NCBI GenBank assembly: GCA_022766785.1
Contig: JALEOL010000033.1
Coordinates: 1-40,939 of the forward strand
DNA: 40,939 nucleotides
Source of the DNA: Oscillospiraceae bacterium
GTDB lineage: Bacteria > Bacillota > Clostridia > Oscillospirales > Ruminococcaceae
Direction: 5' to 3'
The notes below the pieces were generated by a model. The model was not told the DNA's origin. It was given only the letters and a program-made list of their open reading frames with translations, and did no database searches. Below are positions 1-40,939 of this stretch, in pieces. How positions within the stretch are numbered: position 1 is the stretch's first letter; the number at the start of each line of letters is the position of its first letter. The position numbers were made by a program, and so were the translations under genes.

Positions 1-1
1 G

Positions 2-235
2 TCGCGCTATAACGAGTCCGGGCTGGTGCTTTCCTGGTGGAAAGTCAACGGCGCTGAGCGCTATGAGCTTGAAAAGCTGGACGGCGGCGAGTTCAAGCCA
101 TTCATGACGTTCACTGACGGCTCGCTGTCCGTCGCTCTCCCGGAGGACACCACCGGCAGCTTCCGCATAAGGGCTGTGGGAAGCTCCAAGGGCGTTGATA
201 TTCCCGGCGGCTGGTCTGATATTATTGAGATCTGA
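2..235 (+). CDS. C-terminal fragment of a fibronectin type III-like protein
   Basis: The reading frame is open from the window edge, so this is the 3' end of a longer gene. About 77 residues are visible. The pattern (LSWWKVNGAERYELEKL, then a strand with PEDTTGSFRIRAVG, then a terminal IIEI strand) fits the last strands of a fibronectin type III or similar beta-sandwich module, of the kind found at the C-terminus of secreted Gram-positive proteins. No catalytic residue is visible. The domain call rests on pattern only. A hairpin terminator follows 15 bases after the stop. Confidence 0.55.
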   Translation, partial: SRYNESGLVLSWWKVNGAERYELEKLDGGEFKPFMTFTDGSLSVALPEDTTGSFRIRAVGSSKGVDIPGGWSDIIEI

Positions 236-249
236 TTTTTTTACATAAC

Positions 250-281
250 AAATACCGGGGAACGTATGCTCTCCGGTATTT
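250..281 (+). terminator. Hairpin terminator after the FN3-like gene
   Basis: Arms at 250-261 and 270-281 pair over 12 positions with one G-T wobble around an 8-base loop. The following bases are T/A-rich. It sits just after the stop at 235. Confidence 0.65.
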
Positions 282-364
282 GTATTAATAGCATGAATTT
301 GTGTGGAATTGGGAGTCGGTGCAGAAAAATAAAAAAAGAAAGGAGGCCGTATTGCGATTACCTT

Positions 365-858
365 GAAAAAATCAGGGTGTTCGTAATACGACCCCTCTCA
401 AAGAGTGAGTCAAAAATAAAACCTTCTCTGTAAGCCCGAAGGAGTTAACGCTTTTAATCAGCAGCTTTACCTGATCGAAACGGTGAGCCGGAACGGAAAT
501 ACCGCAAGGTTTACCATATCGTATCACGCTAGGTACCGATCTCTGTGCGTTGCTTCGGACTGTATTCTTCCGGAATACAGCGGCTTTGCCTGCGCAAAGA
601 AACCTGCTCCCGCCGGGGAAGCTCACCGCACTGCCCTGCGCCCTTACCCGTCTGCCGGACTTTGCAGAAAGGCTGTGATAGCTGATCCCGTGTGTACCCG
701 GAAATAAGGCGCATGATATGAGATGATCCTCTTATAATACGAACGCACCGCCGCCCTGCGGAAGCACCGCCGGAGGTACGCCGGAACTCTGCCGCTCATG
801 ATATCCACTGTCAACGCTCCCGATAGCGGACTGCGAATAACACTCGCTGCTTCTATTC
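365..858 (-). ncRNA. Candidate long structured RNA, family not recognised
   Basis: No convincing coding frame occurs between 236 and 957. On the minus strand a strong promoter (TTGACA 893-888, 17-base spacer, TACAAT 870-865) fires into this stretch. The candidate transcript contains an 8-bp perfect hairpin at 560-567/573-580, a 6-bp hairpin at 584-589/594-599, and a long-range 8-bp pairing of 481-488 with 621-628. An outer closing pair joins 738-748 to 377-385 with a 2-base bulge. A run of T on the minus strand (371-365) follows the closing stem, as expected for an intrinsic terminator. I looked for RNase P, tmRNA, SRP, 6S and common riboswitch cores and could not match any. The strand and extent are inferred from promoter and U-run; the RNA itself is not proven. 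Confidence 0.45.
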
Positions 859-864
859 CTCTTT

Positions 865-893
865 ATTGTAACGCATTTCGGGAGAAATGTCAA
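865..893 (-). promoter_or_regulatory. Sigma-A promoter for the 365-858 RNA
   Basis: On the minus strand, TTGACA at 893-888 and TACAAT at 870-865 are separated by exactly 17 bases. It lies just downstream of the carboxypeptidase stop and points into a gene-free stretch, so it most likely drives the candidate RNA. Confidence 0.7.
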
Positions 894-957
894 GTGCTTT
901 TGGCAAATTTCCAACACAAATACACGTTTGCTAAGCGTTTTTTGCGGAGTTACCCGG

Positions 958-2100
958 TCAGAACGACACAAGCTCCCCAAGTATTGCCAGAAGATATCTC
1001 CCGAAATTCATTCTGCGCACCTCCTCAGCGGCAACTATCTCCGACCGGAACACCTCCGTGCCGTCCAGCGTCACCAGATATTCCCCGAGGAACTGCCCTT
1101 TCTCCACCGGGGCTTCTGCGCCCTCCACAAAGGTATAGCTGTATTTCACGTCCGCGCTCCTGCCTTTTTTTATCACGCACTCGCTGACGCTCTCCACCAC
1201 AGGGCGAACCTCGGGATATTCGCCCCGGTCTACCATTATCGGGACAAGCTCACGGCTGTCCACCTGCGGCGTGAATTTCTCGAACCCGGAAAAGCCATAG
1301 TCCAGCAGCTCCTCCGCCCGGTCGAACCTTTCGGGGTCGTCGCCGCAGCCCAGCACCACCGCCACCAGGCGCATTCCCCCACGCTCGGCGCAGGCGGTAA
1401 GACAGCAGCCTGCGCCGTCAGTCGTGCCGGTCTTTCCGCCAAGGATACCGTCATAGGTCCGCACCAGCTTGTTGGTGTTCAGCAGCTGCGTTTCGCCGCC
1501 CCTCAGATAGTCGAGCCAGGTCAGCAGCCAGCCCCGGTAATACTCCTTTTCCATAAGCTCCGCCGTCATAACCGCGATGTCCTGCGCGGTGGAGTAATGC
1601 CCCTCGGCGTCAAAGCCCACGCACCCGGCGAATTTCGTTCCTTTAAGCCCCATGGACTTCGCGCGTTTATTCATCAGCTTCACGAACTGAGCCTCGCTTC
1701 CGGCGGCGTGCTCCGCAAGGGCAATGCAGGCGTCGTTGGCGGAGCTTACTATCACAGCTTCAAGCAGCTCCGCCGCGGACATTTCCTCCCCCGGCTCCAG
1801 CCAGATAACAGAGCCTTCCGCCGACGACGCATACGCCGAAGCCTTCACCCGGTCGTCCAGCTTCAGCGTTCCCTCGTCAATGAAGTCCGCCAGCACCAGC
1901 AGCGACATCACCTTGGTTATCGAAGCTATCGGGAGCTTCTCGCCGGGGTTGACGGAATACAGTATCTGCCCGGTGTCCGCTTCCATAAGCACTGCGGCGC
2001 GCGGCGCTGACGACTGTGCGTTATCCTCCGCACGGACATTGATCGGCAGCAAAAGCGCCGCCGTGCATATCACGCTTATTATCCTCTTTATGATAGTCAT
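958..2100 (-). CDS. D-alanyl-D-alanine carboxypeptidase (peptidase S11, DacA-type)
   Basis: This is a 380-residue exported penicillin-binding protein that trims the terminal D-Ala from peptidoglycan stem peptides. A signal peptide covers about residues 1-24 (basic MTIIKR, hydrophobic core, cut near VRA-ED). The three S11 active-site motifs are present and in order: SITK at 60-63 (nucleophile Ser60), SAN at 120-122 and KTGT at 222-225. The C-terminal third (from about 290) fits the beta-rich PBP5 C-terminal domain, and the last 20 residues could be a membrane-associating helix. The start is preceded by GAGGAG. It is transcribed away from the metal operon and its stop lies just before the promoter of the candidate RNA. 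Length and motifs match the family well; the exact physiological role (DacA, DacB or DacF) cannot be assigned. Confidence 0.93.
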   Translation of the reverse strand: MTIIKRIISVICTAALLLPINVRAEDNAQSSAPRAAVLMEADTGQILYSVNPGEKLPIASITKVMSLLVLADFIDEGTLKLDDRVKASAYASSAEGSVIWLEPGEEMSAAELLEAVIVSSANDACIALAEHAAGSEAQFVKLMNKRAKSMGLKGTKFAGCVGFDAEGHYSTAQDIAVMTAELMEKEYYRGWLLTWLDYLRGGETQLLNTNKLVRTYDGILGGKTGTTDGAGCCLTACAERGGMRLVAVVLGCGDDPERFDRAEELLDYGFSGFEKFTPQVDSRELVPIMVDRGEYPEVRPVVESVSECVIKKGRSADVKYSYTFVEGAEAPVEKGQFLGEYLVTLDGTEVFRSEIVAAEEVRRMNFGRYLLAILGELVSF

Positions 2101-2201
2101 AAAATACTCCTCTGTTTATCCGCACATTTCCTCAGGTCAAGCCCTCTGTTTATTTCTATGCCGCTGCGGTGAAAAAATTCTGTTTTTTTTGATTTTACCT
2201 A

Positions 2202-2257
2202 TTGACAAAACAGAATATCCGGTGTATAATACAATCAAACAAGTGAACAGTTGTTCA
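2202..2257 (+). promoter_or_regulatory. Metal-operon promoter with ArsR-type operator
   Basis: TTGACA (2202-2207), a 17-base spacer and TATAAT (2225-2230) form a near-consensus promoter. Just downstream, TGAACA (2244-2249), a 2-base centre, and TGTTCA (2252-2257) make a perfect palindrome like the operators of SmtB/CadC/CzrA repressors. Its position over the start of transcription fits autorepression by the ArsR-family gene that follows. Confidence 0.82.
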
Positions 2258-2284
2258 AATGATATATTGAAAGGGAGAGCGCAA

Positions 2285-2656
2285 ATGGAGAACGACGCAC
2301 CGCACTGCGACTTTATGTGTGTTCACGCCGATACGGTGAACAGGATAACTTCCACGATGCCGGACGAGGATCAGCTTATCGACCTTGCGGAGCTTTTCAA
2401 GGTGTTCGGGGATTCCACGCGGATAAAGATACTCACGGCGCTGAGCCACGGCGAGCTTTGCGTATGCGACATGTCAAGGCTTGTGGGAATGACCTCCTCG
2501 GCGGTGTCCCACCAGCTGAAGATACTCCGCGGCAGCAAGCTGGTCAGCTGCCGCCGTGACGGGAAAACGGTGTTCTATTCCCTTGCGGACGACCATGTTA
2601 CCACCATACTCCGGCAGGGGTTTGAGCATATCAGCGAGCCTTCCGGGACAGCATAA
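2285..2656 (+). CDS. ArsR/SmtB-family metal-sensing repressor (CadC/ZiaR-like)
   Basis: This 123-residue winged-helix repressor should release DNA when it binds a soft metal such as Cd, Pb or Zn. The N-terminus carries CDFMC and a His, a typical extra metal site of CadC/ZiaR-type sensors. The alpha3 motif ELCVCD supplies the two-cysteine site, and the recognition helix lies in TSSAVSHQLKIL. C-terminal acidic and His residues (DDHVTT) resemble the alpha5 site. The start at 2285 follows GGGAGAG and puts the operator palindrome just upstream; longer in-frame starts would run through the promoter and are rejected. It heads an operon with a methyltransferase, an HMA protein and a P1B ATPase, the expected targets. 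The exact metal cannot be told from sequence alone. Confidence 0.9.
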   Translation: MENDAPHCDFMCVHADTVNRITSTMPDEDQLIDLAELFKVFGDSTRIKILTALSHGELCVCDMSRLVGMTSSAVSHQLKILRGSKLVSCRRDGKTVFYSLADDHVTTILRQGFEHISEPSGTA

Positions 2657-2731
2657 TACAGAGTACGATCGATACCTTCGGGTGTCATTATCACAGTGAG
2701 CCATAATTTATTTCGAACAGGAGAGAACGAT

Positions 2732-3349
2732 ATGGAATTCTGGGACAGATTTGCCGGGGTGTACGACCTGGCGCAATGTATTAACAGCAGCGTATACAAG
2801 CAGATGTGCGGAATAACCGAGCGCCTTACCCCCGTGGGTGCAAAGGTGCTGGACTGTGCGGCAGGCACCGGGGAGCTTTCCTTTGCGGCGGCGGAAAAGG
2901 CGGAGAGCGTACTTTGCACCGACCTCTCAAAGAATATGCTGAAACAGGCTCAGCGTAAAGCACGGGCGTTCGGGACGGACAACATCGGGTTCGCCGAGCG
3001 GAACATATTCGACCTGCAGGATCCCGATGACACCTACGATATCGTTATCGCAGGGAACGTGCTGCACCTGCTGAGCAATCCGGGGGGCGCGGTAAAGGAG
3101 ATGTACCGTGTGCTGAAGCCCGGCGGAAAGCTGCTTCTCCCGACTTTTATGACAAAGAACCAGGCAAAGCCCATTCTGGCATTATACAAAAAGCTGGGGT
3201 ATGACGCGGAGTGCGACTATTCACCCTCGGAATACCGCAAAATGCTGGAGGAATGCGGTCTTGGGAGAGTCCGCACGAAGCTGCTGCACGGACTTGTGCC
3301 CTGCTGCTATGCGGTGATAATAAAGGACGAAACAAAAGACATTTCCTGA
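2732..3349 (+). CDS. Class I SAM-dependent methyltransferase in the metal operon
   Basis: A 205-residue Rossmann-fold methyltransferase. Motif I is VLDCAAGTGELSF (about residues 48-60), the acidic end of strand 2 is in CTDLS, and motif post-I to IV is YDIVIAGNVLHLL. A helix-loop VLKPGGKLLLPTF is typical of the Methyltransf_11/25 group. The start at 2732 follows GGAGAG; the upstream GTG at 2696 has no ribosome site. It sits between the ArsR repressor and the HMA gene on the same strand, so it is likely co-induced by metal. Substrate is unknown. By analogy with ArsM it might methylate a metal(loid), but the cysteines of ArsM are not clearly conserved here, so this is only a possibility. A small-molecule or lipid substrate is equally likely. 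Confidence 0.82.
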   Translation: MEFWDRFAGVYDLAQCINSSVYKQMCGITERLTPVGAKVLDCAAGTGELSFAAAEKAESVLCTDLSKNMLKQAQRKARAFGTDNIGFAERNIFDLQDPDDTYDIVIAGNVLHLLSNPGGAVKEMYRVLKPGGKLLLPTFMTKNQAKPILALYKKLGYDAECDYSPSEYRKMLEECGLGRVRTKLLHGLVPCCYAVIIKDETKDIS

Positions 3350-3368
3350 ACAGAAAGGACGCACTACA

Positions 3369-3587
3369 ATGAAAAAGACATTCAAGCTAATCGACCTGGA
3401 CTGCGCGCACTGCGCCGCAAAAATGGAGGAGGCTATCAAAAAGCTCCCCGGCGTGACCGGCGCGTCAGTGAATTTCCTCCAGCAGAAATTAACGCTGGAA
3501 GCCCCGGACGAGCAGTTCGACGAGATACTGAAGCAGGCGGTGAAGTGCTGCAAGGCAGTGGAGCCGGACTGCACCGTAAAGATCTGA
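3369..3587 (+). CDS. Free-standing heavy-metal-associated (HMA) domain protein
   Basis: A 72-residue protein with the ferredoxin-like HMA fold. The metal loop reads DLDCAHCAAKME, so the CxxC pair is at about residues 14 and 17. The remaining pattern (helix 1, VTGASVNFLQQKLTLEA, helix 2) is standard for CopZ/CadA N-terminal domains. It lies 26 bases before the ATPase gene, whose protein lacks an N-terminal HMA. It therefore probably acts as the detached metal-binding domain or metallochaperone of that pump. Extra cysteines (CCKAVEPDC) near the C-terminus could add a second soft-metal site. The start has AGAAAGGA before it. Confidence 0.9.
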   Translation: MKKTFKLIDLDCAHCAAKMEEAIKKLPGVTGASVNFLQQKLTLEAPDEQFDEILKQAVKCCKAVEPDCTVKI

Positions 3588-3612
3588 TAAATCTACAGCG
3601 AGGTAAACAGCC

Positions 3613-5526
3613 ATGAGCAGAAAGCAGAAAAAGATGCTGGCGCGTATAATCACCGCGGCGGCGATATGGGCGGCAGGCTTCGTCCTGGAGCATGTTTTTG
3701 ACCTGGAGAGCGCCGGGCGGTTCAGCCTGCCGGGACTTGCACATCTGGCGATATTCGCGGCTGCTTACCTTGTCATAGGGTGGGATATACTCTGGAAAGC
3801 GATACGCAATATCGCCCGCGGGCAGGTTTTCGATGAGAACTTCCTCATGGCGATAGCATCAATAGGAGCAATGGTGATCGGCGAGTACGACGAGGGCGGC
3901 GCGGTAATGATACTGTACCAGGTCGGCGAGCTGTTCCAGAGCGTTGCCGTGGGAAAGTCCCGGCGCTCTATTGCCGAAATGGTGGACATCAACCCGGAAT
4001 ATGCCAATGTGGAGCGTGACGGAGCGATATCCGAGGTGTCGCCGGAAGAAGTGTCCGCCGGGGAGATCATCGTAGTACGCCCCGGAGAGAGGGTGCCGCT
4101 GGACGGAACGGTCATTTCCGGCTCATCAGAGCTTAATACCGCTGCGCTCACCGGAGAAAGCGCCCTGCGGTCGGTCGCCGAGGGGGACGATGTGATCAGC
4201 GGCTGCATAAACACCAACGGGCTGCTGAAAGTAAGGGTATCGCGCCCCTATTCCGATTCCACCGTGGCAAGGATACTGGAGCTGGTGGAGAACTCCACCG
4301 AGAACAAGGCAAAGACCGAGAACTTTATCACCAGATTTGCGAGGGTCTATACTCCGGTGGTGGTTTTTGCGGCGCTGGCGCTGGCAATTATCCCGGGACT
4401 TATCGTCACCGCAATGAACGGCTTCACCGACTTTTCCGAATGGCTGGGGGAGAACGGCTGGGTTTACCGTGCGCTGTCGTTCCTGGTGGTGTCCTGCCCC
4501 TGCGCTCTGGTTATCTCCGTGCCGCTGTCCTATTTCGGCGGTATCGGCGGAGCCTCAAGGCACGGCATTATGATAAAGGGCGCGAACTTCATGGAGGAGC
4601 TTGCGAAAGCGCAGACCTTCGTTTTTGACAAGACCGGCACGCTTACAAAGGGCAGCTTTGCGGTGTCCAGAATAGTTGCAGTTGGAATGTCCTCTGATGA
4701 ACTTCTGGGGATCTGCGCCGCCGCTGAAAGCTATTCCACCCACCCGATAGCGCAGTCGATGATCGCCGAGGGCAAAAAGCGCGGTCTTGCGGTTTGTGCG
4801 GAAAACGCCGGGGAGATAGCCGGCTATGGCGTAAAAGCCACGGTGAACGGCGCTGCGGTGCTCGTGGGGAACTTCCGCCTTATGGAACGCGAGAATATAC
4901 GGGTGTCCTCCGTTAATGTCCCCGGGACGGTCGTGCACTGCGCAGTAAACGGGAAGTACGCCGGATATATCGTGATATCCGACGAGATGAAGCCCGGCGC
5001 TCCGCAGGCTCTTGCTGAACTGAAGAAGAGCTGCGGCGCAAAGACTGTAATGCTCACCGGCGACAGAAAGGCAGCCGCCGAAGCCGTCGCAGGGGAAGCA
5101 GGCGTTGACGAGTACCACGCCGAGCTGCTCCCGGACGGAAAGGTGGCAAAGGTGGAGGAGCTTTACAAGGCGAAGCCCGAAGGCTCCACGCTGGTGTTCG
5201 TGGGGGACGGAATGAACGACGCTCCGGCGCTTGCCCGTGCTGATGTCGGCATTGCAATGGGCGCAATGGGAAGCGACGCTGCGATAGAAGCCGCTGATAT
5301 CGTGCTGATGAACGACAATATCGAGAGCCTGCCCACGGCGGTGCGTATCTCTAAAAAGACGCACTCTATCGTCATGCAGAATATCGTGTTCGCTATCGGG
5401 GTAAAGGTGCTGATAATGCTGCTGACCGCGGTGGGTATCACCAATATGTGGGTGGCGGTTTTCGGCGATGTGGGAGTTGCAGTGATCGCGATACTCAACG
5501 CCATGCGCTCCATGAGGATAAAGTGA
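3613..5526 (+). CDS. P1B-type heavy-metal exporting ATPase (Zn/Cd/Pb type)
   Basis: A 637-residue P-type ATPase that pumps divalent soft metals out of the cell. Visible motifs are the TGES actuator loop (ALTGESAL), the CPC metal site in helix 6 (C295-P-C297), the phosphorylated Asp in DKTGTLT (D339), the HP motif (STHPIAQ) and GDGMNDAPAL in the hinge. The final helix has a Lys and an Asp-Gly pair (KVLIMLL, VFGDVGV), as in the P1B-2 ZntA/CadA group rather than copper pumps. About eight membrane helices are expected. There is no N-terminal metal-binding domain; that role falls to the separate HMA gene just upstream. The gene closes the ArsR-controlled operon. Zn/Cd/Pb specificity is inferred from the helix 6-8 residues. 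Confidence 0.93.
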   Translation: MSRKQKKMLARIITAAAIWAAGFVLEHVFDLESAGRFSLPGLAHLAIFAAAYLVIGWDILWKAIRNIARGQVFDENFLMAIASIGAMVIGEYDEGGAVMILYQVGELFQSVAVGKSRRSIAEMVDINPEYANVERDGAISEVSPEEVSAGEIIVVRPGERVPLDGTVISGSSELNTAALTGESALRSVAEGDDVISGCINTNGLLKVRVSRPYSDSTVARILELVENSTENKAKTENFITRFARVYTPVVVFAALALAIIPGLIVTAMNGFTDFSEWLGENGWVYRALSFLVVSCPCALVISVPLSYFGGIGGASRHGIMIKGANFMEELAKAQTFVFDKTGTLTKGSFAVSRIVAVGMSSDELLGICAAAESYSTHPIAQSMIAEGKKRGLAVCAENAGEIAGYGVKATVNGAAVLVGNFRLMERENIRVSSVNVPGTVVHCAVNGKYAGYIVISDEMKPGAPQALAELKKSCGAKTVMLTGDRKAAAEAVAGEAGVDEYHAELLPDGKVAKVEELYKAKPEGSTLVFVGDGMNDAPALARADVGIAMGAMGSDAAIEAADIVLMNDNIESLPTAVRISKKTHSIVMQNIVFAIGVKVLIMLLTAVGITNMWVAVFGDVGVAVIAILNAMRSMRIK

Positions 5527-5548
5527 CCCCCTTGCGTAATATTATCTA

Positions 5549-5571
5549 TCCGTCGGAACGGCTTCCGGCGG
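5549..5571 (+). terminator. Hairpin after the metal operon
   Basis: TCCGTCGG pairs with CCGGCGGA across an 8-base loop, with one wobble, followed by a T-rich stretch. It lies about 25 bases after the ATPase stop. Confidence 0.55.
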
Positions 5572-5636
5572 ATATTTCCTTTGTATTGGTATCTGTGGAA
5601 TGAAGCCGCCCTCGTTCGCCGGTTTTTTGTGAAATA

Positions 5637-5653
5637 GTTACAAATCGGTTACA
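5637..5653 (-). promoter_or_regulatory. WalR-type box upstream of the M23 hydrolase
   Basis: On the minus strand the sequence is TGTAAC, 5 bases, TGTAAC: a perfect match to the tandem TGTWAH-N5-TGTWAH site of the WalR (YycF) response regulator. It ends 5 bases before the -35 element of the peptidase promoter. WalRK controls wall hydrolases in Bacillus and Staphylococcus, so the target makes sense. No WalR gene is in the window. Confidence 0.6.
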
Positions 5654-5658
5654 ATTGC

Positions 5659-5687
5659 TTGCATTCTATCGGGATATGTGCTATAAT
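5659..5687 (+). promoter_or_regulatory. Promoter of the M23 hydrolase gene
   Basis: TTGCAT (5659-5664), 17-base spacer, TATAAT (5682-5687), about 70 bases before the start codon. Confidence 0.75.
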
Positions 5688-5757
5688 ATACACGAATATA
5701 TGTGAATTATTAATGAATTCAGTGTTTATTATTTGGGAAAAGTAACGGAGATGTAAT

Positions 5758-7500
5758 ATGCAGTCAGAAAAGACAACAGGCAGTGGTCTGTCCATATTCG
5801 GCAGGATAGAAAGCGCCGGAGAATATCTGTTCACGGTATTTATGGTGATGCTTACTGCGATAGGCGGAGCGCTGTCGAGGTTTCTCACGGCTGTGGGAAG
5901 AAAGCTCGCGTGGGCAGGCGGCAAGCTGCTTGTTCTGCTTAAACGGCTGGGCGGCAGGATAGCGGAGCCGTTCAAGCGATACATAAAGGTTTTCCGTATC
6001 GGAAACGGCGAGGTGCGCCGCGCCCGGGAAAAGGGCGTGCTCCCGGCGTGCGCCGCAGGCACCAGGATGACCGGAAGAATACTGTTCGGAAAGCGCGGTG
6101 TGATCGTCACGCTGTGCAACTGGGCTTTGCCGGTAATAAGCTGCGCGTTCCTGTTCAGCGTGGTAAGCTACGCCAACAGCATGACCTATGCCCTCAGGCT
6201 CTCCGTCAACGGCGACTTCATGGGCTATGTCACCGACGAGTCTGTTTTCAACGACGCGGAAAAGATCGTGCAGCAGCGTATCACCTACCTCGACAGCAAT
6301 ACCGAGATGTTCTCCTTTGACAGCTCGTATGAGGTGGAAATGGTGGGCTACGGTTCAACGCTCACAAAGTATCAGCTTGCGGACAAAATGCTTTCCTCTG
6401 TGGACGCCGAGATATCCTTCGCTTACGGAATGTATATCGGCAGCTCTTTCTATGGCGCTCTGGAGAGCAAAGACCGCGTTGAGCAGACCCTCGAGAGCCT
6501 GCTGGACGTATACCGCGAGGGCGGAGAGGAGACCGTGGCTTTTGAAAGCAAGATAACCTACGAGCCGGGGCTTTACCTCACTGAAAGTATCGTCAGCGAG
6601 GATTCGATAATAAAGCTCATCACCACGAAAAAGACGGTCGCAGCCTATTACACCGTGGTGGAGGGGGATTCGCCCCTGGGCGTTCTTTCAAAGCTGGGCA
6701 TGACCGAGGAGGAGCTGGCGAAGCTCAACCCGGATTTCTCGCTGGAGAGCTTCCTTCAGATCGGCGATAAGCTGCTCATCACGCAGGAGGAGCCGTTCCT
6801 TGCCGTCACTGTTACCCGTCGGGAGACCTATGAGGAAAAGACCGACTTTGAGACTGAGTACGTTGACGACCCGACGCGTTACCAGGGTTCCTCCGTCACC
6901 ACCCGGGACGGAGAGAAAGGCGTGGAGCGCGTTACGGCTGATGTTTCCTACGTCAACGGCGTGGAGACCAGGAGAAAGGTGCTCAACCGCGTGACCGTCA
7001 GCGAGCCTGTATCCGAGATAATCGCACTGGGCACAAAGGAGATACCCTCCGGCGTTATTGCTCCGATACCGCAGAACAGACCCGTGGGTCAGTTTATCTG
7101 GCCGGTTGGTGGGTCTGACGGCGGTCAGATAAGCGAGATGATGTACGGCTACGGCGGCTACTACAACCACGGCGGCATCGACATCGTAGCGCCCTACGGA
7201 ACGCCGATTTTCGCAGCGGAATCCGGTACGGTCATTCTTGCACAGTGGTATTACGGATACGGAAACTGCGTAATGATACAGCATGACAGCGGAATAGTCA
7301 CGGTTTACGGTCATGCAAGCTATCTGCATGTTTACCAGGGGCAGAGAGTCACCGCCGGCGAGCTTATTGCGGACGTAGGCTCCACGGGTCAGTCCACTGC
7401 GAACCACTGCCATTTCGAGGTCAGAATAAACGGCGTTCAGATGAACCCGATAAACTATCTCCCGTGGCACCAGCGGGCGCCGTGGTGCGTGGAATACTGA
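5758..7500 (+). CDS. Membrane-anchored M23 peptidoglycan endopeptidase with LysM and G5 domains
   Basis: A 580-residue cell-wall hydrolase. Residues 1-115 are basic and amphipathic and probably cytosolic, followed by a membrane helix at about 120-145 (VIVTLCNWALPVISCAFLF). The outside part has a helical/beta linker (about 150-295), a LysM-like module (YYTVVEGDSPLGVLSKLG, about 300-345), a G5 domain (VTRRETYEEKTDFE onward, about 350-435) and a C-terminal peptidase M23 domain. Zinc ligands are visible: H471 and D475 (HGGID) and H550-C-H552 (HCH). This order matches SpoIIQ/DipM-like elongation or sporulation endopeptidases. It stands alone with its own promoter and a WalR-type box, so regulation by wall stress is likely. 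The long cytosolic N-terminus is unusual for the family. Confidence 0.92.
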   Translation: MQSEKTTGSGLSIFGRIESAGEYLFTVFMVMLTAIGGALSRFLTAVGRKLAWAGGKLLVLLKRLGGRIAEPFKRYIKVFRIGNGEVRRAREKGVLPACAAGTRMTGRILFGKRGVIVTLCNWALPVISCAFLFSVVSYANSMTYALRLSVNGDFMGYVTDESVFNDAEKIVQQRITYLDSNTEMFSFDSSYEVEMVGYGSTLTKYQLADKMLSSVDAEISFAYGMYIGSSFYGALESKDRVEQTLESLLDVYREGGEETVAFESKITYEPGLYLTESIVSEDSIIKLITTKKTVAAYYTVVEGDSPLGVLSKLGMTEEELAKLNPDFSLESFLQIGDKLLITQEEPFLAVTVTRRETYEEKTDFETEYVDDPTRYQGSSVTTRDGEKGVERVTADVSYVNGVETRRKVLNRVTVSEPVSEIIALGTKEIPSGVIAPIPQNRPVGQFIWPVGGSDGGQISEMMYGYGGYYNHGGIDIVAPYGTPIFAAESGTVILAQWYYGYGNCVMIQHDSGIVTVYGHASYLHVYQGQRVTAGELIADVGSTGQSTANHCHFEVRINGVQMNPINYLPWHQRAPWCVEY

Positions 7501-7545
7501 TACGAAAATAAATTATGGGAGGGCGAGAAACCCTCCCGTTTCGTA
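7501..7545 (+). terminator. Terminator of the M23 gene
   Basis: GGGAGGG (7517-7523) pairs with CCCTCCC (7531-7537). The flanking TACGAAA (7501-7507) and TTTCGTA (7539-7545) extend the stem. Confidence 0.8.
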
Positions 7546-7602
7546 TTCCTGATCAGATTTACGGCGGCAGCCGTGCTTATCTCCTTTTTATGCAGAACAA
7601 AA

Positions 7603-7630
7603 GGCGCTCCCTGCAACCTTTGGGAGCGCC
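7603..7630 (-). terminator. Terminator of the lipoprotein gene
   Basis: A 9-bp perfect stem, GGCGCTCCC (7603-7611) with GGGAGCGCC (7622-7630). On the minus strand it is followed by TTTTGTT, so it ends transcripts from the convergent lipoprotein gene. Confidence 0.85.
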
Positions 7631-7655
7631 GTGTTGTTTTATTTATGAGGGTGTA

Positions 7656-8393
7656 TCAATCGCTGCCGGGATCCGGTTTTTCCCCGGGCTGCCACACTGC
7701 GTCCACGGGGTAGGGTATCTCGAATACCTCGTTTATCGCGGAAACATCTATCTGCATGTTCAGCGTAAGAGTTTCCCCGGATACCGTGGTGACGGTGCCG
7801 CTCTCGGTAAAGCTCACCGGGATACCGTCCGGGTTTATTTCAAGCCTGGTAGTCAACGCCGCGAAGCTCTCGATATCCTCCTCAACGCCGGGCATGGAGG
7901 CGTCGTTCAGCTTTGAGGCGTCGTAGTCGTAGGTTATCTCCGCGGAGCCGTCGGCATTCACGGTAACTTCCGCCTGCTGCACCGCCTCCGCCGCCAGGAA
8001 GAACATTCTGCCCTCGGCGTAGGGATAGCGGTATTTCCGGTTATATACGTTGTAGATGTAGTTCTCGTCCCCGGAGCTTATCACCGTCCACTTTTCGTCG
8101 CCCTCCTCCTTGTAGAAGAACTCCGCGCCGTCGCTGTAGCCGTACTGGGTCTCGCCGTTCCAGCTGCCGGAATAACTCAGCACCATTTCATCGTTCTGGT
8201 TGAAGAAGAAGCTGAACTCCATGACCTGCTCGCCACTGTCAAGGTCGGTCATTGTGACCTTTGCGCTGTCCAGCGTTTCATACTTCTCCCGTGCTGCCTT
8301 GAACCTGTCGTATCCGTCCGGCAGCTCTGCGGTGCAGCCCGTCAGCGCCAGAACTCCGGCGGCAACAGCGGCAGCAGGTATTGTTCTTCTCAT
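7656..8393 (-). CDS. Secreted lipoprotein of unknown function
   Basis: A 245-residue protein with a lipoprotein signal: MRRTIPAAAVAAGVLAL then the lipobox LTGC, so Cys20 is the predicted lipidated residue. The mature part is rich in beta strands and aromatic residues (for example MVLSYSGSWNGETQYGYSD and AEFFYKEEGDEKWTVI). The pattern recalls LolA/LppX-like half-barrel lipoproteins, but no motif settles it. It is acidic and ends PGEKPDPGSD. The gene has its own terminator. A palindromic LacI/CcpA-type site at 8466-8478 lies just upstream, the same 15-mer as at the cellobiose phosphorylase promoter, so carbon-source control is possible. Function unknown. Confidence 0.8.
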   Translation of the reverse strand: MRRTIPAAAVAAGVLALTGCTAELPDGYDRFKAAREKYETLDSAKVTMTDLDSGEQVMEFSFFFNQNDEMVLSYSGSWNGETQYGYSDGAEFFYKEEGDEKWTVISSGDENYIYNVYNRKYRYPYAEGRMFFLAAEAVQQAEVTVNADGSAEITYDYDASKLNDASMPGVEEDIESFAALTTRLEINPDGIPVSFTESGTVTTVSGETLTLNMQIDVSAINEVFEIPYPVDAVWQPGEKPDPGSD

Positions 8394-8440
8394 TTTTCCT
8401 CCAGTCCCGTTTGAACGTCCAACGTCCCGAACAACGCACT

Positions 8441-8478
8441 ATTATGATCACATCTGCTTTGCGAATGTAAACGTTTTA
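8441..8478 (-). promoter_or_regulatory. Putative cre/LacI-type operator over the lipoprotein promoter
   Basis: TGTAAACGTTTTA (8466-8478) has the central CG and flanking AAA/TTT half-sites of LacI-family operators. On the minus strand it covers the position of a weak -35 (TTACAT) for a CATAAT -10 (8446-8441). The same 15 bases occur at the cellobiose phosphorylase promoter. Confidence 0.5.
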
Positions 8479-8484
8479 CCTATA

Positions 8485-8526
8485 AACAAACAAAACAGGG
8501 CAGACCCGGAAGACCGGAACCTGCCC
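8485..8526 (-). terminator. Terminator of ptsH
   Basis: On the minus strand GGGCAG and CTGCCC close an interrupted stem with an inner CCGG/CCGG pairing, followed by TGTTTTGTTTGTTT. It lies about 90 bases after the HPr stop. Confidence 0.7.
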
Positions 8527-8611
8527 CTGCGTCCGCAAAAGCGGAAAATATATACTGTAATGATCGCCGGCCAGCCGTTGTATATATCGGCTGAACAGCT
8601 TTACCCCCGAA

Positions 8612-8875
8612 TTACTCGGAGAAACCGCCCTCAACCAGCTTTACAAGGCCGTCAACAGCAAGCTGCTCATCGCTGCCGTCAGCAATGATGCGGATCTTTG
8701 CGCCGCCGACAATACCAAGGGAAAGGATACCGAGAAGGCTCTTTGCATTTACTCTGCGCTCCTCCTTCTCTACCCAGATAGAGGACTTGTATTCGTTAGC
8801 CTTCTGGATAAAGAATGTTGCGGGTCTGGCGTGGAGACCTACCTGGTTCTTGACTTCTACATCTTTCATGCACAT
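8612..8875 (-). CDS. ptsH: Phosphocarrier protein HPr
   Basis: An 87-residue HPr, the general phosphocarrier of the sugar phosphotransferase system. With the start at 8875 the active-site histidine in GLHARPA is exactly residue 15, and the regulatory serine in VNAKSLLGI is residue 46, so it can be phosphorylated both by enzyme I and by HPr kinase. Ser46 marks it as a Gram-positive HPr that can act as CcpA corepressor. The start follows GGAGG by 8 bases; the ORF extends five codons upstream, but through the ribosome site. It is monocistronic, with its own promoter and terminator; ptsI is not adjacent. Confidence 0.95.
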   Translation of the reverse strand: MCMKDVEVKNQVGLHARPATFFIQKANEYKSSIWVEKEERRVNAKSLLGILSLGIVGGAKIRIIADGSDEQLAVDGLVKLVEGGFSE

Positions 8876-9010
8876 AGTTAAAACCTCCATTTTAAAAAAA
8901 GTTTCAGTTCTGCCGTGACTCCGGAGAGGCTGTGCCCTCCTGTGTGTTTTCTTTCTTTTGAGTTCTACATCAAGAGATCGCAGCTGATTTCTGTCTTATC
9001 TCTTGGTAAT

Positions 9011-9039
9011 AGTATATCCAAAAAGATTTATTCCGTCAA
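9011..9039 (-). promoter_or_regulatory. Promoter of ptsH
   Basis: On the minus strand TTGACG (9039-9034), 17 bases, TATACT (9016-9011). The leader to the start codon is about 130 bases. The rest of 8876-9344 is A/T-rich with no further gene or RNA that I can recognise. Confidence 0.7.
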
Positions 9040-9344
9040 CAGAAAATTTTAATTTTAGCAGATTTAACGCCGATTTTCTGTTTTTTGCAGAATAAATCAA
9101 TTTCATTTCGGCACTTGATTGTTTATTGTGTACAAAAAACTTTCAACAAAACAATCAACATAAACATGAATTTTCAACCGTGCCCGGGTAAATCACGCAT
9201 TGAACGGCTTTTTCGGGGGATCGGCTTATTTTTCTCCGGGTCAGCTTTATGATATCATTATGTGCAATTTACACAATCAAACTCTATGATACCTCGTATC
9301 AGTTACTTTTCCGATAATTTTCACACACCGCGCCGCTAATAATA

Positions 9345-9373
9345 TTGAAATCCTCCGGGATTTGTGATATACT
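9345..9373 (+). promoter_or_regulatory. Promoter of the RING-like membrane protein gene
   Basis: TTGAAA (9345-9350), 17-base spacer, TATACT (9368-9373). Confidence 0.65.
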
Positions 9374-9428
9374 ATAAAATGTATATGTATATCTATTCAT
9401 GTTTTTTATATTTCTGAAAGGATCGCAC

Positions 9429-10361
9429 ATGTCACGTTTTGATAACAAATTATGCCCCGTCTGCCACACGCCGCTCACGGAAAAATCAGACGTGGTGGTA
9501 TGCCCCACCTGCGGTACGCCGCACCACAGGGCATGCTATCTTTCGCTGGGGCACTGCGGCGTTGAGGAATACCACGACCGGGGCTTTGAGTGGAAAGGCT
9601 TCCTCCCCGGCGAGGAGCCTGAAGAACCCCCCGCACCCGAAATGGATACCCGGGAGCTTCCCCCCGAGCCGGACAGCGAATTCTCGGACTCCCACCGCGC
9701 GGATTACCCCGGCGGCACGACCCCGGACAGCGACCAGGGTATGAACGGTCAGCCCATGAGCATAGAGGATCTGCTGGAACAGCTCCAGCGCCAGACCATG
9801 GACGACACCCGGGGCGCTGACGGAGTGAGCAGCAGGGAGCTTTCCACATATGTGGGGCGTTCCGTTATGCACTATTCCCAGGCGTTCGCCTCGTTCCGCG
9901 CGCCGGTGATCCCCGGTCAGAGACGCAGGAAAGTGTTCATAAACGTCTGCGCCGGTCTTTTTGCGCCGATACATCAGTTTTACCGCAAGATGGACTTGCT
10001 CGGAGTGGTAATTCTGCTTATCAATGTGCTGTTCTATGTTCCGTATTACTTGTACAATGCCGGAATTGGCACCATGGAAACGATGTCGGGTATCCAGACT
10101 GCCGCACGGGTGCTTTCCTTTGTCGGAATGATACTCGTCTGCCTTTTCGGGGATTACCTCTACTACCGCCATGCGGTAAAGCAAATTCGTCAGATCCGCG
10201 CGAAATTCGACGACGGAAAGGCGGAGGGCTACTACGAGGCGCTCGCCGCAAAGGGCAGCCCCTCATGGCTGCGCGCTATCGTCGCTTCTCTGGCGGTAAG
10301 CCTTGTCCTGACGTTTGTATTCTTTCAGCTGGGGCTTGGCGCGTCCACCGGCTCGGTGTAA
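9429..10361 (+). CDS. Membrane protein with N-terminal RING-like zinc finger
   Basis: A 310-residue protein. The N-terminus has CPVC (C9, C12), CPTC (C25, C28), then HHRAC (H32, H33, C36) and HC (H42, C43), a treble-clef/RING-like zinc site known as a prokaryotic RING family in Firmicutes. A Pro/Glu-rich acidic linker follows (about 60-140). The C-terminal half has three membrane helices (about 195-215, 225-245, 285-305), so the zinc finger is probably cytosolic. Function unknown; similar proteins often carry small transmembrane domains of the DUF2628 type. The start at 9429 follows GAAAGGATC. The stop codon abuts a 78-bp MITE. No evidence shows ubiquitin-like activity, and the fold may serve only for protein binding. 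Confidence 0.72.
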   Translation: MSRFDNKLCPVCHTPLTEKSDVVVCPTCGTPHHRACYLSLGHCGVEEYHDRGFEWKGFLPGEEPEEPPAPEMDTRELPPEPDSEFSDSHRADYPGGTTPDSDQGMNGQPMSIEDLLEQLQRQTMDDTRGADGVSSRELSTYVGRSVMHYSQAFASFRAPVIPGQRRRKVFINVCAGLFAPIHQFYRKMDLLGVVILLINVLFYVPYYLYNAGIGTMETMSGIQTAARVLSFVGMILVCLFGDYLYYRHAVKQIRQIRAKFDDGKAEGYYEALAAKGSPSWLRAIVASLAVSLVLTFVFFQLGLGASTGSV

Positions 10362-10438
10362 TACTAATAACCATTTAAACTCAGGAAATCTTTACAGAAA
10401 TCCAGCACCGCTATCTTCGTTTAAACGGTTATTAGTAT
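10361..10438. mobile_element. MITE-like element, family 1, short copy (78 bp)
   Basis: Terminal inverted repeats of 20 bases (10361-10380 and 10419-10438) differ at one position. There is no coding capacity. The reverse complement matches the right 59 bases of the 186-bp copy at 21128-21313 with one mismatch, so this is an internally deleted copy in opposite orientation. It begins on the last base of the preceding stop codon. The bases after it, 10439-10614, hold only the leader of the glycosyltransferase gene. Confidence 0.8.
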
Positions 10439-10614
10439 AAGGCAGCGCCGCATTATCAACGCGATACCCCCTGATATCTGTTAAGCGAAAAACGCCGATA
10501 CAGCTGTCCGGGCGTCAATATTAATAAAAAAGGGGCAGCCGAAAGCCTTTTACGGCGGCATTGTACAGCCTTCCGTGCGGTTTCGGTCCACCCCGAAGAA
10601 AAGGAAGAACAAAA

Positions 10615-11616
10615 ATGAAGCTGATCATCCAGATACCCTGTTATAACGAGGCGGAGACCCTTGATGTCACTATCCATGACCTGCCGAAGCATATCGACGG
10701 CGTCGACGAGATAGAGTACCTTATAATAAACGACGGCAGCACCGACCGCACCGTAGAGCGCGCCAAGGAGCTGGGAGTGCACCACATCGTCAGCTTTGTG
10801 CACAACCGCGGACTTGCCAAGGGCTTTATGGCAGGAATAGACGCGTGCCTCAGACTGGGCGCTGATATAATCGTCAACACCGACGCCGACAACCAGTATT
10901 CCGGCGCGGATATTGAGAAGCTGGTGCGCCCTCTGCTGGAGGGAAAGGCGACAATGGTTATAGGCAACCGCCGCACCGACTCTATCGAGCATTTCTCGCC
11001 GCTGAAAAAGAAGCTCCAGAAGCTGGGCAGCAGCGTGGTAAGAAAGGCGAGCGGCACCGACGTTGTGGATACCACCAGCGGCTTCCGTTCCTATACAAGA
11101 GAGGCGGCGCTGCGGCTCAACGTGCTGTCCGACTACACCTACACCCTGGAAACGATAATCACCGCCGGCGCTGACCGCACAAAGATAATGTCGGTGGACA
11201 TCAACACAAATCCCGAGCTGCGCAAGAGCCGCCTGTTCAAGTCCATGTGGGGCTATATCAAGCGCTCCAGCGGCACGATAATCCGCAACTACGTCATGAG
11301 AAAGCCGCTGAAGACTTTCCTTGCCATGGCCGGGATATTCATTCTCGCAGCACTTGTGCTTGCGGTACGCTTCATCGTTTATGCCTGCCTTGGAGAGGGC
11401 GGAGGTCATATCCAGTCCCTGGTGCTTATGGCGGTGCTTGCCATTGTCGGCTTCCAGATAGGGATATTCGGGCTGGTGGCGGACGCTATTTCCGGCTGTC
11501 GCAAGGTCATGGACGAAACGCTTTTCCATGTGAAGCGCATTGAATACAACAACACAAACTCCAACTACTCGAACTACAACCTTTGCAGCTATACGAAAGA
11601 GGAAATCAAGAAGTGA
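10615..11616 (+). CDS. GT2 glycosyltransferase, dolichyl/polyprenyl-phosphate sugar synthase type
   Basis: A 333-residue GT-A enzyme expected to move a sugar from a nucleotide donor to polyprenyl phosphate on the cytosolic face. The nucleotide-binding start IPCYNEAETL, the DGSTDRT loop and the metal-binding NTDADNQY are all in place, as in DPM1/ArnC proteins. Two membrane helices follow (about 238-260 and 275-300). The start at 10615 has AAGGAAG upstream. The last codons overlap the GTG start of the next gene. Directly downstream lie two GT-C-like polytopic proteins that could use the lipid-linked sugar on the outer face, a common division of labour. The sugar and acceptor are unknown. Confidence 0.88.
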   Translation: MKLIIQIPCYNEAETLDVTIHDLPKHIDGVDEIEYLIINDGSTDRTVERAKELGVHHIVSFVHNRGLAKGFMAGIDACLRLGADIIVNTDADNQYSGADIEKLVRPLLEGKATMVIGNRRTDSIEHFSPLKKKLQKLGSSVVRKASGTDVVDTTSGFRSYTREAALRLNVLSDYTYTLETIITAGADRTKIMSVDINTNPELRKSRLFKSMWGYIKRSSGTIIRNYVMRKPLKTFLAMAGIFILAALVLAVRFIVYACLGEGGGHIQSLVLMAVLAIVGFQIGIFGLVADAISGCRKVMDETLFHVKRIEYNNTNSNYSNYNLCSYTKEEIKK

Positions 11617-13526
11617 TACAGGCATTAAAGCGCTTCTACACCAACTTCGGCGACAGAGGCGTAATGTTCATCATGTTTGCGTGCAGCGTGGTGATGCATT
11701 CTCTGCTTGCCATGTGCATGGAGCTTCCGGCGGTCAACCCCGACGAGATCGGAGTGGCGAGCGTTTCGGCGTTTTATTCCGGCAAGGACTGGGCGATGCT
11801 CATGGAGAAGGTCTCCTATTACTACGGCTATGTCCAGGCGCTGTTCTACGCTCCGCTTTTCATGCTGTTCAATAACCCCTATGCGCTGTATAAGGCGTGC
11901 CTGGTAATGAACGGCGTACTTATCAGCTTCATTCCCCTTATCGCTTACTATGTTGCAGGCAGGGTTGGAGTAAAAAAGGTCTGGCAGAAGCTCGCAGCCG
12001 CGATATGCTCCGGGTGCTATATCACATATATCGCACACTCAAAGTTCATGTGGAACGAGACGATATGCAGCCTGCTGCCCTGGCTGCTGTTGTGTGTGCT
12101 GTTCCAGGCGGTGGACTGCAAGAAAGCCGGCGCGCGCTGTCTGTGGTCGGCTGCGGCAGGTATTCTGTGCGCTGTGTGCTATGGGGCGCATTCCCGTCTG
12201 CTGGCGGTGGTGATAGCCTTTGTGCTCACCGTTATCATCGTCAGGGTATTCATGAAGCGCACGATACTCCTGCTGCCGGTGTTCCTGCCGGTGACGGCGC
12301 TTTCCTTTGTGGGAGAGCACTTCGCAAAAAAGCTCATTCAGCAGCTCGTGTGGCTGGGCAACGCCTCCGGCAACACCATGGAGAGCGAAGCCGGACGTGT
12401 GCTGGGGCTGTTTGAGGAGGGCGGTTTTTCCCGGTTCATCTCAGCCCTGTTCGGGCATCTGTATACGTTCATGACCTCCACGGTGGGTATCGGCGCTGTG
12501 GCGGTGGCTCTTTTCGTGCTGATGACGGTGACTTACATCTCCGAATGGCACAGCGGCAGAAAAAAGGAAAACGTTGACGGCGTTGAGGTAATGACCGCGG
12601 CTCAGCATAAATTCAGCCCGAGAATGATGCTGCTTGTGATCTACGCATTTCTTGCGGTGGGCGGCTCTATGCTGCTTTCGGTGCTGTTCAAGTTCAATTC
12701 CACCCAGATAGGCGATATAAAGGATCTCACCATGTTCGGGCGCTATACCGACAACGTGGCTCCGCTGGCGGTGTTCTTCGTGCTGATGTTCCTGTTCAGG
12801 TACGGGGTTACGCTCAGACAGACCGCCTGGGGCGCGGCGGTGTACGCCTACGTCTGCCTGTGCTTTTTCGTGATATCCTACCCACAGGTGGAGGCTGCAA
12901 GGGGCTATCGCGAGTCCCCCATGCTGGGACTTATGCCCTGGCGTGTCGGCGAGGATTACACCAGATCATTCACAGCCGACAGCTTCATCATAATGACCGC
13001 CGTGTCGTTCTCGGTGCTGGCTGTCATCGCGGTGTTCGCCTCCTGTGCGAAGAAAGGCGGAAAGGGCTTTATATCCGGGACGCTGTGCTGTCTGTGCGTT
13101 TATACCACCCTGTTTGCCGGGATAGTCTACCTGCCCGACCGCGCGGAGGAAAACCTCTCAAAGACCGAGCCTGCAAGAATGGTATCCACGCTTCTTTATA
13201 ACGAGAGCGCTTCTCCGCTCATCGTGTGCTTCAAGCAGAAATCCCGCAACGCCGGACTTATACAGTTCCTCAATCCCCGGACGCGCGTCACGATAATCCG
13301 CAAGGACAAGAATATCCCCGACAACTGCATTATCGTAGCCGACGAGGAGACGCTGCTTCCCCTTGACCCCGACGACTACGACTATATCGGCACCGAGGGC
13401 GGACTTTCGGTATATGCCCACGGCGAAACGGCAAGGGATTATATGAAATACAAACAGTCGGCAGATATCGCCGGGCTGTCCGCCTCGGGAGAGGTGCTGC
13501 CGGCGGCTGAAATGCTTTCGGACTGA
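11613..13526 (+). CDS. Polytopic membrane protein, GT-C (GT39/ArnT-like) glycosyltransferase candidate
   Basis: A 637-residue protein with about ten to twelve membrane helices. After the first helix an acidic pair sits in VNPDEIG, where GT-C enzymes keep their catalytic Asp/Glu. Other conserved pieces shared with the next gene are YYGYVQALFY, KFMWNETICSLLPW and FGRYTDN. A soluble C-terminal part (from about 515) contains an ADEETLLP stretch and would lie outside. The start is GTG at 11613, overlapping the previous stop by four bases (GTGA), with GAGGAAA upstream. I infer transfer from a lipid-linked sugar made by the upstream GT2; no motif names the acceptor. It could instead be a polymer or teichoic-acid decoration enzyme. 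Confidence 0.75.
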   Translation: MIQALKRFYTNFGDRGVMFIMFACSVVMHSLLAMCMELPAVNPDEIGVASVSAFYSGKDWAMLMEKVSYYYGYVQALFYAPLFMLFNNPYALYKACLVMNGVLISFIPLIAYYVAGRVGVKKVWQKLAAAICSGCYITYIAHSKFMWNETICSLLPWLLLCVLFQAVDCKKAGARCLWSAAAGILCAVCYGAHSRLLAVVIAFVLTVIIVRVFMKRTILLLPVFLPVTALSFVGEHFAKKLIQQLVWLGNASGNTMESEAGRVLGLFEEGGFSRFISALFGHLYTFMTSTVGIGAVAVALFVLMTVTYISEWHSGRKKENVDGVEVMTAAQHKFSPRMMLLVIYAFLAVGGSMLLSVLFKFNSTQIGDIKDLTMFGRYTDNVAPLAVFFVLMFLFRYGVTLRQTAWGAAVYAYVCLCFFVISYPQVEAARGYRESPMLGLMPWRVGEDYTRSFTADSFIIMTAVSFSVLAVIAVFASCAKKGGKGFISGTLCCLCVYTTLFAGIVYLPDRAEENLSKTEPARMVSTLLYNESASPLIVCFKQKSRNAGLIQFLNPRTRVTIIRKDKNIPDNCIIVADEETLLPLDPDDYDYIGTEGGLSVYAHGETARDYMKYKQSADIAGLSASGEVLPAAEMLSD

Positions 13527-13544
13527 TGAACGGAGGTCAGTGAT

Positions 13545-16319
13545 TTGATCAACGAAGACAACAACAGCCAGCCTGAGCTTGACATAGAACTCGGCAATAC
13601 GGCGGACGGTGCAGCTCAGCTTAGTTCTCCACCGGAAATACCGGAAACCGTACCCCCGGTAAGGACAAAGAAGCCCGGGGTGCTGATAAGCGACTGGTTT
13701 CTGATGCTGGCGCTGTATATCATCACGCTGGTGATACATGTGCTGATGACCCAGGTCACCACGATGTTCAACCTCACCCCGGACGAATACGCAGTTACCG
13801 GCGTGGCGGCGTGGGCTAACGGCTACGACTGGTCGGCGACTGTTTCCGCCGGGGGGTATTACGGCTATTTCCAGAGCTTGTTCTACATTCCGGTGTTCAG
13901 CCTTGTGGAAGACCCCATGACCCGTTATCATGTGATGATACTGATAAACGGCTTCATCATGAGCTTTGTGCCGGTGATAGCTTACTACCTGTCGCGGAAC
14001 TGGTTCGGGGTGCGCAAGCTTTCAAGCGTTTTCATCGCGGTCATCTGCGGAATGTACCCCAGCTATCTTCTTCTCACAAAATACACCTGGAACGAGACCA
14101 TGTGCTGTATCCTCCCCTGGGTGTTCGCGCTGCTGATGTTCCTTTCGCTTAAAAGCCACAAGGATACCTCGCACAGCTTCCGGGCGGTGTTCATGCAGCA
14201 GCTGTGGGCGGTGCTTGCAGGGTTCGTGCTGATAGCGGCGTATGCCTCCCACGGACGTATGCTGGCTCTCACCGCCGCAGGGATGGTGCTTGAGCTGGTG
14301 GTGCTTATCGGCATGAAAAAGCGTCTGTTTTCCGTGATAGGGTTTTTCTCCGGCACGGTTGGGTTCTTTATTATCGACAGCTTTGTAAAAAAGTTCATTC
14401 AGGCAGGGCTGTGGCTTTCGGAGACCAAAACCAAGGCGTCGGTCAACACCATTGAGAACATGTTCGGGCGTATCGCAGGTATCGACGGGGAAAAACTCGC
14501 GCATTTTCCGCAGACCCTGTTCGGGCATTTCTTCTACTTCATAAGCTCCACATGGGGCTTCGGCGCGATATGCATCGTGCTGATAATTTCCGGCATCGTG
14601 ATGTATCACGTCACCGCAAAGCGCGCAAAGGCTTCCGGTGCGGACTCCTCCGGAAAGGTGCAGACCTACATCAGCTCCGGTCTTGCGGTATTCTGCTGGT
14701 TCGCGCTGCTGTGCATGGGTGCGATATTCGTTGTCAGCGTGATGTTCAAGGCGACCTCAACGGTATACGATACCCGTGCGGATACCGCGATATTCGGGCG
14801 TTACATCGAGACGTTCTTCCCCATAGCCATATTCCCGGCGCTGGTCATGATATACCGCAGGCGCTTCACCGCAAGGCACTGCTTCGCCGCGCTGCTCACC
14901 GGGGCGTTCCTGTGCGTCATGACCGAGATGTTTACCGTTTCCGCTGTGGTGGGTGACGGGGAGACCACTAAATCCATTGTCGGCGCAATGATACTGGGTA
15001 TCGGGCCGCTTCGCATAGGCGAGGGGCTTAAAGACCCGTTCACCGATATGACCTTCATCAAGATTATCGGCGTGGTGATGCTGCTTCTGCTGGCGGTGGT
15101 GATACTCCGCCTGATAAAGAAGAAGGAAGAGTCGATGTTCAACTTCATCGCCATACCCCTGGGTGCGCTGCTGATATATTCCACCCTGTACGGCTTCGAC
15201 AACTACACCATATCGCAGGGAAAGAACGCCTCCTACGGCTCGAAATACGTCACCGAGGCGCTCTCCATGATAGAGGACTGCCCCTATAACGATGTGCTGT
15301 GCTTCTCAATGAAAGGCGAGCGGTATTCCAAGGCGCAGTTCCTGTTCCCGGATATGCATATCAGACTGGCATCCAGCACGAAAAAGCTCCAGGAGCTTGA
15401 GACCTGCCCCGATTTCATCATCTCCGGGCGCGAGAACAATCTCAACATGTGGCTGGACGACGTGTACCTGGTGGGGGATATCAACCACAACGTACAGCTT
15501 TACGCCTGCTCAAACGAGGCGATAAGCTGGGCGAGGGCAGAGGGACTGACGCTGACAGAGCCGGGTGCGCTGCAATACACCGGCGGAAATATCCCCGGCA
15601 CCAATTCCGTATCCAGGAATGACGACAGCGCAATGCTGCCGGAAGGCTCCGCAGTCTACACCAATTATTTCACGCTCTATAACAAGGGCAGCTACACTGC
15701 CTGCGTAAAGGGCGCGAATATCAGCGAGCTGAACATCGCGCTCACCTCCGACAAGAAGTCGAAGGATATCCCCTATGAGATAACAGAGCGCGCCGCAGAC
15801 AGCATTGTGCTGAAATTCAGCATATCCGCAAAGACCGAGAACGTCCAGCTGAAGCTCACCAACAAAAACGGCGGCGAGGCGGTATCGGTGAACAGCCTGT
15901 CGGTGGAAATGTCCAGCTATCTCGTCAAGGAATACGACGGCGATTCCCTGCACAAGGACAACGGCGCGCTGCTTAACGGCACCTCCGTGGAGCTTCCCGG
16001 ATCGGCTGCGGTAAGGACGAGCGACCTCATTATCCGTGAGCCGGGCGACCTGGCGTTCCGGGTAAGGGGCAGCGGACTTGAGCAGCTGACGGTATCCCTC
16101 ACGGCGAACGGCGAGGAGCTTCCTTTCGAGATCGACACCGACAATAATGAGTATATAATCAATTTCACGCTGCCAAAAGCCACCGGGGATCTCAGGCTCA
16201 CCCTCACCAACAGCAGCGCAGAGACCTGCTATGTTGACAGCGTGGGGTATATCCGCAGATCCGCACAGAAAATTGCGACCCTGCCCAAGACCGCAGGAGT
16301 AAGCGTGGTGATCTCATAA
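13545..16319 (+). CDS. Second GT-C-like polytopic protein with tandem C-terminal beta domains
   Basis: A 924-residue paralog of the preceding protein. A cytosolic acidic N-tail (1-50) precedes about twelve membrane helices. Shared motifs include LTPDEYA, YYGYFQSLFYIP, KYTWNETMCCILPW and FGRYIET. The C-terminal 230 residues hold two similar beta-rich modules of about 95 residues each, both with a Gly-hydrophobic pattern (SYTACVKGANISELNIAL and DLAFRVRGSGLEQLTVSL), as in a duplicated carbohydrate-binding-like jelly roll. The start is TTG at 13545, set by GGAGG eight bases upstream. The stop overlaps the next ATG (TAATG). Function is inferred to be glycosyl transfer; the tail may hold the acceptor or polymer. 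Confidence 0.72.
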   Translation: MINEDNNSQPELDIELGNTADGAAQLSSPPEIPETVPPVRTKKPGVLISDWFLMLALYIITLVIHVLMTQVTTMFNLTPDEYAVTGVAAWANGYDWSATVSAGGYYGYFQSLFYIPVFSLVEDPMTRYHVMILINGFIMSFVPVIAYYLSRNWFGVRKLSSVFIAVICGMYPSYLLLTKYTWNETMCCILPWVFALLMFLSLKSHKDTSHSFRAVFMQQLWAVLAGFVLIAAYASHGRMLALTAAGMVLELVVLIGMKKRLFSVIGFFSGTVGFFIIDSFVKKFIQAGLWLSETKTKASVNTIENMFGRIAGIDGEKLAHFPQTLFGHFFYFISSTWGFGAICIVLIISGIVMYHVTAKRAKASGADSSGKVQTYISSGLAVFCWFALLCMGAIFVVSVMFKATSTVYDTRADTAIFGRYIETFFPIAIFPALVMIYRRRFTARHCFAALLTGAFLCVMTEMFTVSAVVGDGETTKSIVGAMILGIGPLRIGEGLKDPFTDMTFIKIIGVVMLLLLAVVILRLIKKKEESMFNFIAIPLGALLIYSTLYGFDNYTISQGKNASYGSKYVTEALSMIEDCPYNDVLCFSMKGERYSKAQFLFPDMHIRLASSTKKLQELETCPDFIISGRENNLNMWLDDVYLVGDINHNVQLYACSNEAISWARAEGLTLTEPGALQYTGGNIPGTNSVSRNDDSAMLPEGSAVYTNYFTLYNKGSYTACVKGANISELNIALTSDKKSKDIPYEITERAADSIVLKFSISAKTENVQLKLTNKNGGEAVSVNSLSVEMSSYLVKEYDGDSLHKDNGALLNGTSVELPGSAAVRTSDLIIREPGDLAFRVRGSGLEQLTVSLTANGEELPFEIDTDNNEYIINFTLPKATGDLRLTLTNSSAETCYVDSVGYIRRSAQKIATLPKTAGVSVVIS

Positions 16320-17671
16320 TGCCGATAATCAGGAAAAACAACAAGACAATGCGCCCGGCTCAGACGCTTTGTATCGGGTTTCTGGCGATAATACTCATCG
16401 GAGCGGTGCTGCTGTGGCTGCCGTTCTCCTCGAAAAGCGGCGGCACGCCTTTCTTCGACTGCCTGTTCACCGCCGTTTCCGCCACCTGCGTCACCGGACT
16501 TGTCGTGGCGGACACCTTTACCAACTGGACGATATTCGGGCAGGCGGTAATAATGCTGCTGATACAGATCGGCGGACTGGGCTTTGTGACGATAATCACG
16601 TTCTTCAACGTCGCCGCCGGCAGAAAGCTGGGGTTCCGCACCCTGGCGAACGCCGCAGACGGTCTGACGGACAGCACGTTCCAGGGCGGCAGGCGTATTT
16701 TCATCAGTATCATGAAATACTCCATGATATTCGAGGGAGCCGGGGCGGTGCTGCTGGGCTATGCTTTCTTCCGGGAATACGGCGCTTTCGGTATCTGGAT
16801 GGGCGTATTCACCAGCGTGACCGCGTTCTGCAACGCAGGCTTTGACCTGTGCGGCATCGGCGGAGCGTATTCCAGTCTTACCAATTACTCCGGCGATCCG
16901 CTGGTGGTGATGACCGTGGCGCTGCTGGTAATTCTCGGCGGTCTGGGCTTTATCGTGTGGGAGAACTTCCTGAACCTGCGCACCGTAAAGAAGCTGAGCC
17001 TGCACACAAAGGCGGTGCTTATCTCTACCGGCGCGCTGCTTGCGGTGAGCACGCTGTTCTACCTGCTGGCGGAATGGGACAATCCCCTGACCCTCGGCTC
17101 AATGAGCTTCGGCGAGAAGCTGATGAACTCCTTCTTCTCAGGAGTGACCACCCGTACCGCCGGGTACAATACCATATCTGTAAACGATATGTCGGACTTC
17201 TCAAAGCTGGGGAGCTGCATATTCATGTTCATAGGCGCTTCGCCTGCTTCCACCGGCGGCGGTATCAAGACCACAACGGTTCTGGTGCTGATAATGACGG
17301 TGGTATCCTACCTGCGCAGCAAGAACGATGTGGAGCTTCTCGGTCACAAGATCGACAAGCTGGCGGTCTACCGCACGCTCACCGTAACGCTGCTGTCGCT
17401 TATGGCTGTGATACTGTGCTTTTCGGTGCTGTATTTCACACTGCCCGAGGACGTCAGCGGAGTTGACTGCCTGTTTGAGGCGGTGTCTGCGTTCTCCACC
17501 GCAGGGCTTTCTGCCGGGCCTACCGCAGTGGCAGGCACTCCGGGACGTATCCTGCTGATGATAACGATGTACGTCGGGCGCGTCGGGCCGGTATCGCTGG
17601 TGCTTTCCATGCTGATGAATTCAAGGCGGAAGAATATCGTGCTGCCCGACGGTCAGATAATCGTTGGCTGA
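16319..17671 (+). CDS. ktrB: KtrB/TrkH-family potassium uptake channel subunit
   Basis: A 450-residue membrane subunit with four repeated pore regions. Selectivity-filter segments are visible: TCVTGL, FCNAGFD, RTAGYNT and STAGLS, each with the expected Gly. The intramembrane Gly-rich loop that gates KtrB reads STGGGIKTTT. The length matches KtrB. The ATG overlaps the stop of the GT-C gene by one base, so it is translationally coupled to a glycan-type operon, which is odd. No KtrA/TrkA gene with an RCK domain is adjacent: a MITE and a tRNA methyltransferase follow. The regulatory subunit must be elsewhere. Confidence 0.92.
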   Translation: MPIIRKNNKTMRPAQTLCIGFLAIILIGAVLLWLPFSSKSGGTPFFDCLFTAVSATCVTGLVVADTFTNWTIFGQAVIMLLIQIGGLGFVTIITFFNVAAGRKLGFRTLANAADGLTDSTFQGGRRIFISIMKYSMIFEGAGAVLLGYAFFREYGAFGIWMGVFTSVTAFCNAGFDLCGIGGAYSSLTNYSGDPLVVMTVALLVILGGLGFIVWENFLNLRTVKKLSLHTKAVLISTGALLAVSTLFYLLAEWDNPLTLGSMSFGEKLMNSFFSGVTTRTAGYNTISVNDMSDFSKLGSCIFMFIGASPASTGGGIKTTTVLVLIMTVVSYLRSKNDVELLGHKIDKLAVYRTLTVTLLSLMAVILCFSVLYFTLPEDVSGVDCLFEAVSAFSTAGLSAGPTAVAGTPGRILLMITMYVGRVGPVSLVLSMLMNSRRKNIVLPDGQIIVG

Positions 17672-17691
17672 TATACCACGACCAATACTTT

Positions 17692-17963
17692 AGGCAACAC
17701 CGCATAATTATTGTCGTGCGATTGCGATGTCAGATTTTTCGTCAGATTGTGCAACTTGCGGTGTTCGGCGGCAGCTAAGCGCGTTCAAGCCGAACACTCG
17801 TGAGTGCAGGCGGGCTGGTCTGTCGGTCAGCCCCTCCGGCACTGCGTGCCACCTCCCCCACCGGGGGAGACACGCCCGTCAAGCGAAATTTGTGCAAGAT
17901 GACGGAAAAGATGCAAGCAAGCGTGCGGCAAAGGCGTTATCCGGTAATTGTGCGGTGTTGCCT
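17692..17963. mobile_element. MITE-like element, family 2 (272 bp)
   Basis: Terminal inverted repeats of 19 bases, at 17692-17710 and 17945-17963, differ at one position (AGGCAACACCGCATAATTA). The interior has hairpins, including CGGCACTGCGTGCC and CTCCCCCACCGGGGGAG, and no believable ORF. It fills nearly all of the 320-base gap between ktrB and the next gene. No clear target duplication can be read. Confidence 0.7.
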
Positions 17964-17993
17964 TTAATAATCCACTCCGAAAGGAAACGATAT

Positions 17994-18704
17994 ATGGAAA
18001 CCGAAACCTTTTCCCTGGGGCCGCTTACTATGTATGTGTCCGAAGATCACCGTTTCGGCACGGACGCATTCCTGCTGGCTTATTACGCCAATGTCAGACC
18101 CGACAGCGTTGTGTGCGACCTTTGCACCGGCTGCGGAATAATACCTTTGATATTCTGCAAGAACGTGAAGCCCCACCTTATTTACGCCGTGGATATCCAG
18201 GAGGAAGCGATCGAGCTGCTCCGAATGTCCGTGGAAAAAAACCACCTCGAGAATACGCTCCAGCCTGTGCTGGCGGATCTGCGCGAGCTTAACCAGACCC
18301 AGATAGGCTTTGAAACTATGGATATCGTCACCGCAAATCCCCCGTACATGACCAGCGGCTCCGGCTTTGAGAAGCTGGCAAGACCGCAGGCAATAGCACG
18401 CCACGAGCTGATGTGCACCGTTGACGATGTGTGCCGCGCCGCAGGAAAGCTGCTGAAATACGGCGGACTGCTGAAGATGTGCCACCGTCCGGAGCGCCTT
18501 GCGGACGTGCTGAACTCCATGCGCGAGAACAAGATCGAGCCGAAAAGCATAACCTTCGTGTTCAACAGCGTTCTTGACAAGCCCTGGCTGTTCCTTGTCA
18601 CCGGAAAGAAGGGGGCGAAGTCCGGCATGATCGTTGAGAAGCCCATGATACTGCGCAACGATGACAAGTCCTACACAGAGGAGTACACAAGACTTTATGA
18701 CTGA
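17994..18704 (+). CDS. tRNA1(Val) A37 N6-methyltransferase family protein (TrmN6/YabB-like)
   Basis: A 236-residue Rossmann-fold N6-adenine methyltransferase. SAM-binding motif I lies in VCDLCTGCGIIPL, and the catalytic NPPY is present (TANPPYMTSG). The opening FSLGPLTMYVSEDHRFGTDAFLLA is the signature of the TrmN6 family, which modifies A37 of tRNA(Val). The start at 17994 follows AAAGGAAA; the frame continues upstream into the MITE but has no ribosome site. Its last eight bases overlap rsmI, so the two are translationally coupled, as in many Firmicutes. Confidence 0.88.
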   Translation: METETFSLGPLTMYVSEDHRFGTDAFLLAYYANVRPDSVVCDLCTGCGIIPLIFCKNVKPHLIYAVDIQEEAIELLRMSVEKNHLENTLQPVLADLRELNQTQIGFETMDIVTANPPYMTSGSGFEKLARPQAIARHELMCTVDDVCRAAGKLLKYGGLLKMCHRPERLADVLNSMRENKIEPKSITFVFNSVLDKPWLFLVTGKKGAKSGMIVEKPMILRNDDKSYTEEYTRLYD

Positions 18705-19533
18705 CACAGGCAAGCTGTATGTGGTGGGAACGCCGATAGGCAACCTGTCGGACTTCTCTCCCCGGGGGATAGAAACGCTGGAAAGCGTGGACTATATCGC
18801 CGCGGAGGACACCCGGGTGACGCTCAGGCTGCTCTCCCACTTCGGCATAAAAAAGCCGCTGCTGAGCTATTACAAGCCGCACGAGGCGGAGAAAAGCGCA
18901 AAAATACTGGAGCTGCTCCATGACGGGAACACCGTCGCCCTGGTGAGCGACGCAGGAATGCCCTGCATATCCGACCCGGGGGTGTATCTTGTGCAGCGCT
19001 GTCATGAGCAGGGGATACCGGTTGAAAGCGTCCCCTGCTGCAACGCCGCCATTACCGCTGTCGCGATAAGCGGAATAGATACGGCGCGCTTCACGTTCGA
19101 GGGATTTCTCCCTGTGGACAAAAAGGAGCGCCGGCAAAGGCTCGCGGATATCGCCGGACTGCCCCACACGCTGATCTATTACGAAGCGCCCCACAAGCTG
19201 CGCCAGACCCTTGCGGACTTATCCCAGGCGCTGGGCGGGGACAGAAAAGCCGCTCTCTGCCGGGAGCTTACGAAGCTGCACGAGGAAGTGGTCAGGGGTA
19301 CTCTCGCAGAGCTTGGCACACTGTACGAAACCACCGAACCCCGGGGCGAATACGTCATTGTGATAGAGGGAGCAGCGCCGGTGCAGCAGGAATCCATGTC
19401 GCTTGAACAGGCGGCTGAGCTGGCAAGAAGCTACGCAGACGGCGGCATGAAGCTGTCAGAAGCCTGCAAGACCGCAGCCCAGGCAGCCGGAGTATCGCGC
19501 AAGGAGCTTTATAAGCTGCTTTCCGGCGAATAA
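18697..19533 (+). CDS. rsmI: 16S rRNA (cytidine(1402)-2'-O)-methyltransferase
   Basis: A 278-residue RsmI of the tetrapyrrole-methylase superfamily, which adds the 2'-O-methyl to C1402 in the ribosomal decoding centre. Markers are GTPIGNLSDFSPRG at the start, AAEDTR, and LVSDAGMPCISDPG. The usual PGPSA loop is replaced by PCCNAAITA, a mild deviation. The C-terminal helical tail (SLEQAAELARSYADG) is also present. The ATG overlaps the upstream methyltransferase; GAGG lies about 15 bases earlier. A short hairpin follows at about 19545-19560 before the small membrane protein. Confidence 0.95.
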   Translation: MTDTGKLYVVGTPIGNLSDFSPRGIETLESVDYIAAEDTRVTLRLLSHFGIKKPLLSYYKPHEAEKSAKILELLHDGNTVALVSDAGMPCISDPGVYLVQRCHEQGIPVESVPCCNAAITAVAISGIDTARFTFEGFLPVDKKERRQRLADIAGLPHTLIYYEAPHKLRQTLADLSQALGGDRKAALCRELTKLHEEVVRGTLAELGTLYETTEPRGEYVIVIEGAAPVQQESMSLEQAAELARSYADGGMKLSEACKTAAQAAGVSRKELYKLLSGE

Positions 19534-19581
19534 AAGACCATTCCACGGGACTTCCCGTGACATTCAGAAAGGAGAAATACC

Positions 19582-19761
19582 ATGAGCACCATCAAGGAAA
19601 GAGTTGAAAAGAAGATCGGCCCCACCGCCAAAGTAGTTATCCCGATAATCAGCGCGGTCGTGGTCGTTGCCGCCGCAGTCGCTTACATCTGCCTGAAGCT
19701 GGCGGACGAAATGCGCTACAACGAGAAGTGGAAGGACTATGACGAATGCGGCTTGCACTGA
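19582..19761 (+). CDS. Small single-pass membrane protein (59 aa)
   Basis: The start follows AAAGGAGA at the right distance. The protein has a basic amphipathic N-terminus (STIKERVEKKIGPTAK), one hydrophobic helix (VVIPIISAVVVVAAAVAYIC, about 18-37) and a charged tail with two Tyr and a Cys. Topology is probably N-in. Its last 16 bases overlap the folC start, which would couple folC to its translation. I know no family. The clean ribosome site, helix and overlap make it credible despite its size. Confidence 0.72.
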   Translation: MSTIKERVEKKIGPTAKVVIPIISAVVVVAAAVAYICLKLADEMRYNEKWKDYDECGLH

Positions 19762-21020
19762 ATTGCAGCTGTGAGGACATAGAGAGATCTCTGGGGCAGT
19801 ATTCTCACTTCGGTGCGCCGGTGAAAGATCTGTCCCGGTTTTCTGCGCTTATGCATACGCTGGGCGACCCACAGGACGATCTTCGCTTTGTCCATATCGT
19901 GGGCACCAACGGGAAAGGCTCTGTGGCGGAATTCTGCACCTCGGCGCTTGCCGCCGCAGGATATACCGTGGGGAGATTTACCTCGCCGTATGTGAACAGC
20001 GTGTGCGAGAGGATCGCCGTTGCTTATCCGGACGGGATATACGAGATAAGCTGCGCTGACTTCGCCCGGCATCTGAATACCGCCGCCGAAGCCGCTGAAA
20101 AGTGCGGCGGCATGGAATTCTCGCAGTTTGAGATCATCAACGCCGCCGCATTCCTGTATTTTGCCGAAAAGCATACAGATCACGTTGTGCTGGAAGCCGG
20201 TATCGGCGGCACGCTTGACTCCACCAACATCATAAAGCCGCCGGAAGCCGCCGTTATCACATCTGTCGGGCTTGACCACACGAAGATACTCGGCTCCACC
20301 GTTGAGGAGATCGCGCGTTCCAAATGCGGCGTGATAAAGGGCGGAAACGCCGTTGCAGCCGCAGGGATCCCCGAGCCGGCAATGCAGGTCATTCGGCAGA
20401 GGTGCGCTGATACCGGCGCACGGCTCATTATCCCCGACAGGTCGCAGCTTGTGCTTCACGGACAGCCCGGGCTTTCCGGCAGCGCGTTCTGCTATAAGGG
20501 GCAGGAATACCGTCTCAGAATGGGCGGAGCCTACCAGACAGAAAATGCCCTGACCGCGACAGAAACGCTGCTTTGCATGGGTATACCACCGGCGGATATC
20601 GCAATTGGGCTTGAACGCGCACAGATACCTGCACGAATGGAATTGTTCCGGAACGCACCGGGCAGACACGCGTTCCTGCTGGACGGCGGACATAATCCCC
20701 AGGCGGCGCAGGCGGTGCGCTTCGCTCTGGAAAGCTCAGAGTATCGCGGTATCACCGGGTTTATAGGAATGATGAATACCAAGGACTGCAAAGCGTTCCT
20801 GCGTGAGATCGTTCCCTGCCTCGACCGGGTGGTATTCGTGGACGGGTTCTCTGACGGCGACGTCCCGGCGGAGGAGCTGAAAAACCTTTCCGGCGCTGAA
20901 GCGGAGCTGTTCCACGACCCGAAAGCGGCGCTGGAATACGCCGGAAGCCTGCCGGGTGAGCTGGTATATTTCGGCGGCAGCTTCTATTTCGCCGCCGCGA
21001 TAAGAAAGCTGCTCATATAG
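19746..21020 (+). CDS. folC: Bifunctional folylpolyglutamate/dihydrofolate synthase
   Basis: A 424-residue Mur-ligase-like enzyme that adds glutamate to folates and possibly to dihydropteroate. The P-loop is VGTNGKGSVAEF, the second ATP/Mg site VLEAGIGGTLDSTN, and ITSVGLDHTKILG carries the usual Asp-His. The C-terminal domain starts with GGHNPQA. The length is normal. The start at 19746 lies inside the small membrane protein gene, with GGAAGGA upstream. A strong bidirectional hairpin follows the stop. Confidence 0.94.
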   Translation: MRLALNCSCEDIERSLGQYSHFGAPVKDLSRFSALMHTLGDPQDDLRFVHIVGTNGKGSVAEFCTSALAAAGYTVGRFTSPYVNSVCERIAVAYPDGIYEISCADFARHLNTAAEAAEKCGGMEFSQFEIINAAAFLYFAEKHTDHVVLEAGIGGTLDSTNIIKPPEAAVITSVGLDHTKILGSTVEEIARSKCGVIKGGNAVAAAGIPEPAMQVIRQRCADTGARLIIPDRSQLVLHGQPGLSGSAFCYKGQEYRLRMGGAYQTENALTATETLLCMGIPPADIAIGLERAQIPARMELFRNAPGRHAFLLDGGHNPQAAQAVRFALESSEYRGITGFIGMMNTKDCKAFLREIVPCLDRVVFVDGFSDGDVPAEELKNLSGAEAELFHDPKAALEYAGSLPGELVYFGGSFYFAAAIRKLLI

Positions 21021-21022
21021 AA

Positions 21023-21055
21023 AAAACGTGGCGAAGCTCGACCTCGCCACGTTTT
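21023..21055 (+). terminator. Terminator of folC
   Basis: A 12-bp perfect stem, 21023-21034 with 21044-21055, ending in TTTT. Confidence 0.85.
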
Positions 21056-21094
21056 GCGTATATTATGCTGACCTTTCCCCGAACTGCACGGTGC

Positions 21095-21126
21095 AATTTG
21101 TGTCAAAGTCGTATTTGACACGAATT
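21095..21126. repeat. Inverted repeat next to the MITE
   Basis: Arms of 13 bases (21095-21107 and 21114-21126) with one mismatch and a 6-base loop; each arm contains TGTCAAA/TTTGACA. It touches the left end of the MITE at 21128. It could be an operator, a hairpin or a relic of insertion. Confidence 0.5.
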
Positions 21127-21127
21127 T

Positions 21128-21313
21128 ATACTAATAACCGTTTGAACGAAGGAAAAGATTTGCGGAAAGACAGTACCGATATCTAGGAAAAGAAACGCAG
21201 GCGTACTGTATGTACGCATTATCCGCTGCGCGGAAAACGCTCAAGTTTCTTTGACGAAGATAGCGGTGCTGGATTTCTGCAAAGATTTCCTGAGTTTAAA
21301 TGGTTATTAGTAT
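21128..21313. mobile_element. MITE-like element, family 1, long copy (186 bp)
   Basis: Terminal inverted repeats of 20 bases (21128-21147 and 21294-21313) differ at two positions. Internal arms also pair imperfectly (CAGTACCGATATCT with AGATAGCGGTGCTG), so the whole unit can fold into a long hairpin. It has no ORF. The right 59 bases match the 78-bp copy at 10361-10438. Confidence 0.82.
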
Positions 21314-21374
21314 TAATAATGCGCAATATTGCCGTATCATGCGAATTGCCGCCAGCACAAAATTGTTCACACTA

Positions 21375-21403
21375 TTGACAAACAGGGAACGATGTGGTAT
21401 AAT
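21375..21403 (+). promoter_or_regulatory. Promoter of the DUF2726 gene
   Basis: TTGACA (21375-21380), 17-base spacer, TATAAT (21398-21403); a perfect sigma-A consensus 37 bases before the start codon. Confidence 0.85.
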
Positions 21404-21439
21404 CAATATTCGTGAAACTAACCGTGAGGAGGACGAAAA

Positions 21440-21907
21440 ATGGATATTCTGCCCTGGGTGGGGATAGCGCTGCTTATCCTTGCGATACTTATCTGGATAT
21501 ATATCAGGCTGCACGAAAAGCTGCCGTATGAACTGAACGAAACCATTCTGACAGAGCGCGAAAGGTCATTCTACCGGATACTCCGGCCTGTCGCAGACAA
21601 GCTGGAGCTTCAGATCTGTCCGAAGGTAAGAGTGGCGGATATCGTGTCGATAAAAAAAGGCACCCGGGACTGGCAGAAGTGGTTCAACAAGATACGCTCC
21701 AAGCACGTTGACTTTCTGCTTTGCGACTATGATATGAACATTGTGCTGATGATCGAGCTGGACGACCGCAGCCACGAAACGGAACGCGCGAAGCGAAACG
21801 ACGCCCTCAAGAACGCTATTTTCGGCGAACGCCTGGTGCGGATCCGCTCCCTGAAAGAGGATCCCGAACCGCCGATCGTCGCCGCACTGAAAAAGCTGGA
21901 CAGGTGA
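21440..21907 (+). CDS. DUF2726 protein with N-terminal membrane helix
   Basis: A 155-residue protein. Residues 4-24 (LPWVGIALLILAILIWIYI) are a membrane anchor. The rest fits the DUF2726 family: ILTERERSFYRIL, then VDFLLCDYDMNIVLMIELDDRSH. The D...ELDD core of that segment resembles a PD-(D/E)xK nuclease core, and DUF2726 has been placed near such folds. Activity is unproven and a membrane-tethered nuclease-like fold may have another use. It is monocistronic, with a consensus promoter and GAGGAGGA ribosome site. Confidence 0.8.
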   Translation: MDILPWVGIALLILAILIWIYIRLHEKLPYELNETILTERERSFYRILRPVADKLELQICPKVRVADIVSIKKGTRDWQKWFNKIRSKHVDFLLCDYDMNIVLMIELDDRSHETERAKRNDALKNAIFGERLVRIRSLKEDPEPPIVAALKKLDR

Positions 21908-22017
21908 ATTTCGGTTTCCCGGAAAAATGTCAGCAGATTTCCTGTAACCTAAATTGCCTAATATCTTAACCCTTCAATGAAATTTGTGTGAAAAGATGAA
22001 ATATTAACAAAAGGCAC

Positions 22018-22046
22018 TTGAAAAGTTGAAAACTTTATGTTAAAAT
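22018..22046 (+). promoter_or_regulatory. Promoter of the GGDEF-EAL gene
   Basis: TTGAAA (22018-22023), 17-base spacer, TAAAAT (22041-22046). Confidence 0.65.
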
Positions 22047-22119
22047 GAATATGTAAAGCAACAGACGTTATACTAAAACACTCGATTGTTAAAAAATAAA
22101 CAAATCTGAGGTGATCACT

Positions 22120-24684
22120 TTGAGCAATTCACACGATCAGATCAGCTCCGGGGACGCCGGAATGCTGTTCAATGCAGTGGAAAACAGTGGAAATATTGCA
22201 TATACTATGAGTTTCCGGCAGGGATTTCCGGTGAGGATACTTGCGGGCGGGAGCGAGTTCGGCGGCGCAGGCGATACCGTGGTAATGGGCGAGACGGTGC
22301 ACCCCGATGACTACCAGCCGTTCTGCGAGGTCATCAGCCGTGTGATAGGCGGCACCGCCGATGAGATCAAGGTTCACGCGCGTATGAAATGCGCAGGCGA
22401 TTACCAGTGGTATTACATAACCGGAAAGGCACGGCGAAGCGGCGGTCATCTTGACTTCATAGACGGAATGATGTTCAATGTCACGGAGTATCTCGACTGC
22501 GAGGGCGAGGACAATGTTATGCGCCGCTACCGCAGCAAGCACACCGTGTCAATGGAGCAGGCGGCGTATACTCTCAGGGATATTCTCGGGGAGGACTACC
22601 TTGTCAGGATACAGCAGCCCTTCTCACAGACAAAGGGGCTGTATTCCGCGATAATCGACAGCGACGGCACCGTGATACTCCCCAAGGGGCAGGACGCAGG
22701 TCAGAACCTCAATAAAATGGACTATCAGCGCCGCAAGAATATCCGGGTGCGCCACCAGCCTCTTGGAAGCTGGGTGATCACCGGGGAAAGCCAGGACATC
22801 ATCGACGGAAGCGCGACTCTGCTCGAAACTATGGCGCATACCGTGTCGGGCGTGGCGAATTCCTACGTTGCGCTGGTTGACGAAATGGAGACCTCTCAGA
22901 ACGCCAACAAGCTGCTGGGGCAGAATTTCGAGGATCAGATCCTTGTGAACGGCGTATATTCGATATTCCTGCAAAGCCCGGACACCAGGACTGCGATAAA
23001 GAACATCACTATGCTTATCAGCGAGCATTTCGGGCTGTCGGAGATACAGTTCTGCAGCAATGAGAACAACCCTGCAAAGACCTACAAGCTGGATCGCTCC
23101 GCGGCAGTGGTGCCGGTGGTGGGGAGCTTTTCGCTGCGCCCGGAAATACGGGAGGAGCTGGATTACAGCGGAATAGTCTGCACCGACCAGAACAGCATCG
23201 GCATGACCTCGTCAAAGAAGAACCTCAGCTGTGTGCTTGCCCGGACATACGACCAGGGCAGCAATCGCGGCGTGCTTCTTTACATAGCCAGGGACTCCGG
23301 CAAGGAGTGGACTTCCAGGGAACGTTCCCTGATAAAGAGCCTGACCCAGCTTCTTTCCACCGTCATATACAAGATGTTCCTGGAGGACGAACTCAGCAGC
23401 TCACGGGTGCGCCTGGAGCGGCTCGCATACTACGACGCAGCCACCAATATCCCGAACCGCAGCTGCTTTGAGCACGAATTCACCCAGGGTATTGCGGTGG
23501 GGCATTTCGGCGCGGTGATCGCTGTGGAGTTCTCAAACCTGAAAAACATCTCCGAGATATACGGCTTCGGATACGCCGACGATATCCTGCGCAGCTGTGC
23601 GGAGTATATTACAGCGATACCCTGCGGCTGCCTGAAGAAAGTGTTCCGCTTTTCCAGCGATATCCTGTTCGTTGCGATGAGGGGAGCTGAGCGCGAGGAG
23701 GCGCGGCAGTTCGCCCAGGCGATACTGACGAAGTTCCGTTCGCCGTGGTACCTGCATGACAACGAACACCACATGCGCGTCTACGCAGGCTTCGCGATGT
23801 ACCCCGACGACGCAGAGAGCGTCCCTGCCTGCGTCAGTGCGGCGACTCACACTCTGCGGCTTGCCAAGGAACGCCGCCTGGAGGACGCCGTGTGCTATTC
23901 CGAGGGTCTGGAGGAGGATCTCACAGACAACCGCATGGTAAAAAAGCTGATAACCGACGCGGCAGAGCACGGCTTCCGCGGCTTCTATTGCCTGTATCAG
24001 CCGGTTCTGGAGATGAGCACCGGGGCGCTCCACTGCTGCGAGGCTACCGTTTTCTGGGGTAACAGCGACATGACCGTTCCCCGGGAGCGCTTTATGCCGA
24101 TAATCGACCAGCTGGGGCTTTCCAAGAAATTCTACAGCTTCATCTGCAACATGATATGCAGCTTCTGCGCAGAAGTCAGGAGAAAGGGATTTCCGGATTT
24201 CCGGGTTAGTTTTGCGATACCGGAGAATATTCTCAGCGGAGAGACCTCTGTTGACGTTCTCCAGAGCAGCCTTGTGTCCTGTTCGCTGCCCCCGTCGGCG
24301 GTAAGCATCGCAGTTTCGGAGGGCGAGGGGACGCTCACCGGCAGCGCATATCTTCAGCAGCTTTCCGACATGGGCGTGAATATCATCGCGGACGACACCG
24401 GCACGGGCTACTTCACCGCAGAGCTTCTGGAAAATTCCGCTGTTAAGACCGTGAAGATCAAGGCGTCAAGGATGTCCGGGGACGCTATCTCGGCGTCGTT
24501 CGTGCGGTCGGTGATAAAGCTCGCCCGGGAGAAAAACATCGCCGTGTGCGCCCGTGACGTGGACAATCCGCAGGATCTCACTGCGCTGGGGGGATTTGAC
24601 GTTGACCTCATCGAGGGTATATTCAACGGCAGACCGCTCCGGGACAAGGACTTCATCGACAAAATGACCCAGACGGCGATCTGA
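22120..24684 (+). CDS. Degenerate GGDEF-EAL protein with PAS and GAF-like sensor region
   Basis: An 854-residue cytosolic protein. A PAS-like domain covers about 40-130 (HPDDYQPF to FIDGMMFNVTEYL), followed by a PocR/GAF-like sensor region (about 150-420) and a linker helix. The GGDEF domain (about 430-590) has SSDIL (512-516) where GGDEF should be, so no cyclase activity is expected. The EAL domain (about 605-850) keeps E641 (EATVFW) and a DDTGTG loop (758-763). It has lost the catalytic Lys-Ile-Asp (now KIKA), the Glu of AEGVE (now ARDVD) and the Asn of the NxS strand. It is likely a c-di-GMP receptor or an adaptor. The start is TTG at 22120, placed by GAGGTG six bases before; the GTG at 22111 lies in that ribosome site. 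Confidence 0.85.
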   Translation: MSNSHDQISSGDAGMLFNAVENSGNIAYTMSFRQGFPVRILAGGSEFGGAGDTVVMGETVHPDDYQPFCEVISRVIGGTADEIKVHARMKCAGDYQWYYITGKARRSGGHLDFIDGMMFNVTEYLDCEGEDNVMRRYRSKHTVSMEQAAYTLRDILGEDYLVRIQQPFSQTKGLYSAIIDSDGTVILPKGQDAGQNLNKMDYQRRKNIRVRHQPLGSWVITGESQDIIDGSATLLETMAHTVSGVANSYVALVDEMETSQNANKLLGQNFEDQILVNGVYSIFLQSPDTRTAIKNITMLISEHFGLSEIQFCSNENNPAKTYKLDRSAAVVPVVGSFSLRPEIREELDYSGIVCTDQNSIGMTSSKKNLSCVLARTYDQGSNRGVLLYIARDSGKEWTSRERSLIKSLTQLLSTVIYKMFLEDELSSSRVRLERLAYYDAATNIPNRSCFEHEFTQGIAVGHFGAVIAVEFSNLKNISEIYGFGYADDILRSCAEYITAIPCGCLKKVFRFSSDILFVAMRGAEREEARQFAQAILTKFRSPWYLHDNEHHMRVYAGFAMYPDDAESVPACVSAATHTLRLAKERRLEDAVCYSEGLEEDLTDNRMVKKLITDAAEHGFRGFYCLYQPVLEMSTGALHCCEATVFWGNSDMTVPRERFMPIIDQLGLSKKFYSFICNMICSFCAEVRRKGFPDFRVSFAIPENILSGETSVDVLQSSLVSCSLPPSAVSIAVSEGEGTLTGSAYLQQLSDMGVNIIADDTGTGYFTAELLENSAVKTVKIKASRMSGDAISASFVRSVIKLAREKNIAVCARDVDNPQDLTALGGFDVDLIEGIFNGRPLRDKDFIDKMTQTAI

Positions 24685-24710
24685 CTTCGCCGGGGTGAAT
24701 TACACAAAAT

Positions 24711-24742
24711 CGCCGCCGGAGTGCACAGCGCATTCCGGCGGC
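24711..24742. terminator. Bidirectional terminator between convergent genes
   Basis: GCCGCCGGA (24712-24720) pairs with TCCGGCGGC (24734-24742), and the stem extends inward by TGC/GCA. It serves both the GGDEF-EAL gene and the convergent amidase gene. Confidence 0.7.
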
Positions 24743-24748
24743 TTAGTA

Positions 24749-25429
24749 TCATATGTATTCTGCGGTGACGGTCATTCCGAGTGCGGACAGCTTTCGCTGT
24801 AATTCCTCCGAGCAGCTTTCCGGGAGCGTTGCCACGGCGGAGATAATGACCTGCTTTTCTCCGGAGACAACTCCCCTGAACCAGTCCATATTCTTCCCGA
24901 ACTTTTTCAGCCAGTGGTCGCAGTCGGCGTGATTGCTTGCATAGCCGCGAAGGTGCGCTTCGTGGTGGCTGATGATGTTCTCGGGCTTTATGGTGGGGTA
25001 GTTTTTCATGAGCCGCTGACACAACTGTACCGCCAGCCCGAACGCCTGCTCAAAGTACTGCTTATCCGTCAGCCCGTCCTCGCAGATCTCAATCTGTATG
25101 TAAGCCGGGCTGTAATTGTAGCTGCCCTTTGAGCCGTTTCCGCAGCCCCAGCAGCAGATATTCCAGGGCAGCAGCTTCGCCGCCCTGATTTTGCCGTTCT
25201 TATCCAGACCTATCACGGCATGGGGGCATAACTGTATATCGGCACTGTCATAGTAATTCTTGTACGGGTTTTCGCCGCAGATGTCCGGAGCGTTGACGTA
25301 CCGCCGCAGGTTCGGGTTATTCGCGCCGGTGCTGTGGACGATAATCCCGGCAGGGCTGCCCTGTGGCATTTTCCGCGCCGCCTTGTAGCAGAGATTATTC
25401 CGGGCGTATGTCTCAAAGGTTATCGCCAT
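24749..25429 (-). CDS. N-acetylmuramoyl-L-alanine amidase (Amidase_2), phage-type endolysin
   Basis: A 226-residue amidase that cuts the bond between muramic acid and L-Ala. The zinc and catalytic residues appear in IIVHSTGANN (His), ISHHEAH (His pair) and HADCDHW, as in Amidase_2/PGRP folds. WGCGNGSKGSYNYSPAYIQIEICED is the usual central segment of prophage amidases. A C-terminal 40-residue tail (VIISAVATLPESCSEELQRKL) may be a wall- or spore-targeting add-on. The start at 25429 overlaps the holin gene by 17 bases. The whole makes a compact lysis cassette with no tail or packaging genes. Confidence 0.88.
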   Translation of the reverse strand: MAITFETYARNNLCYKAARKMPQGSPAGIIVHSTGANNPNLRRYVNAPDICGENPYKNYYDSADIQLCPHAVIGLDKNGKIRAAKLLPWNICCWGCGNGSKGSYNYSPAYIQIEICEDGLTDKQYFEQAFGLAVQLCQRLMKNYPTIKPENIISHHEAHLRGYASNHADCDHWLKKFGKNMDWFRGVVSGEKQVIISAVATLPESCSEELQRKLSALGMTVTAEYI

Positions 25430-25634
25430 TGCTGCCACCGTCCTTGTTTGAGCTGTCTGCAAGCCCCTCGCCTATGGTGTAGCCCACCACTGCCGCCGTT
25501 GCCATAATGCAGCCGCTTACGGTAGTCGCAACCTCGTCGCCGCCGCCGAACGCGAGTATCAGTCCCGACACCAGCGCCGCCACGGACACCCACCACTTAC
25601 GGCTCGTCAGTTTACGTTTCCAGTCAATTTTCAT
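25413..25634 (-). CDS. Small phage holin
   Basis: A 73-residue protein with two hydrophobic helices: WWVSVAALVSGLILAFG (about 12-30) and TTVSGCIMATAAVVGYTIG (about 36-55), and a basic N-terminus (KIDWKRKLTSRKW). This matches short Firmicute phage holins next to amidases. AGGAGG precedes the start at 25634. It overlaps both neighbours (11 and 17 bases), so the three genes are one translational unit. Confidence 0.82.
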   Translation of the reverse strand: MKIDWKRKLTSRKWWVSVAALVSGLILAFGGGDEVATTVSGCIMATAAVVGYTIGEGLADSSNKDGGSNGDNL

Positions 25635-25857
25635 GGTGCTTTTCCTCCTGTTCCAGATCCTCAATGCGGTGATTTATGACCTTTATCTGCTCCTCTATCA
25701 CCGGCATTCTCCGTGCGAAATTGTTGTGCTCTGCGACCCTCTGTTCAAGCTGCTTCAAGCGGTACGCCGTCAGCTTGCTGCTGACCAGTATACCGCCAAG
25801 CGAGCCGCCGAGCGTTCCCAAAAGCGATATCATCGCCACGATTATGTTGCTGTCCAT
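25624..25857 (-). CDS. Holin-associated membrane/coiled-coil protein (XhlA-like)
   Basis: A 77-residue protein with one membrane helix at the N-terminus (IIVAMISLLGTLGGSLGGILV) and a heptad-rich tail (LKQLEQRVAEHN to IKVINHRIEDLEQEEK), typical of small phage proteins next to holins. The sequence order differs from Bacillus XhlA, where the coil precedes the helix, so the homology is only functional. AGGAGG precedes the start. No clear promoter can be read in 25858-25947. Confidence 0.7.
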   Translation of the reverse strand: MDSNIIVAMISLLGTLGGSLGGILVSSKLTAYRLKQLEQRVAEHNNFARRMPVIEEQIKVINHRIEDLEQEEKHHEN

Positions 25858-25948
25858 ATTGACCTCCTGTCTTTTTTCCGGGGAGCGAACGTCCCTCCGT
25901 AATGCTATTCTAAGCAATACAACACTGCATTTTACTGCAAACAGCAAA

Positions 25949-25986
25949 AAAACGGCAGAGCCGCAAAAGCACTCCGCCGTTTTGTA
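25949..25986 (-). terminator. Terminator facing the lysis cassette
   Basis: On the minus strand AAAACGGC pairs with GCCGTTTT across a 20-base loop and is followed by a run of seven T. A second hairpin, CCCCCGGAG with CTTCGGGGGG, lies just before it at about 26008-26036. They end transcripts of the Tyr/Asn-tail gene before the lysis cassette. Confidence 0.75.
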
Positions 25987-26042
25987 TAGAAAAATCTCAC
26001 CCTATACAGAACCCCCCCGAAGAATAACTCCGGGGGTATGTA

Positions 26043-26810
26043 TTACTGCATTCTGTTGTTCTGGTTGGGGTTGTAGTTCTGGTTTGCGTTGGGGTTGTAG
26101 CCGGGGTTCGGGTTCATGTTGGGGTTGTAGCCGGCGTTCGGGTTTACATTGGGATTGTAGCCGGGATTGGGGTTCATGTTGGGATTATAACCGGGGTTCA
26201 TGTTGGGATTGTAGTTCTGGTTCATATTGGGGTTGTAGCCTGCGTTGGGATTATAGCCCTGATTCATATTGGGGTTGTAGCCTGCGTTGGGATTATAGCC
26301 CTGATTCATGTTGGGATTGTAGCCGTTCATGTTGGGATTGTATGCGTTGGCAGTGCGCGCCGCGTTCATGTTCTTTACAGCGTCAAAGGAAGCCTTGATA
26401 GCAGAAATGGTGAGGGTCGCTTCGCTGGGGGTAACTGTATGGATAAGGTAGCCCATGCTTAACATGATAAGCGAGATAGCAGCAAGTAATGCACTGGAGG
26501 TGAGGGTGAAGTTCATGATGAACGCCAGCAGAGCCGGAATAAGATTGATCAGTGAGGGGATATCAATGCGGTCAGAGGACAGCTTTGTGAATACCGCCTG
26601 AGAAATAGCGCATGCAAATGTAAAGATGACAGCAATTCTTGTGAAAACAATTGCGCCTAACACAGCAGATGCCGCAGAATAAAAACTCCTTGATAATGCA
26701 GACATTGCGCTTCCTCCCAGTACAAGCACTGCGATCATGGAGAGAAGTGCGCCGAAAGCCACTCCAAGACGCGACCAGAGCGCGATTGACGATGCGAGTT
26801 GTTTGTTCAT
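26043..26810 (-). CDS. Membrane protein with YNPN(M/A)N repeat tail
   Basis: A 255-residue protein. Residues 1-140 contain about four hydrophobic helices, with the motif [13 protein letters not shown] shared by two further paralogs in this cluster. From about 155 to 250 the protein consists of tandem repeats built on [22 protein letters not shown] and [10 protein letters not shown], rich in Tyr, Asn, Pro and Gly. It ends NNRMQ. The start at 26810 has AAAAGGAGA upstream. It has its own promoter (TTGACA 26897-26892, 17 bases, TAAAAT 26874-26869). Function unknown. Such tails could bind glycans or walls, or form condensates; nothing here tells which. Confidence 0.78.
26046..26345 (-). repeat. 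Coding tandem repeat (YNPN units)
   Basis: About 300 bases of imperfect tandem units of roughly 42 bases and shorter multiples (GGGTTGTAGCC cores) encoding Tyr-Asn-Pro-Asn repeats. Likely unstable in copy number. Confidence 0.85.
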
Positions 26811-26868
26811 GGAAAAAATCTCCTTTTGATTTGTCATTTTAATGCGACTAAATATTACCGCATGATTT

Positions 26869-26897
26869 ATTTTATCATATTATTTTGGGGTTGTCAA
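26869..26897 (-). promoter_or_regulatory. Promoter of the YNPN-tail gene
   Basis: Minus strand TTGACA (26897-26892), 17-base spacer, TAAAAT (26874-26869). Confidence 0.75.
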
Positions 26898-26907
26898 TGG
26901 TTCTTTG

Positions 26908-26940
26908 AAAAAAACCTCCGCAGAGCAAGCCCACGGAGGT
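26908..26940 (-). terminator. Terminator of the two-gene paralog operon
   Basis: ACCTCCG (26914-26920) pairs with CGGAGGT (26934-26940). The minus strand continues with a run of T (26913-26908). Confidence 0.78.
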
Positions 26941-26946
26941 AAGAAG

Positions 26947-27846
26947 TTACATTCTGTTGTTGTTCTGGTAGTAGCCGCCAGCCGGGTTCTGGGGGTTAGC
27001 GTTCTGGGGATATGCCTGGTTGGGGTTGAACTGCTGATTAGCGTTCTGGGGATATGCCGGGTTGGGGTTGTATGCCTGGTTTGCGCCCTGGGGGTATGCC
27101 TGGTTCGGGTTGTATGCCTGGTTTGCGCCCTGGGGGTATGCCTGGTTCGGGTTGTATGCCTGGTTTGCGTTCTGGGGATATGCCTGGTTCGGGTTGTATG
27201 CCTGGTTTGCGTTCTGGGGGTATGCCTGGTTGGGGTTGTACGCCCGGTTAGCATTCTGGGGGTAGCCCGTACTAGGCGCATAGGCGTTTGCATATGCGGT
27301 CTTGGGTGCGGCGGAAGCTCCGCCCTTAATGCGTGTGATGATAGAATCGGTGGGGAATACCGCGCGGATATTGAGTATCGCGATAAGCAGTATAAAGATC
27401 ATTGCTACCACGAGATTTGCGCCGACCTTTGCCATAGCACTGCTGCTGGAGCCGGACATGATCGCGCTCTGAGCCGCGGACATGATGTCCATGGAAAAGT
27501 TCATTATGAACGCCACCAGAGCGAGTGCAGCGTCGATCACAGAGCCGACGATGTTCTCCTTTGCAAGAAGATTGAATACCACCGCCGCAACAGCGCAAAT
27601 AAACAGGATTATCGCGCCTGCACGCATGAAGTCTATCGCGCCCATAGCAGTCTGCGCCTTGCCCAATATCTCGGAATTTCCGTAAGAGGAGCCTGAGAAG
27701 ATGTTGGAGAAAGAGTTTATGCCGAGATTGATAAATTCGGTGATCGTGCTGACGATCACGATAAAGCCGATCAATGAAAACAGCGCACCCAGCAGCTTGC
27801 CGCATCTGGAAGCCATGGCGAGTACGGAATATGTTTTGTTATTCAT
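26947..27846 (-). CDS. Paralogous membrane protein with AYPQNANQAYNPNQ repeat tail
   Basis: A 299-residue paralog of the flanking genes. Four membrane helices lie in residues 1-170, with the family motif VAFIMNFSMDIMSAA and a shared NIRAVFPTD near the end of the last helix. The tail (about 185-285) repeats a 14-residue unit, AYPQNANQAYNPNQ, at least five times. It ends NNNRM, like its neighbours. GGAGG lies 8 bases before the start. The gene follows its upstream paralog by 26 bases, so they form an operon. The 42-base DNA repeat at about 27000-27250 has near-identical copies, suggesting recent expansion. No function is known to me. Confidence 0.78.
   Translation of the reverse strand: MNNKTYSVLAMASRCGKLLGALFSLIGFIVIVSTITEFINLGINSFSNIFSGSSYGNSEILGKAQTAMGAIDFMRAGAIILFICAVAAVVFNLLAKENIVGSVIDAALALVAFIMNFSMDIMSAAQSAIMSGSSSSAMAKVGANLVVAMIFILLIAILNIRAVFPTDSIITRIKGGASAAPKTAYANAYAPSTGYPQNANRAYNPNQAYPQNANQAYNPNQAYPQNANQAYNPNQAYPQGANQAYNPNQAYPQGANQAYNPNPAYPQNANQQFNPNQAYPQNANPQNPAGGYYQNNNRM
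26995..27265 (-). repeat. 42-bp coding tandem repeat
   Basis: Near-identical units, each containing TATGCCTGGTTCGGGTTG and then TATGCCTGGTTTGCG, recur every 42 bases and encode the 14-residue AYPQ/AYNPN unit. Several neighbouring copies differ at only a few bases, as expected for recent slippage or unequal recombination. Confidence 0.85.
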
Positions 27847-27872
27847 GAATTATCCTCCTTATCAATGTGCTA

Positions 27873-28697
27873 TCACATTCTGCCGCCGTTTTGCGTGTTG
27901 TTATAGCCGTTGTTCTGATAGGAGGCGTTCGGCGCGGCATAGCCGTTATTCTGGATACCGGAGTTCGGAGCAGAATATCCGCTGTTCTGGTATCCGGCGT
28001 TGGGAGCCGCATAGCCGCCCTGGGTGCCTGCGCCGGGGGCTGCGTAGCCATTGTTCTGGTAGCCTGCGCCGGGGGCTGCATAGCCGTTGTTCTGGTAGCC
28101 TGAATTGGGGGCTGCGTAGCCGTTATTCTGGTATGCGCCTGTTCCGTAAGTGCTGCCGGTGTATACGGCTGCTTTCCTTCTGGTGAATATCGGGTCGCCG
28201 GGGAAAGCGGCACGCAGAACGACGCCTGCGCTGAGTATCAGGAATATCATCGCGGTGAAAAATCCGATGATCGCACCAGGAATATCCGAGCCGCTCACAT
28301 TGCTGAACTTGTTCATTGGATCGGCGATAATGAAGTTCATGATGAAGCCCACCAGCGCCACAAAAACGTCGATGAGCGATCCTGCGACGTTTTCCTTGGC
28401 CACGACATTGAATATCACAGCCATTATTGCGAAGAAGAACATCACATACGCACCAACGCACATGAAATTGATCGCGCCCAAAACGGTTTCACTTGCCTGC
28501 TGGGCGCTGCTGATAGCGGAGGAAGATGAGCCGTAGCCGTAGCCGTAGCTATAACTGCTGGAAGCTGAGAGGGTAGCATTTAATGCGTTCCCGACAGTGC
28601 TCACAATAACAATTAATCCAATTATTACAAAGAGCGCCCCGAGAAGTTTTCCGACCCTGGACACTATCGCCAGGACGGAAGAAGTGTTACTGTTCAT
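27873..28697 (-). CDS. Paralogous membrane protein with GYQNNGYAAP repeat tail
   Basis: A 274-residue protein, first gene of the paralog operon. About four membrane helices lie in residues 1-175, with family motifs VSRVGKLLGALF, VALVGFIMNF and VVLRAAFPGDPIF. An external Ser/Tyr/Gly loop (SSYSYGYGYGSSSS) lies between helices 1 and 2. The tail (about 185-270) repeats GYQNNGYAAPGA and variants, then ends NGGRM. The start at 28697 follows AAAGGAGA. The promoter is at 28745-28773. Function unknown; the conserved helices with three different tails suggest a scaffold whose tail evolves fast. Confidence 0.78.
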   Translation of the reverse strand: MNSNTSSVLAIVSRVGKLLGALFVIIGLIVIVSTVGNALNATLSASSSYSYGYGYGSSSSAISSAQQASETVLGAINFMCVGAYVMFFFAIMAVIFNVVAKENVAGSLIDVFVALVGFIMNFIIADPMNKFSNVSGSDIPGAIIGFFTAMIFLILSAGVVLRAAFPGDPIFTRRKAAVYTGSTYGTGAYQNNGYAAPNSGYQNNGYAAPGAGYQNNGYAAPGAGTQGGYAAPNAGYQNSGYSAPNSGIQNNGYAAPNASYQNNGYNNTQNGGRM

Positions 28698-28744
28698 AAG
28701 AATCTCCTTTTCATATAATTATATCGGTATATTCTACCGTATAT

Positions 28745-28773
28745 ATTTTATCACTTATTTATCACATTGTCAA
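28745..28773 (-). promoter_or_regulatory. Promoter of the paralog operon
   Basis: Minus strand TTGACA (28773-28768), 17-base spacer, TAAAAT (28750-28745). Confidence 0.78.
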
Positions 28774-29026
28774 TCACCGAAATGAAAAAAGTCGATTTTC
28801 GGCAAAAAAATCGCCGCCGGAATAGTATTTCCATATAAAACAAAACGGCTCTGTCAAAGATATTGGGGCGATCATATTCACAGCCAGAAATACCTATCCA
28901 CCATATTATCAAAAAACGCTCCTTCGGCGGAAAAAAGGTTTTGTCTTCAAAAATCTATGTCTGTGATATGAAAAAATACCACCGCAGTGACTTTCAGTGA
29001 TATTTGTGTTCTGTAGTGTCAACCAT

Positions 29027-29131
29027 TTTTGTGCAAAATTTTTGTTTTATTTCATAGTCCCCTATCCACGTTTTCAGGAAATTTCCTTGCTGTCGTTTTG
29101 CACAAAAAACACGCCAAAACTTTGTGCAAAA
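29027..29131. promoter_or_regulatory. Three TTTTGTGCAAAA sites upstream of cellobiose phosphorylase
   Basis: TTTTGTGCAAAA at 29027-29038, its exact reverse complement at 29096-29107, and TTTGTGCAAAA at 29121-29131. The last ends 8 bases before the -35 element, the usual place for an activator. The rest of the 545-base gap (28698-29242) is A/T-rich and has no gene that I can see. Confidence 0.5.
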
Positions 29132-29139
29132 CACCGCCC

Positions 29140-29167
29140 TTGAAATGTAAACGTTTTATGATATAAT
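29140..29167 (+). promoter_or_regulatory. Cellobiose phosphorylase promoter with LacI/CcpA-type operator
   Basis: TTGAAA (29140-29145), a 16-base spacer, and TATAAT (29162-29167). The spacer holds TGTAAACGTTTTA (29146-29158), so a bound LacI-family protein would block RNA polymerase. The leader has a GGGCT/AGCCC hairpin at about 29175-29190. Confidence 0.68.
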
Positions 29168-29242
29168 ATAAACAGGGCTGAGAGAAGCCCGAGGGCGTGA
29201 ATAAACCGCTTCAAGCGGAAGTAATACTATGGAGGAATACCA

Positions 29243-31636
29243 ATGAACTACGGACATTTCGACGAACTCAACAAGGAGTATGTCATCACCCGTCCGGACA
29301 CACCGTCCGCATGGGCAAACTACCTCGGCGACCCCGAGTACGGCGCTATCATCTCCAACAACGCCGGCGGCTACAGCTTCGTTAAGAGCGGCGCAAACGG
29401 ACGCGTTATCCGCTACCGCTTCAACGGCGTTGCAAACGACACCCCCGGCAGATACGTTTACCTGCGCGATCAGGAGACCGGCGAGTACTGGTCTGCTTCC
29501 TGGGCACCGGTATGCAAGCCCCTGGACGAGTACAAGAGCGAGTGCCGCCACGGTACTGCTTACACCGTTATCACTTCCGAGTACAAGGGCGTTAAGTCCG
29601 AGGTGACCTACTATGTTCCCCAGGGCGCTACATACGAGGTATGGGCGGCTAAGGTGACAAACACCTCCGACAAGCCGAAGAAGCTGGCTGTCACCGGTTA
29701 CTGCGAGTTCGTGAACGACCCGAACTACGAGCAGGATCAGGTGAACCTCCAGTATACCCTGTTCATCACACGCACCTATTTCAAGGGTAACTACATTCAC
29801 CAGATGCAGAACGAGATCTACAACCCCAACAGCGGACGTTTCCTCGGTCTTGCGGCTGCAAAGGTAGACGCTTACTGCGGCGACCGTGACGCATTCGTAG
29901 GCTCTTACCGCAGCTACGCTAACCCCAGGGGCATTGAGGAGGGTCTCAAGGGCGACCTCAACTACAACACCAACTCATGCGGCGCACTGGAGAGCGACAT
30001 CGTGCTCCAGCCCGGCGAGACCAAGGAGCTGACCTACGTTCTGGGCGGTCAGAAGACCGAGGCTGAGATCAACGAGATCATCAGCAGATACGAGAAGCCC
30101 GGCACCGTTGACGCAGAGCTTGCACAGCTCAAGGAGTTCTGGCACAGCAAGCTGAACAACCTCCAGGTACACACCCCCGACGCGAACTTCAACAACATGG
30201 TGAACACCTGGAACGCATACAACTGCTTCATCACCTTTATCTGGTCGAGAGCGGCTTCCTTCCAGTACTGCGGTCTGAGAAACGGCTTCGGCTACCGCGA
30301 TACCGTTCAGGATATCCAGGGCGTTATCCACCTTGCTCCCGAGATGGCAAAGAAGCAGATCGAGTTCATGCTCTCCGCACAGGTAACTAACGGCGCAGGT
30401 CTGCCGCTGGTCAAGTACGACCACAAGGCAGGTCAGGAGAACCACCCGGACGAGAACGACGAGAACTCCGTATACGCAAAGCAGACAGGTCACCCCAGCT
30501 ACCGTGCAGACGACGCTCTGTGGCTGTTCCCGACCGTTTACAAGTACATTTCCGAGAGCGGCGACAGCGCATTCCTCGATGAAGAAATATTCTATGCGAA
30601 CGACGGCGAAAAGGGCACTGTTTACGACCACCTGAAGCGCGCTATCGACTTCTCCATGAACCACCTGGGCAACCACGGCATGCCCGCAGGTCTGCACGCA
30701 GACTGGAACGACTGCCTGCGCCTTGGCAAGAAGGGCGAGTCCACCTTCGTTGCATTCCAGCTGGTTTATGCAGTGAAGATACTCCGCACCTACGCAGTTG
30801 AGAAGAACGACGCCGAGTATGTAAAGTACCTCGACGAGATCAAGGCTAAGCTGGACACTATCCTCTCCGCATGCTGGAACGAGGACAGATGGATCCGCGG
30901 CTACAAGGAGGACGGCACCGTTATCGGTCAGCGCACCGATCCCGAGGCTTCCATGTGGCTCAATCCCCAGAGCTGGTCTGTCATCTCCGGCTTCGCTACC
31001 AAAGAGCAGGGCGAGAAGGCTATGGACAGCGTTGAGCGCGAGCTGAACACACCTTACGGCGCAATGGTAATGTATCCGCCCTATGTAAAGCACGGCTTTG
31101 ACGGCGCGCTGATGCAGTGCTTCAACAAGTGCACCAAGGAGAACGCAGGTATCTTCTCTCAGCCGCAGGGCTGGCTCATTCTGGCAGAGTCCAAGCTGGG
31201 TCACGGCAACCGTGCATACAAGTACTGGACAGAGGCAGCTCCGGCTACCTACAACGACAACGCAGAGCACAGAGTGCTGGAGCCGTATGTATACGGTCAG
31301 TTCGTTGAGGGCAAGGACAGCCCGTTCGCAGGACGCGCGCACGTTCACTGGCTGACAGGTACCGCTTCCACCGTTATGGTAGGTACTACCGAGGGTATCC
31401 TGGGACTTAACCCCGAGACAAAGGGTATCGTTATCGACCCGTCTATCCCCTCCGAGTGGAAGGAATACACCATGGACAAGACCTTCCGCGGCAAGAGACT
31501 CCACGTTACCGTAAAGAACCCGAACGGCTCCGAGCACGGTGTGAAGTCCGTTACCGTAAACGGCGAGAAGATCGAGGGCAAGCTGATCCTTGACTCTGTA
31601 CTCAAGCCCGAGAACGACATAGTTATTGAGCTGTGA
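29243..31636 (+). CDS. Cellobiose phosphorylase (GH94)
   Basis: A 797-residue cytosolic enzyme that splits cellobiose with phosphate into glucose 1-phosphate and glucose, saving ATP during cellulose use. The N-terminal beta-sandwich (about 1-275) begins MNYGHFDELNKEYVITRPDTP, close to characterised cellobiose phosphorylases. The (alpha/alpha)6 catalytic domain follows, with the general acid in HADWNDCLRLG (D487). The sequence before it, RNGFGYRDTVQD, binds substrate. C-terminal beta strands end at 797. GGAGG lies upstream of the ATG. Codon use is strongly biased (frequent GTT, ATC, AAC, AAG), unlike neighbours, which suggests high expression. No cellodextrin transporter gene adjoins it. Confidence 0.96.
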   Translation: MNYGHFDELNKEYVITRPDTPSAWANYLGDPEYGAIISNNAGGYSFVKSGANGRVIRYRFNGVANDTPGRYVYLRDQETGEYWSASWAPVCKPLDEYKSECRHGTAYTVITSEYKGVKSEVTYYVPQGATYEVWAAKVTNTSDKPKKLAVTGYCEFVNDPNYEQDQVNLQYTLFITRTYFKGNYIHQMQNEIYNPNSGRFLGLAAAKVDAYCGDRDAFVGSYRSYANPRGIEEGLKGDLNYNTNSCGALESDIVLQPGETKELTYVLGGQKTEAEINEIISRYEKPGTVDAELAQLKEFWHSKLNNLQVHTPDANFNNMVNTWNAYNCFITFIWSRAASFQYCGLRNGFGYRDTVQDIQGVIHLAPEMAKKQIEFMLSAQVTNGAGLPLVKYDHKAGQENHPDENDENSVYAKQTGHPSYRADDALWLFPTVYKYISESGDSAFLDEEIFYANDGEKGTVYDHLKRAIDFSMNHLGNHGMPAGLHADWNDCLRLGKKGESTFVAFQLVYAVKILRTYAVEKNDAEYVKYLDEIKAKLDTILSACWNEDRWIRGYKEDGTVIGQRTDPEASMWLNPQSWSVISGFATKEQGEKAMDSVERELNTPYGAMVMYPPYVKHGFDGALMQCFNKCTKENAGIFSQPQGWLILAESKLGHGNRAYKYWTEAAPATYNDNAEHRVLEPYVYGQFVEGKDSPFAGRAHVHWLTGTASTVMVGTTEGILGLNPETKGIVIDPSIPSEWKEYTMDKTFRGKRLHVTVKNPNGSEHGVKSVTVNGEKIEGKLILDSVLKPENDIVIEL

Positions 31637-31649
31637 TTAATAATTATTG

Positions 31650-31675
31650 CTATCCCATCGTAAGGTGGGATATGG
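31650..31675 (+). terminator. Short hairpin between cellobiose phosphorylase and next gene
   Basis: ATCCCA and TGGGAT pair across 8 bases, without a strong T-run. It may weaken read-through into the zinc-ribbon gene 55 bases downstream of the phosphorylase stop. Confidence 0.4.
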
Positions 31676-31691
31676 TATGGAGGTATAATAT

Positions 31692-33431
31692 ATGATTTGT
31701 AAGCATTGCGGGAATAATGTTGATGACAACATGGCGTTCTGCGGTTTCTGTGGCGCAAAATTGGAGCGCCCGATTCAGGAAGCGCAGTATCAGCAGTCTG
31801 TTCAGCCACAGTATCAGCAGCCTGCTCAGCCGCAATACCAACAGCCGGCACAGCAGGCGGAGGTTCAGCACGGTGGAGTGGCAGTAAAGAGCAGGCGCAG
31901 CAAGAAGCCGCTCATCATTCTGCTGATCGCTCTGGCGGTGCTTGTGGCAGGCGGTGCGGTTGCAATGTTCCTGATATTCGGGAACAGCACAGATTCGTCC
32001 GGTTACACATCGGCAATTCTCACGAAAATGGGCGTTGTGTATAATGGCAAGTTGGTCGAGGACAGCGGCGGAGTTAATCAGTTTCTGGCTTCTTCTCTTT
32101 CGGGCGATACCTTTGCGGTAAAGGATGCGGACAAAAGATGCGTCTGCGTTCTGAAGAACGGAAAGCTGATCAGAACCAATGTAAATACGGAGAACGGTAT
32201 TGGTCTGGGCTTTTCGCTCGCAGCTTCCGGCAACGGTATTGCATACTACACCGCAGACCTTGGCGTGGAACTGATGGATACAAACACCGGAGAGATCACG
32301 GTCATTGAGGAAAGCGGTAATTACACCGGCGTCACTATCTCCCCCGACGGAAAGACCGTGGCATATTCGGACTCAAAAACGATATTCCTTTACACAAACG
32401 GAGAATCGAAAAAGCTTATGTCGGCAAATATGTTCCTCGGCGTGGTGGCTGTTGCAGACGAGGGTAAGTATGTATTTGCATATAATTTGGTCAATGACTT
32501 CACATTGTACTGTCTTGACAGCACGGGTGAGATCCTTTCTTCAACTTCCATGTGTATGTCACCGTTTGTAACCAATAAGGATAACACACAGGTCACATAC
32601 AGAATGAAGGAGGGTGATAAGGCGGTTTATATTTATGACGCAGTCAAGGACGAGACATATTCCTACCCTTACAGCGGAATGTTTACGAAAACCAGATTGC
32701 CGGTGGGTGAGTTCATATACGACACCGATTATAATTTGCTCAACAGCATGACCTCAAATGGTTCGATGTATCCCACCATGCATTTCAATATCGAAGATCT
32801 GACCCACTGCTTAAGCTTTGACGGCGGTCTTTATCAGCTTGATGGAGACGATTCAAAGGAAATAAGCCTGAACGGTCAGAGAGTCAGACATGTTGCCACT
32901 ATGGCAGACGGAGGTATCGTATATCTTACATGCAACGATTCTTTATCGGACACAACATATAGTCTGGTATTGGAAAAAGACGGAGAGACAGATGACGTCG
33001 GCGTTGTAGATGGCTTTGGCGTATCGCCGAGCGGGAAAACCATTTTCTACTTCACACAGGACGGCAGGCTGATGCAGTACAGAAACGGCGAAAGCCGGGA
33101 GATAGCGGAGAACGTATGTACGGAGAACTATTTCGTGGGCTTGGATCAGATCGGAGTTGGCATCCCCACCGTTCTTGGAGATGATGTTATCGTCTATCCC
33201 GGCAATGACAGCCAGTGGTATATCTACAAAAAAGGAAAGACCGAGCCGGTACCCGGAGAGATCCCCCAGTTTTACAATACTGCAAACGGTATATACATAA
33301 ACCCCACAGGATATAATATCAGGATCGGCAAGAACAGCTTGTATTTCTTCACCGATACATACCTTGTATATCAGAACGACAGCGATCTGTTCATCATCGA
33401 TCCCAACGGCAATACTTCCCCTCTTGAATAA
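31692..33431 (+). CDS. Zinc-ribbon membrane protein with external beta-propeller-like domain
   Basis: A 579-residue protein. An N-terminal zinc ribbon (MICKHCGNNVDDNMAFCGFCGAKLE has two CxxC knuckles, written here as KHCG and GFCG) is followed by a Gln-rich repeat (QYQQPAQPQYQQPAQ, about 33-58). A basic stretch and one membrane helix (KPLIILLIALAVLVAGGAVA, about 75-97) come next. The remaining 480 residues are exposed and contain repeated strand blocks with TolB/WD-like motifs such as SPDGKTVAYSDS and SPSGKTIFYFTQDG, which suggest a beta propeller. Function unknown. It follows cellobiose phosphorylase by 55 bases and may be co-expressed. GGAGG lies upstream of the start. Confidence 0.75.
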   Translation: MICKHCGNNVDDNMAFCGFCGAKLERPIQEAQYQQSVQPQYQQPAQPQYQQPAQQAEVQHGGVAVKSRRSKKPLIILLIALAVLVAGGAVAMFLIFGNSTDSSGYTSAILTKMGVVYNGKLVEDSGGVNQFLASSLSGDTFAVKDADKRCVCVLKNGKLIRTNVNTENGIGLGFSLAASGNGIAYYTADLGVELMDTNTGEITVIEESGNYTGVTISPDGKTVAYSDSKTIFLYTNGESKKLMSANMFLGVVAVADEGKYVFAYNLVNDFTLYCLDSTGEILSSTSMCMSPFVTNKDNTQVTYRMKEGDKAVYIYDAVKDETYSYPYSGMFTKTRLPVGEFIYDTDYNLLNSMTSNGSMYPTMHFNIEDLTHCLSFDGGLYQLDGDDSKEISLNGQRVRHVATMADGGIVYLTCNDSLSDTTYSLVLEKDGETDDVGVVDGFGVSPSGKTIFYFTQDGRLMQYRNGESREIAENVCTENYFVGLDQIGVGIPTVLGDDVIVYPGNDSQWYIYKKGKTEPVPGEIPQFYNTANGIYINPTGYNIRIGKNSLYFFTDTYLVYQNDSDLFIIDPNGNTSPLE

Positions 33432-33446
33432 GCAAGAATAAACCTA

Positions 33447-33470
33447 TATCCCCTGCTTCGGCAGGGGATT
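33447..33470 (+). terminator. UUCG-loop terminator, first copy
   Basis: ATCCCCTGC and GCAGGGGAT form a 9-bp stem with a TTCG loop. The same 24 bases recur at 33660-33683. Confidence 0.75.
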
Positions 33471-33659
33471 GAGACCGTCGAAAAAGTCCCGTTGGGACTT
33501 TTCCGCCGAACATCCGCACTGCCCGCACTCACTGACGGCGAAGCCGTCAGATCGAACAGTTGTGCGGATAGAAGTATTTTTTTGCCCCGGCAGAGCTGGG
33601 GCAAAAAATGGATTTCAATTGGTCATTTTCCTCCGGAAAATGACTTTTTCGACAGACTG
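33471..33659. mobile_element. Hairpin-rich insert between two copies of a terminator
   Basis: This 189-bp insert has terminal inverted repeats (GTCGAAAAAGTC 33477-33488 and GACTTTTTCGAC 33642-33653). It contains at least three further hairpins: CTGACGGC with GCCGTCAG, TTTGCCCC with GGGGCAAA, and CATTTTCC with GGAAAATG. No ORF is credible. Because the 24-bp hairpin sequence lies on both sides, either insertion duplicated the target or the hairpin belongs to the unit. Confidence 0.6.
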
Positions 33660-33686
33660 TATCCCCTGCTTCGGCAGGGGATTTTT
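33660..33686 (+). terminator. UUCG-loop terminator, second copy
   Basis: Perfect 24-base copy of the hairpin at 33447-33470, here followed by TTTTT, so the true rho-independent end is probably here. Confidence 0.8.
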
Positions 33687-33728
33687 GCATTTACAGGAAA
33701 TTTTTTTGCAAAAAAATTCAAATACCCC

Positions 33729-33757
33729 TTGACAAAACGGATAAAACAGATTATACT
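33729..33757 (+). promoter_or_regulatory. Promoter of the ABC exporter operon
   Basis: TTGACA (33729-33734), 17-base spacer, TATACT (33752-33757). A palindrome TTAACAGTTAA at 33772-33782 lies just after, in the place of a repressor operator. Confidence 0.8.
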
Positions 33758-33796
33758 GTATATACAACACATTAACAGTTAAGGGAGAGTGAGTTT

Positions 33797-34699
33797 ATGT
33801 CGCTAAAGGTCGAAAACATAGTAAAGACCTATGGAAACTACAGGGCAGTGGACGGGCTGAGCTTTGAGATGAAAGAGCCGGGCGTGTTTGCTCTGCTGGG
33901 CACAAACGGCGCCGGAAAAACCACGTCTATCCGCATAATGCTGGGAATGCTCAGCGCGGACAGCGGTTCGGTCACATGGCACGGGAAGAAATTCTGCACC
34001 GCGAACGAGTCGATAGGCTATCTCGCGGAGGAGCGCGGACTGTATCCTAAATACAAGATAATGGATCAGCTGCTGTATTTCGCTTCCCTCAAGGGAATGA
34101 AGAAGCCCCAGGCGATGAAAGCGCTGGATTACTGGTTCGAGAGACTGGGGGTGCAGGATTACAGGAATATGCGCGCGGAGCAGCTCTCAAAGGGCAACCA
34201 GCAGAAGATACAGCTGATAGCGGCGCTCGCCCCGGATCCGGAGCTGCTGATACTCGACGAGCCGCTGAGCGGACTTGACCCGGTGAACGCCGAGCTGTTC
34301 AAGAGCGTTATCCGCGAGGAGATCAAGAAGAACAAGTACGTCATAATGTCCAGCCACCAGATGTCCACCATAGAGGAATTCTGCCGGGGGATCGTGATAC
34401 TTAACAAGGGAAAGACCGTGCTGGAGGGCGACCTCAACGAGATAAAGAAAGGCTACGGCAGGGTAAAGCTCACGGTAAAGTGCGAGGGCGACATCACAGC
34501 GCTTGCGCAGGAATGCGGACTTACCGCCACCGAGGAGACCCCCAACGGCTCCAGCTATAATGTTCAGAGCGAGCAGCAGGCGCACGCACTTCTGGGAAAG
34601 ATCATGGAGCAGCATATCCCGCTGATAAAGTACGAGCTGCGCGAGCCGTCCCTGAACGAGATATTCATAGAAAAGGTGGGTGAGTCTGATGAAAAATAA
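33797..34699 (+). CDS. ABC transporter ATP-binding protein (NatA-like)
   Basis: A 300-residue ATPase. Walker A is GTNGAGKT, the signature is LSKGNQQKIQ, Walker B and the following switch are LLILDEPLSGLD, and the H-loop lies in MSSHQMSTIEE. The DUF4162-type C-terminal extension (about 215-300) is common in NatA/ABC-2 exporters. It overlaps the permease gene by 11 bases and powers it. GGGAGAG lies before the start. Substrate unknown; relatives export Na+, peptides or antibiotics. Confidence 0.93.
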   Translation: MSLKVENIVKTYGNYRAVDGLSFEMKEPGVFALLGTNGAGKTTSIRIMLGMLSADSGSVTWHGKKFCTANESIGYLAEERGLYPKYKIMDQLLYFASLKGMKKPQAMKALDYWFERLGVQDYRNMRAEQLSKGNQQKIQLIAALAPDPELLILDEPLSGLDPVNAELFKSVIREEIKKNKYVIMSSHQMSTIEEFCRGIVILNKGKTVLEGDLNEIKKGYGRVKLTVKCEGDITALAQECGLTATEETPNGSSYNVQSEQQAHALLGKIMEQHIPLIKYELREPSLNEIFIEKVGESDEK

Positions 34700-36086
34700 C
34701 AACACAAGGGGCTGGAAAAAGGTATTCGGCTTCACGTTCATACAATATGTCAAAACAAAATCATTCATCGCCGGAACGATAATCATCGCGGTGATAATGA
34801 TGCTCCTTGCCTCCGGAGTGAACCTTATCCCCAAATGGCTGGGCGCAGGTGAAATGATATCCGGAACTGACCCGGAGACTGAGATAATACTCAACAAGGT
34901 GTATGTCGCAGACAGCACCGGCACGCTTACCGATGAGGATATTTCCGGACTTACCGCTCTCGGATTTCCCCAGCCGGAGCGCTCCGACGACGTTTCCGGG
35001 CTTATCAGCAGGCTATCCGATGATGAAGCAGGCAAGGTTCTTGTGACTGTTACCGCTGAGGAAGCAGACGGAGCGATACTGGGCTACGCCGTCAAGACCT
35101 ACTATTCCCCCGAGACCGACGGCGACTCCGTGGACGCTGTGTCGTCGGCGGTAGTGTCGGTGATGAAATACCGCAGTATGCTGGATATCGGAGTGAAGCC
35201 GGAGGATTTCGCCGCCACCCAGAGGTACTATTCCACGTCAAAGATACAGGCAGGCTCGGACGAATGGGGCGTGTTTGAGTCGATGATAAACTACATTGTT
35301 CCAATTGTGTTCTCGCTGGTGCTGTTTATATTCGTATTCGCATACGGTCAGACCGTGGCGCAGGCTATCGCAACGGAAAAGACCTCCCGGGTCATGGAGC
35401 TTCTGCTGACTTCTGTCAGACCTCTCGCGGTGGTTATCGGTAAGGTGCTGGCTATGTGCCTTGTGTCGATAATGCAGTTCCTGGTGCTGCTGCTTGCCGG
35501 CGGCGCGGCATTTGCGGCAACCGCTCCGTTCGGTATCGGCGGAGATATCATGAAGATGATGCAAGACCCGGCGCTCCAGACCGGTCAGAACGCCGAGATC
35601 GCACAGGCTCTCAACAACAGCTTCGGCACGCTGAGTCCGCTCACCTTTATCCTGATACTGGTGATATTCATTCTGGGCTTTATGCTGTTCGCGCTGATCG
35701 CCGCACTGGTGGGGGCTTCCGTCAGCAGAATGGAGGATCTTGCCCAGGCTATGCAGCCCTATTCTCTGCTGGGTGTATTAGGATTCTATCTGGCATATTT
35801 CCCGATAATGTTCACCGCCGAGAGCTTTGACACCGGCGCAGCGTCAAGCAACGGTATGCAGATGTTCTCCTATTTCTTCCCGATAAGCTCGCCGTTCTCG
35901 CTGCCCTCCGCGCTTCTGCTGGGAACGCTGTCGCTGCCGCAGGTGCTCATTGCGATAATTGTGCTTGCCGCTTTCGTGGCGCTTATCGCGGTGATAGTCG
36001 CAAGGGTATACGAGATGATAATCCTGCATAACGGCAGCCGCCTGAAAGTCAAGGATATCCTCACCCTCGCATTTGGCAAGAAATAA
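34689..36086 (+). CDS. ABC-2 type permease (NatB-like)
   Basis: A 465-residue integral membrane partner of the upstream ATPase. Residues about 25-48 form the first helix. A large external domain of about 150 residues follows (from DPETEIILNKVYVAD to EWGVFESM), then five helices at the C-terminal end, including VPIVFSLVLFIFVFAYGQ and ILILVIFILGFMLFALIAALVG. The conserved EKTSRVMELLLTSVRP is the ABC-2/NatB signature. The start at 34689 lies inside the upstream gene. A bidirectional terminator follows the stop. Confidence 0.9.
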   Translation: MKNNNTRGWKKVFGFTFIQYVKTKSFIAGTIIIAVIMMLLASGVNLIPKWLGAGEMISGTDPETEIILNKVYVADSTGTLTDEDISGLTALGFPQPERSDDVSGLISRLSDDEAGKVLVTVTAEEADGAILGYAVKTYYSPETDGDSVDAVSSAVVSVMKYRSMLDIGVKPEDFAATQRYYSTSKIQAGSDEWGVFESMINYIVPIVFSLVLFIFVFAYGQTVAQAIATEKTSRVMELLLTSVRPLAVVIGKVLAMCLVSIMQFLVLLLAGGAAFAATAPFGIGGDIMKMMQDPALQTGQNAEIAQALNNSFGTLSPLTFILILVIFILGFMLFALIAALVGASVSRMEDLAQAMQPYSLLGVLGFYLAYFPIMFTAESFDTGAASSNGMQMFSYFFPISSPFSLPSALLLGTLSLPQVLIAIIVLAAFVALIAVIVARVYEMIILHNGSRLKVKDILTLAFGKK

Positions 36087-36106
36087 AGCAGTATCCCAAT
36101 AATACA

Positions 36107-36143
36107 AAAGCCGCCTTTTCGAAGATAGTGAAAAGGCGGCTTT
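36107..36143. terminator. Bidirectional terminator (ABC operon / zinc-ribbon gene)
   Basis: A perfect 14-bp stem (36107-36120 with 36130-36143), with A/T runs on both sides. It serves the ABC operon and the convergent zinc-ribbon gene. Confidence 0.88.
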
Positions 36144-36165
36144 GATTTGTATTGGTGTGGAAGTA

Positions 36166-37239
36166 TTAGTTGGAGGGATTCACGTCGATAGAATCGTAGA
36201 GATCGATCAAATGAGATGAGAAATCATAAGCGATCTCAACATAGCTGCCGGCGTCTTCTATAAAACTCTTGATGCTTGAATATGTGCTGTCAGGATACTC
36301 CACCGGGAGAGCTTTGGCCATTCGTGTAAGGTAATCCTTGGCTGTGCTGAGTTCCGGATAATCTCCGCATTTGTTTGCGGCTTCAATGAATTTATCCTTC
36401 GCCAGATCAAAGTAGGACACAGCGAAAATACAGTCGTAGTAGTAATCCCAGATACTGTCGTTGTCCTGGCTGAATGTGTATTCGCAGCCTTGGTCTGCGT
36501 AATCAGAACCTTTTAAAAACAGGTCTGAGATAGCATTAAGCGTGCCTTCCAGCTCTTTGATAGTTTCACCGCATCTGCTGCACTTTCCGAGACGGGTGGA
36601 GTGACCCAGCGGTTCGCCGTCTGTTTTGCCGCAGACCGTACATGTCCTGCCTGTGGTGCAGGTGGCTTCCGTCCACTGATGTCCCACCGGTTCGCCGCGT
36701 TCTTTTCCGCAGATCACGCACAGCTCCGGATTTTCGCAGTCCGCCGCCTGGAAATGGTGCTGGATACACAGGTGGGTTACATTATAGATAAATCTCACAC
36801 CGCCGTATCGGAACAGTATTCCCGTCTGCAATGTGATGAAGAACGCCGCTATGCCCAGCACCAGCACACCCAGAACAATGAACAGCGCGATAGGCTTGCG
36901 GCGCTTTTTTACAGGCTTCAGAACCGCTGAGCCGTCCGGCTGCCACGGCGCTGCCCCGGGTATTTCTGCGCCTGTGGGCGAGTTCCACTGAGCGCCCGGG
37001 AACGCAGTGCTGTCCGCAGGCGCGCCTGTGGGCTGATATCCGGGGAAAGGCGGCGGTGTGACGTCCATCGGGTCAGTGGGAGCGCTCTCTGTTACTGTTC
37101 CCGGAGTGACTTCGGTCTGAGCGGCTGGGTTTGGTACAGCGTTTGCCGGCGGCTGCTGAGGGATATTCAGCTTGCGTCCGCAGGCTGTGCAGAATTCGCA
37201 GTCGTCGAGTATGGTTTTACCACAATACGGACAGAACAT
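36166..37239 (-). CDS. Zinc-ribbon membrane protein with external Cys-knuckle repeats
   Basis: A 357-residue protein. An N-terminal zinc ribbon (FCPYCGK and FCTACGRK) precedes a Pro-rich linker (about 27-110, with PPPFPGYQP). A KKRRK basic block and one helix (IALFIVLGVLVLGIAAFFIT, about 118-138) follow. Outside there is the motif LCIQHHF, then three CxxC knuckles (CVICGK, CTVCGK, CSRCGE) spaced by GEP(V/L)GH, and a helical C-terminal domain (about 235-357). These exported Cys-knuckles with EATCTT spacers repeat twice. Function unknown; the same plan occurs in the gene at 38175-39542. It has its own promoter. Confidence 0.78.
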   Translation of the reverse strand: MFCPYCGKTILDDCEFCTACGRKLNIPQQPPANAVPNPAAQTEVTPGTVTESAPTDPMDVTPPPFPGYQPTGAPADSTAFPGAQWNSPTGAEIPGAAPWQPDGSAVLKPVKKRRKPIALFIVLGVLVLGIAAFFITLQTGILFRYGGVRFIYNVTHLCIQHHFQAADCENPELCVICGKERGEPVGHQWTEATCTTGRTCTVCGKTDGEPLGHSTRLGKCSRCGETIKELEGTLNAISDLFLKGSDYADQGCEYTFSQDNDSIWDYYYDCIFAVSYFDLAKDKFIEAANKCGDYPELSTAKDYLTRMAKALPVEYPDSTYSSIKSFIEDAGSYVEIAYDFSSHLIDLYDSIDVNPSN

Positions 37240-37301
37240 TTTCTTTCCTCCCGGGCGTGGTTTTCTTGATGTCGGAAAAGCACGGATTTTATATTTTTAT
37301 G

Positions 37302-37330
37302 ATTATACCATAAAAAGATTTGTTTTTCAA
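37302..37330 (-). promoter_or_regulatory. Promoter of the zinc-ribbon gene at 36166
   Basis: Minus strand TTGAAA (37330-37325), 17-base spacer, TATAAT (37307-37302). Confidence 0.72.
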
Positions 37331-37363
37331 GGTAAAAAACGACGCAGTTTCCGCAAAAATTTT

Positions 37364-37403
37364 CAGGCGCTTCCCCAGACCTATGATCTGACGGAAACGC
37401 CTG
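37364..37403 (-). terminator. Terminator of the zinc-ribbon operon
   Basis: CAGGCGCTTCC (37364-37374) pairs with GGAAACGCCTG (37393-37403), with one wobble. A TTTTT tract follows on the minus strand. Confidence 0.7.
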
Positions 37404-37433
37404 TGATTTTTCTGTTAAAAGCCAATCTGAATA

Positions 37434-38156
37434 TCAGGCAGCCTGCGAGTCCTCGGAAGTACTCTCTGTTATGCTGCCGCATATGACGCAGCGCTGTCCG
37501 CCGTCGGTCTGCGGTTCATAGTGGTGCTGAATGCACACGCCGGTCAGCTCGTGGAGCTTTTTGATAATCCCGGCTTCATACAGCGTGCCGGTGAAATACA
37601 TCACAGCTCCTGCCGCGACCGCAACTCCGAAAAGCGCGGCGATGATACGCAGCACGATTTTGAGCGGCGTGAAATTTATCACCCTGATCGGCTTTACGGT
37701 TGTCATGGCTGGATCGTCAGCGTTCCCCAGAGTCGGCTCTGACTGCTGTTTCCTGCCGGTGACGAGCGCGTCGTCTATGCCCGGGGAAAGAGCAGCGCGC
37801 TTGCTGTTCTGCACGCCGTAGATCGAATTGTAATACTGCTGGATAGTATCCGCGCCGACCTCCGGCATGCTGTCCTCCTCAAATTTCATGGGAGGGGCGC
37901 TTGCCGTTTTTTTAGGCTCCTGCGGCGCTGTCCGGCGTGGGATAGCCTTGTCGCTGGGAAGCACAGGCGCAGGCTTCTTGACAGCGCTCTGTGCGGTGTC
38001 GGGGATATTATCGCCGGCTGCTGCCCCGGGCTTTTTGTCAGCCTTTGGAACCGCCGCGGTTTTTGCCGTGTTCTGCTTTTGAACCACGGGCGTGCCGCAG
38101 ATATGGCAGAACATAGAGTCGTCGTTGAGCGTTGCACCGCATTTTTTGCATATCAT
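37434..38156 (-). CDS. Zinc-ribbon membrane protein, short paralog
   Basis: A 240-residue protein. The zinc ribbon (MICKKCGA and FCHICGTP) leads to a long Pro/Ala/Lys-rich linker (about 27-165), a helix (LRIIAALFGVAVAAGAVMYF, about 170-190) and a short outer tail with TGVCIQHHYEP, then a single CVICGS knuckle. It keeps the C-x-QHH motif of the two longer relatives but has one external knuckle and no helical C-terminal domain. It lies 18 bases after the longer gene in an operon. Function unknown. Confidence 0.76.
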   Translation of the reverse strand: MICKKCGATLNDDSMFCHICGTPVVQKQNTAKTAAVPKADKKPGAAAGDNIPDTAQSAVKKPAPVLPSDKAIPRRTAPQEPKKTASAPPMKFEEDSMPEVGADTIQQYYNSIYGVQNSKRAALSPGIDDALVTGRKQQSEPTLGNADDPAMTTVKPIRVINFTPLKIVLRIIAALFGVAVAAGAVMYFTGTLYEAGIIKKLHELTGVCIQHHYEPQTDGGQRCVICGSITESTSEDSQAA

Positions 38157-38174
38157 GATATTACCTCTCTATAA

Positions 38175-39542
38175 TTACAGAAGGTCAAGGATATCAAGTG
38201 CGCATCTTGCGTAATCCTGGGTCGCGTAGGTGAAGTCAATAAGGTCGTCGATAAAGTTTGAAAGGCTGTTTGTGGAATAGTTCGGCTCGGTGGTGGGGAG
38301 ATATTTCACCATGTTGTTTATGTATTTCTTCAGATCGGCGAATTCGCTGTAGTCGCCGCATTTTATTGCCGCCTCGCGGTATTTGCTGGAGGCGAGCACA
38401 AAGTAGTTCGTGGCGTTCACGCAGGCAACATAATATGCAGATGAGCTTGAAGCGGAGGCGTTCGCGATGAGCTCGTACCCGATCGAATAGTAGCTGTCGC
38501 CGTCGTTGCACAGACCGAGTATCTGATAGAACGTGCTTTCAAGCTCGGTAACTTTCTCGCCGCACCTGCCGCACTTCCCGAGACGGGTGGTGTGCCCCAG
38601 GGGAGAGCCGTCCTTTGCGCCGCATACCGTGCATTCGCGCGCGGAGGTGCAGGTGGCTTCCTGCCAGCTGTGGGGGAGAGGATCGCCCTCGGTCTTTCCG
38701 CAGACGGAGCAGGTTTGGGGCGAGGTGCAGGTAGCTTCTGCCCACTCGTGCCCCAGAGGTTCGCCCTGTTCATTTCCGCATATCTCGCAGCGTTCGGGGT
38801 TCTCGCAGTCCGCGTCGATATAGTGGTGCTGAACGCAGAGGTGGGTGATATCGTAGATAGTCTTAACTCCGCCGGAACGGTACAGGAAACCGTTGTTCAG
38901 CGTGATGATGAACGCAGCGGCGCCGCCCAGAAGAATAACCCCCAGTGCCATAAGCACGATTATCAGAGGAGTTTTTTTCTTCTTCAGTGGCTTGACTGCC
39001 GCGATCTCCGGCTGGGGCTGTCCGAATGACGGAGGTATCGGGGTGAAGCCGCCGGGATCATTGCCGTAAGATCCGCCGGGAGCATTTGCCATGAACCCAC
39101 CCCGGTCATTTGCAGAGGGATCTTCGGGAATTCCATTGGCGCTGTTTGACGGGAAATCTCCGGGTACACCAAAAGGAGCGTTCACGTTACCGCCTGCTGT
39201 GTTGTTCCCGGGGAACGGCGGCGGAGTAATTCCCATAAGCTCCGGCGCAGACTGTGTGCTTCCGGTGGGCTGGGGGATATCATTCACGGGGTGCGGCACG
39301 CTGATGTTCGTCCGGCTGCCGGGAAGCTCCTCGTTCGGGACGGGAACGGAAACCGGAGCAGGTTCAGTGCTGCCGCCAACGGACGGCATTTCAGAACCGG
39401 CGCCAGTTGCGACCGGCATTCCACCCTGTGCGGCGGTGACTTCCCTGATCTCCTCGGGTTTGGGGGCATTCAGCTTTCTTCCGCAGGTGGAGCAGAATTC
39501 GGAGCCGTCGTTGAGCTGGCTTCCGCAGTAAGGACAGAACAT
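38175..39542 (-). CDS. Zinc-ribbon membrane protein with four external Cys-knuckles
   Basis: A 455-residue protein that looks like an enlarged version of the gene at 36166. The zinc ribbon (FCPYCGSQ and FCSTCGRK) leads to a Pro/Gly/Asn-rich linker (about 30-190), KPLKKKK, and a helix (TPLIIVLMALGVILLGGAAA, about 196-217). Outside are LCVQHHY, then CEICGN, CSVCGK, CTVCGA and CGRCGE, with EATCTS spacers, and a helical C-terminal domain (about 350-455). The start at 39542 follows GGGAGG; the ORF extends 31 codons upstream without a ribosome site. It is first in an operon with the short paralog. The external Cys pairs may bind zinc or form disulfides. Confidence 0.78.
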   Translation of the reverse strand: MFCPYCGSQLNDGSEFCSTCGRKLNAPKPEEIREVTAAQGGMPVATGAGSEMPSVGGSTEPAPVSVPVPNEELPGSRTNISVPHPVNDIPQPTGSTQSAPELMGITPPPFPGNNTAGGNVNAPFGVPGDFPSNSANGIPEDPSANDRGGFMANAPGGSYGNDPGGFTPIPPSFGQPQPEIAAVKPLKKKKTPLIIVLMALGVILLGGAAAFIITLNNGFLYRSGGVKTIYDITHLCVQHHYIDADCENPERCEICGNEQGEPLGHEWAEATCTSPQTCSVCGKTEGDPLPHSWQEATCTSARECTVCGAKDGSPLGHTTRLGKCGRCGEKVTELESTFYQILGLCNDGDSYYSIGYELIANASASSSSAYYVACVNATNYFVLASSKYREAAIKCGDYSEFADLKKYINNMVKYLPTTEPNYSTNSLSNFIDDLIDFTYATQDYARCALDILDLL

Positions 39543-39606
39543 ATGTAACCTCCCGTGCGATTTTGGCACGCATTTAAATAATATATATGAAAATAGCTTT
39601 GCGCTT

Positions 39607-39635
39607 ATTATATCATAAAATTTGTTACTTTTCAA
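39607..39635 (-). promoter_or_regulatory. Promoter of the two-gene zinc-ribbon operon
   Basis: Minus strand TTGAAA (39635-39630), 17-base spacer, TATAAT (39612-39607). Confidence 0.72.
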
Positions 39636-39656
39636 GATATTGGAGAGAATTTGTGC

Positions 39657-39686
39657 AAAAAAAGGGCAGATACGCGACCCGCCCTT
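39657..39686 (-). terminator. Terminator of the Big2-domain gene
   Basis: AAGGGC (39662-39667) and GCCCTT (39681-39686) close a short stem. The minus strand continues with TTTTTTT. Confidence 0.6.
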
Positions 39687-39702
39687 AAATTATGTAATGC
39701 TG

Positions 39703-40473
39703 TCAGGAAACGACTATTTTTATCTTCTGCGAGGAACTTCCGCACTTTGCGGTGATGATAGCTGAGCCGGATTTCTTTGCGGTGACTTTGCCGGAGGAGC
39801 TGACCGCTGCCACGGTGGGCTTGGAGCTGCTCCACTTGACCGTGCCGCTGCCGGAGACCGAAGCGCCCAGGGAGAGCGTGTCGCCTTTTTTGAGGTTAAT
39901 GGTGAGGTAGTTTATCTTTGCGCTGGTGGAAGCCTTGGGGTAATCAGCGCGGATAGTTACATTGCTGTTGCCTGCGTCTCCCTCGTACATATATCTTTTG
40001 ATAGCAATAGTGTATTTGCCCTTGCTTACCGGGAATGAGAGCACTCCGTGATATCCGTCGTTAAGACCGTCGGCGATGCACAATATGGCGTTCTTGGGGT
40101 AGCTGTCGGGGAAATAACCGCCGTGGGCTTCCATTACAGAGGAGCTTGTGTAGCACTCGCCGTAGTAATTCATGAGATCGCTGATGATCAGGGATCTTTT
40201 CTTGGAATCGAACACTGTGATCTCCAGATACGTTATTCTGGAGTTAAGCTCGATCTCCAGCGTTCCTTTCTTTCCGACTTCAATGTCGTAGGTCGCGTAG
40301 CTGCCCTCGTGCGTAAGTAAAACGGTGTCCTCTTTTCCGCTGGCGAGCTTTCCACTTGAAACAAGCTCAGTTCCGAGGTCCTTTGGCGCGTAGCTTGCAA
40401 AAGCAGTCACCGACGCAGTTACCGATACCGCTGCGGCACATATCAGTGCAGACAGTTTTTTTAAGATGTTCAT
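39703..40473 (-). CDS. Secreted protein with C-terminal Big2 Ig-like domain
   Basis: A 256-residue exported protein. The signal peptide is MNILKKLSALICAAAVSVTA..FA (cut near residue 26). Residues about 30-180 form a beta-rich module (TYDIEVGKKGTLEIEL, then FPVSKGKYTIAIKRY), which resembles pre-peptidase or carbohydrate-binding C-terminal modules. Residues about 190-256 are a bacterial Ig-like (Big2) domain with the hallmark VKWSSSKPTVAAVSSSGKV. No anchor is seen, so it is probably secreted. The promoter on the minus strand is TTGACA (40555-40550), 17 bases, TATAAT (40532-40527). Confidence 0.85.
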   Translation of the reverse strand: MNILKKLSALICAAAVSVTASVTAFASYAPKDLGTELVSSGKLASGKEDTVLLTHEGSYATYDIEVGKKGTLEIELNSRITYLEITVFDSKKRSLIISDLMNYYGECYTSSSVMEAHGGYFPDSYPKNAILCIADGLNDGYHGVLSFPVSKGKYTIAIKRYMYEGDAGNSNVTIRADYPKASTSAKINYLTINLKKGDTLSLGASVSGSGTVKWSSSKPTVAAVSSSGKVTAKKSGSAIITAKCGSSSQKIKIVVS

Positions 40474-40526
40474 ACCATTTACCTTCCTTTTTGATAGTCT
40501 GCCATATAATTAATGGCTTGAATAGA

Positions 40527-40555
40527 ATTATACCACTGTTTTGTATTTCTGTCAA
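40527..40555 (-). promoter_or_regulatory. Promoter of the Big2-domain gene
   Basis: Minus strand TTGACA (40555-40550), 17-base spacer, TATAAT (40532-40527); consensus at both hexamers. The remainder of the gap (40556-40780) is A-rich and holds no gene. Confidence 0.82.
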
Positions 40556-40780
40556 TAATATTCTTACTATTTGTAATGTAAGCGTAGCGGACAATATTAT
40601 CTGCGTATTTCATAAATGAAACGCAAATGCTCTTTTGTCCTCTCTGATACTTTGTATTTCTTCCAAACACATTGTCAAAACAGAAAATGAAATGAAATCA
40701 GAGAAAGCGAGAAAAACCGAGAGAAACGCAAAGAAAACGCGAGAAAACCTGCTATATTTGAAATATATCAGAAAATCCTC

Positions 40781-40809
40781 TTGACAAACGGAAATAAAGC
40801 GAGTATAAT
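40781..40809 (+). promoter_or_regulatory. rplM promoter
   Basis: TTGACA (40781-40786), 17-base spacer, TATAAT (40804-40809); perfect consensus, as expected for a ribosomal protein operon. Confidence 0.85.
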
Positions 40810-40814
40810 ATCAA

Positions 40815-40877
40815 ATGTTGCATAGCGGCATTTGAAAGAAAGAAATGCCGGATACTATAAATAAGGAGGAAACAAAT
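40815..40877 (+). promoter_or_regulatory. Candidate L13 (RplM) autoregulatory leader
   Basis: The roughly 65-base leader contains CGGCATTT (40826-40833) paired with AAATGCCG (40843-40850) around a purine loop, then GGAGG just before the start. Position and shape match the L13 leader known in Firmicutes, where L13 represses its own operon. I cannot align it to the family model here. Confidence 0.45.
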
Positions 40878-40939
40878 ATGTCAACTTATATGCCTAAGGC
40901 TGCCGAAGTTGAGCGCAGCTGGTATATTCTCGACGCAGC
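40878..40939 (+). CDS. rplM: 50S ribosomal protein L13, 5' part
   Basis: The visible 20 residues, MSTYMPKAAEVERSWYILDA, match the L13 N-terminus (start, then the conserved WYILDA). The gene is cut by the window end. GGAGG lies nine bases upstream. L13 is normally co-transcribed with rpsI (S9), which would lie beyond the window. Confidence 0.9.
   Translation, partial: MSTYMPKAAEVERSWYILDA

Follow-up and report, generated by a model that had tools for sequence, protein, structure and literature searches.

Synaptophysin, a protein of animal synaptic vesicles, has four transmembrane helices (four-TM), cytoplasmic N- and C-termini and a repetitive C-terminal tail rich in Tyr, Gly, Pro and Gln. 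This cytoplasmic tail is reported to join synapsin in vesicle condensates and to act at least partly through its negative charge (PMC9884207). LiaI-LiaF-TM and PspC are small multi-TM proteins of the phage-shock and Lia stress systems, and some PspC proteins are fused to zinc ribbons (PMC11237479). N/Q-rich prion-like proteins have been described from bacteria as well, and they include a Clostridium Rho domain (PMC4703818; also PMC4606120 and PMC6400439).

The locus described here comprises three genes (A, B and C) in a window of 40,939 nucleotides (the whole stretch of DNA that was analysed) from an Oscillospiraceae bacterium of the gut. In its four-TM build, its cytoplasmic ends and its repetitive C-terminal tail, synaptophysin resembles the predicted A, B and C proteins, and it may, by analogy only, serve as the nearest working model for them; the synaptophysin tail is acidic, whereas the tails of A, B and C are nearly uncharged, with one to three charged residues each and a net charge of +1 to +3. 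The LiaI-LiaF-TM and PspC proteins are likewise small and multi-TM; among the matches listed for A, B and C from Pfam and NCBIfam, collections that may or may not hold the redefined LiaI-LiaF-TM domain, there was no model of either kind, and none of any sort over cut-off. With the bacterial prion-like proteins they have in common an N/Q/Y/G-rich, charge-poor and presumably disordered segment; this likeness is one of composition, and the tails of A, B and C differ in being built of regular tandem units and carried by a four-TM anchor. In line with the initial annotation, which knew of no description, none of such a family was found in the literature searched, a scope outside which most subscription papers fall. 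We suggest, with a probability of about 0.45, that A, B and C are membrane-tethered scaffolds whose multivalent tails bind one another or collect a partner beneath the membrane.

Three complete open reading frames lie head to tail on the minus strand within positions 28697-26043 (Table 1). The ATG of gene A is preceded by the RBS-like sequence aaaaggaga, and gene B, which starts about 26 nt after the end of A, by aaggagga. While the longest reading frame of gene C begins at 26837, the ATG at 26810 is most likely its start, because a good RBS (Shine-Dalgarno) stands before this codon. The RBSs, the two near-consensus promoter-like sites and the terminator-like hairpins together suggest that A and B form one transcription unit and C another, with the lysis cassette further downstream being separate from both; the promoter-like sites are consensus matches, of which the region holds 11 as against a mean of 5.1 in shuffled sequences. 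The GC content of the cores (0.49-0.50) deviates mildly from that of 224 sampled ORFs (0.55, sd 0.04), a deviation that favours neither local duplication nor transfer. Because the source genome is available as a fragmented draft of 112 contigs, with a completeness of 85.75%, the repeat copy numbers may be mis-assembled.

Table 1. Features of the A/B/C locus, in positions of the window
Feature	Position	Strand	Description	Program
Promoter-like site upstream of A	28745..28773	minus	TTGACA-17-TAAAAT; 11/12 consensus; TG before -10	
Gene A	27873..28697	minus	274 aa; four-TM core ~1-176, then 98-aa tail; C-terminal end NGGRM	
Gene A tail units			GYQNNGYAAP[GN][AS]-type	
Tandem array, A tail	28026..28133	minus	period 36 bp	Tandem Repeats Finder
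Second tandem array, A tail	27903-28017	minus		Tandem Repeats Finder
Gene B	26947..27846	minus	299 aa; four-TM core ~1-177, then 122-aa tail; C-terminal end NNNRM	
Gene B tail units			AYPQNANQAYNPNQ	
Tandem array, B tail	26994..27264	minus	period 42 bp, 6.5 copies, score 393	Tandem Repeats Finder
Terminator-like hairpin 3' of B	26914..26940	minus	11 pairs, then TTTTTT	
Promoter-like site upstream of C	26869..26897	minus	TTGACA-17-TAAAAT; 11/12 consensus	
Gene C	26043..26810	minus	255 aa from RBS-preceded ATG; four-TM core, then ~100-aa tail; C-terminal end NNRMQ	
Gene C tail units			(G)YNPNMN(Q/P)	
Tandem arrays, C tail	26076..26342	minus	several rows that overlap one another, with periods of 18-60 bp	Tandem Repeats Finder
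Terminator-like hairpin 3' of C	26014..26036	minus	9 pairs; merely T-rich tail	
Second hairpin 3' of C	25964-25952	minus	TTTTTT after it; precedes lysis cassette	

The initial annotation had described three tandem paralogous membrane proteins of about four helices each, with a conserved core and diverging repeat tails, and this description is borne out. The reading frames are intact, alignment places the three cores in one family (identity to A: 47% for B, 33% for C) in which the F-I-M-N-F motif is invariant, and a hydropathy scan, run for C without its first Met, gives four helices in each protein. Tandem Repeats Finder reports arrays in all three tails, the repeat units named at the time are present, and these units differ from one paralogue to the next. 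The R-M ending attributed to all three proteins applies to A and B, whereas C ends in RMQ.

The initial annotation would have been refuted by a named family with known function covering the core, and searches of Pfam, NCBIfam, PHROGs and PADLOC gave none that covers it over cut-off. For A, the best-scoring Pfam family listed is CD20-like, which is below threshold at E 0.015 (15.8 bits; cut-off 27.9), and DUF1634 is a further sub-threshold match; no MARVEL domain appeared among the Pfam matches listed up to E 1, HMMER filters being prone to drop weak ones. At E <= 0.1, a profile of the three cores matched eight of the 43 genus genomes, and the distant matches include both proteins composed of a zinc ribbon, a Pro/Gln-rich linker and four TM helices, and short multi-helix proteins that have no tail. 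When the A/B/C group was aligned with the zinc-ribbon group by hhalign, a probability of 97.4 and an E-value of 1.2e-11 were obtained over 131 columns, figures that are not independent, since the zinc-ribbon rows had been picked as hits of the A/B/C profile. A profile combining the groups matched 11 of the 43 genomes at E <= 1e-3, seven of them strongly (the source genome, G011, G025, G027, G063, G064 and G066) and the rest weakly, with two of the weak matches in G032; it finds both groups by construction, except for G027 and G066, which were absent from the profile. In a tree of 11 cores, A, B and C stand together (87/87, not starred) and apart from the zinc-ribbon group (95/95), with the caveat that C forms a long branch and that the tree program cautions that long branches meet. 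A, B and C appear, as judged from these comparisons, to be a local family distantly related to the zinc-ribbon/linker/four-TM proteins.

The two groups differ in their architecture. In the zinc-ribbon proteins of the same genus, a single gene encodes a ribbon and a linker ahead of a related four-TM core, and the low-complexity segment is presumably cytoplasmic, as in A, B and C; the latter are three tandem copies that possess the homologous core and C-terminal tails and lack the N-terminal ribbon and the intervening linker. Five zinc-ribbon homologues match PF13240, with the ribbon before helix 1, whereas A, B and C have no zinc-ribbon match in Pfam and start directly with the core. The initial annotation had named the absence of tails from all homologues as a refutation, and this applies in part: the low-complexity part precedes the core in six zinc-ribbon homologues and weaker relatives are tail-less, but the G025 protein is also extended at its C-terminus by a short Pro/Tyr-rich stretch. 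Clear repeats make up the linker in G025, G063 and G066, whereas that of G064 is short and unrepeated. The source genome has several further membrane proteins that combine a zinc ribbon with a repetitive linker, one of them (L089) having its TM helices first, then the repeats, and the ribbon last; we know of no assigned role for such proteins. These relatives lend some weight to the idea that the tails are passive flexible spacers, in that a zinc-ribbon/linker/four-TM ancestor might have lost its ribbon while linker-like repeats remained or arose C-terminally. Since the low-complexity part sits at the opposite end of the core in the homologues, loss of the ribbon alone would be insufficient to produce A, B and C, and we regard a passive spacer as rather unlikely, though a serious rival.

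A, B and C themselves were found in one of the 43 genus genomes, namely their own. A search with A recovered A and B in that genome and, in one more genome of 61 (G025), a weak match of the zinc-ribbon type; a search with the B tail recovered B and C and one further weak match in G016 (E 7.3e-4). The core-profile search across genomes proposed at the outset found zinc-ribbon relatives in six of the 43 genus genomes. In wider samples of 394 genomes from the order (E <= 1e-5), 396 from the family and 391 from the class (both at E <= 1e-4), the core matched the source genome alone and nothing outside the genus; these samples are even draws in which at most nine candidates per genome were scored, and the genomes listed from the order and family draws include three and seven members of the genus, respectively, the source genome among them. 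A search of contigs with the A/B/C profile gave no loci, and one with the zinc-ribbon group gave five, which correspond to the proteins of G063, G066, G011, G025 and G064 and add no new members.

The tails probably lie inside the cell, with both the N- and the C-terminus of each protein in the cytoplasm. This placement is drawn from the distribution of Lys and Arg over the predicted segments (inside to outside 8:1 in A, 9:3 in B and 8:1 in C) and from the N-terminal zinc ribbons of the distant homologues. A zinc ribbon domain at the N-terminus fits a cytoplasmic location. The topology prediction that the initial annotation had called for accordingly places the tails inside, and its proposal of a surface layer or of glycan binding does not agree with these data; we rejected a surface or glycan-binding tail as the likeliest reading on the same grounds. 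Extracellular tails, whether as ligands of glycans or of the cell wall or as a surface layer, would be in keeping with a sub-threshold match of C to the Mycoplasma cytadhesin P30/P32 (PF07271; 23.6 bits where the cut-off is 40, E 4.7e-5), and with the enrichment of bacterial prion-like proteins in envelope terms reported in a survey (PMC4606120). The cytadhesin match was found in C only and spans residues 154-260, which are the repeat tail; with the charge distribution and the homologues' ribbons also pointing inwards, an extracellular location seems highly improbable. For A, AlphaFold predicts a core of four helices (pLDDT 67.7, pTM 0.54, from an eight-row alignment); the B tail is predicted to be devoid of secondary structure (pLDDT about 30-37), weak evidence as it comes from a three-row alignment. 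A fold search returned nothing beyond generic helical bundles.

The tails, of about 95-122 residues, consist of three different tandem units rich in Asn, Tyr, Pro, Gln and Gly, together with Ala, and they are presumably disordered. Asn and Gln account for 26 of 98 residues in A, 49 of 122 in B and 47 of 102 in C. When ORFs were ranked by their best 60-residue window of N/Q/P/G/Y/A/S/T, B, A and C came first, second (tied at 1.0) and fourth of 354, an extreme composition even within this genome, in a non-random sample of 414,749 bases made up of the window and 20 stretches from contigs with zinc-ribbon matches. An aromatic residue recurs mostly every 5-10 residues in an Asn/Gln/Pro/Gly context in all three tails, and the Tyr/Phe spacing of each is more even than in all of 2000 shuffles, in part because the tails are tandem repeats.

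The repeat arrays (Tandem Repeats Finder scores of 204 and 178 in C, and of 167 and 119 in A) allow neighbouring copies to be compared at the codon level. Units were cut at the coordinates given by the program, as motif-picked units would bias pN/pS downward. The resulting values are 0.37 for the B array (Fisher p 0.0007), 0.21 (p 0.009) and 0.70 (p 0.23, not significant) for the two A arrays, and 0.19 (p 0.008) and 0.29 (p 0.002) for the two C arrays; the counts are small and the copies non-independent, since slippage and conversion can homogenise them. The low pN/pS in four of the five arrays suggests that selection keeps the sequence of the repeat unit, beyond mere composition. The initial view that composition matters more than sequence consequently holds in so far as the units differ between the paralogues, and fails in that four arrays vary mostly at silent sites (pN/pS 0.19-0.37). 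Such constraint also exceeds what a pure spacer would need. An origin of the tails by repeat slippage, with the four-TM proteins functional and the tails tolerated although they do little, could be argued from the high identity of the copies in the tandem DNA arrays, from the second A array, and from the short tail-less relatives in G005, G023, G064 and G027, all of them weak matches. All three tails are, however, in frame and charge-poor, all retain an N/G-rich RM or RMQ end, and pN/pS is significantly reduced in the other four arrays, so that we consider slippage without function unlikely, though also a serious rival.

If A, B and C are membrane-tethered scaffolds, the four helices would anchor each protein in the inner membrane and leave its two termini on the cytoplasmic side, where the tail would be a nearly uncharged, presumably disordered chain with regularly spaced aromatic residues. 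Its tyrosines and asparagines could act as stickers of a multivalent, low-affinity chain that self-associates or collects a partner protein at the inner membrane face; A and B would probably be made together, and C from its own promoter. We infer the disorder, the self-association, the scaffold role and the partner from computed features, namely the genes and their relatedness, the transcription and topology signals, the aromatic spacing and the low pN/pS in most arrays. This proposal draws its support from the N-in/C-in cores, the zinc-ribbon homologues, the B-tail prediction, the even Tyr/Phe spacing, the low pN/pS and the RBS-, promoter- and terminator-like sites; against it speak the search for a partner or a conserved neighbourhood, which turned up neither, the relatives that do without A, B and C, the value of the second A array, the few and non-independent repeat copies, and the generic outcome of the fold search. 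Phase separation of the tails, put forward in the initial annotation, is possible. It is conceivable, although quite improbable, that the three tail "grammars" build separate membrane-attached condensates or clusters, the paralogues sorting or mixing in defined ways as a convergent counterpart of synaptophysin. Since a single type of core bears three kinds of tail, the transcription units are apparently two, and both tail-less and zinc-ribbon relatives exist, A, B and C form a compact natural set in which it can be asked whether such tails do more than spacing, and whether bacteria organise the inner face of their membrane with sticker chains.

Directly downstream of C and in the same direction lies an XhlA-like/holin/endolysin cassette (25917-24749). 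We rejected the idea that A, B and C are part of this cassette on account of the terminator-like sites after C, the lack of matches in the phage records (searched with the A core), the plasmid records (searched with the B core) and the viral contigs, and the amidase loci without A, B and C. The genes could instead be accessory, moron-like genes of a prophage remnant, as the adjacent cassette, the autonomous promoter- and terminator-like sites beside it and a weak holin-family match of B (residues 71-134 against phrog_9752, E 0.0043; none for A and C) might indicate. Yet the A core had no match in 50,697 phage records and the B core none in 72,556 plasmid records, A, B and C had none in viral contigs, and none of 24 related-amidase loci (21 from the genus and the three found by an amidase search of viral contigs; flanks of about 1.5-6 kb where the contig allowed) carried A, B or C. 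Apart from the cassette, the Pfam-scanned neighbours of A, B and C are not phage genes. A prophage origin is therefore disfavoured, and we deem it very unlikely.

No conserved neighbourhood of A, B and C was found. A conserved operon with the GH94 gene was rejected: GH94 matches occur in 40 of the 43 genus genomes, and in the 20 upstream regions taken, four of them short (L055 about 0.9 kb, L051 3.2 kb, L047 4.5 kb and L058 5.8 kb), blastp at 1e-3 brought up neither A, B or C relatives nor relatives of the lysis genes or of the EAL-GGDEF gene. The A/B/C profile likewise matched nothing at E <= 0.1 in the close relatives G015, G004 and G012, whose full-length GH94 is 94-95% identical. At the zinc-ribbon loci, where neighbours were named by eye, a YkgJ-like gene adjoins the zinc-ribbon gene in 4 of 30 cases and lies one gene away in a fifth (G064), and the source genome has an apparent helix-turn-helix gene at the corresponding position.

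The phage-type lysis cassette that lies directly downstream of genes A, B and C (three tandem four-TM membrane proteins with C-terminal repeat tails) was recognized through PHROGs matches of its XhlA-like gene (phrog_1863, E 6.8e-14), its holin (phrog_297, E 1.2e-5) and its endolysin (phrog_15001, E 3e-40). No phage structural gene was recognized adjoining this cassette. Relatives of the cassette amidase are found in 13 of the 43 genomes of the genus, the window's own genome included; as judged by eye, some of the related amidase cassettes adjoin non-phage genes and others phage-like genes.

The GH94 phosphorylase is matched in 40 of the 43 genus genomes, while the window's arrangement upstream of it was present in none of the 20 upstream regions read. 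About seven of these 20 (L056, L057 and L060-L064) seemingly share one different arrangement, as judged by ORF sizes. The tandem-repeat tail of protein B has a weak match (27% identity, E 7.3e-4) in another genome (G016:C26:26578-26850; L141), located inside an open frame of 162 amino acids.

Features of the window outside the A/B/C genes
Feature	Coordinates	Strand	Remark
Phage-type lysis cassette	24749-25917	minus	PHROGs matches
GH94 phosphorylase	29243-31636		
Zinc ribbon, QYQQPAQP repeats, TM and PD40-type repeats in a single protein	31692-33431		adjoins GH94 gene
Zinc-ribbon single-TM protein, low-complexity linker	36166-37239	minus	one of tandem trio
Zinc-ribbon single-TM protein, low-complexity linker	37434-38156	minus	one of tandem trio
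Zinc-ribbon single-TM protein, low-complexity linker	38175-39635	minus	one of tandem trio

In all three proteins of the tandem trio, a Cys motif is positioned C-terminal to the TM segment; it reads ENPE[RL]C[EV]ICG in two of them and QRCVICG in the third. Across the window's own genome, the zinc-ribbon profile PF13240 has 44 matches at E <= 1, distributed over many contigs, and 23 of the 30 matches given as loci (L088-L117) are over the cut-off. Many of the PF13240 matches fall on membrane proteins with repetitive linkers; in one of these loci (L089), TM helices are followed by repeats and then by a ribbon at the end.
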